DNA of 64,000 nt from the NCBI RefSeq assembly GCF_000214415.1, contig NC_015562.1, forward strand, positions 992,001 through 1,056,000, in the 5' to 3' direction. The notes under the pieces are model-generated. The model worked only from the letters and a program-made list of their open reading frames with translations, did no database searches and was not told the origin of the DNA. Numbering within the stretch: the first letter of the stretch is position 1; each line of letters begins with the position of its first letter. The DNA is from Methanotorris igneus Kol 5. GTDB taxonomy: Archaea > AGJL01 > Methanococci > Methanococcales > Methanococcaceae. Positions 1-64,000 of the stretch are shown piece after piece. The translations under genes and the position numbers were made by a program.

Positions 1-305
1 TCAATAGCCATTTTACAATATTCATCAAACACTATTAACAATGCCCCATTTTGGGTAAATTTATGTTCAGAAAATTCTCCAGCAGTGGTGCAACCAATCA
101 ACTTTGAAACATCTATCTTAGATTTTAACCCATTTAATAACTCAGCAATATCTTCTTTTTTTGTGAGTGATGTTAATAGAATCATTAGAGATGGATTTTT
201 TATTTTGTTAGACACTTCATACGCCATATCTAATCCTGTCTTGTACGGATCTTCAATTTCTTTGTGGACGTAATACACAATCTCCCCCCACAATACTTCA
301 AACAT
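1..305 (-). CDS. FIST-domain protein, N-terminal part (runs off the left edge)
   Basis: The minus strand is open from an ATG at 305 to the window edge, about 101 codons. The residues GCTTAGEFS followed by a hydrophobic strand are typical of the FIST N domain, an intracellular sensory domain thought to bind small ligands. The gene lies downstream of a roadblock protein and a small GTPase on the same strand, which suggests a signalling context. An alternative GTG start at 278 is preceded by a G-rich stretch (GGGGGGAG) and may be the true start. The C-terminal half is outside the window, so the full architecture is unknown. Confidence 0.7.
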   Translation of the reverse strand, partial: MFEVLWGEIVYYVHKEIEDPYKTGLDMAYEVSNKIKNPSLMILLTSLTKKEDIAELLNGLKSKIDVSKLIGCTTAGEFSEHKFTQNGALLIVFDEYCKMAI

Positions 306-617
306 TCAAACTACTATTTTACTTTTTGATTTTCGCTTTAATAATTCTTAAGTATAATGTCTTTTATCTAAATATCATAAAATAAATTAAATATTAATAA
401 CAATACAAGCCAAACCCAACTTTTAAAATTTTAAAAAACAATTAATAACAATCACCTAATTTCTTAACTATGATAACAACAAAAAACAAAAATTATACTC
501 AATAAACATAGCCCAGAATGATATTACAATAAGGATATATAAAATTTACCTTAAAAATAATATATTTATATGTTTCAAGATTATAATACTGTAGAAGGTA
601 AAAATTAAAACTTTTAT
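306..617. other. Intergenic, no gene seen
   Basis: About 310 bases of very AT-rich DNA between the roadblock gene and the FIST gene. No open frame, tRNA or strong hairpin is visible. On the minus strand a TATA-like stretch at about 536-548 could serve a promoter for the FIST gene, but it would leave a leader of about 200 nt. Confidence 0.5.
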
Positions 618-962
618 TTAAAATGCATTTTTGATTTTTTCAGCTGCTCTTTTCATAGATATCCTAATTAACCCCAAATTTACTTTTGCATCAGTTAAAA
701 CTACTAAAATTCCTTCCCCAGCATCAGTCATTAAGGTTTTTCCAAATTCGCTCTCAATCATTGCTTGCTCTAATTTTCCTTGTCCAATCTCTGCAGCAGT
801 TCTTTCCGCAGCCCCAAATGCAGCAGAAGCCATAGCACCAACTAATTCACTGTCTATGTTTGAGGGTAGTTGGGCTGCGATTACTAAACCATCCTTACCA
901 ACAACCATAGAACCTTTTATACCCTCTGTTCTATTTAAATCTGCTAATATTCTATCAATCAT
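618..962 (-). CDS. Roadblock/LC7 domain protein (MglB-like)
   Basis: A 114-residue single-domain protein. The pattern of an N-terminal helix, [13 protein letters not shown] strand-turn-strand, an Ala-rich helix and a [12 protein letters not shown] strand is that of the roadblock/LC7 fold, whose dimers act on small GTPases (MglB on MglA in bacteria). The longer reading from a GTG at 971 is less likely: that GTG is part of the ribosome binding site GAGGTGA, which sits correctly before the ATG at 962. It lies 83 nt downstream of a small GTPase on the same strand, its probable partner. A TATA-like sequence at about 986-998 lies in the gap but is close to the start. Confidence 0.88.
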
Positions 963-1045
963 TCGTTTCACCTCAAAAACAATTTTGTATATAAATATAT
1001 TTTATTTATTTATTTTTAATTTTTTATTAAATTTTTTATTTAAAG

Positions 1046-1534
1046 TTAATTAACTTGCGATAAAATACAACCTACAATTTTATCAATGCCTTCCCTATTT
1101 AATGCAGAGCCTTCAAGAATATCCACATTTAAGGATTTTAATTCATTCTTTATTTCTTCTATTTTTGATTTCTCCACGAGGTCCGTTTTATTTATAAATA
1201 TTAGATATGGAATGCCCTTATTTTTTAATGCGTCTATAATCTCTCTATCAACACCCCCCAAACTAACTGTGGCATCAATAACAAGCACAACAAAATCTGC
1301 TCCATTCAAAGCTATATCCCTCATGAACTCAAATCTCTTCTGACCGGGAGTTCCAAAGAAATGAATTTTCTTATTATTTATCTCAATAGACCCATAATCA
1401 ATTGCTACTGTTGTTCCTTTATACTCAACCTTACCAATCTTCCCTATAAGATTTTCCATCAGTGTTGTTTTCCCGACATCACTTGAACCTACTACAACAA
1501 CTTTTATTTCATTTTTTCTTTTTTCTTTTGACAT
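1046..1534 (-). CDS. MglA-like small GTPase
   Basis: A 162-residue Ras-superfamily GTPase with all nucleotide motifs: P-loop GSSDVGKTT (residues 16-24), switch II GTPGQKRF (61-68), base-specificity NKTD (115-118) and SAL (143-145). Switch II has Gly where classical Ras proteins have the DxxG Asp; this GTPGQ form is usual in MglA-like prokaryotic GTPases. The gene begins 17 nt after the stop of the Hmd paralogue and precedes the roadblock gene, so the three are probably cotranscribed. A GTPase plus roadblock protein suggests a regulated switch; the signal is unknown. Confidence 0.9.
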   Translation of the reverse strand: MSKEKRKNEIKVVVVGSSDVGKTTLMENLIGKIGKVEYKGTTVAIDYGSIEINNKKIHFFGTPGQKRFEFMRDIALNGADFVVLVIDATVSLGGVDREIIDALKNKGIPYLIFINKTDLVEKSKIEEIKNELKSLNVDILEGSALNREGIDKIVGCILSQVN

Positions 1535-1551
1535 AATTTCCCGCTAAATTG

Positions 1552-2577
1552 TTATTCAAAAAGTTTTCTCATACTCCTTTTAATTGCTCCTTTTGCTGCA
1601 GCCCCACCCATTAACGTCTCAAGTTCTTTAACAAGGGACTGTGCAGCGACCAATGTTGTTGGTTTTATCTCAGCATTTTCCATTTCTTTTTTCAAATCAT
1701 CATTTAAATTAGATAATATTTCCAATGCAGCATCTAAGTCCTTTTGATCTTTTAATAGATGCATTGATGAAGCTGATCTTATCAATAACTCTGGATTTAG
1801 AGCTTTTAGCAATCCTTTTACCCCTGAAGTTTCAACAAGGGAAGCCATAGTTTGCAATGTCATAATGATCTGCTTTTCTATCATTTTTTCTGGAGCATTT
1901 ATGATTTTCTTACCAACTGTATAGTAATCCAAAACTCCTGCAAGAGCAACGGCTGTAACGAGAGATCCCATATCAGCAACAGTTGATGAAACATCCGCTG
2001 GAACAACATAAGCCTTTTTGCCTGCACTTTCTGCCAACTCGACACATTTATTTACCTGCTCTTCTGTGGCATAGCATGTTCCATCAGTTGCCTTCCCACT
2101 TATAACATAGTGTCCATGTTGAGGAGTTCCTGGAACTGCTGCTGGGTGCATTGATGTAATACCAACATCCTTTCTTTTTGTCCTTAAATCAACTTCCAAC
2201 ATAGAATATAAAACAATAGGAGAAACTGTACATGTATTCGCAATTACTGCATTTTGTGGTAGGTAGGGGAGAATATTCTTAGCTATTTGAAAAGTCTTTT
2301 TACCAAATGGTGTGAAAAGTATTGCAATTTCCGCATTTTTTGCAGCTTCAATATCATCTGAAACAACTTTAACTCCTGCATCTTCAACAACTTTCCACAT
2401 TTCATCTGTAAGCATATTTCTATTTGGTTCTGCCAAATAAACTTCGTGTCCCGCTTTGGCAAACTCAATAGCCATTCTACTGCCACCGTAAGGTGGAGCC
2501 CCCCCATAAGTTTCAGGCAAACGTAACTTATTCACATATAACTCCTGATTTCCTGCTCCATATACAGCCACTTTCAT
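1552..2577 (-). CDS. Hmd paralogue (HmdII/HmdIII type)
   Basis: A 341-residue homologue of the H2-forming methylene-tetrahydromethanopterin dehydrogenase. It begins with a dinucleotide-fold glycine motif (VYGAGNQ, residues 5-11), and Cys116 in NTCTVSP lines up with the cysteine that ligates iron in the FeGP cofactor of Hmd. The motif SMHPAAVPG (142-150) and a helical C-terminal domain follow. The sequence is clearly diverged from catalytic Hmd and matches my memory of the HmdII/HmdIII paralogues of Methanocaldococcus, proposed to be regulatory or sensory. The start at 2577 follows GGGGGTGAATTT; a longer reading to 2616 has no such site. First gene of the GTPase-roadblock operon. Confidence 0.85.
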   Translation of the reverse strand: MKVAVYGAGNQELYVNKLRLPETYGGAPPYGGSRMAIEFAKAGHEVYLAEPNRNMLTDEMWKVVEDAGVKVVSDDIEAAKNAEIAILFTPFGKKTFQIAKNILPYLPQNAVIANTCTVSPIVLYSMLEVDLRTKRKDVGITSMHPAAVPGTPQHGHYVISGKATDGTCYATEEQVNKCVELAESAGKKAYVVPADVSSTVADMGSLVTAVALAGVLDYYTVGKKIINAPEKMIEKQIIMTLQTMASLVETSGVKGLLKALNPELLIRSASSMHLLKDQKDLDAALEILSNLNDDLKKEMENAEIKPTTLVAAQSLVKELETLMGGAAAKGAIKRSMRKLFE

Positions 2578-2713
2578 AAATTCACCCCCAAATTGAATAT
2601 TTAAAAAAAAAACCACAAAAAAGCATTATAGTAATAATTTTAGCCAAAGTAATATTTAAATTTTATGATTTATTTATGATTTATTTTTGTGAATATTAAT
2701 TTTTTATATATGC

Positions 2714-2793
2714 GGCAAAATCCAAGGGATTTTGCCAAAGATATACGGCAAAACCGAAGGTTTTGCCAAATAATTTTAACGCATACGACTATA
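2714..2793. repeat. Stem-loop pair with one end of the TATAGTCG element family
   Basis: Two hairpins of the form GGCAAAA(C/T)CC-loop-GG(T/A)TTTTGCC lie at 2714-2736 and 2747-2767, followed by CGCATACGACTATA at 2780-2793, which matches the right end of the dispersed elements described at 18535 and 50588. No matching left end was found upstream, so this is a truncated or diverged copy. Confidence 0.7.
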
Positions 2794-2868
2794 AATAACC
2801 TGTGAGCTGGGGTCTATGCAAATTTCAAGATAATTTGGGTTCTCGTTAGATTACCATATTTTGTAAAT

Positions 2869-2997
2869 CGCTCATCTTCAAACATCATTACCTATAGATA
2901 ACAAGTTTTACCATTGACAATTTTTTATATGCACCAGCCCGCAAAGCCACGATAACAGCACACTATTTATATAGGCAATCTTGAATGAACATGAGTG
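2869..2997. mobile_element. 129-bp internally deleted IS1595-type remnant
   Basis: The left 25 bases and right 25 bases are inverted repeats of each other and match the ends of the IS at 45713-46681 (left CGCTCATCTTCAA, right GAATGAACATGAGTG). Only about 80 bases of interior remain, with no transposase. No target duplication is visible at its flanks. It looks like a miniature derivative that the full element could have mobilised. Confidence 0.75.
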
Positions 2998-3045
2998 AAT
3001 TAGAATTACTAATTTTTTCATAATAATCACCTACCACTAATGTAA

Positions 3046-3168
3046 TATAGTCAAGTGAATTATAATTTAAACTAAAACTGCAATAAATTTTTAAGATGTT
3101 ATATCCCCCATATCAAAATTTAACGGAAAACCAAAGGTTTTGCCGTATGTCTTCTGCACATGACTATA
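3046..3168. repeat. Short TATAGTC-type inverted-repeat element
   Basis: A left end TATAGTCAAGTGAA at 3046-3059 and a right end CTGCACATGACTATA ending at 3168 are imperfect inverted repeats, enclosing a hairpin of the GGTTTTGCC type near 3130-3143. The ends are more diverged than in other copies, so the assignment is moderate. The element lies upstream of the exported 584-residue protein and may hold part of its promoter region. Confidence 0.55.
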
Positions 3169-3315
3169 AATGGATATTTGTTAAAATTGAAAAAATTTAA
3201 TGGCACTCATTTACAGAATAAGTATATATTTAAGCTTCATTTAAACTTCAAAAAAACATAAATATTAAAATATTACTAAGGTTTTATTAGCATATACGGA
3301 TACGTTGGTGATACC

Positions 3316-5070
3316 ATGAAAACTAACAAAACCATTTTTTTAATCGTATTGTTTATGTTGATGAATATATCAAGTGCAAATATTCCATACAAGTGGACAT
3401 CAACAATTCCCGTATATTTTGTCCCAATATCTTCAATAAACAACGTTTCTTATTACTTATCATCAGATAGCATTGTAGTATTTTACATTGATAAAGATTT
3501 TGAATGTAATGAGAAAATGAGTAAAATATTACCGGCTATTAATGTCTATAACAACTATCACATCTCTCCAAGTGCAATCCCAGGCAATAAAACTTTTAAA
3601 AGTATAGAACCAATTTTTGTTTATAGTAAAGATGGTAAAAAATATATAGAGAATTTTATTGTTAGAGGGGTAAAGATTAGCGAAAATCCGCCAGTTTATG
3701 AGGTATATGATAAAAAATTATTCATCCCACAAACTATCGACAAAAATGATAAGGCAATATTGGATGTTGTTGGAGAATATGTCGCTAAAAAAGGAGGAAT
3801 CTTTGCATACATAAACAAAGTTCCTCCATACCACAAACATGTTGTAGTCAGTGGTGTTGTTGTGGAAAAAATAATCCCAAATCCTAATGGAGAAAGTGCT
3901 GTCGTCGTTGCTGGAAGGAGAATACCTGTAGAGGTTAGAGACGATGAAGAAATAAGCAAAAAAATAGCAATTATTAAAAAATTATCAGAAATTATGAACT
4001 TTAACGTTACCTATATCACAACAGGTTCTGAAAATATTGAGATAATTAAAAAATCATCATTAGAAGATGACGAAAAAATACTTTTAAACCAATATTGGTT
4101 CAAAAAATGGTGGGGTAACTACACTCACATATACTACAAACCATCAAAAGACTCTGAAAATAAAAATATAGACATCCTTGCTGCAAGTTACTATCCACTA
4201 ATCTACTTTGACAAAGCTCCTGAAACCTTCCAAAACGACCCAATTGGTGATTATTACCCACAAACTATATCCTATTCTGGAACTGAGGATGTTGGGTATT
4301 GGAATAAGGGGCCAAAGTCAGAAAATATCTACTACTACTCAACAGATGAAAAATATTGGGAAGGAGATAACAACTACTGCATAAATCCACACTGGATGTA
4401 TGAAGGTGAATACTTGCCAATGTATAACAACTCAGAGATAAATGAAAATAAATACAGATACTTCAGCCACTGGTATGTTAAAAACTATGGATATGCATTA
4501 ACAAAAAATGTTAGTGGATTGTTGCTATTCTCAAATGATAAAACACTATTAGATATAATTTTTGGAAGGGATGTTGAAGATGCATATTGGAAATTAAACC
4601 CTAATGGAAAAATAAAATACATGGTAATCCCAGGTAAAAAAAATATTGAAGAAGAAAATGGTATAACAATAATCAAAATTCCAGGATTATCTACTGAAAA
4701 AATTTATGGAGTAAATTATATTGATGAGATTTACATACCTCCAAGCGGGGAGGAATTTGGCATCTATATTGCGGATATAATGAAATATGATTACGACCTC
4801 ATAAACAAATTGAAAGATAACTACACATACATAACATCTTTCAGAGATTATGTCAATTGGATAAACTCCTATAGAAAAAATAGCATAACAATTGAGAATA
4901 ATACAATCCACTTAAAGTCAAATAATGGAATAAAAATAACAGTTTATGTAAATAAAAGCTTATATGACATCCTAAAAGACAACAATTACAAATTACAAAT
5001 TGAAGAATACAACAAAGATGCCTGCAGATTTGTAATAAGCAATCCTCCAAAGAATTTAATCCTTAATTAA
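3316..5070 (+). CDS. Exported protein of unknown function, 584 residues
   Basis: The start follows GGTGATACC. Residues 1-21 form a signal peptide (charged N-terminus, hydrophobic core, SSA cleavage region). The mature chain is rich in Tyr, Asn, Trp and aromatic clusters such as YYPLIYFDKAPETF and FSHWYVKNYGYAL, typical of extracellular proteins, and has no further clear membrane segment. I do not recognise a catalytic motif; a cell-surface or secreted role is an inference from the signal peptide. It is followed at 56 nt by a ParA-like ATPase, so the two may be cotranscribed. The upstream region is crowded with mobile-element remnants. Confidence 0.75.
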   Translation: MKTNKTIFLIVLFMLMNISSANIPYKWTSTIPVYFVPISSINNVSYYLSSDSIVVFYIDKDFECNEKMSKILPAINVYNNYHISPSAIPGNKTFKSIEPIFVYSKDGKKYIENFIVRGVKISENPPVYEVYDKKLFIPQTIDKNDKAILDVVGEYVAKKGGIFAYINKVPPYHKHVVVSGVVVEKIIPNPNGESAVVVAGRRIPVEVRDDEEISKKIAIIKKLSEIMNFNVTYITTGSENIEIIKKSSLEDDEKILLNQYWFKKWWGNYTHIYYKPSKDSENKNIDILAASYYPLIYFDKAPETFQNDPIGDYYPQTISYSGTEDVGYWNKGPKSENIYYYSTDEKYWEGDNNYCINPHWMYEGEYLPMYNNSEINENKYRYFSHWYVKNYGYALTKNVSGLLLFSNDKTLLDIIFGRDVEDAYWKLNPNGKIKYMVIPGKKNIEEENGITIIKIPGLSTEKIYGVNYIDEIYIPPSGEEFGIYIADIMKYDYDLINKLKDNYTYITSFRDYVNWINSYRKNSITIENNTIHLKSNNGIKITVYVNKSLYDILKDNNYKLQIEEYNKDACRFVISNPPKNLILN

Positions 5071-5125
5071 TAGCATTTAACAGCATGATTCTTAAAAAAT
5101 TTTGTTCAAAAGTAGGTGGTATATA

Positions 5126-5887
5126 ATGAGATTAGGTTTTTATAATTTGCAAGGAGGAACTGGAAAGACCACAGTAGCTATTAATCTTGCGTACTATCTC
5201 AGCGAAAAAGCAAAAACAATCTATATAGATTGTGATTTATACGCAGGAACAAGCGGAATTTTGTTTGGATATGAAAATGACCCTCACAACCTAAATTCAT
5301 ACCTTTCAGGTAACAGTAGTTTGGATGAGGTAATCCACACCTACAACAATTTAGCCATAATCCCTAGTGATGTATCGCCAGATGCATTCAATGCAGATAT
5401 GGACTTTGAAAGGTTCGCAGAGATGGTTGATATCCTTGAGGAGACCTACGATATAATAATATTTGACTTGCCTCCAAACATTACAGAAGGAAATCTTCTT
5501 TTCTCATCAATTGATAAAAAACTCATAAACAAGATGATAATTGTTGGTGAAGATAGCATTCCAGGAATTGTCAATACTCTAAAGACACAGGAATTATTGA
5601 CGGCTATAGGCATAGGAGTTACAGGAACCATCATCAATAAATACAGGGGAATTGTTGATTTTGAAGATATTTTAGATAATGTCATTGCCCTTCTTCCATA
5701 CGATAAAAAGGTTGAGGAACAGTGGGCTCTCAACAAGCCAGTTGTGGAAATTAAATCTAAGTTTGGTAGAGAGTTGATTTACTTAGCAGAGGATTTAGCA
5801 CATGTTTACATAGAAAAAGATTTAGCTGCAATGAGGGCTCTAAAACTTGCCAAAGAATTGATGGGATTAGCAGAAGATGAAGAATAA
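5126..5887 (+). CDS. ParA/MinD-type ATPase with altered Walker A signature
   Basis: A 253-residue P-loop ATPase of the SIMIBI class. The N-terminus FYNLQGGTGKTT fits the deviant Walker A box, IDCDLYAGTSG is the switch I region, and IIFDLPPNI is Walker B. In ParA and MinD the box reads KGGxGKT, and the first Lys contacts nucleotide across the dimer; here it is Gln. That may alter hydrolysis or dimer switching. The C-terminus is helical but lacks an evident MinD membrane-targeting amphipathic tail. The start at 5126 follows GGTGGTATATA; the longer reading from a TTG at 5102 has no site. Partner and cargo are unknown. Confidence 0.85.
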   Translation: MRLGFYNLQGGTGKTTVAINLAYYLSEKAKTIYIDCDLYAGTSGILFGYENDPHNLNSYLSGNSSLDEVIHTYNNLAIIPSDVSPDAFNADMDFERFAEMVDILEETYDIIIFDLPPNITEGNLLFSSIDKKLINKMIIVGEDSIPGIVNTLKTQELLTAIGIGVTGTIINKYRGIVDFEDILDNVIALLPYDKKVEEQWALNKPVVEIKSKFGRELIYLAEDLAHVYIEKDLAAMRALKLAKELMGLAEDEE

Positions 5888-5983
5888 AATTATAATTAAT
5901 GTGTTAAAGATTCATACTATATTTCAAAATTTTTAAGAAGAGTAAAGGTTATTTAAGGCAAAACCTTTGGTTTTGCCATCAAT

Positions 5984-6252
5984 TATAGTCGTTCTACAAT
6001 TTAAATGACAGTTAACATAACTCTAATTTAAATTGGAGTTTTGTTAAACTTACTTAAAATTGAAATTTTATTAGGCGAAAACTCCTGCGGAGTTTTCGCT
6101 GCTCGAACCTTACGGTTCGATTAGGCGAAATCAAAGATTTAGTTGAATAACTACGTTATTCAACTTCCCTGCAACCGAAGGTTGCAGTGGACGCTGCTCG
6201 AACCTTCGGTTCGAAGTTGTAAATAATGGCTATATTTTGTAGAACGACTATA
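5984..6252. repeat. 269-bp inverted-repeat element filled with five stem-loops
   Basis: The ends TATAGTCGTTCTACAA (5984-5999) and TTGTAGAACGACTATA (6237-6252) are perfect 16-bp inverted repeats. Between them lie hairpins built on GGCGAAAACTCC/GGAGTTTTCGC, CGAACC/GGTTCG (twice), GTTGAATAAC/GTTATTCAAC and CTGCAACC/GGTTGCAG. A further GGCAAAACC/GGTTTTGCC hairpin lies just outside at about 5956-5978. There is no open reading frame. The perfect ends and interchangeable hairpins fit a non-autonomous mobile element. With the next feature this accounts for most of the gap before hisF. Confidence 0.85.
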
Positions 6253-6433
6253 GTAATGTTTATGCATTCAATACGAATATAAAGTAGGAAAAAACAAAAT
6301 ATATAGGTAAAGAATAAAAATCATAGAAAGCGAAAAGGATATTGAACATATATTTCCCAAATATAAAAATACAACTTAAAAACCACATGTATTAGATATT
6401 GCAAATATGTTAAATCGTTGCCATAATAACCTA

Positions 6434-6447
6434 TTTTCGACAACCTC
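6434..6447. mobile_element. Solo end of the IS5-like element
   Basis: TTTTCGACAACCTC is identical to the last 14 bases of the IS at 52046-53067. No matching left end is visible within 200 bases, so it is a remnant or a chance match. It lies about 85 bases upstream of hisF. Confidence 0.45.
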
Positions 6448-6530
6448 CAAAATATCAAAACTTTATTTTTATAGATTTTAGTTCAATCAATATTTTTGAT
6501 CAATATTTTTGAATGCTGAGGTGTGAAACG

Positions 6531-7355
6531 ATGCTAACAAAAAGAATAATCCCATGCTTAGATATTAAGGATGGACGAGTTGTTAAAGGGACAAAATTTT
6601 TAAATTTGAGGGATGCTGGAGATCCTGTTGAGTTATCAAAGATTTACGATGAGCAGGGGGCAGATGAGATTGTTTTTTTAGACATTACTGCCTCTTATGA
6701 AAAGAGAGATATTTTAATTGATTTGGTTGAGAGAACTGCTGAGCAAGTATTTATCCCTCTAACAGTTGGAGGCGGAGTTAAATCAGTAGATGATTTTAGG
6801 AGAATTTTAAGAGCTGGGGCAGATAAGATATCAGTAAACACTGCTGCTGTAAAAAATCCTAACTTAGTAAAGGAAGCAGCAGATATTTTTGGTTCTCAAT
6901 GTGTTGTTGTTGCAATAGACGCTAAAAGACATTACGTAAGTGAGGAAGATTTGGATAAGGAAGAAAATCAGGACAAATACATTGTTAAAACAGAAAATGG
7001 ATACTGTTGGTTTGAAGTTTATATTTATGGAGGAAGGAAGGCAACAGGAATAGACGCAGTTAAATGGGCAAAAAAAGTTGAAGAGTTAGGGGCTGGGGAA
7101 ATATTATTAACAAGTATGGACGCAGATGGAACAAAAAATGGATATGACTTAATGTTAACAAAAGCAATATCAGAAAATACCAAACTCCCAGTAATAGCAA
7201 GTGGTGGTTGTGGAAATGCTCAGCATGTTTATGAGGCATTTGAGTATGGGAGAGCAGATGCTGCATTAATGGCGAGTATTTTGCATTATAGGGAATATAC
7301 GGTTGAAGAAATAAAACTTTACTTAAAAGAGAGAGGCATCCCTGTCAGGTTGTAA
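6531..7355 (+). CDS. hisF: Imidazole glycerol phosphate synthase, cyclase subunit
   Basis: A 274-residue (beta-alpha)8 barrel that closes the imidazole ring in histidine synthesis, using ammonia from the HisH glutaminase. The start [20 protein letters not shown] carries the first catalytic Asp (Asp11), and AIDAKR carries the second. VGGGV and the SGGCG near the C-terminus bind phosphate. The start at 6531 follows GGTGTGAAACG; a longer reading from 6513 lacks a site. The insertion [20 protein letters not shown] after AIDAKR is common in archaeal HisF. The hisH gene is not adjacent. Confidence 0.97.
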
Positions 7356-7609
7356 AAATTCAGTTATTAATCTTTCAAATAAATTCTCTCAATAAATCAT
7401 AATAATTCTTCTTTTGTTTTTTTGAAGTTCAAATAAATACTCATTTTACCATTTATTTTTTTGGATCTTTTCTAAATTCAAATTTCAGTGTTTTTATGTT
7501 TTAATTTTAATGTTTTAAATTTTATTATCATTAAAAATATGCTCCAAAAAGATGCAAATACCACGTAGATTTTTTAAATATTCTTTAAAAATTCCTTAAA
7601 AATGGTGCT

Positions 7610-7862
7610 CTGGGCGAAATTCAAACGAAACTTTTAAAAAGTTGAATGAAAACCTTTCAGTTTTCATAGCCCAACCCTTACGGTTTAGTTTCATCAGAAA
7701 CCTTTAAAAGAAACCTTTAAAAAAGGTTTCATCCAAATCGGATGCATTGCTTCGCTTCGCTCAGCAATGCCTCTTAGCTTCTATATGAAACTTTAGAAAA
7801 GTTTCATCCAAATTGGATGCACTGACCTGAAACTTTTAAAAAAGTTTCATCAAAGGGATGAT
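7610..7862. repeat. Cluster of inverted repeats beside tRNA-Arg, related to the CRISPR trailers
   Basis: The block contains several GAAACTTTT/AAAAGTTTC pairs and a stem at about 7740-7772 with arms GCATTGCTTCGC and GCGAAG/CAGCAATGC. The same stem appears in opposite orientation in the trailer of CRISPR array 1 (about 11376-11406), flanked there too by GATGAAAC and AAAAGTTTC. The rest of the gap after hisF, 7356-7609, is AT-rich and shows nothing I recognise. Confidence 0.65.
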
Positions 7863-7940
7863 TGGTGCCCTGGGCGGGATTTGAACCCGCGACCTCAGGA
7901 TCCGCAGTCCTGAATCATATCCTGACTAGACCACCAGGGC
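7863..7940 (-). tRNA. tRNA-Arg (anticodon GCG)
   Basis: Read on the minus strand: acceptor GCCCTGG pairs with CCAGGGC, then discriminator A and an encoded CCA. The anticodon stem CAGGA/TCCTG encloses the loop CTGCGGA, giving GCG for CGC and CGU codons. The T arm is GCGGG-TTCAAAT-CCCGC. No intron. Confidence 0.92.
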
Positions 7941-7966
7941 ACACAATTGCACTTAAAAAAGTTGGA

Positions 7967-8677
7967 TTATTGTCTGCAGAGTTCAACTAACTCTTTGACT
8001 AATTCTCTCTCAATTCTACCCTCATTCCTATCTCCTTTTGTGCATGCTGCTCCCCTAACACCAACAATGTCACATCCAATCTCTTTTAATATTGGAATAT
8101 GTTCTTTCTTTATTGAACCTGCTAAAGCACACTTTAATCCATACCTATGGGTCTCTTCAACAAACTCTCTTAAAGTTTCTTTGTCTAAATGGTCAAATAA
8201 TGTTTTTCCATCTTTAATTGCAGTATCTAACATAGCAACATCGCAACCGCTATCCCTTGCAACCTTTGGGATAACGAGGGGTTCAACAGCACCAACTCTA
8301 TAAGCATCAGCATATCCTGCTGCAACAACAATTTTATTTTCGTCAATATCTTTAACCGCTTTAACAACTTTTTTCATTAAATCAACTGCCTGATTGTAAG
8401 ATTTTGTTCCATATAAACCAACTTTTATATAATCTGCCCCGCTTATTGCAGCACCCATTGCAGCAAGGGCAGCAGTTCCTGGCTTGTATGGGACGTCCCC
8501 TATTGTTGCACTCACAAGTAGGTTTTTTGGAGTAACTTCTCTAATCTCTTTAATTACCCATGGGAAATTTGCTCCAAGGGAACCCTCTACTGGATTTTTT
8601 ACATCTATTATGTCTGCTCCTCCTTCTATCGCCTCAATTGCCTCATTTACATCCTTAGGACTTACTAATAAAAGCAT
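7967..8677 (-). CDS. mfnB: (5-formylfuran-3-yl)methyl phosphate synthase
   Basis: A 236-residue TIM barrel that condenses two glyceraldehyde 3-phosphates into the furan precursor of methanofuran, the first C1 carrier of methanogenesis. The N-terminus [12 protein letters not shown] and the [13 protein letters not shown] motif with Lys27, which forms the Schiff base in this family, are diagnostic. The protein has the usual length. The start at 8677 follows GGTGAAGTC. It is on the minus strand and the tRNA-Arg gene follows it 26 nt downstream. Confidence 0.94.
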
Positions 8678-8827
8678 GACTTCACCTAAAATAGTTTTGT
8701 ATTAAATTTGTCTTAAACAATGATACCCGTACTGTAGTAATAATTTTATGAAATTAAATTTAATATAAAAATTTAACGTTATAAATATCTTACAAAAATA
8801 CAAAAAAGTAATAAAAAATAATAATTT

Positions 8828-9436
8828 TTATTTTTTGAGTAATTTCACAATCTCTAACCCAAAATCCTTAGCGTAGTTAGGGTTTTTTGCAGTTACGATA
8901 TTTCCATCCACAACAACACCTTTATCGACATAGGTTGCCCCATGTTTTTCAAGTTCTTTAATTGCTTCTTTTGCTGCATATACTGTTGCCTCCTTATCCT
9001 TTAAAATCCCCGCCCTTGCTAAAACTACTGGAGATAAGCAGATGGCAGAAACGACTTTGCCATCATTGTAGAATTCTTTAACAAGTTCCTGCAACTCAAC
9101 ATTATCCCAGAGGTATTCTTTAGAACCAATTCCCCCAACAATTACTATAGCATCATAGTCCTTTGCATTAACCTCATCTATGGTTTTGGTTGTTGTTATC
9201 TTACCCCCAAGCATCCCTACGTGTTCTCCTCTTGTTGTTGAGACAACCTCAACATTAAACCCATTCTCTTTAAATATTTGCAAAGGTTCAAATAACTCCT
9301 CATCTCTAAAATCTTTTGGTGCTATTACAATTAAAACACTCACAGTATCATCCTCAGTTTCGTTTGTTATTTTCTTTTCCACACATCCGCATATAGTTGC
9401 CAATAAAAGAATCGACAAAAAGATTAGCCCCCTCAT
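8828..9436 (-). CDS. DJ-1/PfpI-family lipoprotein
   Basis: A 202-residue protein with a signal peptide ending in a lipobox (LLATICGC), so it is probably anchored outside the membrane. The rest is a complete DJ-1/PfpI domain: SVLIVIAPKDFRDEELFEPLQIF, the IVGGIG strand, and AICLSP with the nucleophile-elbow cysteine. Related cytosolic proteins are glyoxalases, chaperones or proteases; an exported form is less usual. The start at 9436 follows GGGGGAGAAC; the longer reading to 9493 would bury the signal peptide. The activity cannot be told from sequence. Confidence 0.85.
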   Translation of the reverse strand: MRGLIFLSILLLATICGCVEKKITNETEDDTVSVLIVIAPKDFRDEELFEPLQIFKENGFNVEVVSTTRGEHVGMLGGKITTTKTIDEVNAKDYDAIVIVGGIGSKEYLWDNVELQELVKEFYNDGKVVSAICLSPVVLARAGILKDKEATVYAAKEAIKELEKHGATYVDKGVVVDGNIVTAKNPNYAKDFGLEIVKLLKK

Positions 9437-9502
9437 GTTCTCCCCCAATGGTTTATTTATACATAGATATATTAATACATTTTGATTTTGCAAGGTGATG
9501 CA

Positions 9503-9904
9503 ATGAATGAAAATGTTATTTTTGAGTTTATTTTTAACTATGCAAAAAATAACAACTATAAAAAGATTGTTGAGATTGGTGTAGGATTCAATATCAATAT
9601 TGCCAAAAAACTACATGAGTTTTTTGATGTTTGTGTTGTTGATATAAATAGAAATGCCATAGAAAATGCAAAAAAAGAAGGATTAAATGGATTTGTTGAT
9701 AATGTATTTAGCCCAAATTTATCCATTTATACAAATACTGATTTGATATATTCAATAAGACCTCCAAGGGACTTACAGTTGTTTATTTTGGATATTGCAA
9801 AAAAGATAAACGCTGATTTAATAATTAGACCTCTATCAAATGAGTTCCCAGTTGACTTAAAGTTAAAAAATTATAATGGAGAAATTTTTTATGTTCTGAA
9901 ATAA
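9503..9904 (+). CDS. UPF0146 family protein
   Basis: A 133-residue Rossmann-like protein. KIVEIGVGFNINIAKKL resembles motif I of SAM-dependent methyltransferases, and VCVVDINRNAI resembles motif II. The family is conserved in methanogens and uncharacterised. The start at 9503 follows GGTGATGCA. The stop is at once followed by the CRISPR leader, so the gene marks the left border of array 1. Confidence 0.8.
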   Translation: MNENVIFEFIFNYAKNNNYKKIVEIGVGFNINIAKKLHEFFDVCVVDINRNAIENAKKEGLNGFVDNVFSPNLSIYTNTDLIYSIRPPRDLQLFILDIAKKINADLIIRPLSNEFPVDLKLKNYNGEIFYVLK

Positions 9905-10272
9905 TACCCTTCCCTCGCTGAAAATTTTTATTTTTTAGTTTATTCAATTTTTAGGGGTTATTTTTTAATTTTAAGGATTTTTATCAAATTTCGAAGGGTG
10001 CTTTATTTTGAAAGATTTGCATATTTAAATTTAATGATTTATTGAGATTTTTGGATTTAAAAACCTAATAGATTATATTTCAAATTTTCCCCGATTAATA
10101 GGGTTTATTTAACAATTTAAAACGATTTTAAAAAATTACTTCGAATTTAAACGATTTTTAGGGAAGTGCAGAGGTATATAAATGAACAGTGTTAATACCC
10201 CTTCGAAAATTAACGTCCCAAAAAGAAGCAAATAGAAACCTTTATATAGGAAAAAAAGCAAAATATCGTCCT
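9905..10272 (+). promoter_or_regulatory. CRISPR array 1 leader
   Basis: About 370 bases without an open frame, very similar base by base to the leader of array 2 (51714-52045 plus 53068-53114). A TATA box at about 10239-10250 (CCTTTATATAGG) would place the transcript start close to the first repeat at 10273. A second TATA-like sequence (GAGGTATATAAATG) lies at 10171-10184. The A-rich bases next to the first repeat and conservation in both arrays mark this as the adaptation end. Confidence 0.88.
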
Positions 10273-11357
10273 GTTAAAATCAGACCCTTAGGGGGATGGA
10301 AACTTTGTCCAAAACAAAAAATACTACGACGAGGAAACTGTTAAAATCAGACCCTTAGGGGGATGGAAACACATCTTCTACAATTTCTACAATATTCCTC
10401 TTTAATAGTTAAAATCAGACCCTTAGGGGGATGGAAACATGTAAGGATTTTCTATAAAAATATCTGCTATTCTAATTGTTAAAATCAGACCCTTAGGGGG
10501 ATGGAAACTGTTGGTTCTTTTTGTTACTGAGTATGTCTTTTGTGGTATCGTTAAAATCAGACCCTTAGGGGGATGGAAACTGTTGGTTCTTTTTGTTACT
10601 GAGTATGTCTTTTGTGGTATCGTTAAAATCAGACCCTTAGGGGGATGGAAACATTCCTTTATCTTTTATTTTTTCTCTTGCCATTTTGAGTTAAAATCAG
10701 ACCCTTAGGGGGATGGAAACAAATTTATTGCGTTTATCCATGCCATCATTGTTATTTCTTTTGGGGTTAAAATCAGACCCTTAGGGGGATGGAAACACAA
10801 TTTTTCTACATCCTAAAATTTTGAAATCATTATATCCATAGTTAAAATCAGACCCTTAGGGGGATGGAAACAGATTTTAAACAGTTTTTAACAAGCATTA
10901 TCAATAACCATGAGGTTAAAATCAGACCCTTAGGGGGATGGAAACATTATAGAGTAATGACTGATGAAAACTATCCTTTTAGTTAAAATCAGACCCTTAG
11001 GGGGATGGAAACTTTTCATAATTATCCCCACAAAAACTTTTTTAAAAATGTTAAAATCAGACCCTTAGGGGGATGGAAATTCGTCTTTGTATATATTCGC
11101 ACTACTATGACCCTTCTGTTAAAATCAGACCCTTAGGGGGATGGAAATTAAGAGTAATCAACCCTAAAGAGCTGGAAGGTATCCCATACGTTAAAATCAG
11201 ACCCTTAGGGGGATGGAAACTTCAATACCTCAGCTTCTTCTTTTGTGTTCATGGCTTGTGCTAGTTAAAATCAGACCCTTAGGGGGATGGAAATTTTAAG
11301 TTATTTGATTTTGGAACATCTTTAATTTTGTTAAAATCAGCCCTTAGGGATGGAAAT
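10273..11357 (+). CRISPR. CRISPR array 1: 15 intact repeats plus a degenerate terminal repeat, 15 spacers
   Basis: The 31-base repeat begins GTTAAAATCAGACCC and ends GGGGGATGGAAAC, with a short CCC-TTA-GGG palindrome. Repeats begin at 10273, 10340, 10408, 10478, 10550, 10622, 10690, 10766, 10841, 10915, 10982, 11050, 11118, 11190 and 11264; a shortened copy begins at 11330. Repeats 12, 13 and 15 end in T instead of C. Spacers are 35-45 bases. Spacers 4 (10509-10549) and 5 (10581-10621) are identical. The leader on the left and repeat decay on the right set transcription to the plus strand. No cas genes are in the window. Confidence 0.98.
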
Positions 11358-11473
11358 TTTATTTTTACCTAAAAGAGGCATTGCTGAGCGAAGCGAAGCA
11401 ATGCATCCCTTTGATGAAACTTTTTAAAAGTTTCTTTTAAAGGTTTCAATTAGAGCCATAGGGGGATGGAAAC
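11358..11473 (+). repeat. CRISPR array 1 trailer with hairpin and repeat remnant
   Basis: After the degenerate repeat come a T-rich stretch, a stem-loop with arms GGCATTGCT and AGCAATGC around GAGCGAAGCGA, a GAAAC/GTTTC inverted repeat, and TTAGAGCCATAGGGGGATGG ending at 11473 in GAAAC, which is the 3' half of a repeat. Array 2 ends in the same order (53550-53653), so this is a shared structure. Confidence 0.8.
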
Positions 11474-11602
11474 TACTTTCTTTCTATCGATGATTTCAAA
11501 AAAATAGACCATTAAAATCTCTATTTTGCTGAATCTATTGGTAAGGAAGTGAGTATTTTTAATCTCCATCTATGTTTTTAATTGTGACACATAAAAGAAC
11601 TA

Positions 11603-11620
11603 CCGAAAAATTTATATATT
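11603..11620 (+). promoter_or_regulatory. Promoter of the tRNA-Thr/Pro/Tyr cluster
   Basis: A strong archaeal promoter: purine-rich BRE CCGAAAAA directly before TTTATATATT at 11611-11620. It predicts a transcript start near 11640, just before tRNA-Thr. The rest of the gap after the CRISPR trailer shows no gene. Confidence 0.8.
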
Positions 11621-11652
11621 AGTTCTATATTTATTGATTGTGCTGACAACGT

Positions 11653-11729
11653 GCCTCGGTGGCTCAGCCTGGTAGAGCGCCTGACTTGTAATCAGGTGGT
11701 CGGGGGTTCAAATCCCCCCCGGGGCTCCA
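11653..11729 (+). tRNA. tRNA-Thr (anticodon TGT)
   Basis: Acceptor GCCTCGG pairs with CCGGGGC, discriminator T, CCA encoded. Anticodon stem CCTGA/TCAGG with loop CTTGTAA gives TGT. T arm GGGGG-TTCAAAT-CCCCC. First gene of the tRNA cluster. Confidence 0.96.
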
Positions 11730-11748
11730 CTTGTCCTTGCCCTTTTGA

Positions 11749-11826
11749 GGGCCTGTGGGGTAGCCTGGTCTATCCTTTGGGATTTGGGATCCTGAGACCC
11801 CAGTTCAAATCTGGGCAGGCCCACCA
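11749..11826 (+). tRNA. tRNA-Pro (anticodon TGG)
   Basis: Acceptor GGGCCTG pairs with CAGGCCC, discriminator A, CCA encoded. Anticodon stem TGGGA/TCCTG (with G-U pairs) and loop TTTGGGA give TGG. T arm CCCAG-TTCAAAT-CTGGG. Confidence 0.95.
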
Positions 11827-11842
11827 CTTCTTTCCCTTACGT

Positions 11843-11919
11843 CCCGCGGTAGTTCAGCCTGGTAGAACGGCGGACTGTAGATCCGCATGTCGCTGGTTCA
11901 AATCCGGCCCGCGGGACCA
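11843..11919 (+). tRNA. tRNA-Tyr (anticodon GTA)
   Basis: Acceptor CCCGCGG pairs with CCGCGGG, with the C1-G72 pair typical of archaeal tRNA-Tyr; discriminator A, CCA encoded. Anticodon loop CTGTAGA gives GTA. No intron. Confidence 0.96.
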
Positions 11920-11965
11920 TCTTAAATACCTCCTTTAAATACCCCCTCATACGAAACCTTCGAAC

Positions 11966-11982
11966 CGAAAAGTTTATATATG
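11966..11982 (+). promoter_or_regulatory. Promoter of the tRNA-Lys/5S/tRNA-Asp unit
   Basis: CCGAAAAGTTTATATATG, with the same BRE-TATA arrangement as the promoter at 11603. It predicts initiation near 12005, 40 bases before tRNA-Lys. This splits the stable-RNA cluster into two transcription units. Confidence 0.78.
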
Positions 11983-12046
11983 AGAACGACGTATGGTATG
12001 TTGCAATCAAACGAGAAGCAAAAAACAAAAAGGTAAAATTTGTTGA

Positions 12047-12120
12047 GGGCCCGTAGCTCAGTCTGGCAGAGCGCCTGGCTTTTAACCAGGCGGTCGAGGG
12101 TTCAAATCCCTTCGGGCCCG
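12047..12120 (+). tRNA. tRNA-Lys (anticodon TTT)
   Basis: Acceptor GGGCCCG pairs with CGGGCCC, discriminator G. Anticodon stem CCTGG/CCAGG and loop CTTTTAA give TTT. T arm GAGGG-TTCAAAT-CCCTT. Unlike its neighbours it does not encode CCA (the next bases are CTA). Confidence 0.96.
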
Positions 12121-12128
12121 CTATGCAC

Positions 12129-12248
12129 TGGTACGGCGGTCATAGCGGGGGGGATACATCCGATCCCATCCCGAACTCGGAAATTAAGCCCCCCAGCGAT
12201 GCCCCGAGTACTGCCTTCTGGTGGGAAAGGGGCGACGCCGCCGGCCAC
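12129..12248 (+). rRNA. 5S ribosomal RNA
   Basis: About 120 bases of GC-rich sequence with the archaeal 5S core: GGTACGGCGGTCATAGC at the 5' end pairing with GACGCCGCCGGCC at the 3' end, CCCATCCCGAACTCGGAA in loop C, and GGGAAAGGGGCGACGCC. It lies between tRNA-Lys and tRNA-Asp; no 16S or 23S gene is nearby, so this is an unlinked 5S copy. The ends are estimated by pairing. Confidence 0.95.
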
Positions 12249-12300
12249 TTTTTATTATTTTCATAATTTAAATGAGAGGTTGTCCTCGGTGACTTATGTT

Positions 12301-12378
12301 GCCCTGGTGGTGTAGCCAGGCCTATCATACAGGACTGTCACTCCTGTGACTCGGGTTCAAATCCCGACCAGGGCGCCA
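12301..12378 (+). tRNA. tRNA-Asp (anticodon GTC)
   Basis: Acceptor GCCCTGG pairs with CCAGGGC, discriminator G, CCA encoded. Anticodon stem CAGGA/TCCTG and loop CTGTCAC give GTC. T arm TCGGG-TTCAAAT-CCCGA. It follows 5S rRNA by about 50 bases and probably shares its transcript. Confidence 0.96.
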
Positions 12379-12440
12379 TAATTTTTTCATTTTATTTTTA
12401 GAAAATTAATCCATAAATTTAAATGTATCGTTGGGATATA

Positions 12441-13073
12441 ATGAAGAGAGACCAGAATGAAGTTGATGAATTTTACAAATTTTTAAAAACAAAGAGTATC
12501 TTAAAACTTATTATAAAAAATTTATTTGGAAAAAAGACAGAGTTTTTAGATACCAATAAAAGAACGGAAAAACCTCACTTAGATAATTGTATAGGTTGCG
12601 GATTGTGTATAGACGTTTGTCCAACAAATGCAATAGAAATTTTCAAATTTAGGGAAATTATATGCTCATGTTGTGGGGTATGTGTAGAGGTTTGCCCAAA
12701 CAACGCTATAGAAAAGGATAGGTTCACAATTAATGCAGAGAAATGCACCAAATGCGGTTACTGTGTTCTATTTTGTTCAATTCCCTACATAAAAAATGAA
12801 ATCCCAAAACCAAAAACGCCTGTTATAACATCCGAATGCAACAAATGCATGCTTTGCATTAAAAAATGTGAAAATAAAGCAATAGAGTTTAAGGACAACA
12901 AAATTATTATTGATGAAGAAAAATGCAAGAATTGTCTAAAATGTGTTGAGTTTTGTCCAATGAAAGCCATCTTATCACCAGAAGAGTCCATTAACTCCTG
13001 CATTGTTAAGGTTGACATAAACTCATGTATATTCTGCAAGGAATGCGTGGAAGTATGTCCACTAAAAAAGTAG
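12441..13073 (+). CDS. Polyferredoxin with six [4Fe-4S] motifs
   Basis: A 210-residue protein with an N-terminal helix of about 45 residues, then six CxxCxxCxxxC-type motifs ([72 protein letters not shown]). This equals three two-cluster ferredoxin domains in tandem. Such proteins carry electrons among hydrogenases, heterodisulfide reductase and related enzymes in methanogens; the partner cannot be read from the context. The chosen ATG at 12441 follows TTGGGATATA. The last codons overlap the start of the DUF434 gene, so the two are translationally linked. Confidence 0.88.
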   Translation: MKRDQNEVDEFYKFLKTKSILKLIIKNLFGKKTEFLDTNKRTEKPHLDNCIGCGLCIDVCPTNAIEIFKFREIICSCCGVCVEVCPNNAIEKDRFTINAEKCTKCGYCVLFCSIPYIKNEIPKPKTPVITSECNKCMLCIKKCENKAIEFKDNKIIIDEEKCKNCLKCVEFCPMKAILSPEESINSCIVKVDINSCIFCKECVEVCPLKK

Positions 13074-13708
13074 ATGAAAGAATTATTGAAGAAGCAAAAA
13101 AGGACTTCAAGTATCTAATAGATAGGGGTTATAGAAAAGAATATGCATTAAATGTCGTATGCAACCACTACAGAATCCCAAAAAATGAAAGGATAAAAAT
13201 CATTAGAACTGTCCATAGTGAAGAAGAGATAAAAATCATAAAATCTAAGTTAATATCCATTGAGGATTTAAAGAAATTAAAGAGCAAAGAAATAGAAATA
13301 AACATTGACGGATATAACGTTTTAATTGGAGTTGAGGCATTTTTAAAGGGAAGAGTTATTTTATGTGATGATGGTATTTATAGGGACTTTGAGGGCGTGT
13401 ATGGAAAGTATAAGATGAGTGAATACACTGAAAAATCTCTCAATTTATTGCTAAAGTTATTCAAGAAACATAATATAAAACCTACATTTTATTTTGATGC
13501 CCAAGTTTCTAAAAGTGGAGAGTTGTCTAAGATGACTAAAAATTTTATGGAAGAGAACAATATTAATGGAGATGCAATCTGCACAAAGCATTGCGACAAA
13601 ACTTTAAAAGAAAAAGAAGTTGTTGCTACGAGTGATACTATAATTATAAAAAGCCCCAAAGTTAGATATGTTGTTGATTTGATAAAAGAATTAAAGGTGG
13701 TTAAATGA
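13055..13708 (+). CDS. DUF434 family protein
   Basis: A 217-residue protein. Residues 4-55 ([33 protein letters not shown]) form the helical DUF434 domain; the remainder ([38 protein letters not shown]) resembles the nuclease-like C-terminal domain of the same family, with acidic residues that might bind metal. Function is unknown. It overlaps the polyferredoxin by 19 nt and argC by 4 nt (ATGA), so all three are likely one operon. The start at 13055 is weakly supported by GTGGAAGT. Confidence 0.75.
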
Positions 13709-14736
13709 TAACTGCATCAATAATTGGAGGTACTGGATATACTGGGGGAGAACTGTTGAGGTTATTAGCAGGGCATCCACATGTAGAGGTGGAATATGTT
13801 ACATCAAGAAAAGAGGCAGGTAAAAAAATAACAAAGATACACCCTCACTTAAAAGGCATAAAAAAATTTGAAAACTTGGAGTTTATGGATGTTGATGTTG
13901 ATAAAATAGATTCTGATGTTGTATTCTGTGCAACTCCCCATGGAGCATCAATGAAAATTGTCCCTCAACTAATTGAGAAGGGTTTAAAGGTTATTGATTT
14001 AAGTGGAGATTATAGGTTTGAGGATATAAAGGTTTATGAGGAATGGTATGGATTAAAGCATATTGGTGTTTTAGAGGGAGTTAAAATTGCCTACGGATTA
14101 CCTGAATTACATAGAGATGAGATAAAAGATGCTCAACTCGTTGCAAACCCAGGATGTTTCCCAACTGGGGCAATATTGGCAGTGGCTCCATTGGTTAAAG
14201 AGGGGATTATTGAGGAGAGAATCATAATCGACTCAAAGACAGGAGTTAGTGGAGCAGGGGTTAATCCAACAGAAACAACACATTTCCCAAATGTCAATGA
14301 GGACATCAGTCCATATAAAATAACCACACACAGACACACACCAGAAATAGAGAAGGAATTGAAAAAATTGGGTAACGCAAAGGTTTCCTTCACCCCCCAT
14401 CTTGCTCCTTTAACAAGAGGAATTCTAACAACAGCCCACACATTTATAAGAGAAGATGTGAAAAGAGAAGATATTATTGAGTTGTATAAAAAATTCTATA
14501 AAAATGAGCCATTCATAAGAATTTTTGATGATGGAAAGGTTTCTTTAACCGCTGTTAGAGGAACAAACTTCTGCGATATTGGTGGATTTGAAATAGATAG
14601 AAATGGAAGGTTGGTAATAATATCAGCAATAGACAACTTGGTTAAAGGAGCAAGTGGACAGGCAATTCAAAATATGAATATAATGTTTGGATTTGAAGAA
14701 ACATTGAGTCTATTGTTTGGAGGTCTTAGACCATAA
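13705..14736 (+). CDS. argC: N-acetyl-gamma-glutamyl-phosphate reductase
   Basis: A 343-residue NADPH-dependent reductase of the arginine pathway. [14 protein letters not shown] (residues 8-21) is the dinucleotide motif, [10 protein letters not shown] holds the catalytic Cys151, and the HRHTPEIE and GHxxP-like regions are conserved. The ATGA overlap with DUF434 indicates coupled translation. In methanogens related enzymes can also act on LysW-linked or other acyl-phosphate substrates; the full arginine pathway is supported by argG at 34063. Confidence 0.95.
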
Positions 14737-14772
14737 CTTAATGTATAATTATTAAGCATGAATCCAATGAAA

Positions 14773-14815
14773 TATAGTCGTTCTACAATTAGATAACAGT
14801 TAACATAACCTAATT
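14773..14815. repeat. Solo left end of the TATAGTCGTTCTACAA element
   Basis: TATAGTCGTTCTACAATT followed by ACAGTTAACATAAC matches the first 40 or so bases of the element at 5984 with only small gaps. No right end is present before cofC ends at 14910, so this is a truncated copy or an end left by deletion. Confidence 0.75.
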
Positions 14816-14909
14816 ATCAAAATAAAATATACAAAAGGTATCTTAAAATATTACAGATGAAGCAAAAAATAGCAACAAACATACACACATTTATTATGCA
14901 AAGAAAAGC

Positions 14910-15560
14910 TTATCTTTTAATAATAAATCTACCCGCAGAAGAGTGTTTTGGTAAAACTTCTATACCTAACGATTTTAAGTATTTGTAGGTATGCGTTCCT
15001 TCCCCATGGATAAAAACTTCCCCTAAATCTTCTGGGGTATTTACATCAATGGAAATTAAAAACGAATCGTAAACTATAACTTCAACATTCCTCTTTTTTG
15101 CTTCATCGATATGTTTTAAAAAACTAAAACCTTCATATTTTGGTTCAATTATATCTTTTGGGTTCAACAATAGTAAATTGGTTCCTCCTCCTCTTGAAGG
15201 GCTAATAACAATAGAATTCTTTTTTGATTTTGATATAACTTCCTTTATATGATATTTTTTTATTAATGGAATATCTGCTGGAACTACTATAACTTCCTCA
15301 TCCTCCACTGCATTAATTGCCTGCTTTATTGCATTATTTAATCCCTTTCCCCTTTCTTTTAGAGGAATCAATCCAAGTTCTTTTGAAAAATTCAAGATTT
15401 CATCATCTTTACTAATTAAGCACACTTCCAAATCCTCTAAAGCATTATAAACATCCATTATCATGTTCATTAAAAGCAATTTTCTTTCTTCTCCTGTTAA
15501 GAATTCTGAGAGCCTTGACTTTGCTGAATTCAGTGGAGACACTGGAATCACTGCTATCAT
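14910..15560 (-). CDS. cofC: 2-phospho-L-lactate guanylyltransferase
   Basis: A 216-residue nucleotidyltransferase that activates 2-phospholactate (or phosphoenolpyruvate) with GTP in coenzyme F420 biosynthesis. The N-terminus IAVIPVSPLNSAKSRLSEFL is the family's nucleotide-binding loop; VVPADIPLI carries the metal-binding Asp, and SPSRGGGTNLLLL is conserved. The start at 15560 follows GGGGATAAAA; the longer reading to 15596 overlaps the upstream gene. It begins 10 nt after the MBL-fold gene, so they share a transcript. Confidence 0.92.
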   Translation of the reverse strand: MIAVIPVSPLNSAKSRLSEFLTGEERKLLLMNMIMDVYNALEDLEVCLISKDDEILNFSKELGLIPLKERGKGLNNAIKQAINAVEDEEVIVVPADIPLIKKYHIKEVISKSKKNSIVISPSRGGGTNLLLLNPKDIIEPKYEGFSFLKHIDEAKKRNVEVIVYDSFLISIDVNTPEDLGEVFIHGEGTHTYKYLKSLGIEVLPKHSSAGRFIIKR

Positions 15561-15570
15561 TTTTATCCCC

Positions 15571-16188
15571 TTAAATAAACATTTTTGCCCTACCAAAAGC
15601 TCCTAAATCCCCAACTTCACCGTGTCCTGGATAGATTTGAGCAATTCCCTTTTGATATGCAATTCTCTCAAGTTTTTCAATAGAAGCCCTCAACTCAGCC
15701 AAATCTCCAGTTGGCAAATCCCATCTTCCAACACCATACGCAAACAAGGTATCTCCAGTAATCATCTTGTCCTCAACTACTAATGAGATACTACCCTTTG
15801 TGTGTCCAGGGGTGTATATAACCTCAATTCCAACCTTATTCAACTCATCCTTAACTTCACTGATTGGGATAATTTCCTTTGGGGGATTAAAAGTCGCATT
15901 AAAAAGCCATGAAACCGTAACCTTATCCCCATTTTTTAAATGCTCAACTTCTGAATCGTGGATGATTGTTGGAGCATCAAAATACTCCTCAAATAGATAA
16001 TCACTTCCCGCATGGTCATAATGACAGTGTGTGTTTATTACCAAATCAATATCCTTTACAATTTCCTCTATTTGATTTTTTAAAAATTCAAAGTTTCCTG
16101 GTGTTCCTGGATCGATTAAGATGTTCTTTTTTCCAACAATTAAATAGGAATTTGCATCATAGTAGACACCATTGAGTTTATATATCAT
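15571..16188 (-). CDS. Metallo-beta-lactamase-fold hydrolase (glyoxalase II-like)
   Basis: A 205-residue MBL-fold protein with the zinc motif THCHYDHAG (residues 53-61), a downstream His in TPGHTKGS, an Asp in TGDTLF, and a C-terminal PGHGE. Substrates of this subfamily vary (glutathione-type thioesters, other esters), and methanogens lack glutathione, so the true substrate is open. The start follows GGTGAGAGT. It lies in the cofC operon without an obvious tie to F420 synthesis. Confidence 0.85.
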   Translation of the reverse strand: MIYKLNGVYYDANSYLIVGKKNILIDPGTPGNFEFLKNQIEEIVKDIDLVINTHCHYDHAGSDYLFEEYFDAPTIIHDSEVEHLKNGDKVTVSWLFNATFNPPKEIIPISEVKDELNKVGIEVIYTPGHTKGSISLVVEDKMITGDTLFAYGVGRWDLPTGDLAELRASIEKLERIAYQKGIAQIYPGHGEVGDLGAFGRAKMFI

Positions 16189-16245
16189 ACTCTCACCAAA
16201 AAATATTTAAATAGGTATTTTGTTAATTTTGTTTTTACCAAATAA

Positions 16246-18109
<1,864 letters not shown>

Positions 18110-18171
18110 ATTTCTAATCCATTTTTTAAGTTTTTTAAGTTCTTTTTTAAAAAAATAAATCCGTGATTCCT

Positions 18172-18444
18172 ATGAAACCCATGCTAATATTTTTAGGGAC
18201 GATTTTAATATTCATAGGATTTTTTGTTGTTACATTGGGTATGATTTTACCAAGTGAAAAAACCGAAAAAAATATCCATGAAGAAGATAAAAAAGATATT
18301 CAATATTCAGGTATCGTGATGATAGGGCCTATACCAATTGTTTTTGGTAATTCTCCAGGTTTAATGATACTTTCCGTTTTGATACTATTGGCTATGATTT
18401 TGTGGGTGTTTTTGTTTTATATGAGTGTAAAAATTCCAAAATAA
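18172..18444 (+). CDS. DUF131 (TIGR00304-type) small membrane protein
   Basis: A 90-residue protein with two membrane spans (about residues 4-26 and 62-82) and the conserved GIVMIGPIPIVFGNSPG motif between them, which marks this archaeal family of unknown function. The start at 18172 follows GTGATTCC; the GTG itself belongs to the binding site. It follows guaB by 62 nt and may be cotranscribed. Confidence 0.82.
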   Translation: MKPMLIFLGTILIFIGFFVVTLGMILPSEKTEKNIHEEDKKDIQYSGIVMIGPIPIVFGNSPGLMILSVLILLAMILWVFLFYMSVKIPK

Positions 18445-18534
18445 GCCTTATTAAGCTTTTTTTAATTTATTTTACCTAAAAACCTAAAATTACATTAAAT
18501 TACATTATAAAAATGGATTATATGCAAGGTAAAT

Positions 18535-18765
18535 TATAGTCGTGTGCGGAATAGTTGAATAACGTAGTTATTCAACTTCCCTGCAACCGAAGGTTGCAGT
18601 GGATTTTTAAACTTATTTATACATTAATGAATTTCTAAATAACATTTATCCATCCTTAAAATATACGGCAAAACCTTTTAGGTTTTGCCAAAAAATTGAA
18701 ATAAGCCATAAATCTTTATGACTTTGTCAGTAGCATATTTCCAATTTCTAACGCACACGACTATA
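18535..18765. repeat. 231-bp inverted-repeat element
   Basis: Perfect 14-bp terminal inverted repeats: TATAGTCGTGTGCG (18535-18548) and CGCACACGACTATA (18752-18765). Inside are hairpins GTTGAATAAC/GTTATTCAAC, CTGCAACC/GGTTGCAG and GGCAAAACC/GGTTTTGCC. The first 68 bases recur in inverted orientation at 30370-30437. No open frame. It fills the gap between the DUF131 gene and mcm; the remainder of that gap is AT-rich without features. Confidence 0.88.
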
Positions 18766-18897
18766 ATGCAAATTAATTTATAGTTGATCCATAATATTTA
18801 TTAATTTAAATTAACAAATTAATTTAATAAACAATCATAAAAATTTTAAAATATCTCCCCCACATATCTAAGACCACAAAATACCCAAGTGATAAAA

Positions 18898-21015
18898 ATG
18901 GTAGAATTTGATGAAGAAACTTTTTTAAGTTTATATGGGGATAAAATAAGGGCATTTATTAAAGATTGCTTATCTACAAACTTAATAAAAAATAATATCT
19001 TCGAATTTGATATTGAAGCATTTTTAAGAACCTACCCAGAGGCATGTGAAGTAAATGACGTTATCATAGAGTATCCAAGAAAAGTTGAGGATGTTTTAAA
19101 TTATTTATTTAGAGATGTCTATGTTGAGCTCTTTGGTGAAGATAAAGAGATTGAAAAAATTCAAATTGCATTTAAAAATCCTATTGGTTGTGAAAAGAAA
19201 ATTGAAGATATCTCATCTTCTGATATAAATAAATTAGTTAAATTTGAAGGGATTATAGCAAAGGCAGGGAAAGTTTGTGCTTTATTAAAAAAAGCATGCT
19301 ACGTGTGTCCAAAATGTGGGAACATAAGATACATAACCATCCACAACTACTTCGAACTCCCAAAAATAAAATGTAATAATGAAAATTGTGGCAGTGATAT
19401 GGTTTTGGACTTGGAAGAATCCTCCTACATAAACATTCAAGAGTTGGAAATACAACAGCCAATTGATTTAATGAAAAACCCCGATGACCCACCAAGGAGT
19501 ATAAAGGTGTTCTTAGAGAACTCCGAGGGTATTTATTCTGGAAGAGTTGATGTTGTAGGAACTGTGATGAAAAAGAGAACAAGACCAAATCTACCAGTAT
19601 TTGAAATTTATGTTAAAAGCAACTACATAAAATTAAACGAGAGCTACCAAAAAATTGAAGTTAGAGATATATTAAACAATCCTGACTTAATTGAGATTTT
19701 AAATGAACTCGGGAAAAAGAAGGGGATTATTGACATTCTTTCCCAATATCTAATCCCACAAATTAAGGGATATGAGATTGTTAAAAAAGCCATCTTCCTA
19801 CAGCAGATAAAAGGATGCATGAAATTTTTACCTGATGGAACTCCGCTAAGAAGAGACAGTCACATTTTACTCATTACCGATCCGGGGATTGGGAAATCAA
19901 CAATGCTTAGAAGGATAGCAAGACTATTCCCTCAAAATGCCTATGCTTCTGTAACAACTGCCACTGGTGGAGGTTTAACTGCCAACGTTGTTAGAGAAAG
20001 TACTGAGATTGGAGATGGATGGGTTGTGAAGCCGGGGGTTTTTGTTAGAGCAAATGAGGGAACTGCATGTATTGACGAGTTGACTGTTGATAAAAATGTT
20101 ATGAAGTACATCTTAGAAGCAATGGAATCCCAAACCATCCATGTTAATAAGGGAGGTATAAACGTTAAACTCCCAGCAAAATGTGCAGTTTTGGCAGCAT
20201 GTAACCCAAAGAGGGGAAGGTTTGACCCAAACATGGGAGTTATCGAGCAGATTGATATTCCAGCCCCATTGTTGAGCAGGTTTGATTTAATTTTCCCATT
20301 AAAAGATAAACCAGATAGGAGCAAAGATGCAGAGATTGCGGAGCATATTTTAAATACCCACATCGAGACAGCAACAAAGGAATTCAAAATCTTGGGAGAG
20401 CTTGATATTGACGGAATAAAGGTTGATGAGAGGATTTTGAAGAATTACATAATCTATGCAAGGACATGCGCATACTTTGAGGAGAATCATACTTTATATT
20501 TGGGAGAAGTCGATGAGAAAAAGTTAAAAACCCCATACCTAACAGATAAGGCAAAGAAAATAATTAAAGATTATTACATCAACATGAGAAAGTTAGGTGA
20601 AGGAGACAACCCAATACCTATAACTGCGAGACAGTTGGAGGCTATTATAAGGCTCTCTGAGATGCATGCAAAGGCAAGATTAAGTAGAAAGGTTGAAGAA
20701 GAGGATGCAAAAGCAGCAATTAGTATAATAGAGGAATGTTTAAAGCAGATTGCTTATGACCCAGAAACAGGGACATTCGACATTGATAAAGTTGCAGGAA
20801 CTCCAAAATCAAAAATGCAAAAGATGGATGTTATATTAGATATTATAAAAGAGCTCTCTGCGCTTAATGATAATAACCTTGCAGCAGAAGATGAGATTAT
20901 TGAAAAAGCTCAAGAATATGGCATATCTGAGATTGAGTGTGAGGATTTACTTGAAAAATTGAAGAAAAATGGAGAGATATTTTCTCCAAGGTTTGGATAT
21001 TATAGAATAACCTAA
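18898..21015 (+). CDS. mcm: MCM replicative helicase
   Basis: A 705-residue MCM. The N-terminal part has the zinc motif CYVCPKCGN...CNNENCG (about residues 137-165). The AAA+ domain has Walker A DPGIGKST (the usual form is GDPGxxKS), Walker B ACIDEL, sensor 1 ACNPKRGRFDP and the arginine-finger LLSRFDLIF. A winged-helix-like C-terminus follows. No intein interrupts it. Members of this order are known to carry several mcm genes, so it need not be the only replicative helicase. The start at 18898 follows AAGTGATAAAA. Confidence 0.95.
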   Translation: MVEFDEETFLSLYGDKIRAFIKDCLSTNLIKNNIFEFDIEAFLRTYPEACEVNDVIIEYPRKVEDVLNYLFRDVYVELFGEDKEIEKIQIAFKNPIGCEKKIEDISSSDINKLVKFEGIIAKAGKVCALLKKACYVCPKCGNIRYITIHNYFELPKIKCNNENCGSDMVLDLEESSYINIQELEIQQPIDLMKNPDDPPRSIKVFLENSEGIYSGRVDVVGTVMKKRTRPNLPVFEIYVKSNYIKLNESYQKIEVRDILNNPDLIEILNELGKKKGIIDILSQYLIPQIKGYEIVKKAIFLQQIKGCMKFLPDGTPLRRDSHILLITDPGIGKSTMLRRIARLFPQNAYASVTTATGGGLTANVVRESTEIGDGWVVKPGVFVRANEGTACIDELTVDKNVMKYILEAMESQTIHVNKGGINVKLPAKCAVLAACNPKRGRFDPNMGVIEQIDIPAPLLSRFDLIFPLKDKPDRSKDAEIAEHILNTHIETATKEFKILGELDIDGIKVDERILKNYIIYARTCAYFEENHTLYLGEVDEKKLKTPYLTDKAKKIIKDYYINMRKLGEGDNPIPITARQLEAIIRLSEMHAKARLSRKVEEEDAKAAISIIEECLKQIAYDPETGTFDIDKVAGTPKSKMQKMDVILDIIKELSALNDNNLAAEDEIIEKAQEYGISEIECEDLLEKLKKNGEIFSPRFGYYRIT

Positions 21016-21189
21016 TTTTTTGTTTTTATTTTCAAATTTACTATTTTTGCTATTCTTTTTTAATAATATGTTGTGCTTAAATCTTACACAACCAAAAGAT
21101 ATTATATGCAAATTTTATAAGATTGTTTTATATCATTTTACATTAATAATATTGATTATTTGTGAGTTTTAATGTGAAGGAGTGAGATT

Positions 21190-21636
21190 ATGAAAAAGAT
21201 TACACTCATCGGTAGTAAGTTAGCTAAAATGGGGAATGAATTCGTATATATGGGAATTTTGGAGGAATGTGAGACTTGTAAATTTAAACGAATCTGTCAC
21301 AACAACCTTGAAGTTGGAGGGAGGTATAAAATTGTAAGCGTCAGATCGGCAAATCATCAGTGCAAAATCCATGAAGATGGAGTTAAAGTTGTTGAAGTGG
21401 TTCCTGCAGAGTTTGTAATTATGGTTGAGGCCAAAAAAGCACTCGAGGGCGTTACATTAACACACACCCCCATAAACTGCGAGAACATATTTTGTGAGAA
21501 CTACACATATTGCAATCCAGAAGGGATTAGTGAGGGGGATAAATATAAAATATTGTCTGTTATAAATGAAAAAATCAAATGTGAAAAAGGATTATCTTTG
21601 AGAAAAGTAGTTATAACATTGGAGAGACAATTATGA
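21190..21636 (+). CDS. UPF0179 family protein
   Basis: A 148-residue protein with paired cysteine motifs ([26 protein letters not shown]) and the repeated phrase GxxYKI(V/L)SV, suggesting two related metal-binding halves. The family is archaeal and uncharacterised. The start follows AAGGAGTGAGATT. Its stop lies 2 bases from the stop of the convergent Nfo-like gene. Confidence 0.85.
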
Positions 21637-21638
21637 GT

Positions 21639-22451
21639 CTATAAACTTTCATAATACTTTTTCATTAGCAGTGCGTCATACTCCAACTTTGGGCTCTCGC
21701 AGATAACAACACCTTTAACATCAAAATCTTTCAATACCTTTAAAACGTCCTTATAATTAAATTTGGATTCTTTTAATGGAAGGTGGCTTCTCTCCCCTCC
21801 TTTTCCAAAATCTATTCCAGACATGTGGATGTGCATGTTTTTTATGGCATCTTTTCCTAATTTATCTTCAATCTTTGATAGTATATTGTGGAATGAGTTG
21901 TAATCATTAATCTTTCCCAAACTCCTCGCATATATGTGGGCAAAGTCCACACATGGCAAGATATTGAGTTCATAACAGAGGTCTATAATCTCATCAATAC
22001 TACCAAACTGGGAAATCTTCCCCGTGGTTTCTGGCCTAAGCATGGATTTTATTTTGTTTTCTTCCATAATATCGAGGATCCTTTTTATGTTTGAAACAAT
22101 TTTTTTATAAACTTCTTCTTTGTTCTTTTTTAAGTAATATCCGGGGTGGAAAACAACATTATCTCCACAAACATTTGTGATTTTTGCAGTATTGACGATT
22201 CTTCTTATACTCCCTTCAATTTTATCCTCTTCCTTTGCATTTAAGTTTATGTAGTAGGGTGCATGGGCACTCAGCACAACATCTTCCTTTGCATGGGATT
22301 TCAACTTTTTTGCATAATCCTCCTTCATGTTAACGCCTCTAACAAATTCCAACTCCAAAGCATTTAATCCAACTTTCCTTAAAAAAGTTATAGCATCATA
22401 ATTACTCTTTGCATTTATAGGAATACCAGCAGTGCCAAATTTTAATCCCAT
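21639..22451 (-). CDS. Endonuclease IV-like TIM-barrel protein
   Basis: A 270-residue AP-endonuclease-2 fold protein. Metal-ligand-like motifs of Nfo are visible: LSAHAPYYIN, VVFHPG, PETTGK (Glu), CVDFAH and HIHMSGIDF. True endonuclease IV cuts abasic DNA; this archaeal subgroup is shorter than the usual 280-300 and activity is unproven. The start at 22451 follows GAGGGAGATT. A second TIM barrel of related fold lies at 28323. Confidence 0.82.
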   Translation of the reverse strand: MGLKFGTAGIPINAKSNYDAITFLRKVGLNALELEFVRGVNMKEDYAKKLKSHAKEDVVLSAHAPYYINLNAKEEDKIEGSIRRIVNTAKITNVCGDNVVFHPGYYLKKNKEEVYKKIVSNIKRILDIMEENKIKSMLRPETTGKISQFGSIDEIIDLCYELNILPCVDFAHIYARSLGKINDYNSFHNILSKIEDKLGKDAIKNMHIHMSGIDFGKGGERSHLPLKESKFNYKDVLKVLKDFDVKGVVICESPKLEYDALLMKKYYESL

Positions 22452-22562
22452 AATCTCCCTCAAATTTTTTATGGCATTTTGTCTATAACTATAAAGATTT
22501 ACGGAAAGAGGAAAATAAAATTAATTTAAAGTTAATGTTAATTTTAATGTAGTGGTGGTGTT

Positions 22563-23393
22563 ATGATGAAGTATTATTTGGAACTGATGAGAGTGAAAAA
22601 TTGCATAACTGCATCATTTGGAGCGTTTATTGGTGGTTTAATAGCATCTAACTTTAATTTTGGTTATTTATTTGTCTTAATTCTCGCATTTTTGGTAGTT
22701 TTCTTTATCTGTGGGTTTGGGAATGTTGTTAATGATATATATGATGTTGAGATAGATAAACTTAACAAACCTCACCGCCCTCTACCTTCAAACAAAATCT
22801 CAATAAAAAATGCATGGAGATTTGCATGGTTGTTGTTGATATTTGGGTTAGTTTTGTCATTTTTTAATGTTCTATGCTTTATTATTGCTTTAATTAATTC
22901 AGTTATGCTCTACTTATACGCAAAAAAATACAAAAGGAATAAAATTATTGGCAATTTTATTGTTGCTTATCTAACTGGATCCGTATTCCTCTTTGGTGGG
23001 GTCGCAGTTAATAATATGCCTATTGTGACAATATTGTTCTTATGTGCGATGTTTGCAACATGGTGTAGAGAGATTATAAAGGATTTTGAGGATATTGATG
23101 GGGATATGAAAGAGGGAGTTGTATCTCTCCCAATAAAATATGGAAAAAAATCCCTATACATTGCTGCCATGTTTATAATCGTTGCAGTTGCATTAAGCCC
23201 CCTCCCGTATATAATGGGTATTTTTGGAGAAATTTATTTGATTTTGATAATTTTATGTGATTTATCTTTTTTATATGTTATTTTTAAAGCCATAAAAAAT
23301 CCTTCAAAAAATATAATGTCAAAAACCTCAAAATATTTAAAAATCATCATGAATCTTGTTTTAATGTGTTTTGTATTGGGAGCGTTAATGTAA
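22563..23393 (+). CDS. UbiA-family prenyltransferase, probable digeranylgeranylglyceryl phosphate synthase
   Basis: A 276-residue integral membrane protein with about eight spans. The two Asp-rich motifs NDIYDVEIDKLNKPHRPLPS and DFEDIDGDMKEGVVSLPIKYG bind magnesium and prenyl diphosphate. The PHRPLPS pattern fits archaeal DGGGP synthase, which attaches the second geranylgeranyl chain in ether-lipid synthesis. The start follows GGTGGTG; ATG at 22563 and at 22566 are both possible. Confidence 0.88.
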   Translation: MMKYYLELMRVKNCITASFGAFIGGLIASNFNFGYLFVLILAFLVVFFICGFGNVVNDIYDVEIDKLNKPHRPLPSNKISIKNAWRFAWLLLIFGLVLSFFNVLCFIIALINSVMLYLYAKKYKRNKIIGNFIVAYLTGSVFLFGGVAVNNMPIVTILFLCAMFATWCREIIKDFEDIDGDMKEGVVSLPIKYGKKSLYIAAMFIIVAVALSPLPYIMGIFGEIYLILIILCDLSFLYVIFKAIKNPSKNIMSKTSKYLKIIMNLVLMCFVLGALM

Positions 23394-23576
23394 GCTAAAC
23401 ACGTCATTGGTTTGGTTATATTTTTATTTTTTATTTTATTGTGTTTTATGTTGGTTTTTCATGTTTTGAAAAATTTCATATGGTTACACAACTTATCAAA
23501 TTTCACTACAGTAATATATATAACATAAAAAGATAAAACATGATAAGAATTTGCATAAGGTTTATTGGGTGATTGT

Positions 23577-23954
23577 ATGTTTCCAGGTGGAAGATTAAAT
23601 CCAAGGATGTTAAAGCAAATGCAAAAGATGATGAAAGATTTTGGTATGGATTCTGAGGATTTGAATGTTGTTAGAGTTATATTTGAATTCGAAGATGAAG
23701 AATGGGTTTTTGAAAAACCAAAAGTTCAAGTAGTGGATATTTTCGGAGTTAAAACATACAGCATAACTGGAAAACCTAAAAAAATAAAAAAAGAAGAGAA
23801 AGAAATAAAGGATGAAGATGTCAAAGTAGAAATTACAGAGGAAGATGTTGAATTAGTTGCAAATCAATGTAATGTTTCAAAAGAAGAAGCAAGAAAGGCT
23901 TTAGAAGAATGCAACGGTGATATAGCAGAGGCAATACTTAAACTAAGTGAATAA
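23577..23954 (+). CDS. nac: Nascent polypeptide-associated complex protein
   Basis: A 125-residue archaeal NAC. The N-terminus FPGGRLNPRMLKQMQKMMKDFGM, a central NAC domain (residues 30-65) and a C-terminal UBA domain (DVELVANQCNVSKEEARKALEECNGDIAEAILKL) are all present. It binds nascent chains at the ribosome. The start follows GGGTGATTGT. Confidence 0.95.
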   Translation: MFPGGRLNPRMLKQMQKMMKDFGMDSEDLNVVRVIFEFEDEEWVFEKPKVQVVDIFGVKTYSITGKPKKIKKEEKEIKDEDVKVEITEEDVELVANQCNVSKEEARKALEECNGDIAEAILKLSE

Positions 23955-24104
23955 AACTTTTAAAAATCATCAGTCAAGCAAAATTCTTTGGATTAGTCAA
24001 AACTTTTGTTTTTAATATTTGCTTTTTTATTTTATTTTTTATTTTTGAAATTTTTATGTAATTCATATTTTTGAATTTCTATATAAGATTCTAATGGTGG
24101 AAAA

Positions 24105-25457
24105 ATGGATATTGAAGGATATGTTAGGAGAAATTTGAGGAAAAATATTCCAGAGGATAAAATTATAGAAGATGGATTTAGAAGGGTTATGGAAATAAAG
24201 GAAGATGTTAGTGAAGAATGGGCAAAAAGATTCATTAAGGCAGTTTTGGAGGAAGTAAAAACAACAGAAAAATACAAGGAAATTGATGATGAAACTTTAA
24301 AGAATATATTGGAATTCCCAAAATCCAATGTAACAATGGGTAAGATGGGAGTTGGAAGTAGGGGAGAAGGAGACTTTTTTGTGCATAGGGAGATAGCAAG
24401 GATAATCGAAAGCACTAAGCAAAAAGCAGAAGTTGATAGTAGGGAACAAGATGATGCAGGAGTTGTTAAGGCGGATGCAAAGTATATTGTTGTTGCTGTT
24501 GATGGAACACATTCAAGATTAAGTGAATTTCCATTTTTAGGGGGCTTTCATGTTGCAAGGGCAGCATTAAGGGATGTTTATGTTATGGGGGCAGAGGCAG
24601 TTGCATTGATAAGCGATGTTCATTTGGCAGATGATGGAGATGTGGGGAAGATTTTAGATTTCACAGCAGGAATTTGCACTGTTTCTGAAGCAATAAATGT
24701 TCCACTGGTTGCTGGAAGTACTTTGAGAGTTGGAGGAGATATGGTTTTAGGAGATAGGATGGTAAGTTCTGTTGGAGCTATTGGTGTTATAAAGGAGGGA
24801 AAACCGACAGCAAGGAAAAGGGCAGAGGTTGGGGATGTTATTTTAATGACTGAGGGAAGCGGTGGAGGAACGATAACAACAACCGCCCTATATTATGGCA
24901 TGTTTGATGTGATTTATGAAACATTAAATGTGGATTTCTTAACGGCATGTAAGAGTTTAATTGAGAGTGGTTTAGTAAATCATGTGCATACAATGACAGA
25001 TGTGACCAATGGAGGTTTGAGAGGAGATGCCTATGAAATTTCAAAAACCGCCAATGTTTCGTTAGTTTTTGATAAGGAGGTGGTTTATAAGCAAATAAAT
25101 CCAAAAGTTTTGGATATGCTCAATAAGTTGGACATAGACCCATTGGGAGTTTCAATCGATTCTCTCCTAATCATTGCACCAGAGGAATATGCCGATGAAA
25201 TAAGGAGGAAGGCAAAGGCAGAGATTGTTGGAGAGGTTAGGGAAGGAAATGAAAGCTATATTATTGATGACGGTAAAAAAATCCCGTTAGTTCCTAAGTT
25301 TAGGGAGGCAGCATATACACCAGTTAAAAAGGTTGTTGGGGAACAAAAACCAGAGGACTTTGAGGAGATGAAAGAAAGAGTTAGAAAAGCATGCGATGAG
25401 GCAATTAAAAAGAAAGATTTTGTATTGAAGTTGTTGAAAAAGAAAAAATTTATTTAA
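24105..25457 (+). CDS. AIR synthase-related protein (HypE/PurM/SelD superfamily)
   Basis: A 450-residue protein with an N-terminal helical extension of about 85 residues, then a PurM-like ATP-binding core (SREQDDAGVVKADAKYIVVAVDGTHSRLSEFPFLGGFHVARAALRDVYVMGAEAVALISDVHL, and GSGGGTITTTALYYG). The DVTNGGLRGDAYEI motif is typical of the C-terminal domain. It belongs to a methanogen-conserved subgroup of unknown substrate; it lacks the SelD N-terminal Cys/Sec loop and the HypE C-terminal Cys. Start follows GGTGGAAAA. Confidence 0.82.
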   Translation: MDIEGYVRRNLRKNIPEDKIIEDGFRRVMEIKEDVSEEWAKRFIKAVLEEVKTTEKYKEIDDETLKNILEFPKSNVTMGKMGVGSRGEGDFFVHREIARIIESTKQKAEVDSREQDDAGVVKADAKYIVVAVDGTHSRLSEFPFLGGFHVARAALRDVYVMGAEAVALISDVHLADDGDVGKILDFTAGICTVSEAINVPLVAGSTLRVGGDMVLGDRMVSSVGAIGVIKEGKPTARKRAEVGDVILMTEGSGGGTITTTALYYGMFDVIYETLNVDFLTACKSLIESGLVNHVHTMTDVTNGGLRGDAYEISKTANVSLVFDKEVVYKQINPKVLDMLNKLDIDPLGVSIDSLLIIAPEEYADEIRRKAKAEIVGEVREGNESYIIDDGKKIPLVPKFREAAYTPVKKVVGEQKPEDFEEMKERVRKACDEAIKKKDFVLKLLKKKKFI

Positions 25458-25561
25458 AAAATTAACAACCAACTAATCCATAACCTAAAAAACCTTTTCT
25501 TTTTTAAATTTTTTTAAATATTGATTTATTTCATCAGAAAAAATAGAAAATAAAAAAGCAT

Positions 25562-26584
25562 TTATTTAATTCCCAATGCTTTGTTTGTTTTTTCAATAGA
25601 TTTCATGTTGTCTTCTTCCATTTGGAGCATTGCTCTTATACAGTCAATGTTTTCTGGTACAACGTCACTTTCTTGGTGCACTGCTTGCATTAAGAATACT
25701 TCATTGTCAACGACATTAACGCTTTCTTCCCAAATTGCAATCTCATTTAAGTCATATCTCATTCTTCCTAAGTCCCTTGCATATTCAATAATTGTTGCTG
25801 TTGAATCAAAGCCCTCTGATGCCTTAACTGTTATTATTCTTGGTGTTTTTTCAATTGCATCTAAGATAGCATCTCTTGTAGTTCCTGTTGTCTCTACCAT
25901 CAATGTGTGCATGTGCATCAATGTTGTTGGAACTACAACAGCAGAAGTTAAAATCTTCCCTTCAAACTTAGGAACTACTGAAACTACATCAGGCCCGTGG
26001 TGGGATGGAACTGTTGGTGGGTTTGGAACGATTGCATTGATTGGACCTCTTTTTGCATCGTTAGGGTCTGCTCCTCTCCTAATTAAAACAACTCTTGCTT
26101 TAACAATATCTGTAACTGAATCAATTGCATACAATGTCCTACACAACCCTGTTGTGTTACATGATACAACTCTAACATAGTCCTTTCCATAGCATCTATC
26201 ATAACTCCACAATGCGTTGAAGTTGTCCTCAACATACTTTGCCTTTTCTCCCCCTTGCAAAATAGCCTTTACTTTGTATTTTTTGTAGATATTCTCTAAG
26301 TTGTCCTTCCCAATTCCACCAGGAGCACAATCGACAACTATGTCTGCATCTTCAATTACATCAAAAATAGTCCCCTCAATTTCAACCCCTTTTTCTTCAA
26401 ATAGTTCCTTTCTCTCTGGAATTGCTGCGAATAATTTATAACCCTTCTCAACAGCCAATCTTGCTTCAAAATCTGGTTTTGTTTTTGTAACTCCAATTAC
26501 CTCCATATCATCTTGCTTTGCAACTGCATCAGCAACTCTCTTACCTATTGAACCATATCCGTTTATTAATACTTTAACTGCCAT
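25562..26584 (-). CDS. gap: Glyceraldehyde-3-phosphate dehydrogenase, archaeal type
   Basis: A 340-residue type [24 protein letters not shown] is the dinucleotide motif and [11 protein letters not shown] carries the catalytic Cys near residue 140. [19 protein letters not shown] and HHGPDV are archaeal hallmarks. It probably works in gluconeogenesis. The start at 26584 follows GGTGGTATA. Confidence 0.96.
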
Positions 26585-26818
26585 TATACCACCACTCTTA
26601 AACAATTACTCTTAAACAATCAAAAATCAGTATAAAACTAAATCCAATTTTATAACTAAAATTTGTTGAACTTCTATATATAACTTAATATAACTTAACT
26701 ATAACATTAATTATAACCAAATAGCAACAATAATAGTTAGTGATAAAAGGTATTAAAATCAGGTATTGAAATTATAGACAATAAGTTTTACCATGAAAAT
26801 AATGACATTGGGATACAT

Positions 26819-27367
26819 ATGAAAGAAATCTTAAATAAAATACAGGAATTAAGGAAAAAAGACAGTAGTAACTTCAAAATCTTAGGGGAATATATAAAAG
26901 ATCTGGATGAGGAAAAGTACAACTACATAATATTTAGGCTCAAAAAGCAAATAGAAATTGTTGAAAAATATAAGCCAAAGGTTAGACCTGCAATAGATCC
27001 TATGGTCTCTATGGAGTTGGGTGTTTATAGGAGATTGGATGACTACGAACTTGGAAAACTTCTGAATTACCCAGAGTGCTGCATAAAATCCTTTGCTGAG
27101 GATTTTAGAATAGGAATTGACAGTGAGCACTTAAAAGAAGCGGAAGAAATAAAAGAAAAATTCAGTAATGCTTATGCGATAATTTTGCCATCTGGATTCA
27201 TACCATGCAGTTTAAAATGTGAAAAAAGTTGGAAGAGGAATTTAATAGCTGTTGTAACAGAGGAGGAATATTATAAAATTTTAGAATTGGAGAGGAAGCT
27301 AAAAGAAAAACTTCCACATTTCCATGGGGCATATGATGAATACTATGAAAAAATAATACTTAAATAA
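26819..27367 (+). CDS. DUF483 family protein
   Basis: A 182-residue soluble protein with the signature LNYPECCIKSFAEDF and SGFIPCSLKC, giving four conserved cysteines that might bind a metal or cluster. The family is restricted to a few methanogens and is uncharacterised. The start follows a weak site (TTGGGATACAT). trkA begins 33 nt downstream, so cotranscription is likely. Confidence 0.75.
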   Translation: MKEILNKIQELRKKDSSNFKILGEYIKDLDEEKYNYIIFRLKKQIEIVEKYKPKVRPAIDPMVSMELGVYRRLDDYELGKLLNYPECCIKSFAEDFRIGIDSEHLKEAEEIKEKFSNAYAIILPSGFIPCSLKCEKSWKRNLIAVVTEEEYYKILELERKLKEKLPHFHGAYDEYYEKIILK

Positions 27368-27400
27368 TACTAAAAATGATGATAAGGTGAAGTGGTTAAT

Positions 27401-28054
27401 ATGTATATAATTATAGCAGGTATTGGTAGGGTCGGCTACACCCTTGCAAAGTCGTTGTCTGGAAAGGGTTATGATTTGGTTTTAATAGATATTGACAAAG
27501 AAAAATGCAAAACTATCTCTGCAGAGCTCGATGCCCTTGTTATACATGGGGATTGCACAAAAACAAAAATTTTAGAGGATGCCGGCATTGAAGATGCGGA
27601 TATATTTATAGCAGTTACTGGGAAGGAGGAAATAAATCTAATGAGTTCATTAATTGCAAAGGATTATGGTGTTGCAAAGACAATAGCAAGGGTTAGTGAG
27701 CCAGAATATAAGGATGTTTTTGAAAGGTTGGGTGTGGATGTTGTTATAAGCCCAGAGCTTGTAGCGGCAAATTATATAGAGAAACTTATAGAGAGACCTG
27801 GAGTTGTTGATTTGGCAATTGTTGGTAGGGGAGATGCAGAGATTCTTGAATTGGTGATACCTCAAAATTCAAAGGTTGCAAATAAAAAAATAAAGGACTT
27901 AGGAAGACCAAAGGATTACTTGATTATTGCTGTTTATGAGGATAAAGAATTAAAAATTCCAGATGGAAATACCGAATTGAAGCCAGGAGAGAGGATTTTA
28001 GTACTTGTCAAGTCAGATTCTGTAGATGAGATAAGAAAGTTTTTTACAGAGTAA
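27401..28054 (+). CDS. trkA: TrkA-type potassium-channel regulatory subunit
   Basis: A 217-residue peripheral protein with an RCK/TrkA-N domain (IIIAGIGRVGYTLAKSL, LIDIDKEKC, HGDCT) binding NAD(H), and a TrkA-C domain at about residues 135-215. It gates a TrkH-type K+ transporter; no trkH lies in the window. The start at 27401 follows AAGTGGTTAAT; the GTG at 27392 is part of that site. Potassium uptake matters for salt and heat tolerance in this group. Confidence 0.93.
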   Translation: MYIIIAGIGRVGYTLAKSLSGKGYDLVLIDIDKEKCKTISAELDALVIHGDCTKTKILEDAGIEDADIFIAVTGKEEINLMSSLIAKDYGVAKTIARVSEPEYKDVFERLGVDVVISPELVAANYIEKLIERPGVVDLAIVGRGDAEILELVIPQNSKVANKKIKDLGRPKDYLIIAVYEDKELKIPDGNTELKPGERILVLVKSDSVDEIRKFFTE

Positions 28055-28322
28055 AAATGTCAATTAGGTTATTTTATTTTTAATTAATTTGTTTATTAAT
28101 TTATTTGGATATTTAATCATTAGTAAAAAATAAATATGAGGAACAACACTATGGAAATTGTAAAGTTTGTTCATAATTTATGACTTATATTTAACAATAA
28201 ATGAACAAAAATATATATTATGTGTATTTATAATATTTGAATTTTTTTATATTTTTTTATTTATATAATTCTAAATATCAATATAGACAAATAATAAATT
28301 CACCAAATCTCAGGTGAAAATC

Positions 28323-29132
28323 TTGAGAGTAGGTATAAACTCACAAGCTGTTAAAGAATTTAACAAAAATGGAATGGTTTGGGCAAAAGATGTAGAGTTA
28401 ATTGAACTATCTCTTGCAGAAGTGGATTTTATTAATGATGGAAATCATGTAATTAAGTTGGCAGAAGAGCTTAGTGAAGAATACAATATTAGATATACAA
28501 TTCATGCACCTTATCAAGATTCACCACTAAAATCTACGCGTATTAAGTTTACAGAAATAAACAATAAAAATATTAAGATAATGGAAAGAGTATTGGAGCT
28601 ATCTTACAAACTTGGAGCAGAATGTGTGGTTATTCATGGCGGAGATGTCTTAGGTAAAAATTCAATTAAAAATGTAATAAAAAATCTTAAAGAAGTATGT
28701 AACACATCAAAAAATTATGGAATCACCTTAGCTCTTGAGAATGTATTTACAAATGAAAAAGGAATTAAACGTGCAGGTGAAACTCCAGAAGAACTTCTCT
28801 ATATAGTAGAGAATGTAGGAAAAGATACCTTGGGTATAAATATAGATATTGGGCATGCATATATATCATCACAGATGCACAATATTAACATAGAAGATTA
28901 TTTTGAAACTCTAAATGGACATGTAATTCATATTCATGCACATAACAATGTAGGACTTTGTGGTGAGGTCTGGGATAAGCATTTGCCTATCTTCAATGGA
29001 AAAATAGATTACACCAAATTGCAAAAAATGTTAAAGACTAAAAATATAATCCTTGAAGTCAAAAGTGGCTCCAGAGAAGAAGTTTTAGATAGCTTAAAAT
29101 TTTTAAGTGGTAAAAAATGTAAAAAAACGTAA
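28323..29132 (+). CDS. Sugar-phosphate isomerase/epimerase-like TIM barrel
   Basis: About 269 residues of the xylose-isomerase-like/AP-endonuclease-2 fold: YTIHAPYQD, CVVIHGGD, LALENVF (Glu), GINIDIGHA, HIHAHNN and LEVKSG supply the usual metal-binding His, Glu and Asp. Substrate unknown. I prefer a TTG start at 28323 because GTG at 28314 lies inside GGTGA; the two differ by three residues. Confidence 0.75.
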   Translation: MRVGINSQAVKEFNKNGMVWAKDVELIELSLAEVDFINDGNHVIKLAEELSEEYNIRYTIHAPYQDSPLKSTRIKFTEINNKNIKIMERVLELSYKLGAECVVIHGGDVLGKNSIKNVIKNLKEVCNTSKNYGITLALENVFTNEKGIKRAGETPEELLYIVENVGKDTLGINIDIGHAYISSQMHNINIEDYFETLNGHVIHIHAHNNVGLCGEVWDKHLPIFNGKIDYTKLQKMLKTKNIILEVKSGSREEVLDSLKFLSGKKCKKT

Positions 29133-29175
29133 AAAATGAAGACAAATAATCCATATAGCTATTTTTCTTACATGG

Positions 29176-29532
29176 CTATGCAATTATAATTTCAACATCA
29201 TTATCGTCTTCTTCATCATCATTATCTATAATTATATTGTCTTCATTTTCTTTAGCATATTCAACATCATTAACAACATTAACACTTTCATCTCTATTTT
29301 TATCATCTATATCAATATCTTTTCCTCCAATTTCAAAAAACGGTTTATATTTTATTTTTATTGTAATTTCTCCTTCTTCTATGTCCTTATTATAAGGAAT
29401 TTCTATAGACTGAACTTCTTCAGATAGCAACTCTAAGGTAATATCCCCTTCTTTGAGTTTGGATGATTTAATATTTATATAGGATATAATAATGCCCTTC
29501 GGATTCTCAAAGGTAATCTTTATCTTGTCCAT
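29176..29532 (-). CDS. Small acidic protein of unknown function
   Basis: A 118-residue protein with a beta-rich N-terminal half (KIKITFENPKGIIISYINI, EGEITIKIKYKPFF) and an extremely acidic tail (DNDDEEDDNDVE). No family recognised. The start follows GGGATAAA and is 1 base after the cbiT stop, so it is cotranscribed with cbiT. A link to corrinoid synthesis is only positional. Confidence 0.65.
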   Translation of the reverse strand: MDKIKITFENPKGIIISYINIKSSKLKEGDITLELLSEEVQSIEIPYNKDIEEGEITIKIKYKPFFEIGGKDIDIDDKNRDESVNVVNDVEYAKENEDNIIIDNDDEEDDNDVEIIIA

Positions 29533-29533
29533 T

Positions 29534-30079
29534 TTATCCCTTCTTTCCAGTTATGATTGTTATTGGATTTTTTGCCATCATCATATATCCTATGCTTATT
29601 TTTTTCCCATAAGAGACGGATACATTTACCACTTCAACGTTGTAGTTGTATTTTTCTAATAGGGATATGACTCTTATAGCATTCTCCAATACAATAGTAT
29701 TTGCAACGATGTGCTTTATCTCTTTTTTGTTTAGGGTTTTTATTATCTCTTCAATATCCTTTGTTCCCCCAATAAATGCCTTGTTAAAATCAATATCATT
29801 TAAAATTTCCTTTGCGTTGCCTTTTATAACTTTGCAGTTTTTTATCCCAAATTTTTTTAGGTTTTTTGTTGTGGTCTCTATGGCTTTGTCATCAACATCT
29901 ATCGCATAAACAAATTTGCATCTTTTTGCAATTTCAACAGTCATCCCCCCACTCCCACAACCGATATCAACAACAACATCATCCTTATTCAGCCTTAATT
30001 TTCCTATACTAACTGCTCTAATCTCTTCTTTGGTTATTGGGACACCTTCCACTCTTATAAATTCATCATCAGGAATCAT
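29534..30079 (-). CDS. cbiT: Cobalt-precorrin C15-methyltransferase/decarboxylase
   Basis: A 181-residue SAM-dependent methyltransferase that methylates C15 and decarboxylates the C12 side chain in the anaerobic corrin pathway. VDIGCGSGGMTVEIAKR is motif I, YAIDVDDKAI motif II, and the N-terminal PDDEFIRVEGVPITKEEIRAVSI is characteristic. The start at 30079 follows GGTGAAAAT. TATA box about 30096-30107 on the minus strand. It is divergent from the site-2 protease gene, as I recall in M. jannaschii. Confidence 0.92.
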   Translation of the reverse strand: MIPDDEFIRVEGVPITKEEIRAVSIGKLRLNKDDVVVDIGCGSGGMTVEIAKRCKFVYAIDVDDKAIETTTKNLKKFGIKNCKVIKGNAKEILNDIDFNKAFIGGTKDIEEIIKTLNKKEIKHIVANTIVLENAIRVISLLEKYNYNVEVVNVSVSYGKKISIGYMMMAKNPITIITGKKG

Positions 30080-30152
30080 ATTTTCACCAAATTTAAAAAA
30101 TTTATATACCAAAAAATACAAACTAAATATATAAAATAATTTTTTAATTTGG

Positions 30153-30459
30153 TGAATGTTTAACAATGTTTAATATAATTAGGCGAAAACTCCTGCGGAG
30201 TTTTCGCTACTCGAAGCTTCGCTTCGATTAGGCGAAACTTTCGGTTTCGTTGCTCGAACCTTCGGTTCGATGGATATAACCGCAATAAATTTTTAAGGGC
30301 TATACAGGCTATTTCAAATTTTAAGGAAGCTATTCGAAATTCGTGAATATATAAATAAATTAAAAATCCACTGCAACCTTCGGTTGCAGGGAAGTTGAAT
30401 AATCGTAGATTATTCAACTATTCCGCACACGACTATAACTTCGATGAATGTTTAACAAT
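30153..30459. repeat. Composite hairpin element flanked by 15-bp direct repeats
   Basis: TGAATGTTTAACAAT occurs at 30153-30167 and again at 30445-30459. Between them are hairpins GGCGAAAACTCC/GGAGTTTTCGC, CTCGAAGC/GCTTCG, CTCGAACC/GGTTCG, then an inverted copy of the left half of the 18535 element (CTGCAACC stem, GTTGAATAA stem) ending in CGCACACGACTATA (30424-30437). The left terminal repeat of the family is missing. The direct repeats could be an insertion duplication or recombination products. This accounts for most of the gap between cbiT and the site-2 protease. Confidence 0.78.
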
Positions 30460-30546
30460 ATATCTAATTTAAATGAGATTAGATAAATACCATCCAACTA
30501 CAAAACAGCTAAATATTAAATATTTTGCATTTGGGGAGGGGAGATA

Positions 30547-31551
30547 TTGCAATCACTAAGGATATTTAAGGTTATGGGCATACCAATCGAACTTCATATA
30601 ACTTTTATTTTGTTACTAATTTTGGTTTACTTCTTATGGGGACTTGGGGGGCTTATTTTGTATAGCCTACTCTTTACTTCAGTTGTTTTGCATGAACTTG
30701 GGCATTCATATATTGCCAAAAAATATGGGGTAAAGATTGCAAAAATCATGCTTTTACCAATTGGTGGCGTGGCAATGATGGACAAAATCCCAAGGGAGGG
30801 GGAGTTTAAAATAGCAATTGCTGGACCTTTGGTTAGTGTTACGTTGGGAATTCTGCTTTTGGTATTTTCAAATTATGTGGATTTCAATGTAAGTGGATAT
30901 CCATTATTTAAATCAATTGGATATTTGAATATACTGTTGGGAATTTTCAACCTTCTCCCAGCATTTCCTATGGATGGAGGAAGGATTTTAAGGGCTACAT
31001 TATCAAAAAAGATAAGCTATATTAAGGCAACTAAAATAGCATCTACAATTGGCCAGTATTTTGCATTCATGATGCTAATTTTTGGATTATTGAACATGAA
31101 TATTATTTTGATATTGATAGCAATCTTCATCTACGTTGGGGCTACGCAGGAATATAGGGCAGCGATATTTGATGAAGTATTCAAAAAGATAAAGGCAAAA
31201 GACATAATGACAACAAAAATAATCCACGTGCATCCAGAAATGAGTATTGACGAGTTCATTGATTTCATGCTAAAATACAGACATTTGGGTTATCCAGTAA
31301 TTGAAAATGGTAATTTAGTGGGCGTAGTTACAATTAATGACATTGCAAATGTCGAAAAATCTAAAAAGATTAGGGACGTTATGAAAAATCCAATAATAGT
31401 TTCTCCGGATGCAGATGTTTCTGAAATTTTAGGTAGTATGGATGAGGAGGATAGGGTTTTTGTTGTAGAAAATGGTAATTTGAAGGGATTAATTTCAAAA
31501 ACCGATGTATTGAGGGCATTGAGAATTCTTGGCTTAAAAGAGGGATTTTAG
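30547..31551 (+). CDS. Site-2 protease with two CBS domains
   Basis: A 334-residue intramembrane zinc metalloprotease. HELGH (His49, Glu50, His53) and NLLPAFPMDGGR (Asp143) form the active site within about six membrane spans (residues 1-190). Two CBS domains follow (about 213-325: AKDIMTTKIIHVHPEMSIDEF and IRDVMKNPIIVSPDADVSEIL), which may sense adenine nucleotides. It resembles the M. jannaschii S2P of known structure. The start is TTG at 30547, supported by GGGGAGATA just before it; no ATG is placed better. Confidence 0.93.
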   Translation: MQSLRIFKVMGIPIELHITFILLLILVYFLWGLGGLILYSLLFTSVVLHELGHSYIAKKYGVKIAKIMLLPIGGVAMMDKIPREGEFKIAIAGPLVSVTLGILLLVFSNYVDFNVSGYPLFKSIGYLNILLGIFNLLPAFPMDGGRILRATLSKKISYIKATKIASTIGQYFAFMMLIFGLLNMNIILILIAIFIYVGATQEYRAAIFDEVFKKIKAKDIMTTKIIHVHPEMSIDEFIDFMLKYRHLGYPVIENGNLVGVVTINDIANVEKSKKIRDVMKNPIIVSPDADVSEILGSMDEEDRVFVVENGNLKGLISKTDVLRALRILGLKEGF

Positions 31552-31656
31552 TTATGATACATTCAAATTAACAAATATACTTTCTGAAAATAATAAAAAT
31601 AATTAAAATAATTAAGGATAACAATTAAGATATAAGGATATAAAGAAAAAATAATA

Positions 31657-31833
31657 TTATTCTTCTTTTTTGCCACTATTTTTCCATTCAGTATAACCAC
31701 ATCTTCCGCATGCGTATCTGTTTAAGTGTTCAGCCATGAAGACACCAGGGCCACATTTTGGGCAGAATTTCTTTAATCTAACAACTTTGTCCCCTTCAAT
31801 TTTGTAGTATTTGTATTTTTGTGTTTTTCCCAT
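31657..31833 (-). CDS. rps27ae: Ribosomal protein S27ae (eS31)
   Basis: A 58-residue ribosomal protein, [19 protein letters not shown], with a zinc finger CPKCG...CGRCG. The ATG at 31833 overlaps the stop of rps24e (TAATG), showing translational coupling. It ends the rpoE-spt4-DUF359-rps24e-rps27ae gene order. Confidence 0.95.
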
Positions 31834-32135
31834 TATTCTCCCTCCGCAGCAACTTCTTCTTCAATTTTGTTCTTTTCTAAAACTGATTTCTTTTCAACCA
31901 TGTTCATAATTTTTTCGTCGAAGTAGAGTTTTGCATAACCTCTTGCCTCTTGCTTACCAAATTCTTGGTCAATTCTATCTATAATAAGCATGTTTTTATC
32001 AACATTTAACATTGCAGCAAGTTTTAACTTGACGTCCTTTATTGTTGGTGTAGCTCCTTCAAATGTAACTATGAACCTAATTTCTCTTCTGCTTAATAAT
32101 GGGTTTTGCCTATCTGATATAATCTTTATTTCCAT
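31833..32135 (-). CDS. rps24e: Ribosomal protein S24e
   Basis: A 100-residue protein with the family pattern [27 protein letters not shown] and [25 protein letters not shown]. Archaeal size is normal. It begins 1 base after the stop of the upstream dephospho-CoA kinase-like gene. Confidence 0.96.
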
Positions 32136-32136
32136 G

Positions 32137-32619
32137 CTATCGCCTCTCCATCATTTTTAGTATTTCGTCGATTTGGTTCTTTAGCTCTTGTGTAATTTTC
32201 AAAAAAACAATACCTTCATTAGGTTGGCCATATAAAACAATAGTGTTTTCGGGAAAATACTTGATGACAGGGATGACCAATAGATCCTCTTCCCCTTTTA
32301 CTAATAGTGCGATGTCCTTATCATTTATGTTTGCTAAGTATTTAATTTTTTCGATGGCCTCATCTGATATACATCCGGGAGGATTTTCGACTTCAAAGGT
32401 TTTTTTAAATTTATGTTCTATATCTACCTTAATATCCCTTTTTGTTTTTAAATCAAAAATCGACAAGTTTGGAATAATGCCCTTTGATAATAAGGTTTTT
32501 GTGGTAATATCACCAACAGAAACAACCTTTCCATTTATTGGAGGTAGTTCTTTATATACTTTTCCGAAGGGTTTTTTAAGTAATTTTCTAAGTTCATCTG
32601 TTAATATATACACGCTCAC
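32137..32619 (-). CDS. GTP-dependent dephospho-CoA kinase (DUF359)
   Basis: A 160-residue protein of the archaeal family shown to phosphorylate dephospho-CoA with GTP, the last step of CoA synthesis. Conserved residues: [53 protein letters not shown]. The start is a GTG at 32619, preceded by GGAGGATGA. It sits inside the ribosomal/transcription operon, as in related genomes. Confidence 0.9.
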
Positions 32620-32636
32620 TCATCCTCCCAAATGTA

Positions 32637-32813
32637 TTATTTTGCACTTAATGCAAACTTCCCCTTTACATCAATCTTTGCCTTCTTTGCAATCTCTGAT
32701 TTTAATGGGTCAAGAACTATTAAGAGCCCTCTCCAATTTTCAGTTGTCTCTCCCATGCATAGTGGGCATCTTTCTTCGTTTGTTAGATATTTGCATTTTA
32801 GGCATGCCCTCAT
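32637..32813 (-). CDS. spt4: Transcription elongation factor Spt4
   Basis: A 58-residue zinc protein: RACLKCKYLTNEERCPLCMGE holds four cysteines, followed by WRGLLIVLDPLKSEIAKKAKI. It pairs with Spt5 to make RNA polymerase processive. The start at 32813 follows CAGGTGAGTGT. It normally lies next to rpoE; here about 390 bases with a mobile-like element intervene. Confidence 0.95.
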   Translation of the reverse strand: MRACLKCKYLTNEERCPLCMGETTENWRGLLIVLDPLKSEIAKKAKIDVKGKFALSAK

Positions 32814-32956
32814 ACACTCACCTGCAATTCCTTTTAATGTAAAAAATAAAAATATATTTAAACTCCTTAGTAACAGGCTTGATCAATCAGATGAAATCTT
32901 TCAGATTAGATAAAAATCCTTTCCAGATTTTCATTGCTAAAAAATCTGGTTTTAAT

Positions 32957-33108
32957 TATAGTTGTTTGCCAATTTTATACGGCAAAACTTTGTTTTGCCA
33001 TTTATTTTTTAAAAGGACGATAAACCAATTGTAAAATTCCAAATAAAGGTTAATTACTTCATATAATTTAAATAAAGTTTTCGTTCATTTGTAAGGCAAA
33101 CAACTATA
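32957..33108. repeat. 152-bp inverted-repeat element between rpoE and spt4
   Basis: Perfect 14-bp ends TATAGTTGTTTGCC (32957-32970) and GGCAAACAACTATA (33095-33108), with a GGCAAAAC/GTTTTGCC hairpin at 32981-32999. A further fragment ACAGTCGTGTGC lies at about 33145. There is no open frame. The element occupies the spacer of what is usually a tight operon. Confidence 0.88.
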
Positions 33109-33205
33109 CATTCCCAAACATTTCAGTTCAGAATGAATGGAATACAGTCGTGTGCAAATTTTTTAATTGTTATTTAAACCATAACTAATTTTAAATATTA
33201 TTGGG

Positions 33206-33772
33206 TTATTCGTTTGATTGTTGGGATTTTTTCTTTTCTTCTTCAATCCATTCTAATTTACCCAATCCTGGTTGTCTCATTGTTAATGCTATTTTACTAC
33301 CTCTTTTTCTTTCTTCTCTTAAACTTATTGCCACAATTCTTGCTCTTACTCTATCTCCAATCTCCAATACCTTACCAGTTTCTTTACCAATTATCGCCTC
33401 TCTTTTTGGGTCGTATGTTACATAATCATCCATAATTTGGGAGATGTGAATGAGCCCATCAAGAGGCCCCAACCTTACGAATGCCCCAAATTCAACAATA
33501 TCCACAATTTCCCCTTCAACAACTTCATGCAACTCAGGAATGTAGATGAGAGCATCAAAAACTACTGGGTGGTATGCTGCTCCATCGCCATGAATGATTT
33601 TTCCTTCACCGATTTCTTTCACATCCACAATTGAAAGGATAAAACCAATGTCTCTATCCAAAATTCCCTCATATTTTTCTCTTAGGATGTTTGTAATGGT
33701 CTCCTTTAGTGGTCTTCCAAACATGTTTGGAGGGACTCTAATAACGTCAGAAATTGTTAAAATTTTATACAA
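33206..33772 (-). CDS. rpoE: RNA polymerase subunit Rpo7 (RpoE')
   Basis: A 188-residue homologue of eukaryotic Rpb7. The N-terminal RNP-like domain ([18 protein letters not shown]) is followed by an S1 RNA-binding domain ([33 protein letters not shown]). It forms the polymerase stalk with Rpo4. The start is TTG at 33772 after GAGGTGGTCAT; the GTG at 33787 is upstream of that site and not preferred. Confidence 0.95.
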
Positions 33773-34062
33773 ATGACCACCTCGCACTTATTTTTGTTAA
33801 AACTCCAAAACAGGGGTAATTTGATGTTATGCATAAAATAGAACAATAAAAGTTAATATAAACAAAAAATAACATAAAACACTATCACGTATATTTTATC
33901 CTCATCATATATAAACCTAACTTTATAATTTAACATTATCTAAAAACATTAAGGTAACATAAGATTTAATATATACCTTACATCATTAAAGGATACCCAC
34001 ATAATTGATAATCCATATTATGATAATTCATAAGACTAATCCAGATTTTTGAGGGTGAAACG

Positions 34063-35259
34063 ATGAGTGAAAAAATTGCAGTATTGGCATATTCTGGAGG
34101 ATTGGATACAAGTTGCTGTTTGAAGCTATTGGAAGATCATTATGGATACAAGGTTGTCTCTGCATGTGTTGATGTTGGGCAACCAGAGGAAGAATTAAAA
34201 GAACCCGAAGAAAAGGCAAAAAAATTGGGAGTTTTGGAGCATTACACCATTGATGCTAAGGAAGAATTTGCAAGAGATTACATATTTAGAGCAATTAAAG
34301 CAAATGCAATGTATGAGGGTTACCCATTATCAACAGCATTGGCAAGACCACTGATTGCATTAAAGATCGTTGAACTCGCAAAGAAAATAGGTGCTGAAGC
34401 AGTAGCACACGGCTGTACAGGAAAAGGAAATGATCAATTTAGATTTGAGACTGTAATTAGAATAAAAGCACCAGAATTGAAAATAATTGCCCCAATAAGA
34501 GATCTAAACTTAACAAGAAAAGAAGAAATTGAATATGCAAAGCAAAAAGGTATCCCTATTCCAACTGAAAGCAAATCATTCAGTATTGATGAAAACTTGT
34601 GGGGTAGAAGTATTGAAGGTGGAGTTTTAGAGGATCCTATGGTTGAGCCACCAGAAGAGGCATTTGCTTGGACAAAGAATCCAAAAGAATGTACTGAGGA
34701 AGAAATAGTTGAGATTGAATTTGAAAATGGAGTTCCAGTTGCAATAAATGGGGAAAAATTAGAACCAGTTGAGTTGATAAAAAAAGCAAATGAAATTGCT
34801 GGAAGAAATGGCGTTGGAAGAATAGATATTATTGAAGATAGAATCATTGGCTTAAAATCAAGAGAAACCTACGAGTGTCCTGGGGCAGTAATGTTGATAA
34901 CTGCACACAAAGCACTTGAACAGTTGGTATTGACAAGGGATGAGTTAAGATTTAAGGAAATTGTAGATAGCCTCTATGGAGAGTTGATTTATAGGGGATT
35001 GTGGTTTGACCCGTTGAGGGAAGATTTAGATGCATTTATTGACAAGACACAAGAAAGAGTAACTGGAAAGGTTAAGTTAAAATTGTATGCAGGAAGTTTG
35101 AGAGTTATAGGAAGAGAAAGTCCATATGCATTGTATTCAGAAAGCTTAGTATCATTCGATGACAAGGAATTAGACCAAAGAGAAATTATTGGAATGGTTA
35201 AATACCATGGATTACAAGCAGCATTGTATGAGAAAGTTAAAAACAAACTACAAAAATAA
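34063..35259 (+). CDS. argG: Argininosuccinate synthase
   Basis: A 398-residue enzyme joining citrulline and aspartate with [18 protein letters not shown] (residues 8-22) is the PP-loop, [14 protein letters not shown] and [10 protein letters not shown] are conserved substrate-binding segments. The start follows GAGGGTGAAACG. The 290 bases upstream show only AT-rich promoter-like DNA (TATA-like at about 33904-33912 and 33969-33978). Confidence 0.97.
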
Positions 35260-35492
35260 AATAAAAAATAGCAAAAACAAACTAAACAAAAAACAATAAA
35301 AATTGTCTTATTTTAATTTTAATTTAAATTTTCTATAATCATTTTTTAATTTCAACAAAATAATAGACCATCTATTAAATTTCTAAAGTTAAAAAAATAA
35401 AAAAAGAATCCAAAAAAAAAAACATAGAGCCAATGTCTGCGCTTTTACATATACTTCTGCAAGAATGAATTGATGAGAGGGATAAAGAGGAT

Positions 35493-35711
35493 TTAAACCT
35501 TTTCAGCAAAGGCAAATTTACTCTTAACTGATGTAATTTTAATTGAGACTGTATCTCCTTTTTTGGTATCAGGGACAAAGACGACAAAGCCTTCAATTCT
35601 TGCGATGCCGTCCCCTCCCCTACCCATATCCTCAATCATTACAGTGTATTCTTGACCTTCTTTAACTGGAACATTTCTATCCATATTTCTTTTATTTCTA
35701 TTAAAAACCAT
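35493..35711 (-). CDS. TRAM-domain RNA-binding protein
   Basis: A 72-residue protein made of a basic N-terminus (VFNRNKRNMDRN) and one TRAM domain (VPVKEGQEYTVMIEDMGRGGDGIARIEGFVVFVPDTKKGDTVSIKITSVKSKFAFAEKV). Small archaeal TRAM proteins bind RNA and may serve as RNA chaperones in place of cold-shock proteins. The start at 35711 follows GGTGAATGAA; the upstream frame to 35753 has no site. Confidence 0.9.
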   Translation of the reverse strand: MVFNRNKRNMDRNVPVKEGQEYTVMIEDMGRGGDGIARIEGFVVFVPDTKKGDTVSIKITSVKSKFAFAEKV

Positions 35712-35950
35712 TTCATTCACCATATTCCATGTATAGAGTTTGTAGATATCCACATCCCGTAGGATGCTTTAACTTAATAGTTGTTCTCATAGTATATAAA
35801 CCTATGCATGTGTATTTTTGCCTATATTTTTGGAACAACCATAGTAAAAGTAAAATCTAACTGTCTAAATTATAACATATCCAAAAAAGCAATACAAACT
35901 CTTATCTCAGCTTATAACCCATTTAAAATTTTGTTTGAATCATACAATAC

Positions 35951-36055
35951 TACAGTCATTTGTAGAATTTTATACGGCAAAACCTTGTTTTGCCTTCCTA
36001 AAAGTTTTCTTCAATTCCATTAAAGATGTGATCATTTATAACGCAAACGACCACA
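35951..36055. repeat. Diverged TATAGTCG-type element with one hairpin
   Basis: Left end TACAGTCATTTGTAGAA (about 35951) and right end CGCAAACGACCACA (ending about 36055) are imperfect inverted repeats; a GGCAAAACC/GTTTTGCC hairpin lies at 35976-35994. A possible second, shorter pair (AATAGTTGTTCTC near 35775 and GGAACAACCATA near 35836) lies just upstream. This explains most of the 437-base gap before the queE-like gene. Confidence 0.55.
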
Positions 36056-36148
36056 TACATAACCATTATCTATATCTACACCATATATCCACACTCAATA
36101 AGCAATATATTTACATAATATAATAAAAAATAAAAGAAAGTGAAAAAA

Positions 36149-36883
36149 ATGATAAGAGAAATATTTTCTTCAATAATGGGCGAAGGTAAATTTGTAGGTA
36201 GAAGATTTATCTTCATTAGATTTAAAAAGTGTCCATTAAATTGCATCTACTGCGATGAGGTCTCAAAAGGAGAAGGAGAATGTAGGGTTGAAGTAATCCC
36301 CGGAACAAGGAATTTTAAGATTTATAATGAGGAAGAAATTGAAGATAAATTAGTCGAGATAGTAAATTCATTAAAAACCCCTGATTTATTTGCAGTTTCG
36401 TTTACTGGTGGAGAGCCGTTGGTTTATGCAGAATATTTAAAAAAATACTCTAAAATTCTGAAAGAAGAGGGATATAAAACCTACTTAGAGAGTAATGGTA
36501 TGTATCCAGGTAGGGTCTCATTCTTTGATTATGCATCCATTGACATAAAATTGCCAGAGCATTTTGAGGACATAAAAGAGGAAGATTACAAAAAACTCTA
36601 TAAAAATGAATTAAAAACCATAGAAAAACTCTACAACATGGGTTCAGATGTGTTTGCAAAAGTAATAATCATGGAAAATACAAGTGTTGAGTTTGTGGAA
36701 AATATTGCAAAAGATTTAAGTGATATTGGTAACATAATGTTATGCATTCAGCCAGTAACACCTTATGGAAAGGTTAGAAGAATGCCAACCCAAAAAAAGA
36801 TATTTGATATCATGTCTGCATGCGGAAAGCATGTTGATGTTATGTGCACTCCTCAAATACACAAACTTTTAGGGATGCTCTAA
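36149..36883 (+). CDS. queE: Radical SAM protein, 7-carboxy-7-deazaguanine synthase-like
   Basis: A 244-residue small radical SAM enzyme. CPLNCIYCDE gives the CX3CX2C iron-sulfur ligands, preceded by IFSSIMGEGKFVGRRFIFIRF, typical of QueE; SFTGGEPL is the SAM-binding GGE motif. QueE makes the preQ0 precursor needed for archaeosine in tRNA. The start at 36149 follows AAAGTGAAAAAA. Assignment to QueE is by family likeness; other small radical SAM activases have a similar start. Confidence 0.78.
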   Translation: MIREIFSSIMGEGKFVGRRFIFIRFKKCPLNCIYCDEVSKGEGECRVEVIPGTRNFKIYNEEEIEDKLVEIVNSLKTPDLFAVSFTGGEPLVYAEYLKKYSKILKEEGYKTYLESNGMYPGRVSFFDYASIDIKLPEHFEDIKEEDYKKLYKNELKTIEKLYNMGSDVFAKVIIMENTSVEFVENIAKDLSDIGNIMLCIQPVTPYGKVRRMPTQKKIFDIMSACGKHVDVMCTPQIHKLLGML

Positions 36884-36952
36884 TGCCAACTTAGGAAACC
36901 AAAATAATAAAATTAAAATATGGGCAGTGGTAATATATTAAAGGCTTTCAAG

Positions 36953-37099
36953 TATAGTTGTTTGCGTTATATGTTACTATCATCAAGAAATTAAAAAGAA
37001 TAAATTATGCTTTATTTGAAATTTTAACCTTAATTCATTGTCCTTTCGGAAATTTTATTATTTCTAAATATTATAACAAAAATTCGCAAATAACTTATA
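36953..37099. repeat. 147-bp inverted-repeat element
   Basis: Left end TATAGTTGTTTGCG (36953-36966) and right end CGCAAATAACTTATA (37085-37099) are near-perfect inverted repeats. The interior is AT-rich without the usual hairpin. It lies between the queE-like gene and the GfcR-like gene. Confidence 0.7.
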
Positions 37100-37160
37100 G
37101 TAATAAGTATGTGCTGATCGTCGTGGATGTGTATTAATTTTTTCAGAAAAGAGGGGTATT

Positions 37161-37790
37161 ATGAAAAAAGAACTTATTAAAAAAGTGATAAAATTAAAAG
37201 ATAAAGGTTTAACAATTGGTGAAATTGCAGATGAACTAAATGTATCTATGGATACCGCACTTTATTTGGTTTTGAATGCTGAAAAATTGTTGAAAGAGGA
37301 AGAGGTTAAAGAAACTACAGAAAAAAGGAAAAAATTGGATATATTCGTTGAGTGGAATACTGTAGGAAATTCATCAAAAAGGTTAAGATATATAGCATCA
37401 ATTATGTGCGATATTCTAAAAAACGTTGAGTTTGATGCTGTCGTTGGAATTGCTACAAGTGGCGTTCCTCTCGCAACAATGATTTCTGATGAAATGGACA
37501 AAGAATTATCAATCTACATTCCTAAAAAACATGTTCACGATGAAGGAAAAAAGATTACTGGTATTATAAGCCACAACTTCTCAAATATTGAGCATAAAAA
37601 CATTGTTATTATAGATGACGTCATGACTACTGGTAGCACAATAAAAGAAGCAATAAAATATTTAAGAGAAATTGCAAACCCTAAAATGGTTGTTGTGATG
37701 ATAGACAAAAGTGGAATAAATGAAATAGAAGGAATTCCAGTAGTTCCTTTGTTTAGAGTAGGCATCGTTGAAATAGAAGATAGAGAATAA
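37161..37790 (+). CDS. GfcR-like regulator: helix-turn-helix plus phosphoribosyltransferase domain
   Basis: A 209-residue protein. Residues 1-45 form an HTH ([31 protein letters not shown]); residues 60-205 are a type I PRTase with [14 protein letters not shown] and the PRPP loop [17 protein letters not shown]. Archaeal members resemble orotate PRTases, but the HTH points to gene regulation by PRPP or nucleotides, as shown for GfcR in haloarchaea. The start follows GAGGGGTATT. Confidence 0.88.
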
Positions 37791-37857
37791 AGAAAAAGAT
37801 AAAGAAAACAAAGTAATCGGTTTTTATTTAATTATCTAACCTAAATATCTACAATCA

Positions 37858-37873
37858 TAAAATTATATAAATA
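37858..37873 (+). promoter_or_regulatory. Probable promoter of the glutamate synthase genes
   Basis: AAAATTATATAAATAA is a good TATA region about 48 bases before the start codon at 37920, leaving about 25 bases of 5' leader with the site GGGAGGAAGATT. No nitrogen-regulator palindrome was recognised. Confidence 0.55.
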
Positions 37874-37919
37874 ACTTTTTTCATAATAAGTTATTCCAAA
37901 TTTTATAGGGAGGAAGATT

Positions 37920-39005
37920 ATGTGCGGGATTATCGGTTTTATCAGTAGGGATCAAAAACTCATCGGTGGAGAGAAAATAGCAACAGCATTAAACTGTTTA
38001 AGAGAGAGAGGAAATGGTAAAGGTGCCGGATACGTTGGTTATGGAATTTATCCAAAGTATGCTGATAAATATGCAATACACGTTTTCCTTGATAGTAGTA
38101 AAGATTATGATAAAATTAGAGAAAACGTAAGATACACACTTGAAAAATATGGGTATGTTGTTAAAGATGAGGAAATTCCAGTAGAAGAGGGTGTCCTTGA
38201 GAAAGAATATGTTTCATGGAGATTCTTCTATGAATTTGATGAAAAATACAAGCCATTTGAAGAAGACAAGATGGTTGAATTGGTAATGGAAATTAACGAC
38301 AAAATTGATGGAGCATTTGTATTTTCAAGCGGTAAAAACCTTGGAGTATTTAAAGCAGCAGCTTGGCCTCATGAAGTCGCAGAGTATTTCAAAATAGACA
38401 AATACAAAGGATGGATGTGGATTTCTCATGCAAGATACCCGACAAACACAAGAGGTTGGTGGGGTGGAGCACACCCATTCAACCTATTAAACTGGAGTGT
38501 TGTGCACAATGGAGAGATAACAAGTTACGGAACAAACAAGAGATACGTTGAGTCCTTTGGATACAAGTGTAGGTTATTCACTGACACTGAGGTTGTTGCT
38601 TATTTGCTTGACTTACTCGTTAGAAAACACAAATTACCAATAGAATATGCTGCAACAGCATTAGCACCAAGGTTCTGGGATGAAATTGATAGAATGCCAG
38701 AGGAAGAAAGAAAGATACATGAAGCAATAAGGATGACCTATGGAAGTGCAATGTTAAATGGGCCGTTTGCAATCATCGTTGGGACACACGAAGGTATGCT
38801 CTTTATGAATGGAGATATTGAAAAAGGAAACGCCATGTTTGGCTTAACTGACAGGATTAAATTGAGACCTTTAGTAGCTGCTGAGAAAGATGACTTGTTC
38901 TTTGTTTCAAGTGAAGAAGCAGCAATTAGAGCAATTTGTCCAGATTTAGACAGAGTTTGGATGCCAGACGCTGGAAAAATGGTCATTGCAAGAGTAAACA
39001 AATAA
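37920..39005 (+). CDS. Glutamate synthase, glutamine amidotransferase domain protein
   Basis: A 361-residue class II amidotransferase. After Met1 the nucleophile Cys2 starts [28 protein letters not shown] and VVHNGEITS are the conserved glutaminase segments. In bacteria this is the N-terminal domain of GltB; in archaea it is a separate gene. It would supply ammonia to the FMN domain encoded next. It starts the series amidotransferase, synthase, GXGXG, FrhB-like, all on the plus strand. Confidence 0.92.
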
Positions 39006-39099
39006 ATTTTCATCCCTATCGTTCAAAACTGCTTTTTTAAAGTAAATTAAAAGTAAATTAAAACAAAAAATTTAAAACAAAATTAAATGGAGTGGAAAC

Positions 39100-40632
39100 A
39101 TGATACCATCAACAGTGCCACCAAAATTCAAGGTAGAGATTGACCATGAAAGATGTATGCTCTGTGAGAGGTGTACAATAGAGTGTTCATGGGGAGTTTT
39201 GAGAAGACATGGGAACAGAATAGTTGCATACTCAAACAGATGCGGTGCATGCCACAGATGTGTTTCAATGTGTCCAAGGGATGCTATAAAGATTATTCAC
39301 CAACCAGTATCATACAGACCACACCCATTATGGACTGAAGAGGCAAGAGAAGATATTTACAACCAAGCAAAAACCGGATGTATTTTACTTAGCGGTATGG
39401 GTAACGCAAAGGACTTCCCAACATACTTTGACAAAATTGTCTTAGATGCATGTCAAGTTACAAACCCATCCATCGACCCATTGAGAGAACCAATGGAGTT
39501 GAGAACTTACATTGGAAAAAAACCAAAACAATTAGAGTTTGAATTTGTTGAAGAAGAGATAGATGGTAAGAAAATTAAAAAAGCAAAATTAAAAACAAAA
39601 ATTGCTCCTAACTTAAAATTAGATACGCCTATAATGATTGCCCACATGTCATTTGGTGCTTTGTCCTTAAATGCACACAAGGCAATGGCAAAGGCTGTCA
39701 AAGAATGTGGAACTTACATGGGTTCTGGAGAAGGTGGATTGCATAGAGAACTCTATCCATATGCAGACCACATAATAACCCAGGTTGCAAGTGGTAGGTT
39801 TGGAGTTAATGAGGACTACTTAATGAGAGGGGCAGCAATTGAGATAAAAATAGGGCAAGGGGCAAAGCCAGGTATTGGTGGACACTTACCAGGAGAAAAA
39901 GTTTCAGCAGAGGTTTCAATGACAAGGATGATTCCAGAGGGTAGTGATGCAATATCTCCAGCCCCACACCATGACATATATTCAATTGAAGACTTAGCTC
40001 AATTAGTTAGAAGTTTAAAGGAAGCAACAAGATGGAAGAAGCCAGTATTTGTTAAGATTGCTGCTGTCCATAACGTAGCTGCTATCGCTGCTGGTATTGC
40101 AACATCTGATGCTGATGCTGTCGTTATTGATGGATTTAAAGGAGGAACTGGGGCAGCACCAAAGGTATTCAGAGACAACGTAGGAATTCCAATTGAAATG
40201 GCAATTGCCGCAGTTGATGAAAGGTTGAGAGAAGAAGGATTGAGAAATGAAATAAGCATTATAGCAAGTGGTGGTATTAGGAACTCTGCTGATGTGTTTA
40301 AGGCAATTGCATTAGGGGCAGATGCGGTCTATATTGGAACTGCAGCAATGGTTGCAATGGGATGTAGAGTTTGTGGAAGATGCTACACTGGTTTATGTTC
40401 ATGGGGTATTGCAACACAGAAACCTGAATTAGTCCAAAGGTTGGATGTAGAAACTGCTGCACAGAGAGTTGCAAACTTAATCAAAGCATGGACGCATGAA
40501 ATTAAAGAGTTACTTGGAGCAGCAGGAATTAACGCAATTGAAAGCTTAAGAGGAAACAGAGATAGGTTGAGAGGAGTAGGATTGAATGAAGTTGAATTGA
40601 AAGCACTTGGAATAAAACATGCAGGTATGTAA
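39100..40632 (+). CDS. Glutamate synthase, FMN-binding central domain with ferredoxin domain
   Basis: A 510-residue protein. Residues 12-60 hold two [4Fe-4S] motifs (CMLCERCTIECSWG, CGACHRCVSMCP). The rest is the FMN barrel of glutamate synthase: APNLKLDTPIMIAHMSFGALS, GSGEGGLHRE, SPAPHHDIYSIEDLAQL, DGFKGGTGAAP, ASGGIRN and the late CRVCGRCYTGLCSWG, which binds a further cluster. It reduces 2-oxoglutarate plus ammonia to glutamate. The ferredoxin domain gives an electron entry from an external donor; the FrhB-like neighbour suggests F420H2. Confidence 0.93.
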   Translation: MIPSTVPPKFKVEIDHERCMLCERCTIECSWGVLRRHGNRIVAYSNRCGACHRCVSMCPRDAIKIIHQPVSYRPHPLWTEEAREDIYNQAKTGCILLSGMGNAKDFPTYFDKIVLDACQVTNPSIDPLREPMELRTYIGKKPKQLEFEFVEEEIDGKKIKKAKLKTKIAPNLKLDTPIMIAHMSFGALSLNAHKAMAKAVKECGTYMGSGEGGLHRELYPYADHIITQVASGRFGVNEDYLMRGAAIEIKIGQGAKPGIGGHLPGEKVSAEVSMTRMIPEGSDAISPAPHHDIYSIEDLAQLVRSLKEATRWKKPVFVKIAAVHNVAAIAAGIATSDADAVVIDGFKGGTGAAPKVFRDNVGIPIEMAIAAVDERLREEGLRNEISIIASGGIRNSADVFKAIALGADAVYIGTAAMVAMGCRVCGRCYTGLCSWGIATQKPELVQRLDVETAAQRVANLIKAWTHEIKELLGAAGINAIESLRGNRDRLRGVGLNEVELKALGIKHAGM

Positions 40633-40644
40633 TTGACTATTAAT

Positions 40645-40668
40645 GGCAAAACCCAAAGGGTTTTGCCG
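40645..40668. repeat. GGCAAAACC hairpin
   Basis: GGCAAAACCC-AAA-GGGTTTTGCC, the same stem-loop module as in the inverted-repeat elements, here without terminal repeats. It lies between two glutamate synthase genes. It might attenuate or process the message; no T-run follows, so a terminator role is not supported. Confidence 0.6.
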
Positions 40669-40822
40669 TATATGTTTTTAACAAACATCCCTTTATCCTC
40701 TTGATATTGATCTACGAGGCAAGATTTCCTTTTACTGAATCGGAACGAAGTGAAGAGCTGCAGAGGCCAATTCCTGTTTAACTTTTCAAAAACTTCTTTT
40801 AAAGCCATGGTGTGGTGAAATG

Positions 40823-41599
40823 ATGAAAGAAATTACCATAGATGCTAAAGGTATGGACTATAGGGAACTAAATGAAAAAATACATGAGGCATTAAGAGAA
40901 AATCCAGATTTGGAAAAGATAGTGCTAAAAAATGTGTTGGGGCAGAGGTTTATAGGTAATGGAATTCAAAAAAAGAACTTAACCATTGAAATTTACGGAG
41001 TTCCAGGTGGAGATTTGGGAATGTTTATGAATGGGCCAAAGATTATAGTTTATGGAAACACCGACCATGCTCCTGGAAACACGTTGGATGATGGTGTTAT
41101 TGTTATTCACGGTAGTGGTGGAGATGTTACAGGGCACTCAATGAGAGGAGGAAAAATATTTGTTAGAGACAACGTTGGATATAGAAGTGGAATCCACATG
41201 AAGGAATATAAAGATAAAGTCCCTGTTTTGGTTATAGGAGGAACCGCAAAGGATTTCTTAGGAGAATACATGGCTGGAGGAATTATAATTGTCTTGAACA
41301 TTGATAGGGAAGGTAACGATTTAGGAAAAATAAAAGGAAGATTTATAGGAACTGGAATTCACGGAGGAAGTATTTACATTAGAGGAGATGTCGATAGGTT
41401 CCAGTTAGGTGTTGCAGCAGATATTAAGGAATTTACTGAAGAAGATAGAGAAAAGATAAAACCATACATTGAAGAGTTTTGTAAAGAATTTGGTTTAAGT
41501 GATGAAATAAAAGAGAAGTTAATAAACTCAAAATACACAAAAATCGCCCCAATATCAAAGAGACCATTTGGAAAACTCTACACACCTGACTTGATGTAA
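40823..41599 (+). CDS. Glutamate synthase, GXGXG domain protein
   Basis: A 258-residue beta-helix protein equal to the C-terminal domain of bacterial GltB (GXGXG repeats: VYGNTDHAPGNTLDDGVIVIHGSGGDVTGHSMRGGKIFVRDNVGYRSGIHM and GRFIGTGIHGGSIYIRGDVD). It lines the tunnel or docks the other subunits. Two ATGs are adjacent; the second (40823) has the usual spacing from GGTGAAATG. Confidence 0.92.
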   Translation: MKEITIDAKGMDYRELNEKIHEALRENPDLEKIVLKNVLGQRFIGNGIQKKNLTIEIYGVPGGDLGMFMNGPKIIVYGNTDHAPGNTLDDGVIVIHGSGGDVTGHSMRGGKIFVRDNVGYRSGIHMKEYKDKVPVLVIGGTAKDFLGEYMAGGIIIVLNIDREGNDLGKIKGRFIGTGIHGGSIYIRGDVDRFQLGVAADIKEFTEEDREKIKPYIEEFCKEFGLSDEIKEKLINSKYTKIAPISKRPFGKLYTPDLM

Positions 41600-41788
41600 A
41601 TTGTGGATGGATATCTCACTATCTGGATAACTTTTTAAAATTCATAATACACCCCTTAATTTAATTTGAATAGATAGGTACTAAGTGGAATATCTCTACC
41701 TTTTTAGATAAAAACCAAATCATAAATTTAACAATTTTGTTTAACTTTTCAAAATTTCATGAAAAAACATAGACTAAAGGTGAAAATA

Positions 41789-42859
41789 ATGAAATCATAT
41801 TTGAAATTAAAGGAAGAGGTTTGGGACAAAAATATATGCTCTGGATGTGGAGCTTGTGTTGCAGTTTGTCCAGTAGAAAACATATACTTCAAACAGCAGA
41901 GTCCAGTTAAGTTTAAATGTGAGTTATGTGCATGCACAATAGATCCTGCTGCAGAAACTGAATGTCCAGCATCTGCTGAATTTTGTAAGGTAACCTTATA
42001 TAATGTTCCTTGTGGGGCATGTTATGACGCTTGCCCAAGAACAGAGGAAAAATTGGAAATTCCAATTGAGGAGATTGGGAAATATATTGAGATATTTGGA
42101 GCAAAATCAAAAATGGATATAAAATATGCCCAAAGTGGTGGAGCTGTTACAGCAATATTGTGCAATGCTCTTGATGAGGGCTTAATTGATGGAGCTATTG
42201 TTGTAAGTGAAGATAAGTGGACAATGGAACCAAAATCAGTCCTTGCAACAACAAAAGAAGAGTTGATAAAAGCAGCTGGTAGTAGATACAACTGGAACGT
42301 CCCAATATTGGAGGCACTAAAAGAGGCAGTTATGGTCAGAAAATTGGAAAAGTTGGCAATTGTTGGGACCCCTTGTGTTATAAATGCAGTTTTCCAAATC
42401 TTAGCATCAGATAATGATTTATTAAGACCATTCAAAAAGGCTATTAGGTTAAAGATAGGATTGTTCTGTACTGAAACATTCAAATATAGTGAATTAATGG
42501 CTAAAATTAAAGAAATGGGAATAAACCCATGGGAAATAAAAAAGATGGAAATTAAAAAAGGGAAGTTAGCAATTGATTTATTAAATGGTGAGACAAAAGA
42601 AATTCCGTTGAAAGAAATCGAATACTGTGTTAGAAAAGGATGTAGTGTATGTAGGGACTTTACCGCATTGGTATCTGATATCTCCGCGGGTAATGTAGGA
42701 ACTCCAGAAGGAGTAACAACATTAATAGTAAGGAATGAATGGGGTAAAGGTTTCGTTGAGAGAGCAATACTCAATGGTTACTTAGAGAAAGTTGATTGCG
42801 AAGTAAATATTGATGCAATCAAAAAACTCGCTAAGAAGAAAATGGAAAGAGGAAATTAA
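41789..42859 (+). CDS. FrhB-like F420H2-oxidising subunit, probable electron donor of glutamate synthase
   Basis: A 356-residue FrhB/FdhB homologue. Ferredoxin-type motifs (CSGCGACVAVCPVE; CELCACTIDPAAETECPAS; CGACYDACP) are followed by the flavin- and F420-binding core (YAQSGGAVTAILCNALDEGLIDGAIVV, GTPCVINAVF, KIGLFCTETFKY, CSVCRDFTALVSDISAGNVGTPEG). It would pass electrons from F420H2 through FAD and clusters to the ferredoxin domain of the glutamate synthase. It lies 189 bases after the GXGXG gene. The start at 41789 follows AAAGGTGAAAATA. The F420 link is inferred from family and position. Confidence 0.85.
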   Translation: MKSYLKLKEEVWDKNICSGCGACVAVCPVENIYFKQQSPVKFKCELCACTIDPAAETECPASAEFCKVTLYNVPCGACYDACPRTEEKLEIPIEEIGKYIEIFGAKSKMDIKYAQSGGAVTAILCNALDEGLIDGAIVVSEDKWTMEPKSVLATTKEELIKAAGSRYNWNVPILEALKEAVMVRKLEKLAIVGTPCVINAVFQILASDNDLLRPFKKAIRLKIGLFCTETFKYSELMAKIKEMGINPWEIKKMEIKKGKLAIDLLNGETKEIPLKEIEYCVRKGCSVCRDFTALVSDISAGNVGTPEGVTTLIVRNEWGKGFVERAILNGYLEKVDCEVNIDAIKKLAKKKMERGN

Positions 42860-43677
42860 ATAAAACCTTTTTCTTTTAAACTTTTTTTAACGTTTTCAAT
42901 CCCAACATGTTCAACAAAATCACAAATTCTACCTTTTCCAAATTTTGTGTATAGTTCAATAATTCCATCAATAACTTCTATAACCTCATCCTCAGTTTTA
43001 ACATCCACCAGCCATTTTCCTTTTTTTGGAAATTTTCCCCCCTTCCCTCCAATAAATATGGATATAACCCTATCTTCAACCTTTATAGCATTGCAGAGTT
43101 TGAGACATTCCCCCATTCCTATGCAATTTTCTTTTATAACCTTATTTTTCCAATCTATTGCATCTATCTCACAAAAACCTCTGCATTTTCCACAATCAGT
43201 GCATTCTTTTTTATCAATTTTTAAAATGTATCTAAAACATATCCCAATATCGCAAAATTGGTGATGAGTGCAGTTATTTGGGCATCCACTGACATTTATC
43301 TTTAACTTTTTTGGAACCCAAATACCCTCAAACTCATCATGAATCATCCTTGCCAATTTTATCGAGTCCCCAATAGAATTTGGGCATTCAGTTCCAATGC
43401 ATGCAACTATCTGCCTAATCCTTCTACCAGTTGAACCCAACTTAATTCCAACTTCATTCAATATCTTCTCTGCCTCTTCTAAGTGTTCGTGTTTTATCTT
43501 TAACTCAATACCTTGCCTTGTTGTGATATGAACCTTATTCTCTCCAAAATTTTTTGCAATATAACTTATCGCATCTAATTGTTCAGAGGTTATGTAACCT
43601 GGCTTTAATGCCAACCTTATCATGTATCCATCCTTTTTTGGAATAACTCCAAACTTGTAATTTTGGTTGCAGAACAT
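42856..43677 (-). CDS. Small sulfite-reductase-like protein (Dsr-LP type)
   Basis: A 273-residue protein with one ferredoxin-like half-domain (YMIRLALKPGYITSEQLDAISYIAKNFGENKVHITTRQGIELK), siroheme/cluster-type motifs (ACIGTECPNS and SGCPNNC) and an inserted ferredoxin with CTDCGKCRGFCE and CIGMGECLKLC. This fits the small dissimilatory-sulfite-reductase-like proteins of methanogens. The first motif is CX4C as I read it, whereas Fsr in this window has CX5C. Function is unproven; assimilation of sulfur or a siroheme redox role is possible. It is divergent from fsr and its stop overlaps that of the FrhB-like gene by 4 nt. Start follows GGTGATATT. Confidence 0.85.
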   Translation of the reverse strand: MFCNQNYKFGVIPKKDGYMIRLALKPGYITSEQLDAISYIAKNFGENKVHITTRQGIELKIKHEHLEEAEKILNEVGIKLGSTGRRIRQIVACIGTECPNSIGDSIKLARMIHDEFEGIWVPKKLKINVSGCPNNCTHHQFCDIGICFRYILKIDKKECTDCGKCRGFCEIDAIDWKNKVIKENCIGMGECLKLCNAIKVEDRVISIFIGGKGGKFPKKGKWLVDVKTEDEVIEVIDGIIELYTKFGKGRICDFVEHVGIENVKKSLKEKGFI

Positions 43678-43701
43678 AATATCACCAAATATATAAAGGA
43701 G

Positions 43702-43820
43702 TACATATAAAAATATACAAATGAATTATGATATAGACATGTGTGCGTAATTCATGCACACATTAGTAAGTTTTATATATACCTTAGTTAAAAAATAAAG
43801 TGTGAAGAAATTATTCACAC
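43702..43820. promoter_or_regulatory. Divergent promoter region of fsr with two palindromes
   Basis: A minus-strand TATA-like box (TATATTTTTATATG, 43703-43717) serves the small Dsr-like gene; a plus-strand box TTTTATATATACC (43771-43783) serves fsr. Between them lies TGTGTGC-N9-GCACACA (43740-43762). Over the predicted fsr start lies GTGTGAA-N7-TTCACAC (43800-43820). Both inverted repeats are perfect over 7 bp and share the TGTG...CACA form, so they are candidate operators; the second could also fold in the mRNA. Confidence 0.6.
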
Positions 43821-43835
43821 ATGTAGGTGATGCAA

Positions 43836-45689
43836 ATGTACGAGTGGAAATTAAATGAAATTGTTGATAGTGGGATATGTGCTAAATGCGGTACATGTAC
43901 AATAGTATGTCCTAATGGTATATTAACTTTTGAAGATAAACCAAAATTAATAGAGGAGTGTTTAAGAAAAGGTCATGGGATGTGTTATGACGTTTGTCCA
44001 AGGGTCTCATCAGGAAAATACCAAATAAAAATAAGAGAGAAGTTCAAGGAAGAATACTACTATGGAAAAGGAGACATTGAAGGGCAAGATGGAGGAGTTG
44101 TAACAACATTTTTAAAATACCTCTTAGAAAACGGAAAAATTGATGGGGCTATAGTTGTTGGGGATGAGTGCTGGAAACCTGTCTCATTAGTTGTCCAAAA
44201 TGCGGAGGATTTATTAAAAACCGCAAAATCAAAATATGCTGTATCAACACTTGATGCATTAAGAAAAGCTGGAGAAATGGGATTAGAGAAAGTTGCAGTC
44301 GTTGGATTACCATGCCAAATTAATGGATTAAGGAAGTTGCAATACTTCCCATACTTAGCAAAACATGATGGAGAACTCGGCAAAAATGGAAAACCAGTCA
44401 AATTACCAAAAATTGAATACTTAATTGGTTTATTCTGTACTGAGAAGTTTGATTATGACAATATGAAGGAAGTTCTTGCAAAGCATGGAATAGACATTGA
44501 AAAAGTTGAAAAATTCGACATTAAAAAAGGAAAACTTCTCGTTTATATAAATGGAGAGAAGAAAGAAATTGACTTAAAAGAGTTTGAAATCTGTTCAGGA
44601 TGTAAAATGTGTAGGGATTTTGATGCAGAGATGGCTGATGTTTCAGTTGGGTGTGTTGGAAGTCCAGATGGTTACTCAACAGTCATAATAAGAACTGAGA
44701 AAGGGGAAGAGATTAAGAATGCTGTAGAATTAAAAGAAGGTGTTGATTTAGGAGCAATTGAGAAATTAAAACAGATGAAGTTAAAGAGATTCAAGAAAGA
44801 AATTGAAAGAAGAAAAGAAAACAATGAGAAAGTATCATTCTACTGGACAGCCGATTATGGTGGAATTGGTAAGAGAGCAGATGGAACTTACTTCATAAGA
44901 ATTAGAGCAAAACCTGCTGGATGGTACACTGTTGAAGAGATAAAAGAAATATTAAGCATTGCAGAAAAATACAACGCTAAGATAAAATTAACAAATAGGG
45001 GAGCTTATGAGCTCCACGGCATAAGTGGATTTGATGCTGAAGATATTGTTTTAGAACTTATGGAAAAAGGTCTTATAACAGGTTCAGAAGGACCATTAGT
45101 TAGGGCAACATTGGCATGTCCTGGAGCTGGAAACTGTAGTAGTGGATTGATAAATACGCTGGAATTGTGTAAAATAATTGAAGATAACTTCAAAGAAAGA
45201 CCTGCCCCATACAAATTCAAAATTGCAATTAGCGGATGTCCAAACAAATGTGTAAGACCACAAATCCACGACATTGGTATAGCAGGGGTTAAATTCCCAG
45301 TTGTTAATGAAGAAAAATGTAACGGCTGTGGAAGGTGTGCAGAGGTCTGTAAGGTTGAGGCAATTGATATAAGGGGAGAAACATCCTATACCAACTACAA
45401 CGTATGTATTGGATGCGGTAAGTGTATTAAAGCATGTCCAAATGAGGCAAGAGATGTTAAAGAAGAAGGCTTTATGGTTTATGTTGGAGGTAAAACAGGA
45501 AGGGAAGTTGTTGAAGGAATTAGCATGAGGTTGATGAGTGTTGATGAGATAATCAACTTCATAGATAAGGTATTAGTTGTCTATGATAAATACGCTAAGA
45601 AACCACAAAGAGAAAGATTAGCCGCTGTTATGAAGAGAATTGGTCAAGGCAAGTTTCTGGAGGAAGTTGAAGAATTGATGAAAAAATAA
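43836..45689 (+). CDS. fsr: Coenzyme F420-dependent sulfite reductase
   Basis: A 617-residue fusion that reduces sulfite to sulfide with F420H2. The N-terminal half is FrhB-like (CAKCGTCTIVCPNG, GQDGGVVTTFLKYLL, GLPCQINGL, GLFCTEKF, CSGCKMCRDFDAEMADVSVG); the C-terminal half is a dissimilatory-type sulfite reductase with siroheme-[4Fe-4S] ligands ACPGAGNC (Cys428 onward) and SGCPNKC (Cys468), followed by two ferredoxin motifs (CNGCGRCAEVCK, CIGCGKCIKACP). It matches the M. jannaschii enzyme as I recall it along its whole length. It detoxifies sulfite and lets it serve as sulfur source. The start at 43836 follows GGTGATGCAA. Confidence 0.96.
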   Translation: MYEWKLNEIVDSGICAKCGTCTIVCPNGILTFEDKPKLIEECLRKGHGMCYDVCPRVSSGKYQIKIREKFKEEYYYGKGDIEGQDGGVVTTFLKYLLENGKIDGAIVVGDECWKPVSLVVQNAEDLLKTAKSKYAVSTLDALRKAGEMGLEKVAVVGLPCQINGLRKLQYFPYLAKHDGELGKNGKPVKLPKIEYLIGLFCTEKFDYDNMKEVLAKHGIDIEKVEKFDIKKGKLLVYINGEKKEIDLKEFEICSGCKMCRDFDAEMADVSVGCVGSPDGYSTVIIRTEKGEEIKNAVELKEGVDLGAIEKLKQMKLKRFKKEIERRKENNEKVSFYWTADYGGIGKRADGTYFIRIRAKPAGWYTVEEIKEILSIAEKYNAKIKLTNRGAYELHGISGFDAEDIVLELMEKGLITGSEGPLVRATLACPGAGNCSSGLINTLELCKIIEDNFKERPAPYKFKIAISGCPNKCVRPQIHDIGIAGVKFPVVNEEKCNGCGRCAEVCKVEAIDIRGETSYTNYNVCIGCGKCIKACPNEARDVKEEGFMVYVGGKTGREVVEGISMRLMSVDEIINFIDKVLVVYDKYAKKPQRERLAAVMKRIGQGKFLEEVEELMKK

Positions 45690-45712
45690 ACTTAATTTTC
45701 TATATTTTCTAT

Positions 45713-46681
45713 CGCTCATCTTCAACCACCATTACCTAACATAATTATCAGCAATTTGATAAACCAGTTTGATTTGTAGTTATAAATGAATGTGTAGAAG
45801 CTTACGTATATGTGGAGATTTTTCCTGGAAATTCCTCTGTGTTTTCTTAAATAGGGTTTGATTATCGAATGGAAGCATTCGCAGTTATTAATGTGAGAGA
45901 ACCCGTTAGAATATTCTTTCGACGCGTGATTGACTGTTAAATGCACAGATACTTTCGGATGCGAGCTTAAATTTTCATAGATGGTGTATTCGTCCGTATT
46001 AACGATTAAATCGTCTGAATTCACCCCATCAATCATTTCCCATATTCTAACTTTGCTTAAACTAACTTCCACTGAGGTGAAGACCCTTTTCTCCATTCTG
46101 CTGTACAGTGTTATTATTGGAGGTCTCTCAGTTCTGTATGTTCCCCTGCCTCTCCTTTTTAAACCTCTTCTTCGTCTGTTTTCTTTTTTAATTCCTTTAT
46201 CTCCAGCGTTAACATAGAATTCGTCTATTTATATCACATTTCCAGCAATTTTTTTAAAATATTGTCTTTTTCAGATAACTCCATAACTTCCTCCGCGAAA
46301 TAGTAGACGGTTCTGTAATCCCTCTCCAGCTCTTCGGATATCTGTTTAATGGATGAATTTTTCAGGTTTTTGATGATGTAGAACATCTCTCCCAGAGACA
46401 TCTGCTTTTTGGCGAATATCGTTCCAGTTAAATCGTTGAAGTGTCTCCTGCACGAGTTGCATCTGTATCTCTGAATGTATGGTTTATTTCTCTCTTTACC
46501 CTTTAAAATAACATCTCTCGAATTGCAGTATGGACAAACATAGCCCCTACTCCATCTAATCTGCCTTATAACTTCAATACACTCCTTATCCCCCGGTATG
46601 AATAACCCATATATTTTAGCGCTCATAAAACTATTTATGGCAATCATTGTTTATATAGGTAATCATGGATGAACATGAGCG
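45713..46681 (-). mobile_element. IS1595-type insertion sequence, decayed
   Basis: Imperfect 25-bp terminal inverted repeats at 45713-45737 (CGCTCATCTTCAACC...) and 46657-46681 (...GGATGAACATGAGCG). The element is flanked by an exact 8-bp direct repeat TTTTCTAT (45705-45712 and 46682-46689), the duplication size expected of IS1595. Total 969 bp. Its one gene is broken. The intact duplication suggests the insertion is fairly recent even though the transposase is dead. Confidence 0.93.
45722..46647 (-). pseudogene. IS1595-family transposase, broken by frameshift and stop
   Basis: The N-terminal reading (46647 to about 46250) holds the zinc ribbon CPYCNSRD...CNSCRRHF and helical domain; the C-terminal reading (to 45722) holds the DDE core, with IDEFYVNAGDKG and NTDEYTIYENL and HINNCECFHSIIKPYLRKHRG. 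Between them at about 46245 a run of seven A (minus strand) is one short of the in-frame length, and a few codons on, GTG ATA TAA ATA GAC has a stop where Tyr is expected. Two lesions make programmed frameshifting unlikely. If shifted, the frames join as ILKK-IAGNVI. Confidence 0.9.
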
Positions 46682-46775
46682 TTTTCTATTTTTTTCATTC
46701 CTAAATTCTTCCCGAAAAGTATTTTAATATGTAACGCATATTTATTTTTGTATATAAGGATATTTTAGGGGGATT

Positions 46776-47729
46776 ATGGAGTTAGAAAAGATTCAGAAAA
46801 TTAATATCTTAGTATTGAAGCCAATAAGTGAATTATTAAAAGCAAATGTAGCCACATTTGATAAAAATGGGAAGGTTATACAGCCATTTTATTTTGGAAA
46901 TGAAATATGCAAGATGATAAAAACCCATGAAATTGGAAGAAATATTTGCCAGAACAGCCACAAGAGAGTTTTAAATTCAGCAAAATTAAAAAATAATACG
47001 GTAAAAAAGAGTATTATTGAAAAGGAATTGTCTAAGATTACCCCTATTGCATATCCGGATGACGAAAAGGGACCTATTATTATTGATTACTGTGATGCTG
47101 GACTTTTAAAAGTTCTATACCCTATAAAAAATAACGGGGAGATTGTAGGTTATACTGGAATATGTGGATGCTTCAAAGAGGGAGAGGAGGAGTATTCCCT
47201 CAAAAAATTAGCATCTGTTTCTGAGGTTATAAGTGTTGACAAGGATAAGCTTCTAAATCTTGCAAAAGATGAAATAAGAAGTTTAAGTGAGAATGAGATA
47301 AAGGTAGTTTTAGAACTTGTTAAGAATATGATAAAGTATGATATTGACTTTAAAAAACTCTCTGCTTGCTTATCAAAAAAAGAACTTAGCGAAGAAGACG
47401 AAGAATATATTTTAAAGTTTTTGGAATATTTCGTGCTTCCAACAGCAGAAATTATAAATTCAAACTTGATGTTTTTTGATAATGAACTTAATGCACTTTT
47501 TGTTATGGATTATGATAAATTTTCTTTTGTGATGGAACAAATGGATTATAATAAAGATAGAATAAGAAAATTAGACAAGCCATTATTTTTAGAACAAGAA
47601 AAGATGTTCATAATTCCAATACACAAACTTTATTTAGTAGGTACGATTAGCGAGAATAACAAATACACCACCGAAGAAATAAAAAAGTTCGTATACGTTA
47701 TTTACCAATATTTCCAAATTGTAGTTTAG
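46776..47729 (+). CDS. PocR-domain sensor protein
   Basis: A 317-residue protein. Residues 10-170 match the PocR ligand-binding domain (ICQNSHKRVL, DYCDAGLLKVLYPIKNNGEIVGYTGICGCF), whose conserved cysteines and His suggest a bound metal, heme or small molecule. The C-terminal 140 residues are helical then mixed and do not show a DNA-binding motif. Hence it is a sensor without an obvious output. The start follows a G-rich site (TAGGGGGATT). It ends 3 bases into the stop of the convergent TrmB-like gene. Confidence 0.75.
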   Translation: MELEKIQKINILVLKPISELLKANVATFDKNGKVIQPFYFGNEICKMIKTHEIGRNICQNSHKRVLNSAKLKNNTVKKSIIEKELSKITPIAYPDDEKGPIIIDYCDAGLLKVLYPIKNNGEIVGYTGICGCFKEGEEEYSLKKLASVSEVISVDKDKLLNLAKDEIRSLSENEIKVVLELVKNMIKYDIDFKKLSACLSKKELSEEDEEYILKFLEYFVLPTAEIINSNLMFFDNELNALFVMDYDKFSFVMEQMDYNKDRIRKLDKPLFLEQEKMFIIPIHKLYLVGTISENNKYTTEEIKKFVYVIYQYFQIVV

Positions 47730-48073
47730 TATTTTTTTAGCCATTCCTTAACACTTAAATACCACTCATCTAAAAGTTCCTCCATTTTTACCTTCACTTC
47801 TTTAAATTCAATAGGTCTGTAAATGTATTTAAACCCGCTTTTTTCTGTTACCTTTTCCCTCTCAACTAACCCACAATTCATTAAACTCCTCAATGCTTTT
47901 TGAACTGTTGTCCTATCCCTATCTATTTTTTCGGCAATTTCCATTACTGTTGCTTCCTTCATATCTAAAAGTTCAAAATAAATCCTAATTTCAATCTCCT
48001 GCAAGCCCAAAATACATCTCATCAAGTCCTCAATTGTGAATTTCTGCATTCTCGCCACTATAAGATTATCCAT
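47726..48073 (-). CDS. TrmB-like winged-helix transcriptional regulator
   Basis: A 115-residue HTH protein: FTIEDLMRCILGLQEIEIRIYFELLDMKEATVMEIAEKIDRDRTTVQKALRSLMNCGLVEREK is a clear winged helix of the TrmB/MarR kind, without a sugar-binding domain. The start at 48073 follows GGGTGATTAC. It lies 14 bases after the pelota gene on the same strand. Confidence 0.87.
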   Translation of the reverse strand: MDNLIVARMQKFTIEDLMRCILGLQEIEIRIYFELLDMKEATVMEIAEKIDRDRTTVQKALRSLMNCGLVEREKVTEKSGFKYIYRPIEFKEVKVKMEELLDEWYLSVKEWLKKY

Positions 48074-48087
48074 GTAATCACCCAATT

Positions 48088-49131
48088 TTATTCAATTGGA
48101 AACCTCAGCAACGCTGCAATACCTCCCAATGCCTTTAACTGCTTTCCAGCATCATGGGTTGTTGAGATAACAATTACTTTTCCACCAATGCTTTCAGTAA
48201 GATTCATAATCTCTTCAATGTGTCTTTTTCTCAACATTTCATCAGTTACCAATAATGTTTCTATTGCTGAATAGTTTAGAGCTTTTTTCACTTCATCTAT
48301 CCCATAGGCAGCCAATCCATTCTTTGCTATCTCTTCCAAAAGTTTATTTACATATTGTGCCTCTTTACTCAATCTCGCTTCTCCATAAATTTTGTTTATA
48401 ATTCCGCTCTTTAAAATCTCATTTAATCCAGTTCTTCCAGTTGTGCATGTATTTTCAACAACAATCTTTTTTGCCAAGTCTTTGTATTTTTCTGAAGCAA
48501 ATTTTTGGAAATTATTCTTCCCAAATCCTGGCCCTGCAACTAAAATTTTATCGGTATCATAATTTAAAAGTGTTTTTGCAATTTCATGGTAATATTCTGC
48601 CCTCACTTGCTCATTTGCCTTGTAATCCAATTTCTTTGAAACATCGGATTTTATACTTGCTACTTCTTTAACTCCAAACTCCCTTATTAAATAAATATCC
48701 GCCTCAGAATCATCCATAACAACGGCAACAATTTTTGGTTTTTGAGAAGATTCCACTGCCTCTTTTAATCTCTCAAGATGCCATTTCTTCCATCTTTTTT
48801 GAATAGAAACTTCAGTAAATGGCTCAACCTCAATGGTATGGTGAGAGCCAAGTGGTACATCATCAGGACCATGAATAATTGTCCCAAAAATTCTTAATCT
48901 GTTGGTATCTTCATGAAATTCAACTTTTTCACACCTAACCCCTAAAAACATCCTCCTCTTAACCCCTCTATCTGCCCTTAGTTTATCTCCCTTATCTTGC
49001 ACTCTTCTTTCTGTTACTGCATATACGTTGTCTCCTCTTTCTATTATTGTTGAAAGATACCACAAATCATCTAAATTCTCTGGCATTACTTTTATTATGT
49101 CCCTTTCAGGAATTTCCTGAACTATTTTCAT
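48088..49131 (-). CDS. pelA: Pelota (Dom34) mRNA surveillance protein
   Basis: A 347-residue eRF1-like protein. The N-terminal Sm-like domain (MKIVQEIPERDIIKVMPENLDDLWYLSTIIERGD), the central domain with VVMDDSEADI and a C-terminal domain with LLVTDEMLRKRH are in order; the GGQ of eRF1 is absent, as expected. With aEF1A it rescues stalled ribosomes. The start at 49131 follows GCAGTGATATCT. Confidence 0.95.
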   Translation of the reverse strand: MKIVQEIPERDIIKVMPENLDDLWYLSTIIERGDNVYAVTERRVQDKGDKLRADRGVKRRMFLGVRCEKVEFHEDTNRLRIFGTIIHGPDDVPLGSHHTIEVEPFTEVSIQKRWKKWHLERLKEAVESSQKPKIVAVVMDDSEADIYLIREFGVKEVASIKSDVSKKLDYKANEQVRAEYYHEIAKTLLNYDTDKILVAGPGFGKNNFQKFASEKYKDLAKKIVVENTCTTGRTGLNEILKSGIINKIYGEARLSKEAQYVNKLLEEIAKNGLAAYGIDEVKKALNYSAIETLLVTDEMLRKRHIEEIMNLTESIGGKVIVISTTHDAGKQLKALGGIAALLRFPIE

Positions 49132-49218
49132 AGATATCACTGCCTTCTTTATTGTGTTTTTGAAGTCTTTAATTTTATTTAGTTATTTTTAGTTATTTGT
49201 TAAATTTAATTTGTTAAA

Positions 49219-49650
49219 TTAACCTATATCTAATTCTCCGTTTTCAAGGACATATATTTTGAAGGATTCCTTAACAACTCTCTTTTCCACATAATTCTTT
49301 GCATTTTTTCTAATGAATTCTAATATATCTAAGGTACTATATTTTACATGTATGCCTTTTTCATCTGCCTTTTTAAAAACAATCTCTGGGATTTTTAGGA
49401 CGTCAGTATCTTTTTCAATATTAATTACCAAGGGGGCAAAAATTTGATTGTATATTCTTAATGTGTTTTTTGCCTTTTCAACATTCTCTTTTGCTCTCTT
49501 CTCAATCATGCTTATATTTGCCCTACTTGTCCCCAACATTTTTGCAATTTCTTCCTGTGTTAAGCCCTTCCTCCTCAACTCTAAGACCTTTATTTGCATT
49601 TCTGTCAAAAAAGATTTAGCAAAATTTTTTTTCTTTTTTTCTAAATCCAT
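49219..49650 (-). CDS. Tfx-family DNA-binding protein
   Basis: A 143-residue HTH protein: FLTEMQIKVLELRRKGLTQEEIAKMLGTSRANISMIEKRAKENVEKAKNTL is the Tfx HTH; the C-terminal part is the family's conserved domain. The founding member binds the promoter of the fmd formylmethanofuran dehydrogenase operon. The start follows GGTGGTTTT. It is divergent from pcm and upstream of pelota, an order I recall from M. jannaschii. Confidence 0.88.
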   Translation of the reverse strand: MDLEKKKKNFAKSFLTEMQIKVLELRRKGLTQEEIAKMLGTSRANISMIEKRAKENVEKAKNTLRIYNQIFAPLVINIEKDTDVLKIPEIVFKKADEKGIHVKYSTLDILEFIRKNAKNYVEKRVVKESFKIYVLENGELDIG

Positions 49651-49772
49651 AAAACCACCAGCAATATTCTAATATAGGTCATTTACACCATTTTTTAAGG
49701 AAGAATAATAATTTGAAATTTTGAAAATTTAACCACTTCATGATTATTATTATACCTAAATAAGTGACAAAA

Positions 49773-49788
49773 TTCTACGACAACTATA
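49773..49788. repeat. Solo right end of the TATAGTTG-type element
   Basis: TTCTACGACAACTATA resembles the right end of the 5984 element (TTGTAGAACGACTATA). No left end was found before the Tfx gene. It lies in the Tfx-pcm intergenic region. Confidence 0.45.
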
Positions 49789-49865
49789 GTTTTAAGTATA
49801 ATCAACAATATATATTTTAATACCCTTAAATTTTTTAATTTTCAAAAAGTATGTGGGAGATTTTT

Positions 49866-50510
49866 ATGATTGAAAAAATGAAACCTATTGTAGAAAGACT
49901 TATGTATGAAGGATATATCAAAAATAAAAAAGTTGCTGAAGCTTTATTAAAAGTTCCAAGACATGAATTTGTTCCAGAAGATTTGAAGGAATATGCCTAT
50001 ATCGATAGTCCTCTTGAAATTGGCTTTGGGCAGACCATTTCAGCAATCCACATGGTTGCGATGATGTGTGATATTCTTGATTTGAAGGAGGGGCAGAAAG
50101 TTCTTGAGGTTGGAACTGGATGCGGATATCATGCAGCAGTTACGGCAGAATTGGTTGGAAAAGATGGATTGGTTGTTACAGTTGAGAGATTTCCAGAGTT
50201 AGCTAAAAGAGCAGAGAAAACATTAAGAAGATTAGGCTATGATAATGTAATTGTGATATGTGGGGATGGAACATTGGGATATGAGCCCCTTGCTCCTTAT
50301 GATAGAATTTATGTAACTGCTGCTGGGCCTAAGGTGCCAAGGCCTTTAATAGAGCAACTTAAAGATGGGGGGAAATTACTAATACCAGTTGGGAGATATG
50401 TGCAACACCTCATTCTAATTGAGAAAAAAGATGGGAAAATTATTGAAAAGGATTTTGGAGAAGTTTCATTTGTACCACTTGTTGGAGAGGAAGGGTGGAA
50501 AGATTATTAA
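49866..50510 (+). CDS. pcm: Protein-L-isoaspartate O-methyltransferase
   Basis: A 214-residue repair enzyme acting on isoaspartyl residues of damaged proteins, useful at high temperature. [27 protein letters not shown] and [14 protein letters not shown] (SAM motif I) are diagnostic. The start at 49866 follows GGGAGATTTTT. Confidence 0.95.
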
Positions 50511-50587
50511 ACAATATAATATATAAATGACAAAAATATCAAAAATATTTAGAATTTGAGTAATAATTTATATACCGCAATAATATT

Positions 50588-50774
50588 TATAGTTGTGTGC
50601 GTTAGAAGTTGGACATAATTTCAATAAGATTTATGGTATTAAACACTTAATTTTAAAAATTTAAAAGGGAATAATGACCACTTAAAAAATTAATGGCAAA
50701 ACCCAAAGGGTTTTGCCGTATAGATTAATGGCAAAACCGAAGGTTTTGCCGTATATATTTCGCACACAACTATA
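50588..50774. repeat. 187-bp inverted-repeat element, reaching into the pdxS promoter
   Basis: Perfect 14-bp ends TATAGTTGTGTGCG (50588-50601) and CGCACACAACTATA (50761-50774), with two GGCAAAACC-type hairpins (50695-50717 and 50730-50750). The right end runs straight into TTTATACA, so that ACTATATTTATACA (50769-50782) forms a TATA box about 38 bases before the pdxS start. Confidence 0.87.
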
Positions 50775-50807
50775 TTTATACAAAAATAACAATCATGGAG
50801 GGTTATT

Positions 50808-51707
50808 ATGAAAAAGGTAGGAACCGATTTGTTAAAGAAGGGATTTGCTAAGATGGTTAAACATGGAGTAGTTATGGACGTTACAAATGTAGAGCAAGCA
50901 CAAATTGCAGAGGATGCTGGTGCAGTTGCAGTTATGGCTTTGGAAAGAGTCCCAGCAGATATAAGAGCTCAGGGTGGAGTAGCAAGAATGTCAGACCCTG
51001 CATTAATTTTAGAGATAAAAGACGCTGTCTCAATCCCTGTTATGGCAAAAGTAAGGATAGGGCATTTTGTTGAGGCACAAATCTTAGAGGCAATTGGAGT
51101 AGATATGATTGACGAGAGTGAGGTCTTAACCCCTGCAGATGAGCAACACCACATCGATAAAACAAAATTCAAAGTTCCATTTGTTTGTGGAGCAAGAAAT
51201 CTTGGAGAGGCATTGAGAAGAATAGAAGAAGGAGCAGCAATGATTAGAACAAAAGGAGAAGCAGGAACTGGAAACGTTGTTGAGGCAGTAAGGCATATGA
51301 GAGCAGTTAATGAAGGAATTGCAAGAGTTGTTGGATACTATGAGATGGGATTGGACAGAGAGTTATTATACATGGCAAGAAATGAACTTAAAGTTCCAGT
51401 TGAATTAGTTTATGAGGTTGCAAAATTAAGAAGATTGCCTGTTGTTAACTTTGCTGCTGGTGGAATTGCAACACCTGCTGACGCTGCTTTAATGATGCAA
51501 CTTGGTGCTGATGGTGTATTTGTTGGTTCAGGAATCTTCAAATCAGAAAACCCAGAAGAGAGAGCAAGAGCAATTGTTGAGGCAGTTTATAACTACGACA
51601 AACCAGATGTTATTGCAGAAATCAGTAAGAACCTTGGAGAACCAATGAGAGGCATTGATATATCAAAATTGAGTGAAGGAGAGATGTTACAGTATAGAGG
51701 AGATTAA
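50808..51707 (+). CDS. pdxS: Pyridoxal 5'-phosphate synthase subunit PdxS
   Basis: A 299-residue barrel that makes PLP from ribose 5-phosphate, glyceraldehyde 3-phosphate and ammonia supplied by Pdx[44 protein letters not shown] is highly conserved; [17 protein letters not shown] and [32 protein letters not shown] follow. Length is near the bacterial norm. pdxT is not adjacent. The start follows GGAGGGTTATT. Confidence 0.96.
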
Positions 51708-51713
51708 GGTATT

Positions 51714-52045
51714 TATACCCTTCCCTCGCTAAAAATTTTTATTTTTTGATTTTAAGGATTTTTAGGGGTTATTTTTTAATTTTAAGGATTTTTATCAAAT
51801 TTCGAAGGTCTCTTTATTTTGAAAGATTTGCATATTTAAATTTAAGGATTTATTGAGATTTTTTGATTTAAAAACCTAATAGATCATATTTCAAATTTTC
51901 CCCGATTGATAGAGTTTATTTAACGATTTAAATCGATTTTAAAAAATTATTTCGAATTTAAACGATTTTTAGAGAAGTGCAGAGGTATATAAATGAACAC
52001 TGTTAATACCCCTTTGAAAATCAATGCTTTAAAAAGAAGCAAATA
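51714..52045 (+). promoter_or_regulatory. CRISPR array 2 leader, distal part cut off by an IS
   Basis: This stretch aligns with bases 9905-10234 of the array 1 leader, with scattered differences. It is then interrupted at AAGCAAATA by the IS5-like element; the remaining leader (TATA box CTTTATATAGG at about 53082-53092) resumes at 53068 and reaches the first repeat at 53115. Thus most of the leader now lies more than 1 kb from the array. Confidence 0.9.
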
Positions 52046-53067
52046 GAGGTTGTCGAAAAATACGAATACTATAAATAATAGTAATAATAATTATGAGCGG
52101 CAGAAAAACCAAAAGAAAAGGATACTGGAAAGCCTACGATAAGAGGTTTAAGATATTCAATATTAAGTACACTTATGATTTTGTTTCATTTATTATAAAT
52201 ATTTTACTTCCATATAAAGAAAAACGCAAAGTAGGAAGGCCTTTAGCTATAAGTTACAATGAATATATAGCTACTCTAATAATAAAACACATTTTTAGAA
52301 TTAGTTTAAGAGATTTAGAAACTCTTTCCGATTATTTACATAAAAAGCATATAGATAGCTCCACATACGGAAAAGCTTTTCAGAGGATTAAAATAAGCGA
52401 TTTAACTAAAATAATCGTTGGATTACACTTAATTATTGCTAATTCGTTAAAATCATCGGTTATAATTTACATAGCTGATTCCACTGGAGTCCATTTATTA
52501 AGAGTGTATTGTGAAAGAATCAGAGTTGTGAATAATGAAATAAAAAAGGTAAAGTATCGGGTTTTTGACAAAATGCACGTATTAGCTTGCTATTATAAAG
52601 ATTATGGATTAATTTCGATTGTTATGGTAAAATGGGATAATGGATATAGTTCAGACAGTAAAAACTTACTAAAAATGATAAAATCTTTAGATTTTGTGAA
52701 AGGTGCGATAATATTGTTGGATGGTGGTTACGATGATGAAGATTTACTTAGAGAGTTGTTATCTATAGACCTCATTCCAATAGTTAAAACAAAAGAGTTT
52801 AAATGGGATTACGGTATTTCTAAAATCAGAAAGAAAGTTAAAAAATTGTTTGATAAGAAACTGTATAAAATTAGAGGGGTAATAGAAGCGATATTTGGAG
52901 GGCTAAAAACTAAATTTAGATTAACTCTAAATGAAAAACTACCTGAAAGTAGATGTAGAGCTACTTTAGCAGTAGCAATCGTTCATAATATTTTAACACT
53001 AATGAGAGTTATTAGTATTAGAGAGTAATATTTAAATTCATTGATGAAATAATTTTTCGACAACCTC
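52046..53067 (+). mobile_element. IS5-like insertion sequence, apparently intact
   Basis: 1022 bp with perfect 16-bp ends GAGGTTGTCGAAAAAT (52046-52061) and ATTTTTCGACAACCTC (53052-53067), one uninterrupted transposase, and a 9-bp direct repeat AAGCAAATA at both flanks (52037-52045 and 53068-53076). The duplicated bases occur once at the same place in the array 1 leader (10226-10234), which proves the target. The ends, duplication and intact gene suggest recent activity. The family name is tentative. Confidence 0.93.
52093..53028 (+). CDS. DDE transposase of the IS5-like element
   Basis: A 311-residue transposase of the IS4/IS5 superfamily (DDE_Tnp_1). The catalytic residues can be placed as Asp in YIADSTGVHLLR, Asp in ILLDGGYDDEDLL, and Glu in KIRGVIEAIFGGLKTKFR; an N-terminal basic helical region precedes (KRKGYWKAYDKRFK; GRPLAISYNEYIATL). 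No frameshift or stop interrupts it, so it may be functional. It might mobilise the solo end at 6434 if that had a partner. Confidence 0.9.
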   Translation: MSGRKTKRKGYWKAYDKRFKIFNIKYTYDFVSFIINILLPYKEKRKVGRPLAISYNEYIATLIIKHIFRISLRDLETLSDYLHKKHIDSSTYGKAFQRIKISDLTKIIVGLHLIIANSLKSSVIIYIADSTGVHLLRVYCERIRVVNNEIKKVKYRVFDKMHVLACYYKDYGLISIVMVKWDNGYSSDSKNLLKMIKSLDFVKGAIILLDGGYDDEDLLRELLSIDLIPIVKTKEFKWDYGISKIRKKVKKLFDKKLYKIRGVIEAIFGGLKTKFRLTLNEKLPESRCRATLAVAIVHNILTLMRVISIRE

Positions 53068-53114
53068 AAGCAAATAGAAAACTTTATATAGGAAAAGGAG
53101 CAAAATATTGTCCT

Positions 53115-53549
53115 GTTAAAATCAGACCCTTAGGGGGATGGAAATTTAAACTCCATGTTCCATCATCATTTTCGGATAAAGTTAAAATCAGACCCTTAGG
53201 GGGATGGAAATCCAGATAGAGTTGAAGAAACTGTGGAAAGTATTGACTTGTTAAAATCAGACCCTTAGGGGGATGGAAATGCATAATTATCACTCGTTAA
53301 ATACTCTATCATGTGAGTATATGTTAAAATCAGACCCTTAGGGGGATGGAAATATAATCTTATTTACGCCCTCGCTATCCACCAACCCCCGTTAAAATCA
53401 GACCCTTAGGGGGATGGAAATCCCAATATACTGCCTGAAGAGGGACTATTTTATAATTTGTTAAAATCAGACCCTTAGGGGGATGGAAACGCTTCTTTTA
53501 TCAATAATAAAAATAAAAAAAGATTAAAATCAGCCCTTAGGATGGAAAT
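53115..53549 (+). CRISPR. CRISPR array 2: six intact repeats plus a degenerate terminal repeat, six spacers
   Basis: The repeat is that of array 1. Copies begin at 53115, 53181, 53250, 53323, 53391 and 53460; a shortened one begins at 53523. Spacers are 32-42 bases, and none matches a spacer of array 1 by eye. The five leader-proximal repeats end in T, the last intact one in C, whereas array 1 begins with C-ending repeats. The leader is split by an IS. Confidence 0.97.
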
Positions 53550-53653
53550 TTTATTTTTTAATAGAGGCACTACCGAGCGAAGCGAGGTAGTGCATCCCAT
53601 TTTGATGAAACTTTTTTTAAAAGTTTCAATTAGAGCCATAGGGGGATGGAAAC
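53550..53653 (+). repeat. CRISPR array 2 trailer with hairpin and repeat remnant
   Basis: Same order as in array 1: T-rich stretch, stem-loop with arms GGCACTACC and GGTAGTGC around GAGCGAAGCGA, GATGAAAC/AAAAGTTTC, and a 3' half-repeat AGGGGGATGGAAAC ending at 53653. Arms differ from array 1 by paired changes (T/C on one arm, matching A/G on the other), which keep the stem. Confidence 0.8.
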
Positions 53654-53716
53654 GGGCTATAAGTATAATGAATAATACAAAGATAATTCAGGATACGTAG
53701 ATTGAAAAGTGAAAAT

Positions 53717-54034
53717 ATGAATGTTATAATTACAATAATTATAATTTCATTTTCAATATTATTAAGTGTTAAATTATATTCTTCTCTAATGAAGCGTCTA
53801 AAAAAAGAGGAAATAAAATTAAAAAATTTTGAAGTTATATATAAATTTGTAATTCCTATTATCTTTGCACTTGTAGGGGTAGAATACAGCAATAGTATTT
53901 TTATAAGTGCGGGTATTAACCCAAAATCATTTACTTTGTCTATTTTAGATACGATAGTAGTGATATTAATACTAATGATATATCATGTAAGTTTAGCTAT
54001 AATCTCAAGAATTATAGTTAAAATCAGCCCTTAG
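53717..54034 (+). CDS. Small membrane protein between CRISPR repeat fragments
   Basis: A 105-residue protein with three probable membrane spans (about residues 2-20, 41-58 and 74-97), and basic loops between the first two (MKRLKKEEIKLKN). No family recognised. Its last codons (IIVKISP) are written by an orphan CRISPR-repeat fragment, so the C-terminus is recombinant. Ribosome binding site is weak. It may be a real gene caught between repeat remnants or a decaying one. Confidence 0.5.
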   Translation: MNVIITIIIISFSILLSVKLYSSLMKRLKKEEIKLKNFEVIYKFVIPIIFALVGVEYSNSIFISAGINPKSFTLSILDTIVVILILMIYHVSLAIISRIIVKISP

Positions 54035-54038
54035 GGAT
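54016..54038 (+). repeat. Orphan CRISPR-repeat fragment
   Basis: AGTTAAAATCAGCCCTTAGG resembles the degenerate terminal repeats at 11330 and 53523, lacking the same internal bases. It stands alone about 360 bases after the array 2 trailer. Confidence 0.75.
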
Positions 54039-54136
54039 CACATTTAAAATATTTTTGTCCGAAACTATATTTTTGCCAGAGAACTTTTTTAATGATTTCA
54101 AAAATAGTATATGCAAAAAAGTTTTTTGGAGATACT

Positions 54137-54979
54137 ATGGACATTCTCAAAAATCTACCCATAACAGACAACCACATCCATGTAGATAATGAGAATGGTT
54201 ACGGAGCAGAGAAGGTAGCAAAAATCTTCCACAACGCTGGAGGAAAAGTGATGATTGTTTTAAACAAACCCACATTTGATGGGGATTTAACGAAATCCAT
54301 GGATATCTTGGTTAAAGACATAGAAAGAATAAACAAAAACACCAATGTTAAGGCATTTGGTTTAGTTGGCGTCCATCCGGCAGAGCTAACCGTTATGCTA
54401 AAAAGGGGAATTTCCTTAGAAGAAGCAAAAGAAAAAATGATTAATGCCCTAAACTACGCAAAAAAACTTGTTGAGGAGAATGATTTTATCGTGGGTATTG
54501 GTGAAGTTGGGAGACCACATTATGAAGTTAGTGAGGATGTTTGGAGAGTTTCCAATGAAATCCTAAGATATGCAATGGAATTAGCGGAGGATTTAAATTG
54601 TGCTATCCAAATTCATGCCGAATCTGCAACAGAAGAGCAATTTAAGGAGCTCTCTGAAATGGCAAAGGACGTTGGACTAAACCCAGAAAAAGTTATAAAG
54701 CACCACTGTGGGGATATGGTTTTAGAAGGGGAGAAATACGGTATTTTCCCATCAATAATTGCTTCAAAACCCGTTGAAAGTGCAGTAAAAAAATCTCTTA
54801 GGTTTGTTATGGAAACTGACTATATAGATGATTTAAAAAGACCGGGTGTGGTTTTGGGCATTAAAACAGTTCCAAGAAGGACAAGAAAACTCATTGAAAT
54901 GGGTTTATTGGACGAAGAAGGATGTTTCAAAATTCATAAGGAGAATATTGAAAATCTCTATGGAATTGAGATTGAATAA
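54137..54979 (+). CDS. TatD-related metal-dependent hydrolase
   Basis: A 280-residue amidohydrolase-like TIM barrel. ITDNHIHVD gives the HxH pair, GIGEVGRPHYE the Glu, IQIHAES the third His, KHHCGD the fourth, and METDYIDD the final Asp. It resembles the archaeal TatD-like subgroup; a nuclease or hydrolase activity is possible, substrate unknown. The start at 54137 follows TTTGGAGATACT; the longer reading from 54092 would begin in a T-rich region without a site. Confidence 0.82.
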   Translation: MDILKNLPITDNHIHVDNENGYGAEKVAKIFHNAGGKVMIVLNKPTFDGDLTKSMDILVKDIERINKNTNVKAFGLVGVHPAELTVMLKRGISLEEAKEKMINALNYAKKLVEENDFIVGIGEVGRPHYEVSEDVWRVSNEILRYAMELAEDLNCAIQIHAESATEEQFKELSEMAKDVGLNPEKVIKHHCGDMVLEGEKYGIFPSIIASKPVESAVKKSLRFVMETDYIDDLKRPGVVLGIKTVPRRTRKLIEMGLLDEEGCFKIHKENIENLYGIEIE

Positions 54980-55158
54980 CTAAAATTCTTTTTTTATTTA
55001 ACTTTTTTATAAAAAATCTCTTTTTTCATCTCATTATAGTTTTTAATAACCAAATGGTCATTAAAATTCATAAATAGCAAATTATTTATATGGAAAATTA
55101 AAATTAAGATTGAAAATTTTTGGATTTTGGTTATTAGAAAATTTAATAAGGTGAAACT

Positions 55159-56001
55159 ATGAGGAAGCTTTCTCTTTTAGTTGTGGGGGTTATTGTATCA
55201 AGTTTATTGTTATGTGGATGTGTGTCAAACCAAGCAACAGAAAATCAGAAAACCTTAGTGGTCTATAGTTGTGGAGGTCCAACAGAAGCACTTCAAGAAC
55301 TTAACTCAGTATTCGAGAAGAAATACAACTGTAAAATAGATTTTGTTGGAGCATCGTCAGGAACCTTAAGGAAGGCTATAGAAAATGGTGCATACTGTGA
55401 TGTCTATATGCCAAGAGGAGTTAAACATGCAGAAATTCTATTAAATAAAAGTTTAATTGAGCCAGATTTCAAAATCTACCAATTTACTGAATGGGTAATA
55501 ATAACGCCAAAAGGTAATCCAAAGAATATAACTAAATTAGAGGATTTGTTGAGGGACGATGTTAAAGTTTATACAAACTCAAAATCATCAATTCCAGAAA
55601 GTAGGGCATTAAAACCAAAAAAGGACTTAATTGAAAAAATTTATGAAAAGAGTGCAAAGGACTTTGATTGCTACAGAAAAATGTTGGAGTATGTTGTTGA
55701 TGGAGAATGTGATGCTGCACTTGTTGAGAGAAGATGTACAACATTGGAAGGAATAAAAGGAAATGTTGAAATTATTGAGATTCCAAGAGAATATTTAAAC
55801 AAAGCAGATGGATTTTTCACAGTAGGGGTTATGAAAAACTCAAAGAACAAAGATTTAGCATACAAATACATGGAATTTGTCTTATCAGATGAAGGACAGA
55901 GCATTTTAGCAAAACACGGCTTCATTCCAGTAAAATCTGAAAAAGGTCAAGAAATCCTAAACAAATACTACCCAGAATATAAAGACCTCGCCCCTAAATA
56001 A
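55159..56001 (+). CDS. ModA-like substrate-binding lipoprotein
   Basis: A 280-residue extracytoplasmic binding protein. The signal peptide ends in the lipobox LLLCGC. The mature part begins LVVYSCGGPTEALQELNSVFEKKYNCKIDFVGASSGTLRKAIENGAYCDVYMPRG, the pattern of the molybdate/tungstate-type (ModA/WtpA) binding proteins with Ser and Asp ligands. No ABC permease or ATPase gene is adjacent; instead a membrane Fe-S protein and a permease follow. TATA box near 55083. The ligand is unproven. Confidence 0.82.
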   Translation: MRKLSLLVVGVIVSSLLLCGCVSNQATENQKTLVVYSCGGPTEALQELNSVFEKKYNCKIDFVGASSGTLRKAIENGAYCDVYMPRGVKHAEILLNKSLIEPDFKIYQFTEWVIITPKGNPKNITKLEDLLRDDVKVYTNSKSSIPESRALKPKKDLIEKIYEKSAKDFDCYRKMLEYVVDGECDAALVERRCTTLEGIKGNVEIIEIPREYLNKADGFFTVGVMKNSKNKDLAYKYMEFVLSDEGQSILAKHGFIPVKSEKGQEILNKYYPEYKDLAPK

Positions 56002-56056
56002 TTATCTTCTTACTTTTTGATTCTATTTTTTAATTCTATTTTGTTGGGGTGATAAT

Positions 56057-56710
56057 GTGGATTTGAAATTTAAAAGAATTTTATCATTAATTGTTAAATA
56101 TGGTGTTTTTATCGTTGCCATCCCAACATTAGCTATTGTTATTTTAAGATGCCCATATGTTATTCCATTTTTAGCATGTGATATGTGTCCCGTTGTTGAT
56201 TGTCCATCCAAATACCATAGAAGGGAGTTTGTTGTATTTGCCCTTGGGTATATTGCTTTGTTTAGGAAAGATTTTTGTGCTTGGGTTTGTCCTTATGGAA
56301 CTTTGAACGATATTATCTACAAAATAAGAAGAAAACTTTCAAAAAAGACATTTAAAATCCCATTGGAGTTGAAATTGTCACTTAATTTTTTAAAGTATGT
56401 TGTGTTTGTTTTTGCCATAATCGCGATACTCAATGGAAACCCAAGATACTACGTTCCACTCCACACAAGTAGTTTAATAACATCAATAAAACTGGCTTTC
56501 ATGACTGCTGGAAATGCCTACTACACAAGATTGGCATTAATACTGGTTGGATTACTTTTAGGTATTGTCATACCAAGATTTTGGTGTAGGTTTTTATGCC
56601 CTTACGGAACTACATTCCAATTAATAAAAAAAGGACTTAGAAAGTTAAAAAATGGATACAAAAATGAACATAAATGTGAAAAATGTTCAAAGTGTGGAAA
56701 CTATGATTGA
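56057..56710 (+). CDS. Membrane iron-sulfur protein (NapH/CcoG-like 4Fe-4S)
   Basis: A 217-residue protein with about four membrane spans and the doubled motif FCAWVCPYGT and WCRFLCPYGT, plus an N-terminal ACDMCPVVDC and a C-terminal CEKCSKC. This pattern belongs to the NapH/NosR-type 4Fe-4S membrane proteins that move electrons across or along the membrane. The last motif is cut short: only CEKCSKCGN remains before the stop. The start is GTG at 56057 after GGGGTGATAAT. It overlaps the permease gene by 8 nt. Confidence 0.82.
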   Translation: MDLKFKRILSLIVKYGVFIVAIPTLAIVILRCPYVIPFLACDMCPVVDCPSKYHRREFVVFALGYIALFRKDFCAWVCPYGTLNDIIYKIRRKLSKKTFKIPLELKLSLNFLKYVVFVFAIIAILNGNPRYYVPLHTSSLITSIKLAFMTAGNAYYTRLALILVGLLLGIVIPRFWCRFLCPYGTTFQLIKKGLRKLKNGYKNEHKCEKCSKCGNYD

Positions 56711-57560
56711 CATATATGATATTTACCTTTCATTAGAGCGTTCTTTAAATTTCTTTTTGAGAGCTTTGCCGTATCTTATGTTGGGATTTATCTTATCCAC
56801 TTATTTAAAAATAAAATTAAAAGGGGACTTAAGAAAAAAATTTGTCCATGTATTAGATGGTTCAAAAAAATCCATAGTTTTGGCATCTTTTATTGGAGCA
56901 ATTTTACCACTATGTTCTGCAAGTGGTATTCCAGTGGCAAGTGCTATGAACTCAAAAGGTGCAAATTTGGGGGTTAGTTTTGCCTTTATGGTCTCTGCGT
57001 CTTCAATAAACCCTATTGGAATTTTACTGACGATTTCATTATTAGGGTATAAGATGGTGATTGTGCAAGTTTTAGCGTCTATAGTTTTGTCTATATTTGT
57101 GGGATTTATTTTTTACAATGAGAAGGCAATATTTTGTGGATTTGAAACCAAAAATCATAACAATAGTTTTTTTAGTGCGTTCATTGAGCAATTTAGAAAA
57201 TTATTCCCGTCAATAGTTTTGGGATTCCTAATTTCTGGGTTCATAATGACTTATGTTCCAAAAGAGACAATTTTATTGGTTCTCTCCAATAACGTATACA
57301 CATACTTCTATGTTTCAATAATAAGGATATTCATCTTCCTATGCCCATATGCAATGCTACCAATTATAAAAACGGTTGCAATTGAAGGAATTCCAAAAGG
57401 ACTGATAGTTTCGTTCTTAATTTCAGCCCCTACTTTAGGATTGCCTATATTATTGCCTATGAAAAAATATTTTGGGAACAGATTAACATTAAAGTATGTA
57501 TTTGGGGTTGTTGTTGGAAGTGGGATAATTGGGATAACTCTTGATAAAATAGGTGTGTAA
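56703..57560 (+). CDS. Permease of the DUF318/ArsP-like family
   Basis: A 285-residue membrane protein with about eight spans. The repeated motif LPLCSASGIPVASAMNSKGANLGVSFAFMVSASSINPIGI, mirrored by ISAPTLGLPILLPMKKYFG, marks the permease family that exports arsenicals or metals, or acts with Fe-S proteins. The start at 56703 (ATGATTGA) overlaps the stop of the upstream gene, so translation is coupled. Together with the Fe-S protein it suggests a redox-linked transport unit; substrate unknown. Confidence 0.8.
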   Translation: MIDIYDIYLSLERSLNFFLRALPYLMLGFILSTYLKIKLKGDLRKKFVHVLDGSKKSIVLASFIGAILPLCSASGIPVASAMNSKGANLGVSFAFMVSASSINPIGILLTISLLGYKMVIVQVLASIVLSIFVGFIFYNEKAIFCGFETKNHNNSFFSAFIEQFRKLFPSIVLGFLISGFIMTYVPKETILLVLSNNVYTYFYVSIIRIFIFLCPYAMLPIIKTVAIEGIPKGLIVSFLISAPTLGLPILLPMKKYFGNRLTLKYVFGVVVGSGIIGITLDKIGV

Positions 57561-57705
57561 GCTAAAATCGTTTGTGCATTATAAACAACATCCATCGAAA
57601 TTAAAAGCACAAATAAACTAATTTTGGAATTTTACACATAATTTTGTTATTATTTAAAAAAGATTATGAATAAATGCAGAATTCTACAAAAACAACATGC
57701 TATTT

Positions 57706-57828
57706 TTATTGCTGTTCTTCTTCATTCATTTTCTCATTTTGCTTCAAACTTTTCCAAAGAAAGTATATTGAACCTCCCCACAATACAGTAGCCCCAATTA
57801 TAAACATAATTATAGCAGAGATTGGCAT
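57706..57828 (-). CDS. MetS-like small subunit of the Na+ symporter
   Basis: A 40-residue protein with one membrane span (ISAIIMFIIGATVLWGGSIYFLWKSLKQ) and a polar tail, matching the MetS small subunits found beside NSS-family transporters such as MetP. The ATG at 57828 follows TAGGTGAAATC, which overlaps the end of the symporter gene (stop 57837). The gene is intact although the transporter in front of it is frameshifted. The gap on its right side (57561-57705) shows no other gene. Confidence 0.85.
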   Translation of the reverse strand: MPISAIIMFIIGATVLWGGSIYFLWKSLKQNEKMNEEEQQ

Positions 57829-57836
57829 GATTTCAC

Positions 57837-59319
57837 CTACAACCTCTCAACTTTTCTTTTCCAAGGTATCTTAGAAAGTATAAATGCTAATATAAACGCT
57901 ATTGGGATTATTAAGATTGCAATGCCCAAATATTTCCATGAGTAGCCCCCATACGGCTCATTTATTAAACTGACTACATCAAGTGATATAATGGTCAATA
58001 AAACCAATGGGGCCAAAATTCCAGCAAAATACTTCCACCAAGTCCCTATTTTTATTTCTGACAATCTGTTTACATAATCTATTATCTTTTCTCCTCCAAA
58101 AATCCACACAACTATTATAGCCTCCAAAACCCCAGCAATTGGTAATAAATAACCTGATGCAAAGTGGTCTATCATATCAAGCCAATATAAACCTGCTTTT
58201 GTAGCATATATTGAACTTCCAAGTAACCCCAAAGCCGTAACAAGTGTTAATGCTTTTTTCCTACTAACTTCAAATTTATCCATTATCGCAGAAACCAATG
58301 CTTCAATAAGGGAAACTGATGAAGATATACCAGCAATAACTAATGCAAAGAAGAATATTATCCCCATAATGACACTACCTACTGGCAATAGAGATATTGC
58401 CTTTGGAAATGTTACAAATGCTAACGCAATACCTTGAGAAACAACCTCATTTAGTGGCACTCCGGTTGCGTATGCCATATATCCAAGGGTTCCAAATACA
58501 GCAAAACCTGCCAAGAATGAGAACCCACAATTTAATAGGGAGATTGTAAATGCACTTGTTGTTATATCACTTTTTTTAGGGAGATAGCTTGCATATGCTA
58601 TCATTATCCCAAATCCAAGGCTTAAACTAAAGAATATTTGTGAAAAAGCATTTATCCATATTTCAGGATTTTTTAACACTACAAAATTTGGTGTTAAATA
58701 CCAACTTATTCCCTCCAATCCACCTGGTAGAGTTATGCCCCTAAACACCAAAATTAATACAAGTATAAACAACAGAGGTATGAATACTTTGTTTGCTTTC
58801 TCAAGGCCCTTCTTAACTCCACAACTTACTATCAAAAAGTTTATTGCCCAAATTGCTATGACCGATGCTAATATCCCCCACACAAATCCTCCAATTTCTC
58901 CAACACTACTTGAAATACTAAGGACTTCATTAAAGAAGGAAGTTATTTGGATCATTAGGTAAACCGAAAGCCACTATATTTATAAGATAGTATAAACACC
59001 AAGCAATTATAACATTGTAATAAGTAGTTATAACAAACCCTCCAATAACCGCAAGCCATCCTACCCATTCACTTTTTTCATATATTTTTTTAAATGCCAG
59101 TGGAGCAGAACCCTTTGTTAAATGCCCTAAAGCAAGTTCAAGTATCATTAGGGTAATTCCAACACAAAACAATGCCACAAAGTATGGAATTAGAAATGCC
59201 CCTCCCCCATTTGTATAAACCATATAACCAAATCTCCAAATATTCCCCAAGCCTATAGCTGAACCTACAGCTGCAAGTATGAAACCCAGCTTAGAACCCC
59301 ATTGTTCCCTTAACTTCAA
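57837..59319 (-). pseudogene. NSS-family sodium:solute symporter, interrupted by a frameshift
   Basis: The first reading (59319 to about 58930) encodes EQWGSKLGFILAAVGSAIGLGNIWRFGYMVYTNGGGAFLIPYF, the hallmark NSS N-terminus with Na+ and substrate-binding residues. The second (58955 to 57837) encodes the remaining spans. At 58935-58942 the bases GAAGGAAG contain a 4-bp tandem duplication; removing four joins the frames as NDPNNFFNEVLSI. The whole would be about 492 residues, the normal size. Either a real null mutation or an assembly error. Start TTG at 59319 after AAAGGTGATATT. Confidence 0.85.
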
Positions 59320-59461
59320 AATATCACCTTTACAATGTAATTGAATAATAAGTCATAAAAAATTGAAAATATTTAAATTAAAAATAATTAAAAATAAAAG
59401 ATAAAAGTTATATTAACTTTTATGTTATATATAAGTTTTTTAAAATATTTGAGGAGGAAAG

Positions 59462-61300
59462 ATGATGAAAAATACATTCAAATTGCCAATAATCTCAATA
59501 CCGATATTACTTATTTTAATGATGCAGAGTTCTGCAGTATCAATCACTGCACCAGCAGTTACTCAAACAAATTATGGCTACAAAGGAGTTCCTGTAAACA
59601 TTGAAGTTATTGTCACAAAAGGGGATGGGCATGTTTTTATGGACACAATGCCTTTAACCCAGTTAGATATGCAAGGTTCTGCAAGAATTGCAAGCAAGGT
59701 AGCATTTGACATTGCTGGAAAAAATCTGAAAGAATATAATGTCTATTATATAGTTAGGTCGGATGTACCGATAATTGGGGGCCCTTCTGCTGGGGCAACT
59801 TTATGTATTGCAACGATTGCCGAGTTGAATAATTGGAGTTTAAATAAGAACGTCATGATAACTGGGATGATAAATCCTGATGGAAGTATAGGTCCTGTTG
59901 GTGGAATTTTAGAGAAGATAGAGGCAGCAAAAGAGTGTGGATGTGATTACTTCCTAATTCCAAAGGGAGAAAGATATATTAGTTGTGGAAATAAAACAAT
60001 CGATGCTGTTGAGTTTGGTAAGAGATTGGGAATTAAGGTTATTGAGGTGGAGAGTATATATGATGCCCTCTATTACTTCACAAATCACAAACTAAAAAAG
60101 AAAACCTATAGTCCAAACCCAATTATTGAAGATAAATATACAAAATCCATGAGAGCATTAGCAATAGAGGTGTTGAAAAAATCAAAAGGGAAATATACAG
60201 CAGTTGAAGAAAAATTAAATAGGAACTATCTCGGGTATGAATATCAAAGTTCTTTGGAAAATGAATTAAAAGAAGCAAAAAAACTAATAGAAAAAGCAGA
60301 TAACCAATATATGGATGGAAAATATTATGCATCAACATGTAGCGGGTTCAATGCATTAATAAAACTTGAAACTATAGATGCCACAATTGACTATTTAAAT
60401 GGAGAAGACGTAAAAAAGTATCTCTTAAACATTCAAAATGACTTAGAGAATAAAAAAGAAGTAATAAACAACCACAAAATAACAAAGAACAATATAGAGT
60501 TTGTAATTGCAGCAAAGAATAGGATATTTGAAGGAGAGAACCTCCTTGATGACGCCTGGAAAAGCTACTATGCCAATTCGCCAATTGAAGCTATAAAATA
60601 TGGGGCTTATGCTAAATGCAGGGGAGACAGTGCTATATGGTGGTTAAATTTAAGCCCAGATAATGGTGGAGAAACTATAAACCCACAAAACCTTAAGCAA
60701 CTTTCCCAAGAATACCTTGATAATGCGGAAACTATTGTTCTGTATTCTTCAATGGTGATGCCATCTCCACTTGTAGATGAAGGGGAAGAAAAGCTAAATA
60801 ATGCAAAAAATGCATATAATGAAAAGGATTACTTACTAACAATCTCAAATAGCATTGATGCATCAGTTTTAGCAACAACATCATTGGAGTTCATGAACGA
60901 TTACAACTACCTAAGGAACCTTGCAAGGGAAAAGATAAACCTTGCAGAAAGTTATGGAATATTGCCAATGTCTGCTTTGGGATATTATGAATATGCTGAA
61001 AGTTTAAATGACACAACCTCAAAAATTATGTATTACAAATATGCCACATCCTATGCTCAAATGGACATTGACATATTAAAGGCAATAAATTACATAAGTA
61101 GTATAAATGAAACAGAAACCATAACAACAAGCAGTTACTACAACAACAGTAATAGTAATTATGATAAAGAAACTCCACAGTTTGAAAAGGTAGAACCAAT
61201 AAACACAGTAAATGTAAAAAATGTATTTATAAATGTATCCTACTTGATCGTTGGATTGATTTGTGGATTGTTTGGTGGATATTACTTGAGAGATAAATAA
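59462..61300 (+). CDS. Exported Lon-like (S16) serine protease, membrane anchored
   Basis: A 612-residue protein. A signal peptide (residues 1-26) is followed by a Lon-type proteolytic domain at about 40-210: catalytic Ser in GGPSAGATL and Lys in GGILEKIEAAKECG, without any AAA+ domain. Residues 215-570 are helical, repeat-like (KSKGKYTAVEEKL, AKNAYNEKDYLL), and a C-terminal span (VSYLIVGLICGLFGGYYL) with a short basic tail anchors it. It therefore acts outside the cell and without ATP. Ribosome binding site GAGGAGGAAAG; ATG at 59462 or 59465. Confidence 0.85.
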   Translation: MMKNTFKLPIISIPILLILMMQSSAVSITAPAVTQTNYGYKGVPVNIEVIVTKGDGHVFMDTMPLTQLDMQGSARIASKVAFDIAGKNLKEYNVYYIVRSDVPIIGGPSAGATLCIATIAELNNWSLNKNVMITGMINPDGSIGPVGGILEKIEAAKECGCDYFLIPKGERYISCGNKTIDAVEFGKRLGIKVIEVESIYDALYYFTNHKLKKKTYSPNPIIEDKYTKSMRALAIEVLKKSKGKYTAVEEKLNRNYLGYEYQSSLENELKEAKKLIEKADNQYMDGKYYASTCSGFNALIKLETIDATIDYLNGEDVKKYLLNIQNDLENKKEVINNHKITKNNIEFVIAAKNRIFEGENLLDDAWKSYYANSPIEAIKYGAYAKCRGDSAIWWLNLSPDNGGETINPQNLKQLSQEYLDNAETIVLYSSMVMPSPLVDEGEEKLNNAKNAYNEKDYLLTISNSIDASVLATTSLEFMNDYNYLRNLAREKINLAESYGILPMSALGYYEYAESLNDTTSKIMYYKYATSYAQMDIDILKAINYISSINETETITTSSYYNNSNSNYDKETPQFEKVEPINTVNVKNVFINVSYLIVGLICGLFGGYYLRDK

Positions 61301-61355
61301 TTAGCCAAAATTTTTAACTTTTATTTAACTTCTAAATTTTTTAAATTTCAATTAC

Positions 61356-62624
61356 TGGGAAGCTGACCTCCTCTCCGCCTAAAGGGCGGAGGTTCCCATG
61401 GGGAACACCCTCTCATCCTCGTCGCCGAGGCGTCATTGGGCAGGTTATGTTCATCAGGCTGGGTCAGGCAGCCTTCAAAGAGTACATATATTAGAACCGC
61501 CATATAAATTTTGTGGATTGGCGTGGCATAAAAATCACGACTGGTGCCCATGATGAAGAAATCAATTACCATGAAAGTCAGAGAATCACTAACAAGACAT
61601 GCACAAATGAAAATTGAACAAAGTTTTGTTGATTTCAAAAATGCTGTAAATGACTGGATAGACATTTCTGTAAACAATGGATGGATTACAACGAGAAAAC
61701 TCCAAAGTTATGGTTATAGACAATTGCGAGAAAAATATGGTAATTTGTATTCTAACGTGTTGATAGAAGCTATGGACGTCGCTATTCAGTGTTTGAAACA
61801 AACAAAAACTAAAAAAATAAAACCAAAATTCAAAACTGACTTGGTATGTTTCAAAAATAAAGACTATAAACTGCACAGTTTTGGAGTTATTTTACCTTTG
61901 TGTAAAGAAAGAACATATATTCCGTTATACATACCTAAAAAATTCAAAAAATACCTGAACAATTACAAACTTGGGAGGTTAACAATTTTCAAAGAGATAA
62001 TTGGTATTATGTTTCTATATCAGTTACAATAGACACACCACAAAGAAATACTACAAGTGTCATTGGAGTAGATTTGGGTATATATAATCTTGTAGTTGTT
62101 GCTGATGATAAAGGCAATGAGTTACTTAGAATACACGGAGATGGAATCATAGGATATAAGACAAAGTTAGAAAAGAGGGATATTAGGAGATATGTTAACG
62201 TTTACAAAAATTGTTATGCAAAAATTGGCGATAAATTTAAAAGATATTCTGCATATATAAATCATGTTATATCTAAGAAAATAGTTGAAATTGCTAAAAA
62301 CAGGAATGCAACTATTATAATAGAGAATCTAAAAGGACTAAAAGGAAAGTCTCGAAGCCTAAGGAACTTGTTTATGAAATGGACTTATCATGATTTGATA
62401 AGTAAAATTGAATATAAAGCAAAAGAGAATGGTATTCCTGTAGTCAAAGTTAACCCAAAATATACATCTAAGAAGTGTAGCAAATGTGGTTTTATCAATA
62501 AAAATCTGAAAAATGAAAGGATGTTTGTTTGTCCAAAGTGTGGTTTAGAAATTGATAGGGACTTGAATGCGGCAATAAATTTAGCTAAATCTTCTCCGCC
62601 CTAAAGAGCAGAGCTTCTTAGGAG
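61356..62624 (+). mobile_element. TnpB-type (IS200/IS605-like) element without tnpA
   Basis: The ends carry related hairpins: CTCCGCC-TAAA-GGCGGAG at 61373-61391 on the left, and CTCCGCCC-TAAA-GAGCAGAG at 62594-62613 on the right, which includes the tnpB stop. Subterminal hairpins instead of inverted repeats are typical of IS200/IS605. The left 190 bases are GC-rich for this genome and contain no tnpA. The right end (to about TTAGGAG, 62624) would also encode the 3' part of a TnpB guide RNA. Boundaries are estimates. Confidence 0.75.
61550..62604 (+). pseudogene. TnpB RNA-guided nuclease, frameshifted
   Basis: The first frame (61550-62032) gives the N-terminal helical part (KKSITMKVRESLTRHAQMKIEQSF). 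The second frame (from about 61975) gives VNNFQRDNWYYVSISVTIDTPQRNTTSVIGVDLGIYNLVVV, with RuvC Asp, then IIIENLKGLK (Glu), the zinc finger CSKCGF...CPKCG and DRDLNAAINLA (last Asp). All RuvC-like catalytic residues survive. The frames join if one G is added to the GGGAGG at about 61974-61980. Thus one small lesion separates it from a full protein. Confidence 0.85.
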
Positions 62625-62642
62625 TAAATAAAGGTGAAACAA

Positions 62643-64000
62643 ATGGAACCTTACTGCAAAATAAACGACATAATCAAGGAGGCAATAAAAGATATAACCC
62701 CACCAGAAAGCATTAAGATATTTGATACAACTCTAAGGGATGGAGAACAAACACCAGGAGTTTCTTTAACACCTGATGAGAAAGTTGAAATTGCTATAGC
62801 GTTAAACAATATTGGTGTTGATGTTATAGAGGCGGGATTTCCCGTATCTTCCCTTGGAGAACAGGAGGCAGTGAAGAAAATAACTTCCCTTGACTTAGAT
62901 GCAGAAATTTGTGGACTTGCAAGAGCAGTAAAGAAAGATATTGACGTAGCTATTGATTGTGGAGTTGATAGGATACACACATTTATAGCAACATCTCCAT
63001 TGCATAGGAAGTATAAGTTAAAGATGGATAAAGAAGAGGTTATAAACAAGGCTGTTGAGGCAATAGAATACATAAAAAGCCATGGCATTAAAGTTGAGTT
63101 TTCAGCAGAGGATGCGACAAGAACTGAAATTGATTATTTGATAGAGGTTTATAAAAATGCGGTTGATGCTGGGGCGGATGTTATAAACGTCCCAGATACA
63201 GTTGGAGTTATGATACCTAAGGCAATGGAGTATTTAATAAGGGAGATTAAAAAAGAGATAGATGTTCCAATTTCAGTGCACTGCCACAACGATTTTGGGC
63301 TTGCAGTTGCTAACTCCATAGCAGCAGTTGAGGCAGGGGCAGAGCAGATACATTGCACAGTGAATGGTATTGGAGAGAGAGCAGGGAACGCATCATTAGA
63401 AGAGGTTGTTATGATTTTAAAGAGCATATATGGACTAAATACAAAGATAAAAACTGAAAAATTAACCGATTTATCAAGATTGGTATCAAGATTAACAGGC
63501 ATAAAAACTCAGCCAAACAAGGCAGTCGTTGGAGAAAATGCCTTTGCTCATGAGAGTGGAATACATGCACACGGTGTTTTAGAGCATGCTTTAACCTATG
63601 AACCAATTCCACCTGAACTCGTAGGGCAAAAAAGAAAAATTATCCTTGGAAAACACACTGGAGCACATGCAATAAAAGCAAAACTTAAAGAACTCGGTAT
63701 TGAGGTTGGGAAAAACGTTACAGAAGAGCAATTTAAAGAGATCATAAATAGAATAAAATCACTTGGAGATAAAGGTAAGAGAGTCACTGATGCCGATGTT
63801 GAGGCAATAGTAGAGGATGTTACAAAAAGAACATTAAAATCAGAGAGAGTTGTAGATTTAGAGCAAATTGCAGTTATGACAGGGAATAGGGTAATCCCAA
63901 CAGCATCAGTTGCTTTAAGGATAAATGAGGAAGTTAAGAAGGCATCTGCTATTGGTGTAGGTCCAGTTGATGCAGCAGTTAAGGCAATCCAGTCAGTTAT
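62643..64000 (+). CDS. leuA: 2-isopropylmalate synthase (runs off the right edge)
   Basis: At least 452 residues are visible. [26 protein letters not shown] is the metal-binding start, [37 protein letters not shown] the His and substrate region. The LeuA dimer regulatory domain begins ([25 protein letters not shown]). The N-terminal extension [27 protein letters not shown] and the regulatory domain favour LeuA over homocitrate synthase AksA; citramalate synthase is a weaker alternative. The start at 62643 follows AAAGGTGAAACAA, which lies only about 10 bases after the end of the TnpB element. Confidence 0.88.

Follow-up and report, generated by a model that had tools for sequence, protein, structure and literature searches.

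Paired palindromes at the fsr promoter of Methanococcales as putative operators, and a TrmB/OxsR-type protein as their candidate regulator

Introduction

Sulfite is a poison of methanogenesis, and the F420-dependent sulfite reductase Fsr lets some methanogens survive it. In M. jannaschii, Fsr is produced only in the presence of sulfite, through a mechanism described as unknown (PMC6616113). What, then, controls fsr? We have addressed this question in a 64,000-nt stretch of the Methanotorris igneus Kol 5 genome (hereafter the window), where an earlier note had pointed to two inverted repeats between fsr and a small sulfite-reductase-like gene, and had proposed a sulfite- or sulfide-responsive regulator controlling both genes. 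There is nothing new about the enzyme itself; the novelty lies in the regulation of fsr.

Results

The two genes are divergent, as had been described (Table 1). Fsr, a protein of ~620 aa, combines an N-terminal F420H2 dehydrogenase (FrhB) half with a siroheme/[4Fe-4S] Dsr half, and a profile search located PF04422/PF04432 at 85-311 and PF03460/PF01077 at 351-619. Dsr-LP is a free-standing protein of 273 aa with a NIR_SIR half-domain and a siroheme domain (PF03460 at 13-76, PF01077 at 84-269). By domain make-up and identity, Fsr (MJ0870 type) and Dsr-LP belong to a known family (PMC3448663).

Table 1. Features of the fsr region (positions counted from the first letter of the window)
Feature	Position	Strand	Remark
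Dsr-LP, small sulfite-reductase-like protein (NIR_SIR_ferr + NIR_SIR + ferredoxin motif)	42856..43677	-	divergent from fsr
Site 1, upstream putative operator, GTGTGCGTAATTCATGCACAC	43741..43761		ends 10 nt 5' of the fsr TATA box, abutting the BRE
BRE region, AGTAAG			directly 5' of the predicted fsr TATA box
Predicted fsr TATA box, TTTATATA	43772..43779	+	from sequence and conserved column block
Site 2, putative operator on the predicted fsr transcription start, GTGTGAAGAAATTATTCACAC	43800..43820
fsr, F420-dependent sulfite reductase (FrhB-like + NIR_SIR)	43836..45689	+	ATG 43836 is the conserved start, not GTG 43827
PocR-domain protein	46776..47729	+	between fsr and c8
c8, candidate fsr regulator, 115-aa single winged-helix TrmB/OxsR-type protein	47726..48073	-	candidate by co-occurrence with the sites

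Both inverted repeats proved to be perfect and of the TGTG...CACA form already noted, with arms of 8 bp in the first (ATGTGTGC-N9-GCACACAT, 43739-43763) and 7 bp in the second (GTGTGAA-N7-TTCACAC). When aligned, both read as a 21-bp GTGTG-N11-CACAC (sites 1 and 2). The second palindrome had been placed over the fsr start codon, but it stops 15 bp ahead of the conserved ATG and begins 28 nt past the start of the TATA box, on the predicted transcription start; GTG 43827 is contained in AGGTGAT, the Shine-Dalgarno stretch ahead of that ATG. The window holds two exact copies of GTGTG-N11-CACAC against 0.40 expected, an expectation that allows up to one mismatch, and in the whole genome (1,854,197 bp) the exact pattern occurs at these two fsr places only. 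The exact pattern was confined to fsr genome-wide in six genomes (G000, G035, G001, G011, G004 and G007). With one mismatch allowed, extra matches appeared in every genome; apart from the DUF169 promoters described below, the non-fsr matches that we inspected fell within genes, 3' of genes or at unrelated locations, and a wider regulon was rejected. One additional exact site, common to G008 and G014, precedes a 704-aa gene without evident link.

We then compared the fsr upstream region in a set of 36 genomes, 27 of them fsr-bearing Methanococcales; G034 we take to be M. thermolithotrophicus from its nar/fsr operon. One or both sites were present at the window spacing in 14 of the 27 fsr-bearing genomes. 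Site 2 was found in all 14, and the distance from TATA start to site 2 start was 28-32 nt in 13 of them. Site 1, which keeps a constant distance to the TATA box in two families, ended 10 nt from the box in G000, G035, G001, G007, G011, G004 and G034; it was missing in five of the 14 genomes (G005, G006, G010, G008 and G014), which have site 2 only, and the site pair is therefore not essential. The second fsr copies of G007 and G034, located in nitrate-type clusters (PMC9765008), carry no sites; they were rejected as additional targets and serve as negative controls. The earlier note had made its proposal depend on conservation of the palindromes upstream of fsr elsewhere; since they are conserved, the proposal passes that test. 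Judged from these sequence comparisons, a regulator of fsr very probably uses the palindromes as its operators.

Orthologues of one gene, c8 (at least 65% identity), were present in exactly the 14 site-bearing genomes and in no others of the 36, that is, in 14 of 14 genomes with sites and none of the 13 fsr genomes without them; this match corresponds to only three changes on the Fsr tree, two of them on well-supported branches, which by themselves do not suffice for significance. In the window, c8 starts at ATG 48073, 14 nt behind pelota. In eight genomes no more than 3 kb separates c8 from fsr, in three arrangements, and in G002 the two genes are divergent with both sites between them; in the other six genomes c8 is far from fsr and has no site of its own. 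The PocR-domain gene adjoins fsr in G000 and G035 only. The recognition segment of c8, DRTTVQK-LRSL-NCGLV, is invariant while the rest of the protein drops to 65% identity. A GTDB scan with exact 7- to 8-aa patterns, which miss distant relatives, returned three loci, all in Methanococci; with the same kind of patterns and the same limit, IMG/VR returned none. A phylum-level search gave the same 36 genomes only. The M. jannaschii gene may be MJ1082, a name for which our literature search found no paper.

The c8 product contains the PF01978 TrmB DNA-binding domain (72.5 bits against a cut-off of 25.6). It consists of a single domain, one winged helix flanked by helices, with no effector domain, and its 115 aa fall within the range of about 100-125 aa of TrmB-family single winged-helix regulators. 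It scored below the cut-offs of the NCBIfam models Sta1 (NF053606; 72.1 bits, cut-off 80) and Lrs14 (NF040939; 58.5 bits, cut-off 90). In an alignment with 3R0A, Cys20 of c8 matches the N-terminal cysteine of OxsR and MM_1094 (C24 and C17, respectively); it would lie at the dimer interface and is invariant in all orthologues aligned. A second conserved cysteine, the subfamily-specific Cys67, sits next to the recognition helix. Since its proposed sites have AT-rich centres (GTGTG-N11-CACAC) in place of a CG-rich motif, c8 is OxsR-like, not OxsR.

Also, an order-wide paralogue of c8 accompanies a putative sister operator, T[T/A]GTG-N11-CACAA, ahead of a DUF169 gene. The DUF169 promoter sites have the same geometry as the fsr sites, and they are absent from G019-G021, the three genomes without the order-wide paralogue.

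Discussion

Because c8 always accompanies the conserved palindromes, it is the likely fsr switch, and we think it probable, from the comparison of genomes, that c8 is dedicated to repressing fsr from the paired operators of the fsr promoter and that sulfite releases it. Each 21-bp palindrome would be bound by a c8 homodimer. As long as sulfite is absent, the dimer at site 2, on the transcription start, would block RNA polymerase, and site 1 would reinforce repression or could, as in TrmBL1-type regulators, be an activating position. Upon sulfite entry, Cys20, the counterpart of the dimer-interface switch Cys24 of OxsR, and Cys67 would react, directly or indirectly, and the dimer would then let go or rearrange, allowing Fsr to be made. 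We infer both the direction, repression, and the signal, sulfite; such a mechanism would account for the production of Fsr only with sulfite. The methanogen cytoplasm is reducing, and a disulfide switch is less obvious there than in Haloferax.

The sites could be real operators bound by another protein, c8 being merely a genomic companion of fsr or acting elsewhere. The six genomes in which c8 is not adjacent to fsr and the small number of independent evolutionary changes speak for this possibility, which we nevertheless consider unlikely in view of the exact co-occurrence of c8 and sites, the three kinds of adjacency, the G002 layout in which c8 and fsr diverge over the sites, the invariant recognition helix and the parallel of the paralogue with its sister operator. 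Alternatively, c8 might be mainly an activator, binding site 1 by the BRE when sulfite is present and recruiting TBP/TFB, with a secondary role for site 2. The constant 10 nt to the TATA box put site 1 in a classic activating position, from which OxsR does activate (PMC9426492), but the universal site is site 2, which five genomes retain alone; a mainly activating role thus appears improbable.

The repressor reading can be extended to a sulfite sensor dedicated to a single target, c8 and its paralogue being two thiol-switch repressors diversified within Methanococcales, with operators of near-identical geometry (fsr, GTGTG-N11-CACAC; DUF169, T[T/A]GTG-N11-CACAA). Sulfite itself would break or sulfonate a cysteine bond, either through sulfitolysis at the Cys20 interface of the OxsR type or at Cys67 beside the recognition helix, and c8 would leave both operators. 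We regard this extension as distinctly unlikely.

It is very doubtful that joint regulation of the two divergent sulfite-reductase-type genes is the purpose of the sites, as had been suggested. In G000, G035, G034, G011, G005, G006 and G010, Dsr-LP and fsr are divergent neighbours; site 1 lies between the two divergent promoters in the first four of these, and c8 is directly 3' of Dsr-LP in G005, G006, G010 and G011. However, site 1 is kept without Dsr-LP beside fsr (G001, G002, G004 and G007) and lost where Dsr-LP still adjoins it (G005, G006 and G010), and no site was found at the unlinked Dsr-LP genes of other genomes. Dsr-LP was accordingly rejected as the common denominator; by their occurrence across genomes, the sites are those of fsr, not of the pair. 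Of the proposed joint control, the fsr part stands, since the sites follow fsr, and co-control of Dsr-LP as their purpose falls, although Dsr-LP may still be affected in the window genome because the region is shared.

A role of palindrome 2 at the RNA level, as a hairpin in the 5' leader that controls translation, would fit the position of this palindrome just 5' of the ribosome-binding site, but it is highly improbable: the equivalent palindrome precedes the TATA box, outside the fsr RNA; spacing is constant relative to the TATA box, not the start codon; and in G024 the whole site 1-TATA-site 2 unit lies ~110 bp further upstream, ~150 nt from the fsr start codon, with its internal spacing kept. 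Finally, the suspicion that a dispersed element left site 1 behind as a minimal remnant came from an impression of similar flanks and nothing else, and it is refuted by the conservation of the site at fixed spacing across two families, the restriction of the exact pattern to fsr in the genome and the absence of copies (TATAGACATGTGTGCG has no second match in the 64-kb window at up to three mismatches, and the dispersed GC-rich inverted repeats of the window mostly have GGCAAAAC-type arms), which leave it next to no probability.

Taken together, these results name exact putative operators and one candidate gene in organisms with an existing gene-knockout system. They also define parts of a sulfite-inducible promoter, a tool discussed in PMC10322725, where a 'sulfite sensor' is given as an example.

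Among known systems, OxsR of Haloferax volcanii (arCOG02242, single-winged-helix TrmB family) shares with c8 its size, fold class and PF01978 domain, the N-terminal helix cysteine matched via C17 of 3R0A and, with the proposed c8 system, position-dependent activation or repression around BRE/TATA. OxsR works through its conserved cysteine (PMC9426492). It differs in having a CG-rich motif, a wide hypochlorite regulon and one cysteine, whereas c8 has the extra conserved Cys67, apparently one target operon and AT-rich-centred TGTG..CACA dyads. The best structural match of the c8 model was MM_1094 of Methanosarcina mazei (PDB 3R0A; Foldseek E 1e-7, TM ~0.8), with the aligned cysteine but 19% identity. 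The Lrs14/AbfR2 and Sta1-type regulators of Sulfolobales (PDB 6CMV) have, like c8, a homologous winged helix and long flanking helices, but c8 scores under both family cut-offs. For TrmB-type regulators, sites at the transcription start are used for repression and those upstream of BRE/TATA for activation, and the TrmBL1/Tgr operators of Thermococcales (TGM, TATCAC-N5-GTGATA) are palindromes at one or other of these positions (PMC4158304). That system differs from the one at fsr in sequence and spacing and in the sugar ligand domain of TrmBL1/Tgr; unlike TrmBL1/Tgr promoters, the fsr promoter has both positions on one promoter at once.

The fsr locus of M. igneus

fsr encodes an FrhB/NIR_SIR fusion of 618-620 aa, whose closest orthologues in related genomes share 84-92% identity with it. 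The start codon was placed at ATG 43836, which is preceded by AGGTGA and is the codon kept in relatives when upstream regions are compared; GTG 43827, lying inside the ribosome-binding stretch, was rejected. Both inverted repeats described in an earlier note were confirmed, but not the predicted start codon that one of them was said to cover. Directly 3′ of fsr there are IS1595-type transposase pieces that are not found in G035, and G013 (L114:8254-8478), a genome without sites and without the candidate regulator, has a matching fragment immediately 5′ of fsr. A PocR-domain protein with conserved cysteines, co-directional with fsr, separates fsr from the candidate regulator in the two g1 genomes and in no others (also L098:7088-8035).

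Features of the fsr locus (positions within the window unless stated)
Feature	Position	Description
Window	992001-1056000 of genome	single contig, 1,854,197 bp
Dsr-LP	42856-43677	divergent from fsr
Site 1	43741-43761	GTGTG-N11-CACAC, between fsr and Dsr-LP
Site 2	43800-43820	GTGTG-N11-CACAC, between fsr and Dsr-LP
IS1595-type pieces	45722-46647	
PocR-domain protein	46776-47729	
Candidate regulator	47726-48073 (-)	115-aa winged-helix protein

Paired palindromes are held in place at the fsr core promoter

Alignment of the inverted repeats yielded a single site class. The 1.85-Mb genome has two exact matches to the 21-bp pattern, both upstream of fsr, and the reversed pattern, used as a control, has no match in this genome and four in total across the 36 Methanococcales genomes. 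G035, G001 and G011 likewise carry two exact copies each, all upstream of fsr, and G004 and G007 a single one at fsr. A likeness of the first palindrome's flank to dispersed elements, also raised earlier, found no support: no second match to TATAGACATGTGTGCG appeared in the window with up to 3 mismatches allowed, and the other GC-rich inverted repeats of the window are mostly dispersed elements with GGCAAAAC-type arms.

Comparison of fsr upstream regions in 27 genomes, a check proposed in the earlier note, revealed sites in 14, belonging to family f1 (G000, G024, G034, G035) and family f2 (G001, G002, G004, G005, G006, G007, G008, G010, G011, G014). Site 2 is kept in all 14 and site 1 in nine of them. 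The start of site 2 lies 28-32 nt from that of the TATA box in 13 of the 14, the TATA box of G002 being ambiguous, and the gap between the end of site 1 and the TATA box is 10 nt in seven genomes and ∼8-9 nt in G024 and G002. The whole unit in G024 is located 150-209 nt from the start codon with its internal spacing nearly unchanged. The sites thus keep their distance to the core promoter rather than to the start codon, which speaks for DNA operators. In the usual archaeal promoter geometry, site 2 would lie over the transcription start and site 1 would abut the BRE. The sites are almost certainly functional operators.

The sites accompany fsr and not Dsr-LP

The proposal that one regulator controls both divergent genes stood in part: the idea of a regulator was retained, with a candidate now named, but its target appears to be fsr. 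Four genomes in which no Dsr-LP diverges from fsr (G001, G002, G004, G007) carry site 1, and three with a divergent Dsr-LP (G005, G006, G010) lack it; no such sites were found at unlinked Dsr-LP genes. Judged from this distribution, the palindromes belong to fsr, not to Dsr-LP. In G005 and G006 (L106, L115), the fsr TATA box is only ∼40 bp away from the start of Dsr-LP and looks readable both ways; a single bidirectional core promoter may serve both fsr and Dsr-LP-regulator, in which case site 2 would be upstream of the divergent side.

Second fsr copies (L164 in G034, L165 in G007) lie behind nitrate-transporter-like and molybdopterin-oxidoreductase-like genes, and a search upstream of them gave no sites. 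Their clusters match the nar/fsr operon described in M. thermolithotrophicus; the product of that operon is distinct from the isoform expressed with sulfite (PMC9765008). Such second copies in nitrate-assimilation-type clusters are likely F420-dependent nitrite reductases.

A TrmB-type protein co-occurs with the sites

Gene-neighbourhood comparison showed that one small winged-helix protein recurs near fsr. In G005, G006, G010 and G011 its gene comes immediately after Dsr-LP, on the strand that diverges from fsr; in G002 it is the divergent neighbour of fsr, with both sites in the gap, and in G000, G034 and G035 it converges on fsr from downstream (<3 kb). In an order-wide search of the 36 genomes, orthologues of at least 65% identity were found in exactly the 14 site-bearing genomes; the other 22, 13 of them with a site-less fsr, had none. 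Most genomes have a distinct paralogue (∼31-43% identity). Site presence changes three times on the Fsr tree (four with second copies counted) and the regulator changes along each time; the pattern is consistent, but so few events cannot bring a phylogenetic sign test to significance. The orthologue type linked to fsr is 88-94% identical to the window's protein (that of G034, at 80%, is linked too) and the other types, 65-70% identical, are unlinked, a pattern suggesting that an fsr-regulator module was transferred between families f1 and f2. The aligned segment DRTTVQK-LRSL-NCGLV does not vary across all orthologue types, as would be predicted for proteins recognizing one common half-site. 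We consider it likely that the 115-aa protein binds the sites.

The candidate matches Pfam TrmB with 72.5 bits and scores under the cut-offs of NCBIfam Sta1 and Lrs14. The closest structural matches of its AlphaFold2 model (mean pLDDT 88.9) are M. mazei MM_1094 (3R0A) and Sulfolobus AbfR2 (6CMV). Cys20 aligns with Cys17 of 3R0A, which Haloferax work aligned with Cys24 of OxsR, a residue demonstrated to act as a thiol switch and predicted to lie at the dimer interface (PMC9426492). Cys67, just past the recognition helix, is invariant in orthologues and mostly Ala or Val in paralogues.

A sister system at DUF169 genes

A one-mismatch search uncovered a second palindrome pair, on either side of a TATA box that precedes a DUF169 gene (G034:C1:947059-947137, L160), a gene present in 34 of 36 genomes. 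When DUF169 promoters (L166-L195) were scored out of a maximum of 10, every examined genome with the paralogue showed one or two T[T/A]GTG-N11-CACAA-like sites at 8-10, a score of 8 being weak on its own (up to 8% of shuffles). G019-G021 (g2), where the close paralogue is absent, had no sister site in these promoters (best score 7, reached by ∼40% of shuffles); in the less complete genome G009 the paralogue was not found and a match of 8/10 was. Length and N11 spacing equal those of the fsr sites, but the half-sites differ at the first one or two bases. We infer, post hoc, that the paralogue reads this operator; the sister system supports the fsr operator geometry. A rhodanese-like gene directly 3′ of fsr in G024 (L101:11131-11454) and a second DUF169 gene after fsr in G023 (L111:11523-12209) hint that both are part of sulfur-oxyanion metabolism.

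Proposed mechanism and known systems

Sites, spacing, specificity, co-occurrence and adjacency were directly observed here. In the most likely mechanism, fsr would be kept off by a dimer of this protein sitting on site 2; site 1 would help its hold there, and sulfite, or thiol stress from sulfite, would loosen it. Relief of repression by sulfite seems rather probable. This mechanism fits M. jannaschii, which makes Fsr only with sulfite, transcriptional control having been left open (PMC6616113). Both sites and the candidate regulator are absent from G003; a V4R-domain protein there (PF02830, 76.9 bits; L113:8672-9115) ends 12 nt before fsr and may be a different redox/sulfite sensor that shares an operon with it. 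G003 is presumably M. infernus.

As far as the open-licence literature was searched, we found no description of this regulator and target, and a subscription paper could exist; a TrmB-type regulator with paired operators is a known kind. TrmB-family regulators act as repressors when their palindrome lies at the transcription start and as activators when it lies upstream of BRE/TATA (PMC4158304); at the fsr promoter both positions carry a palindrome.
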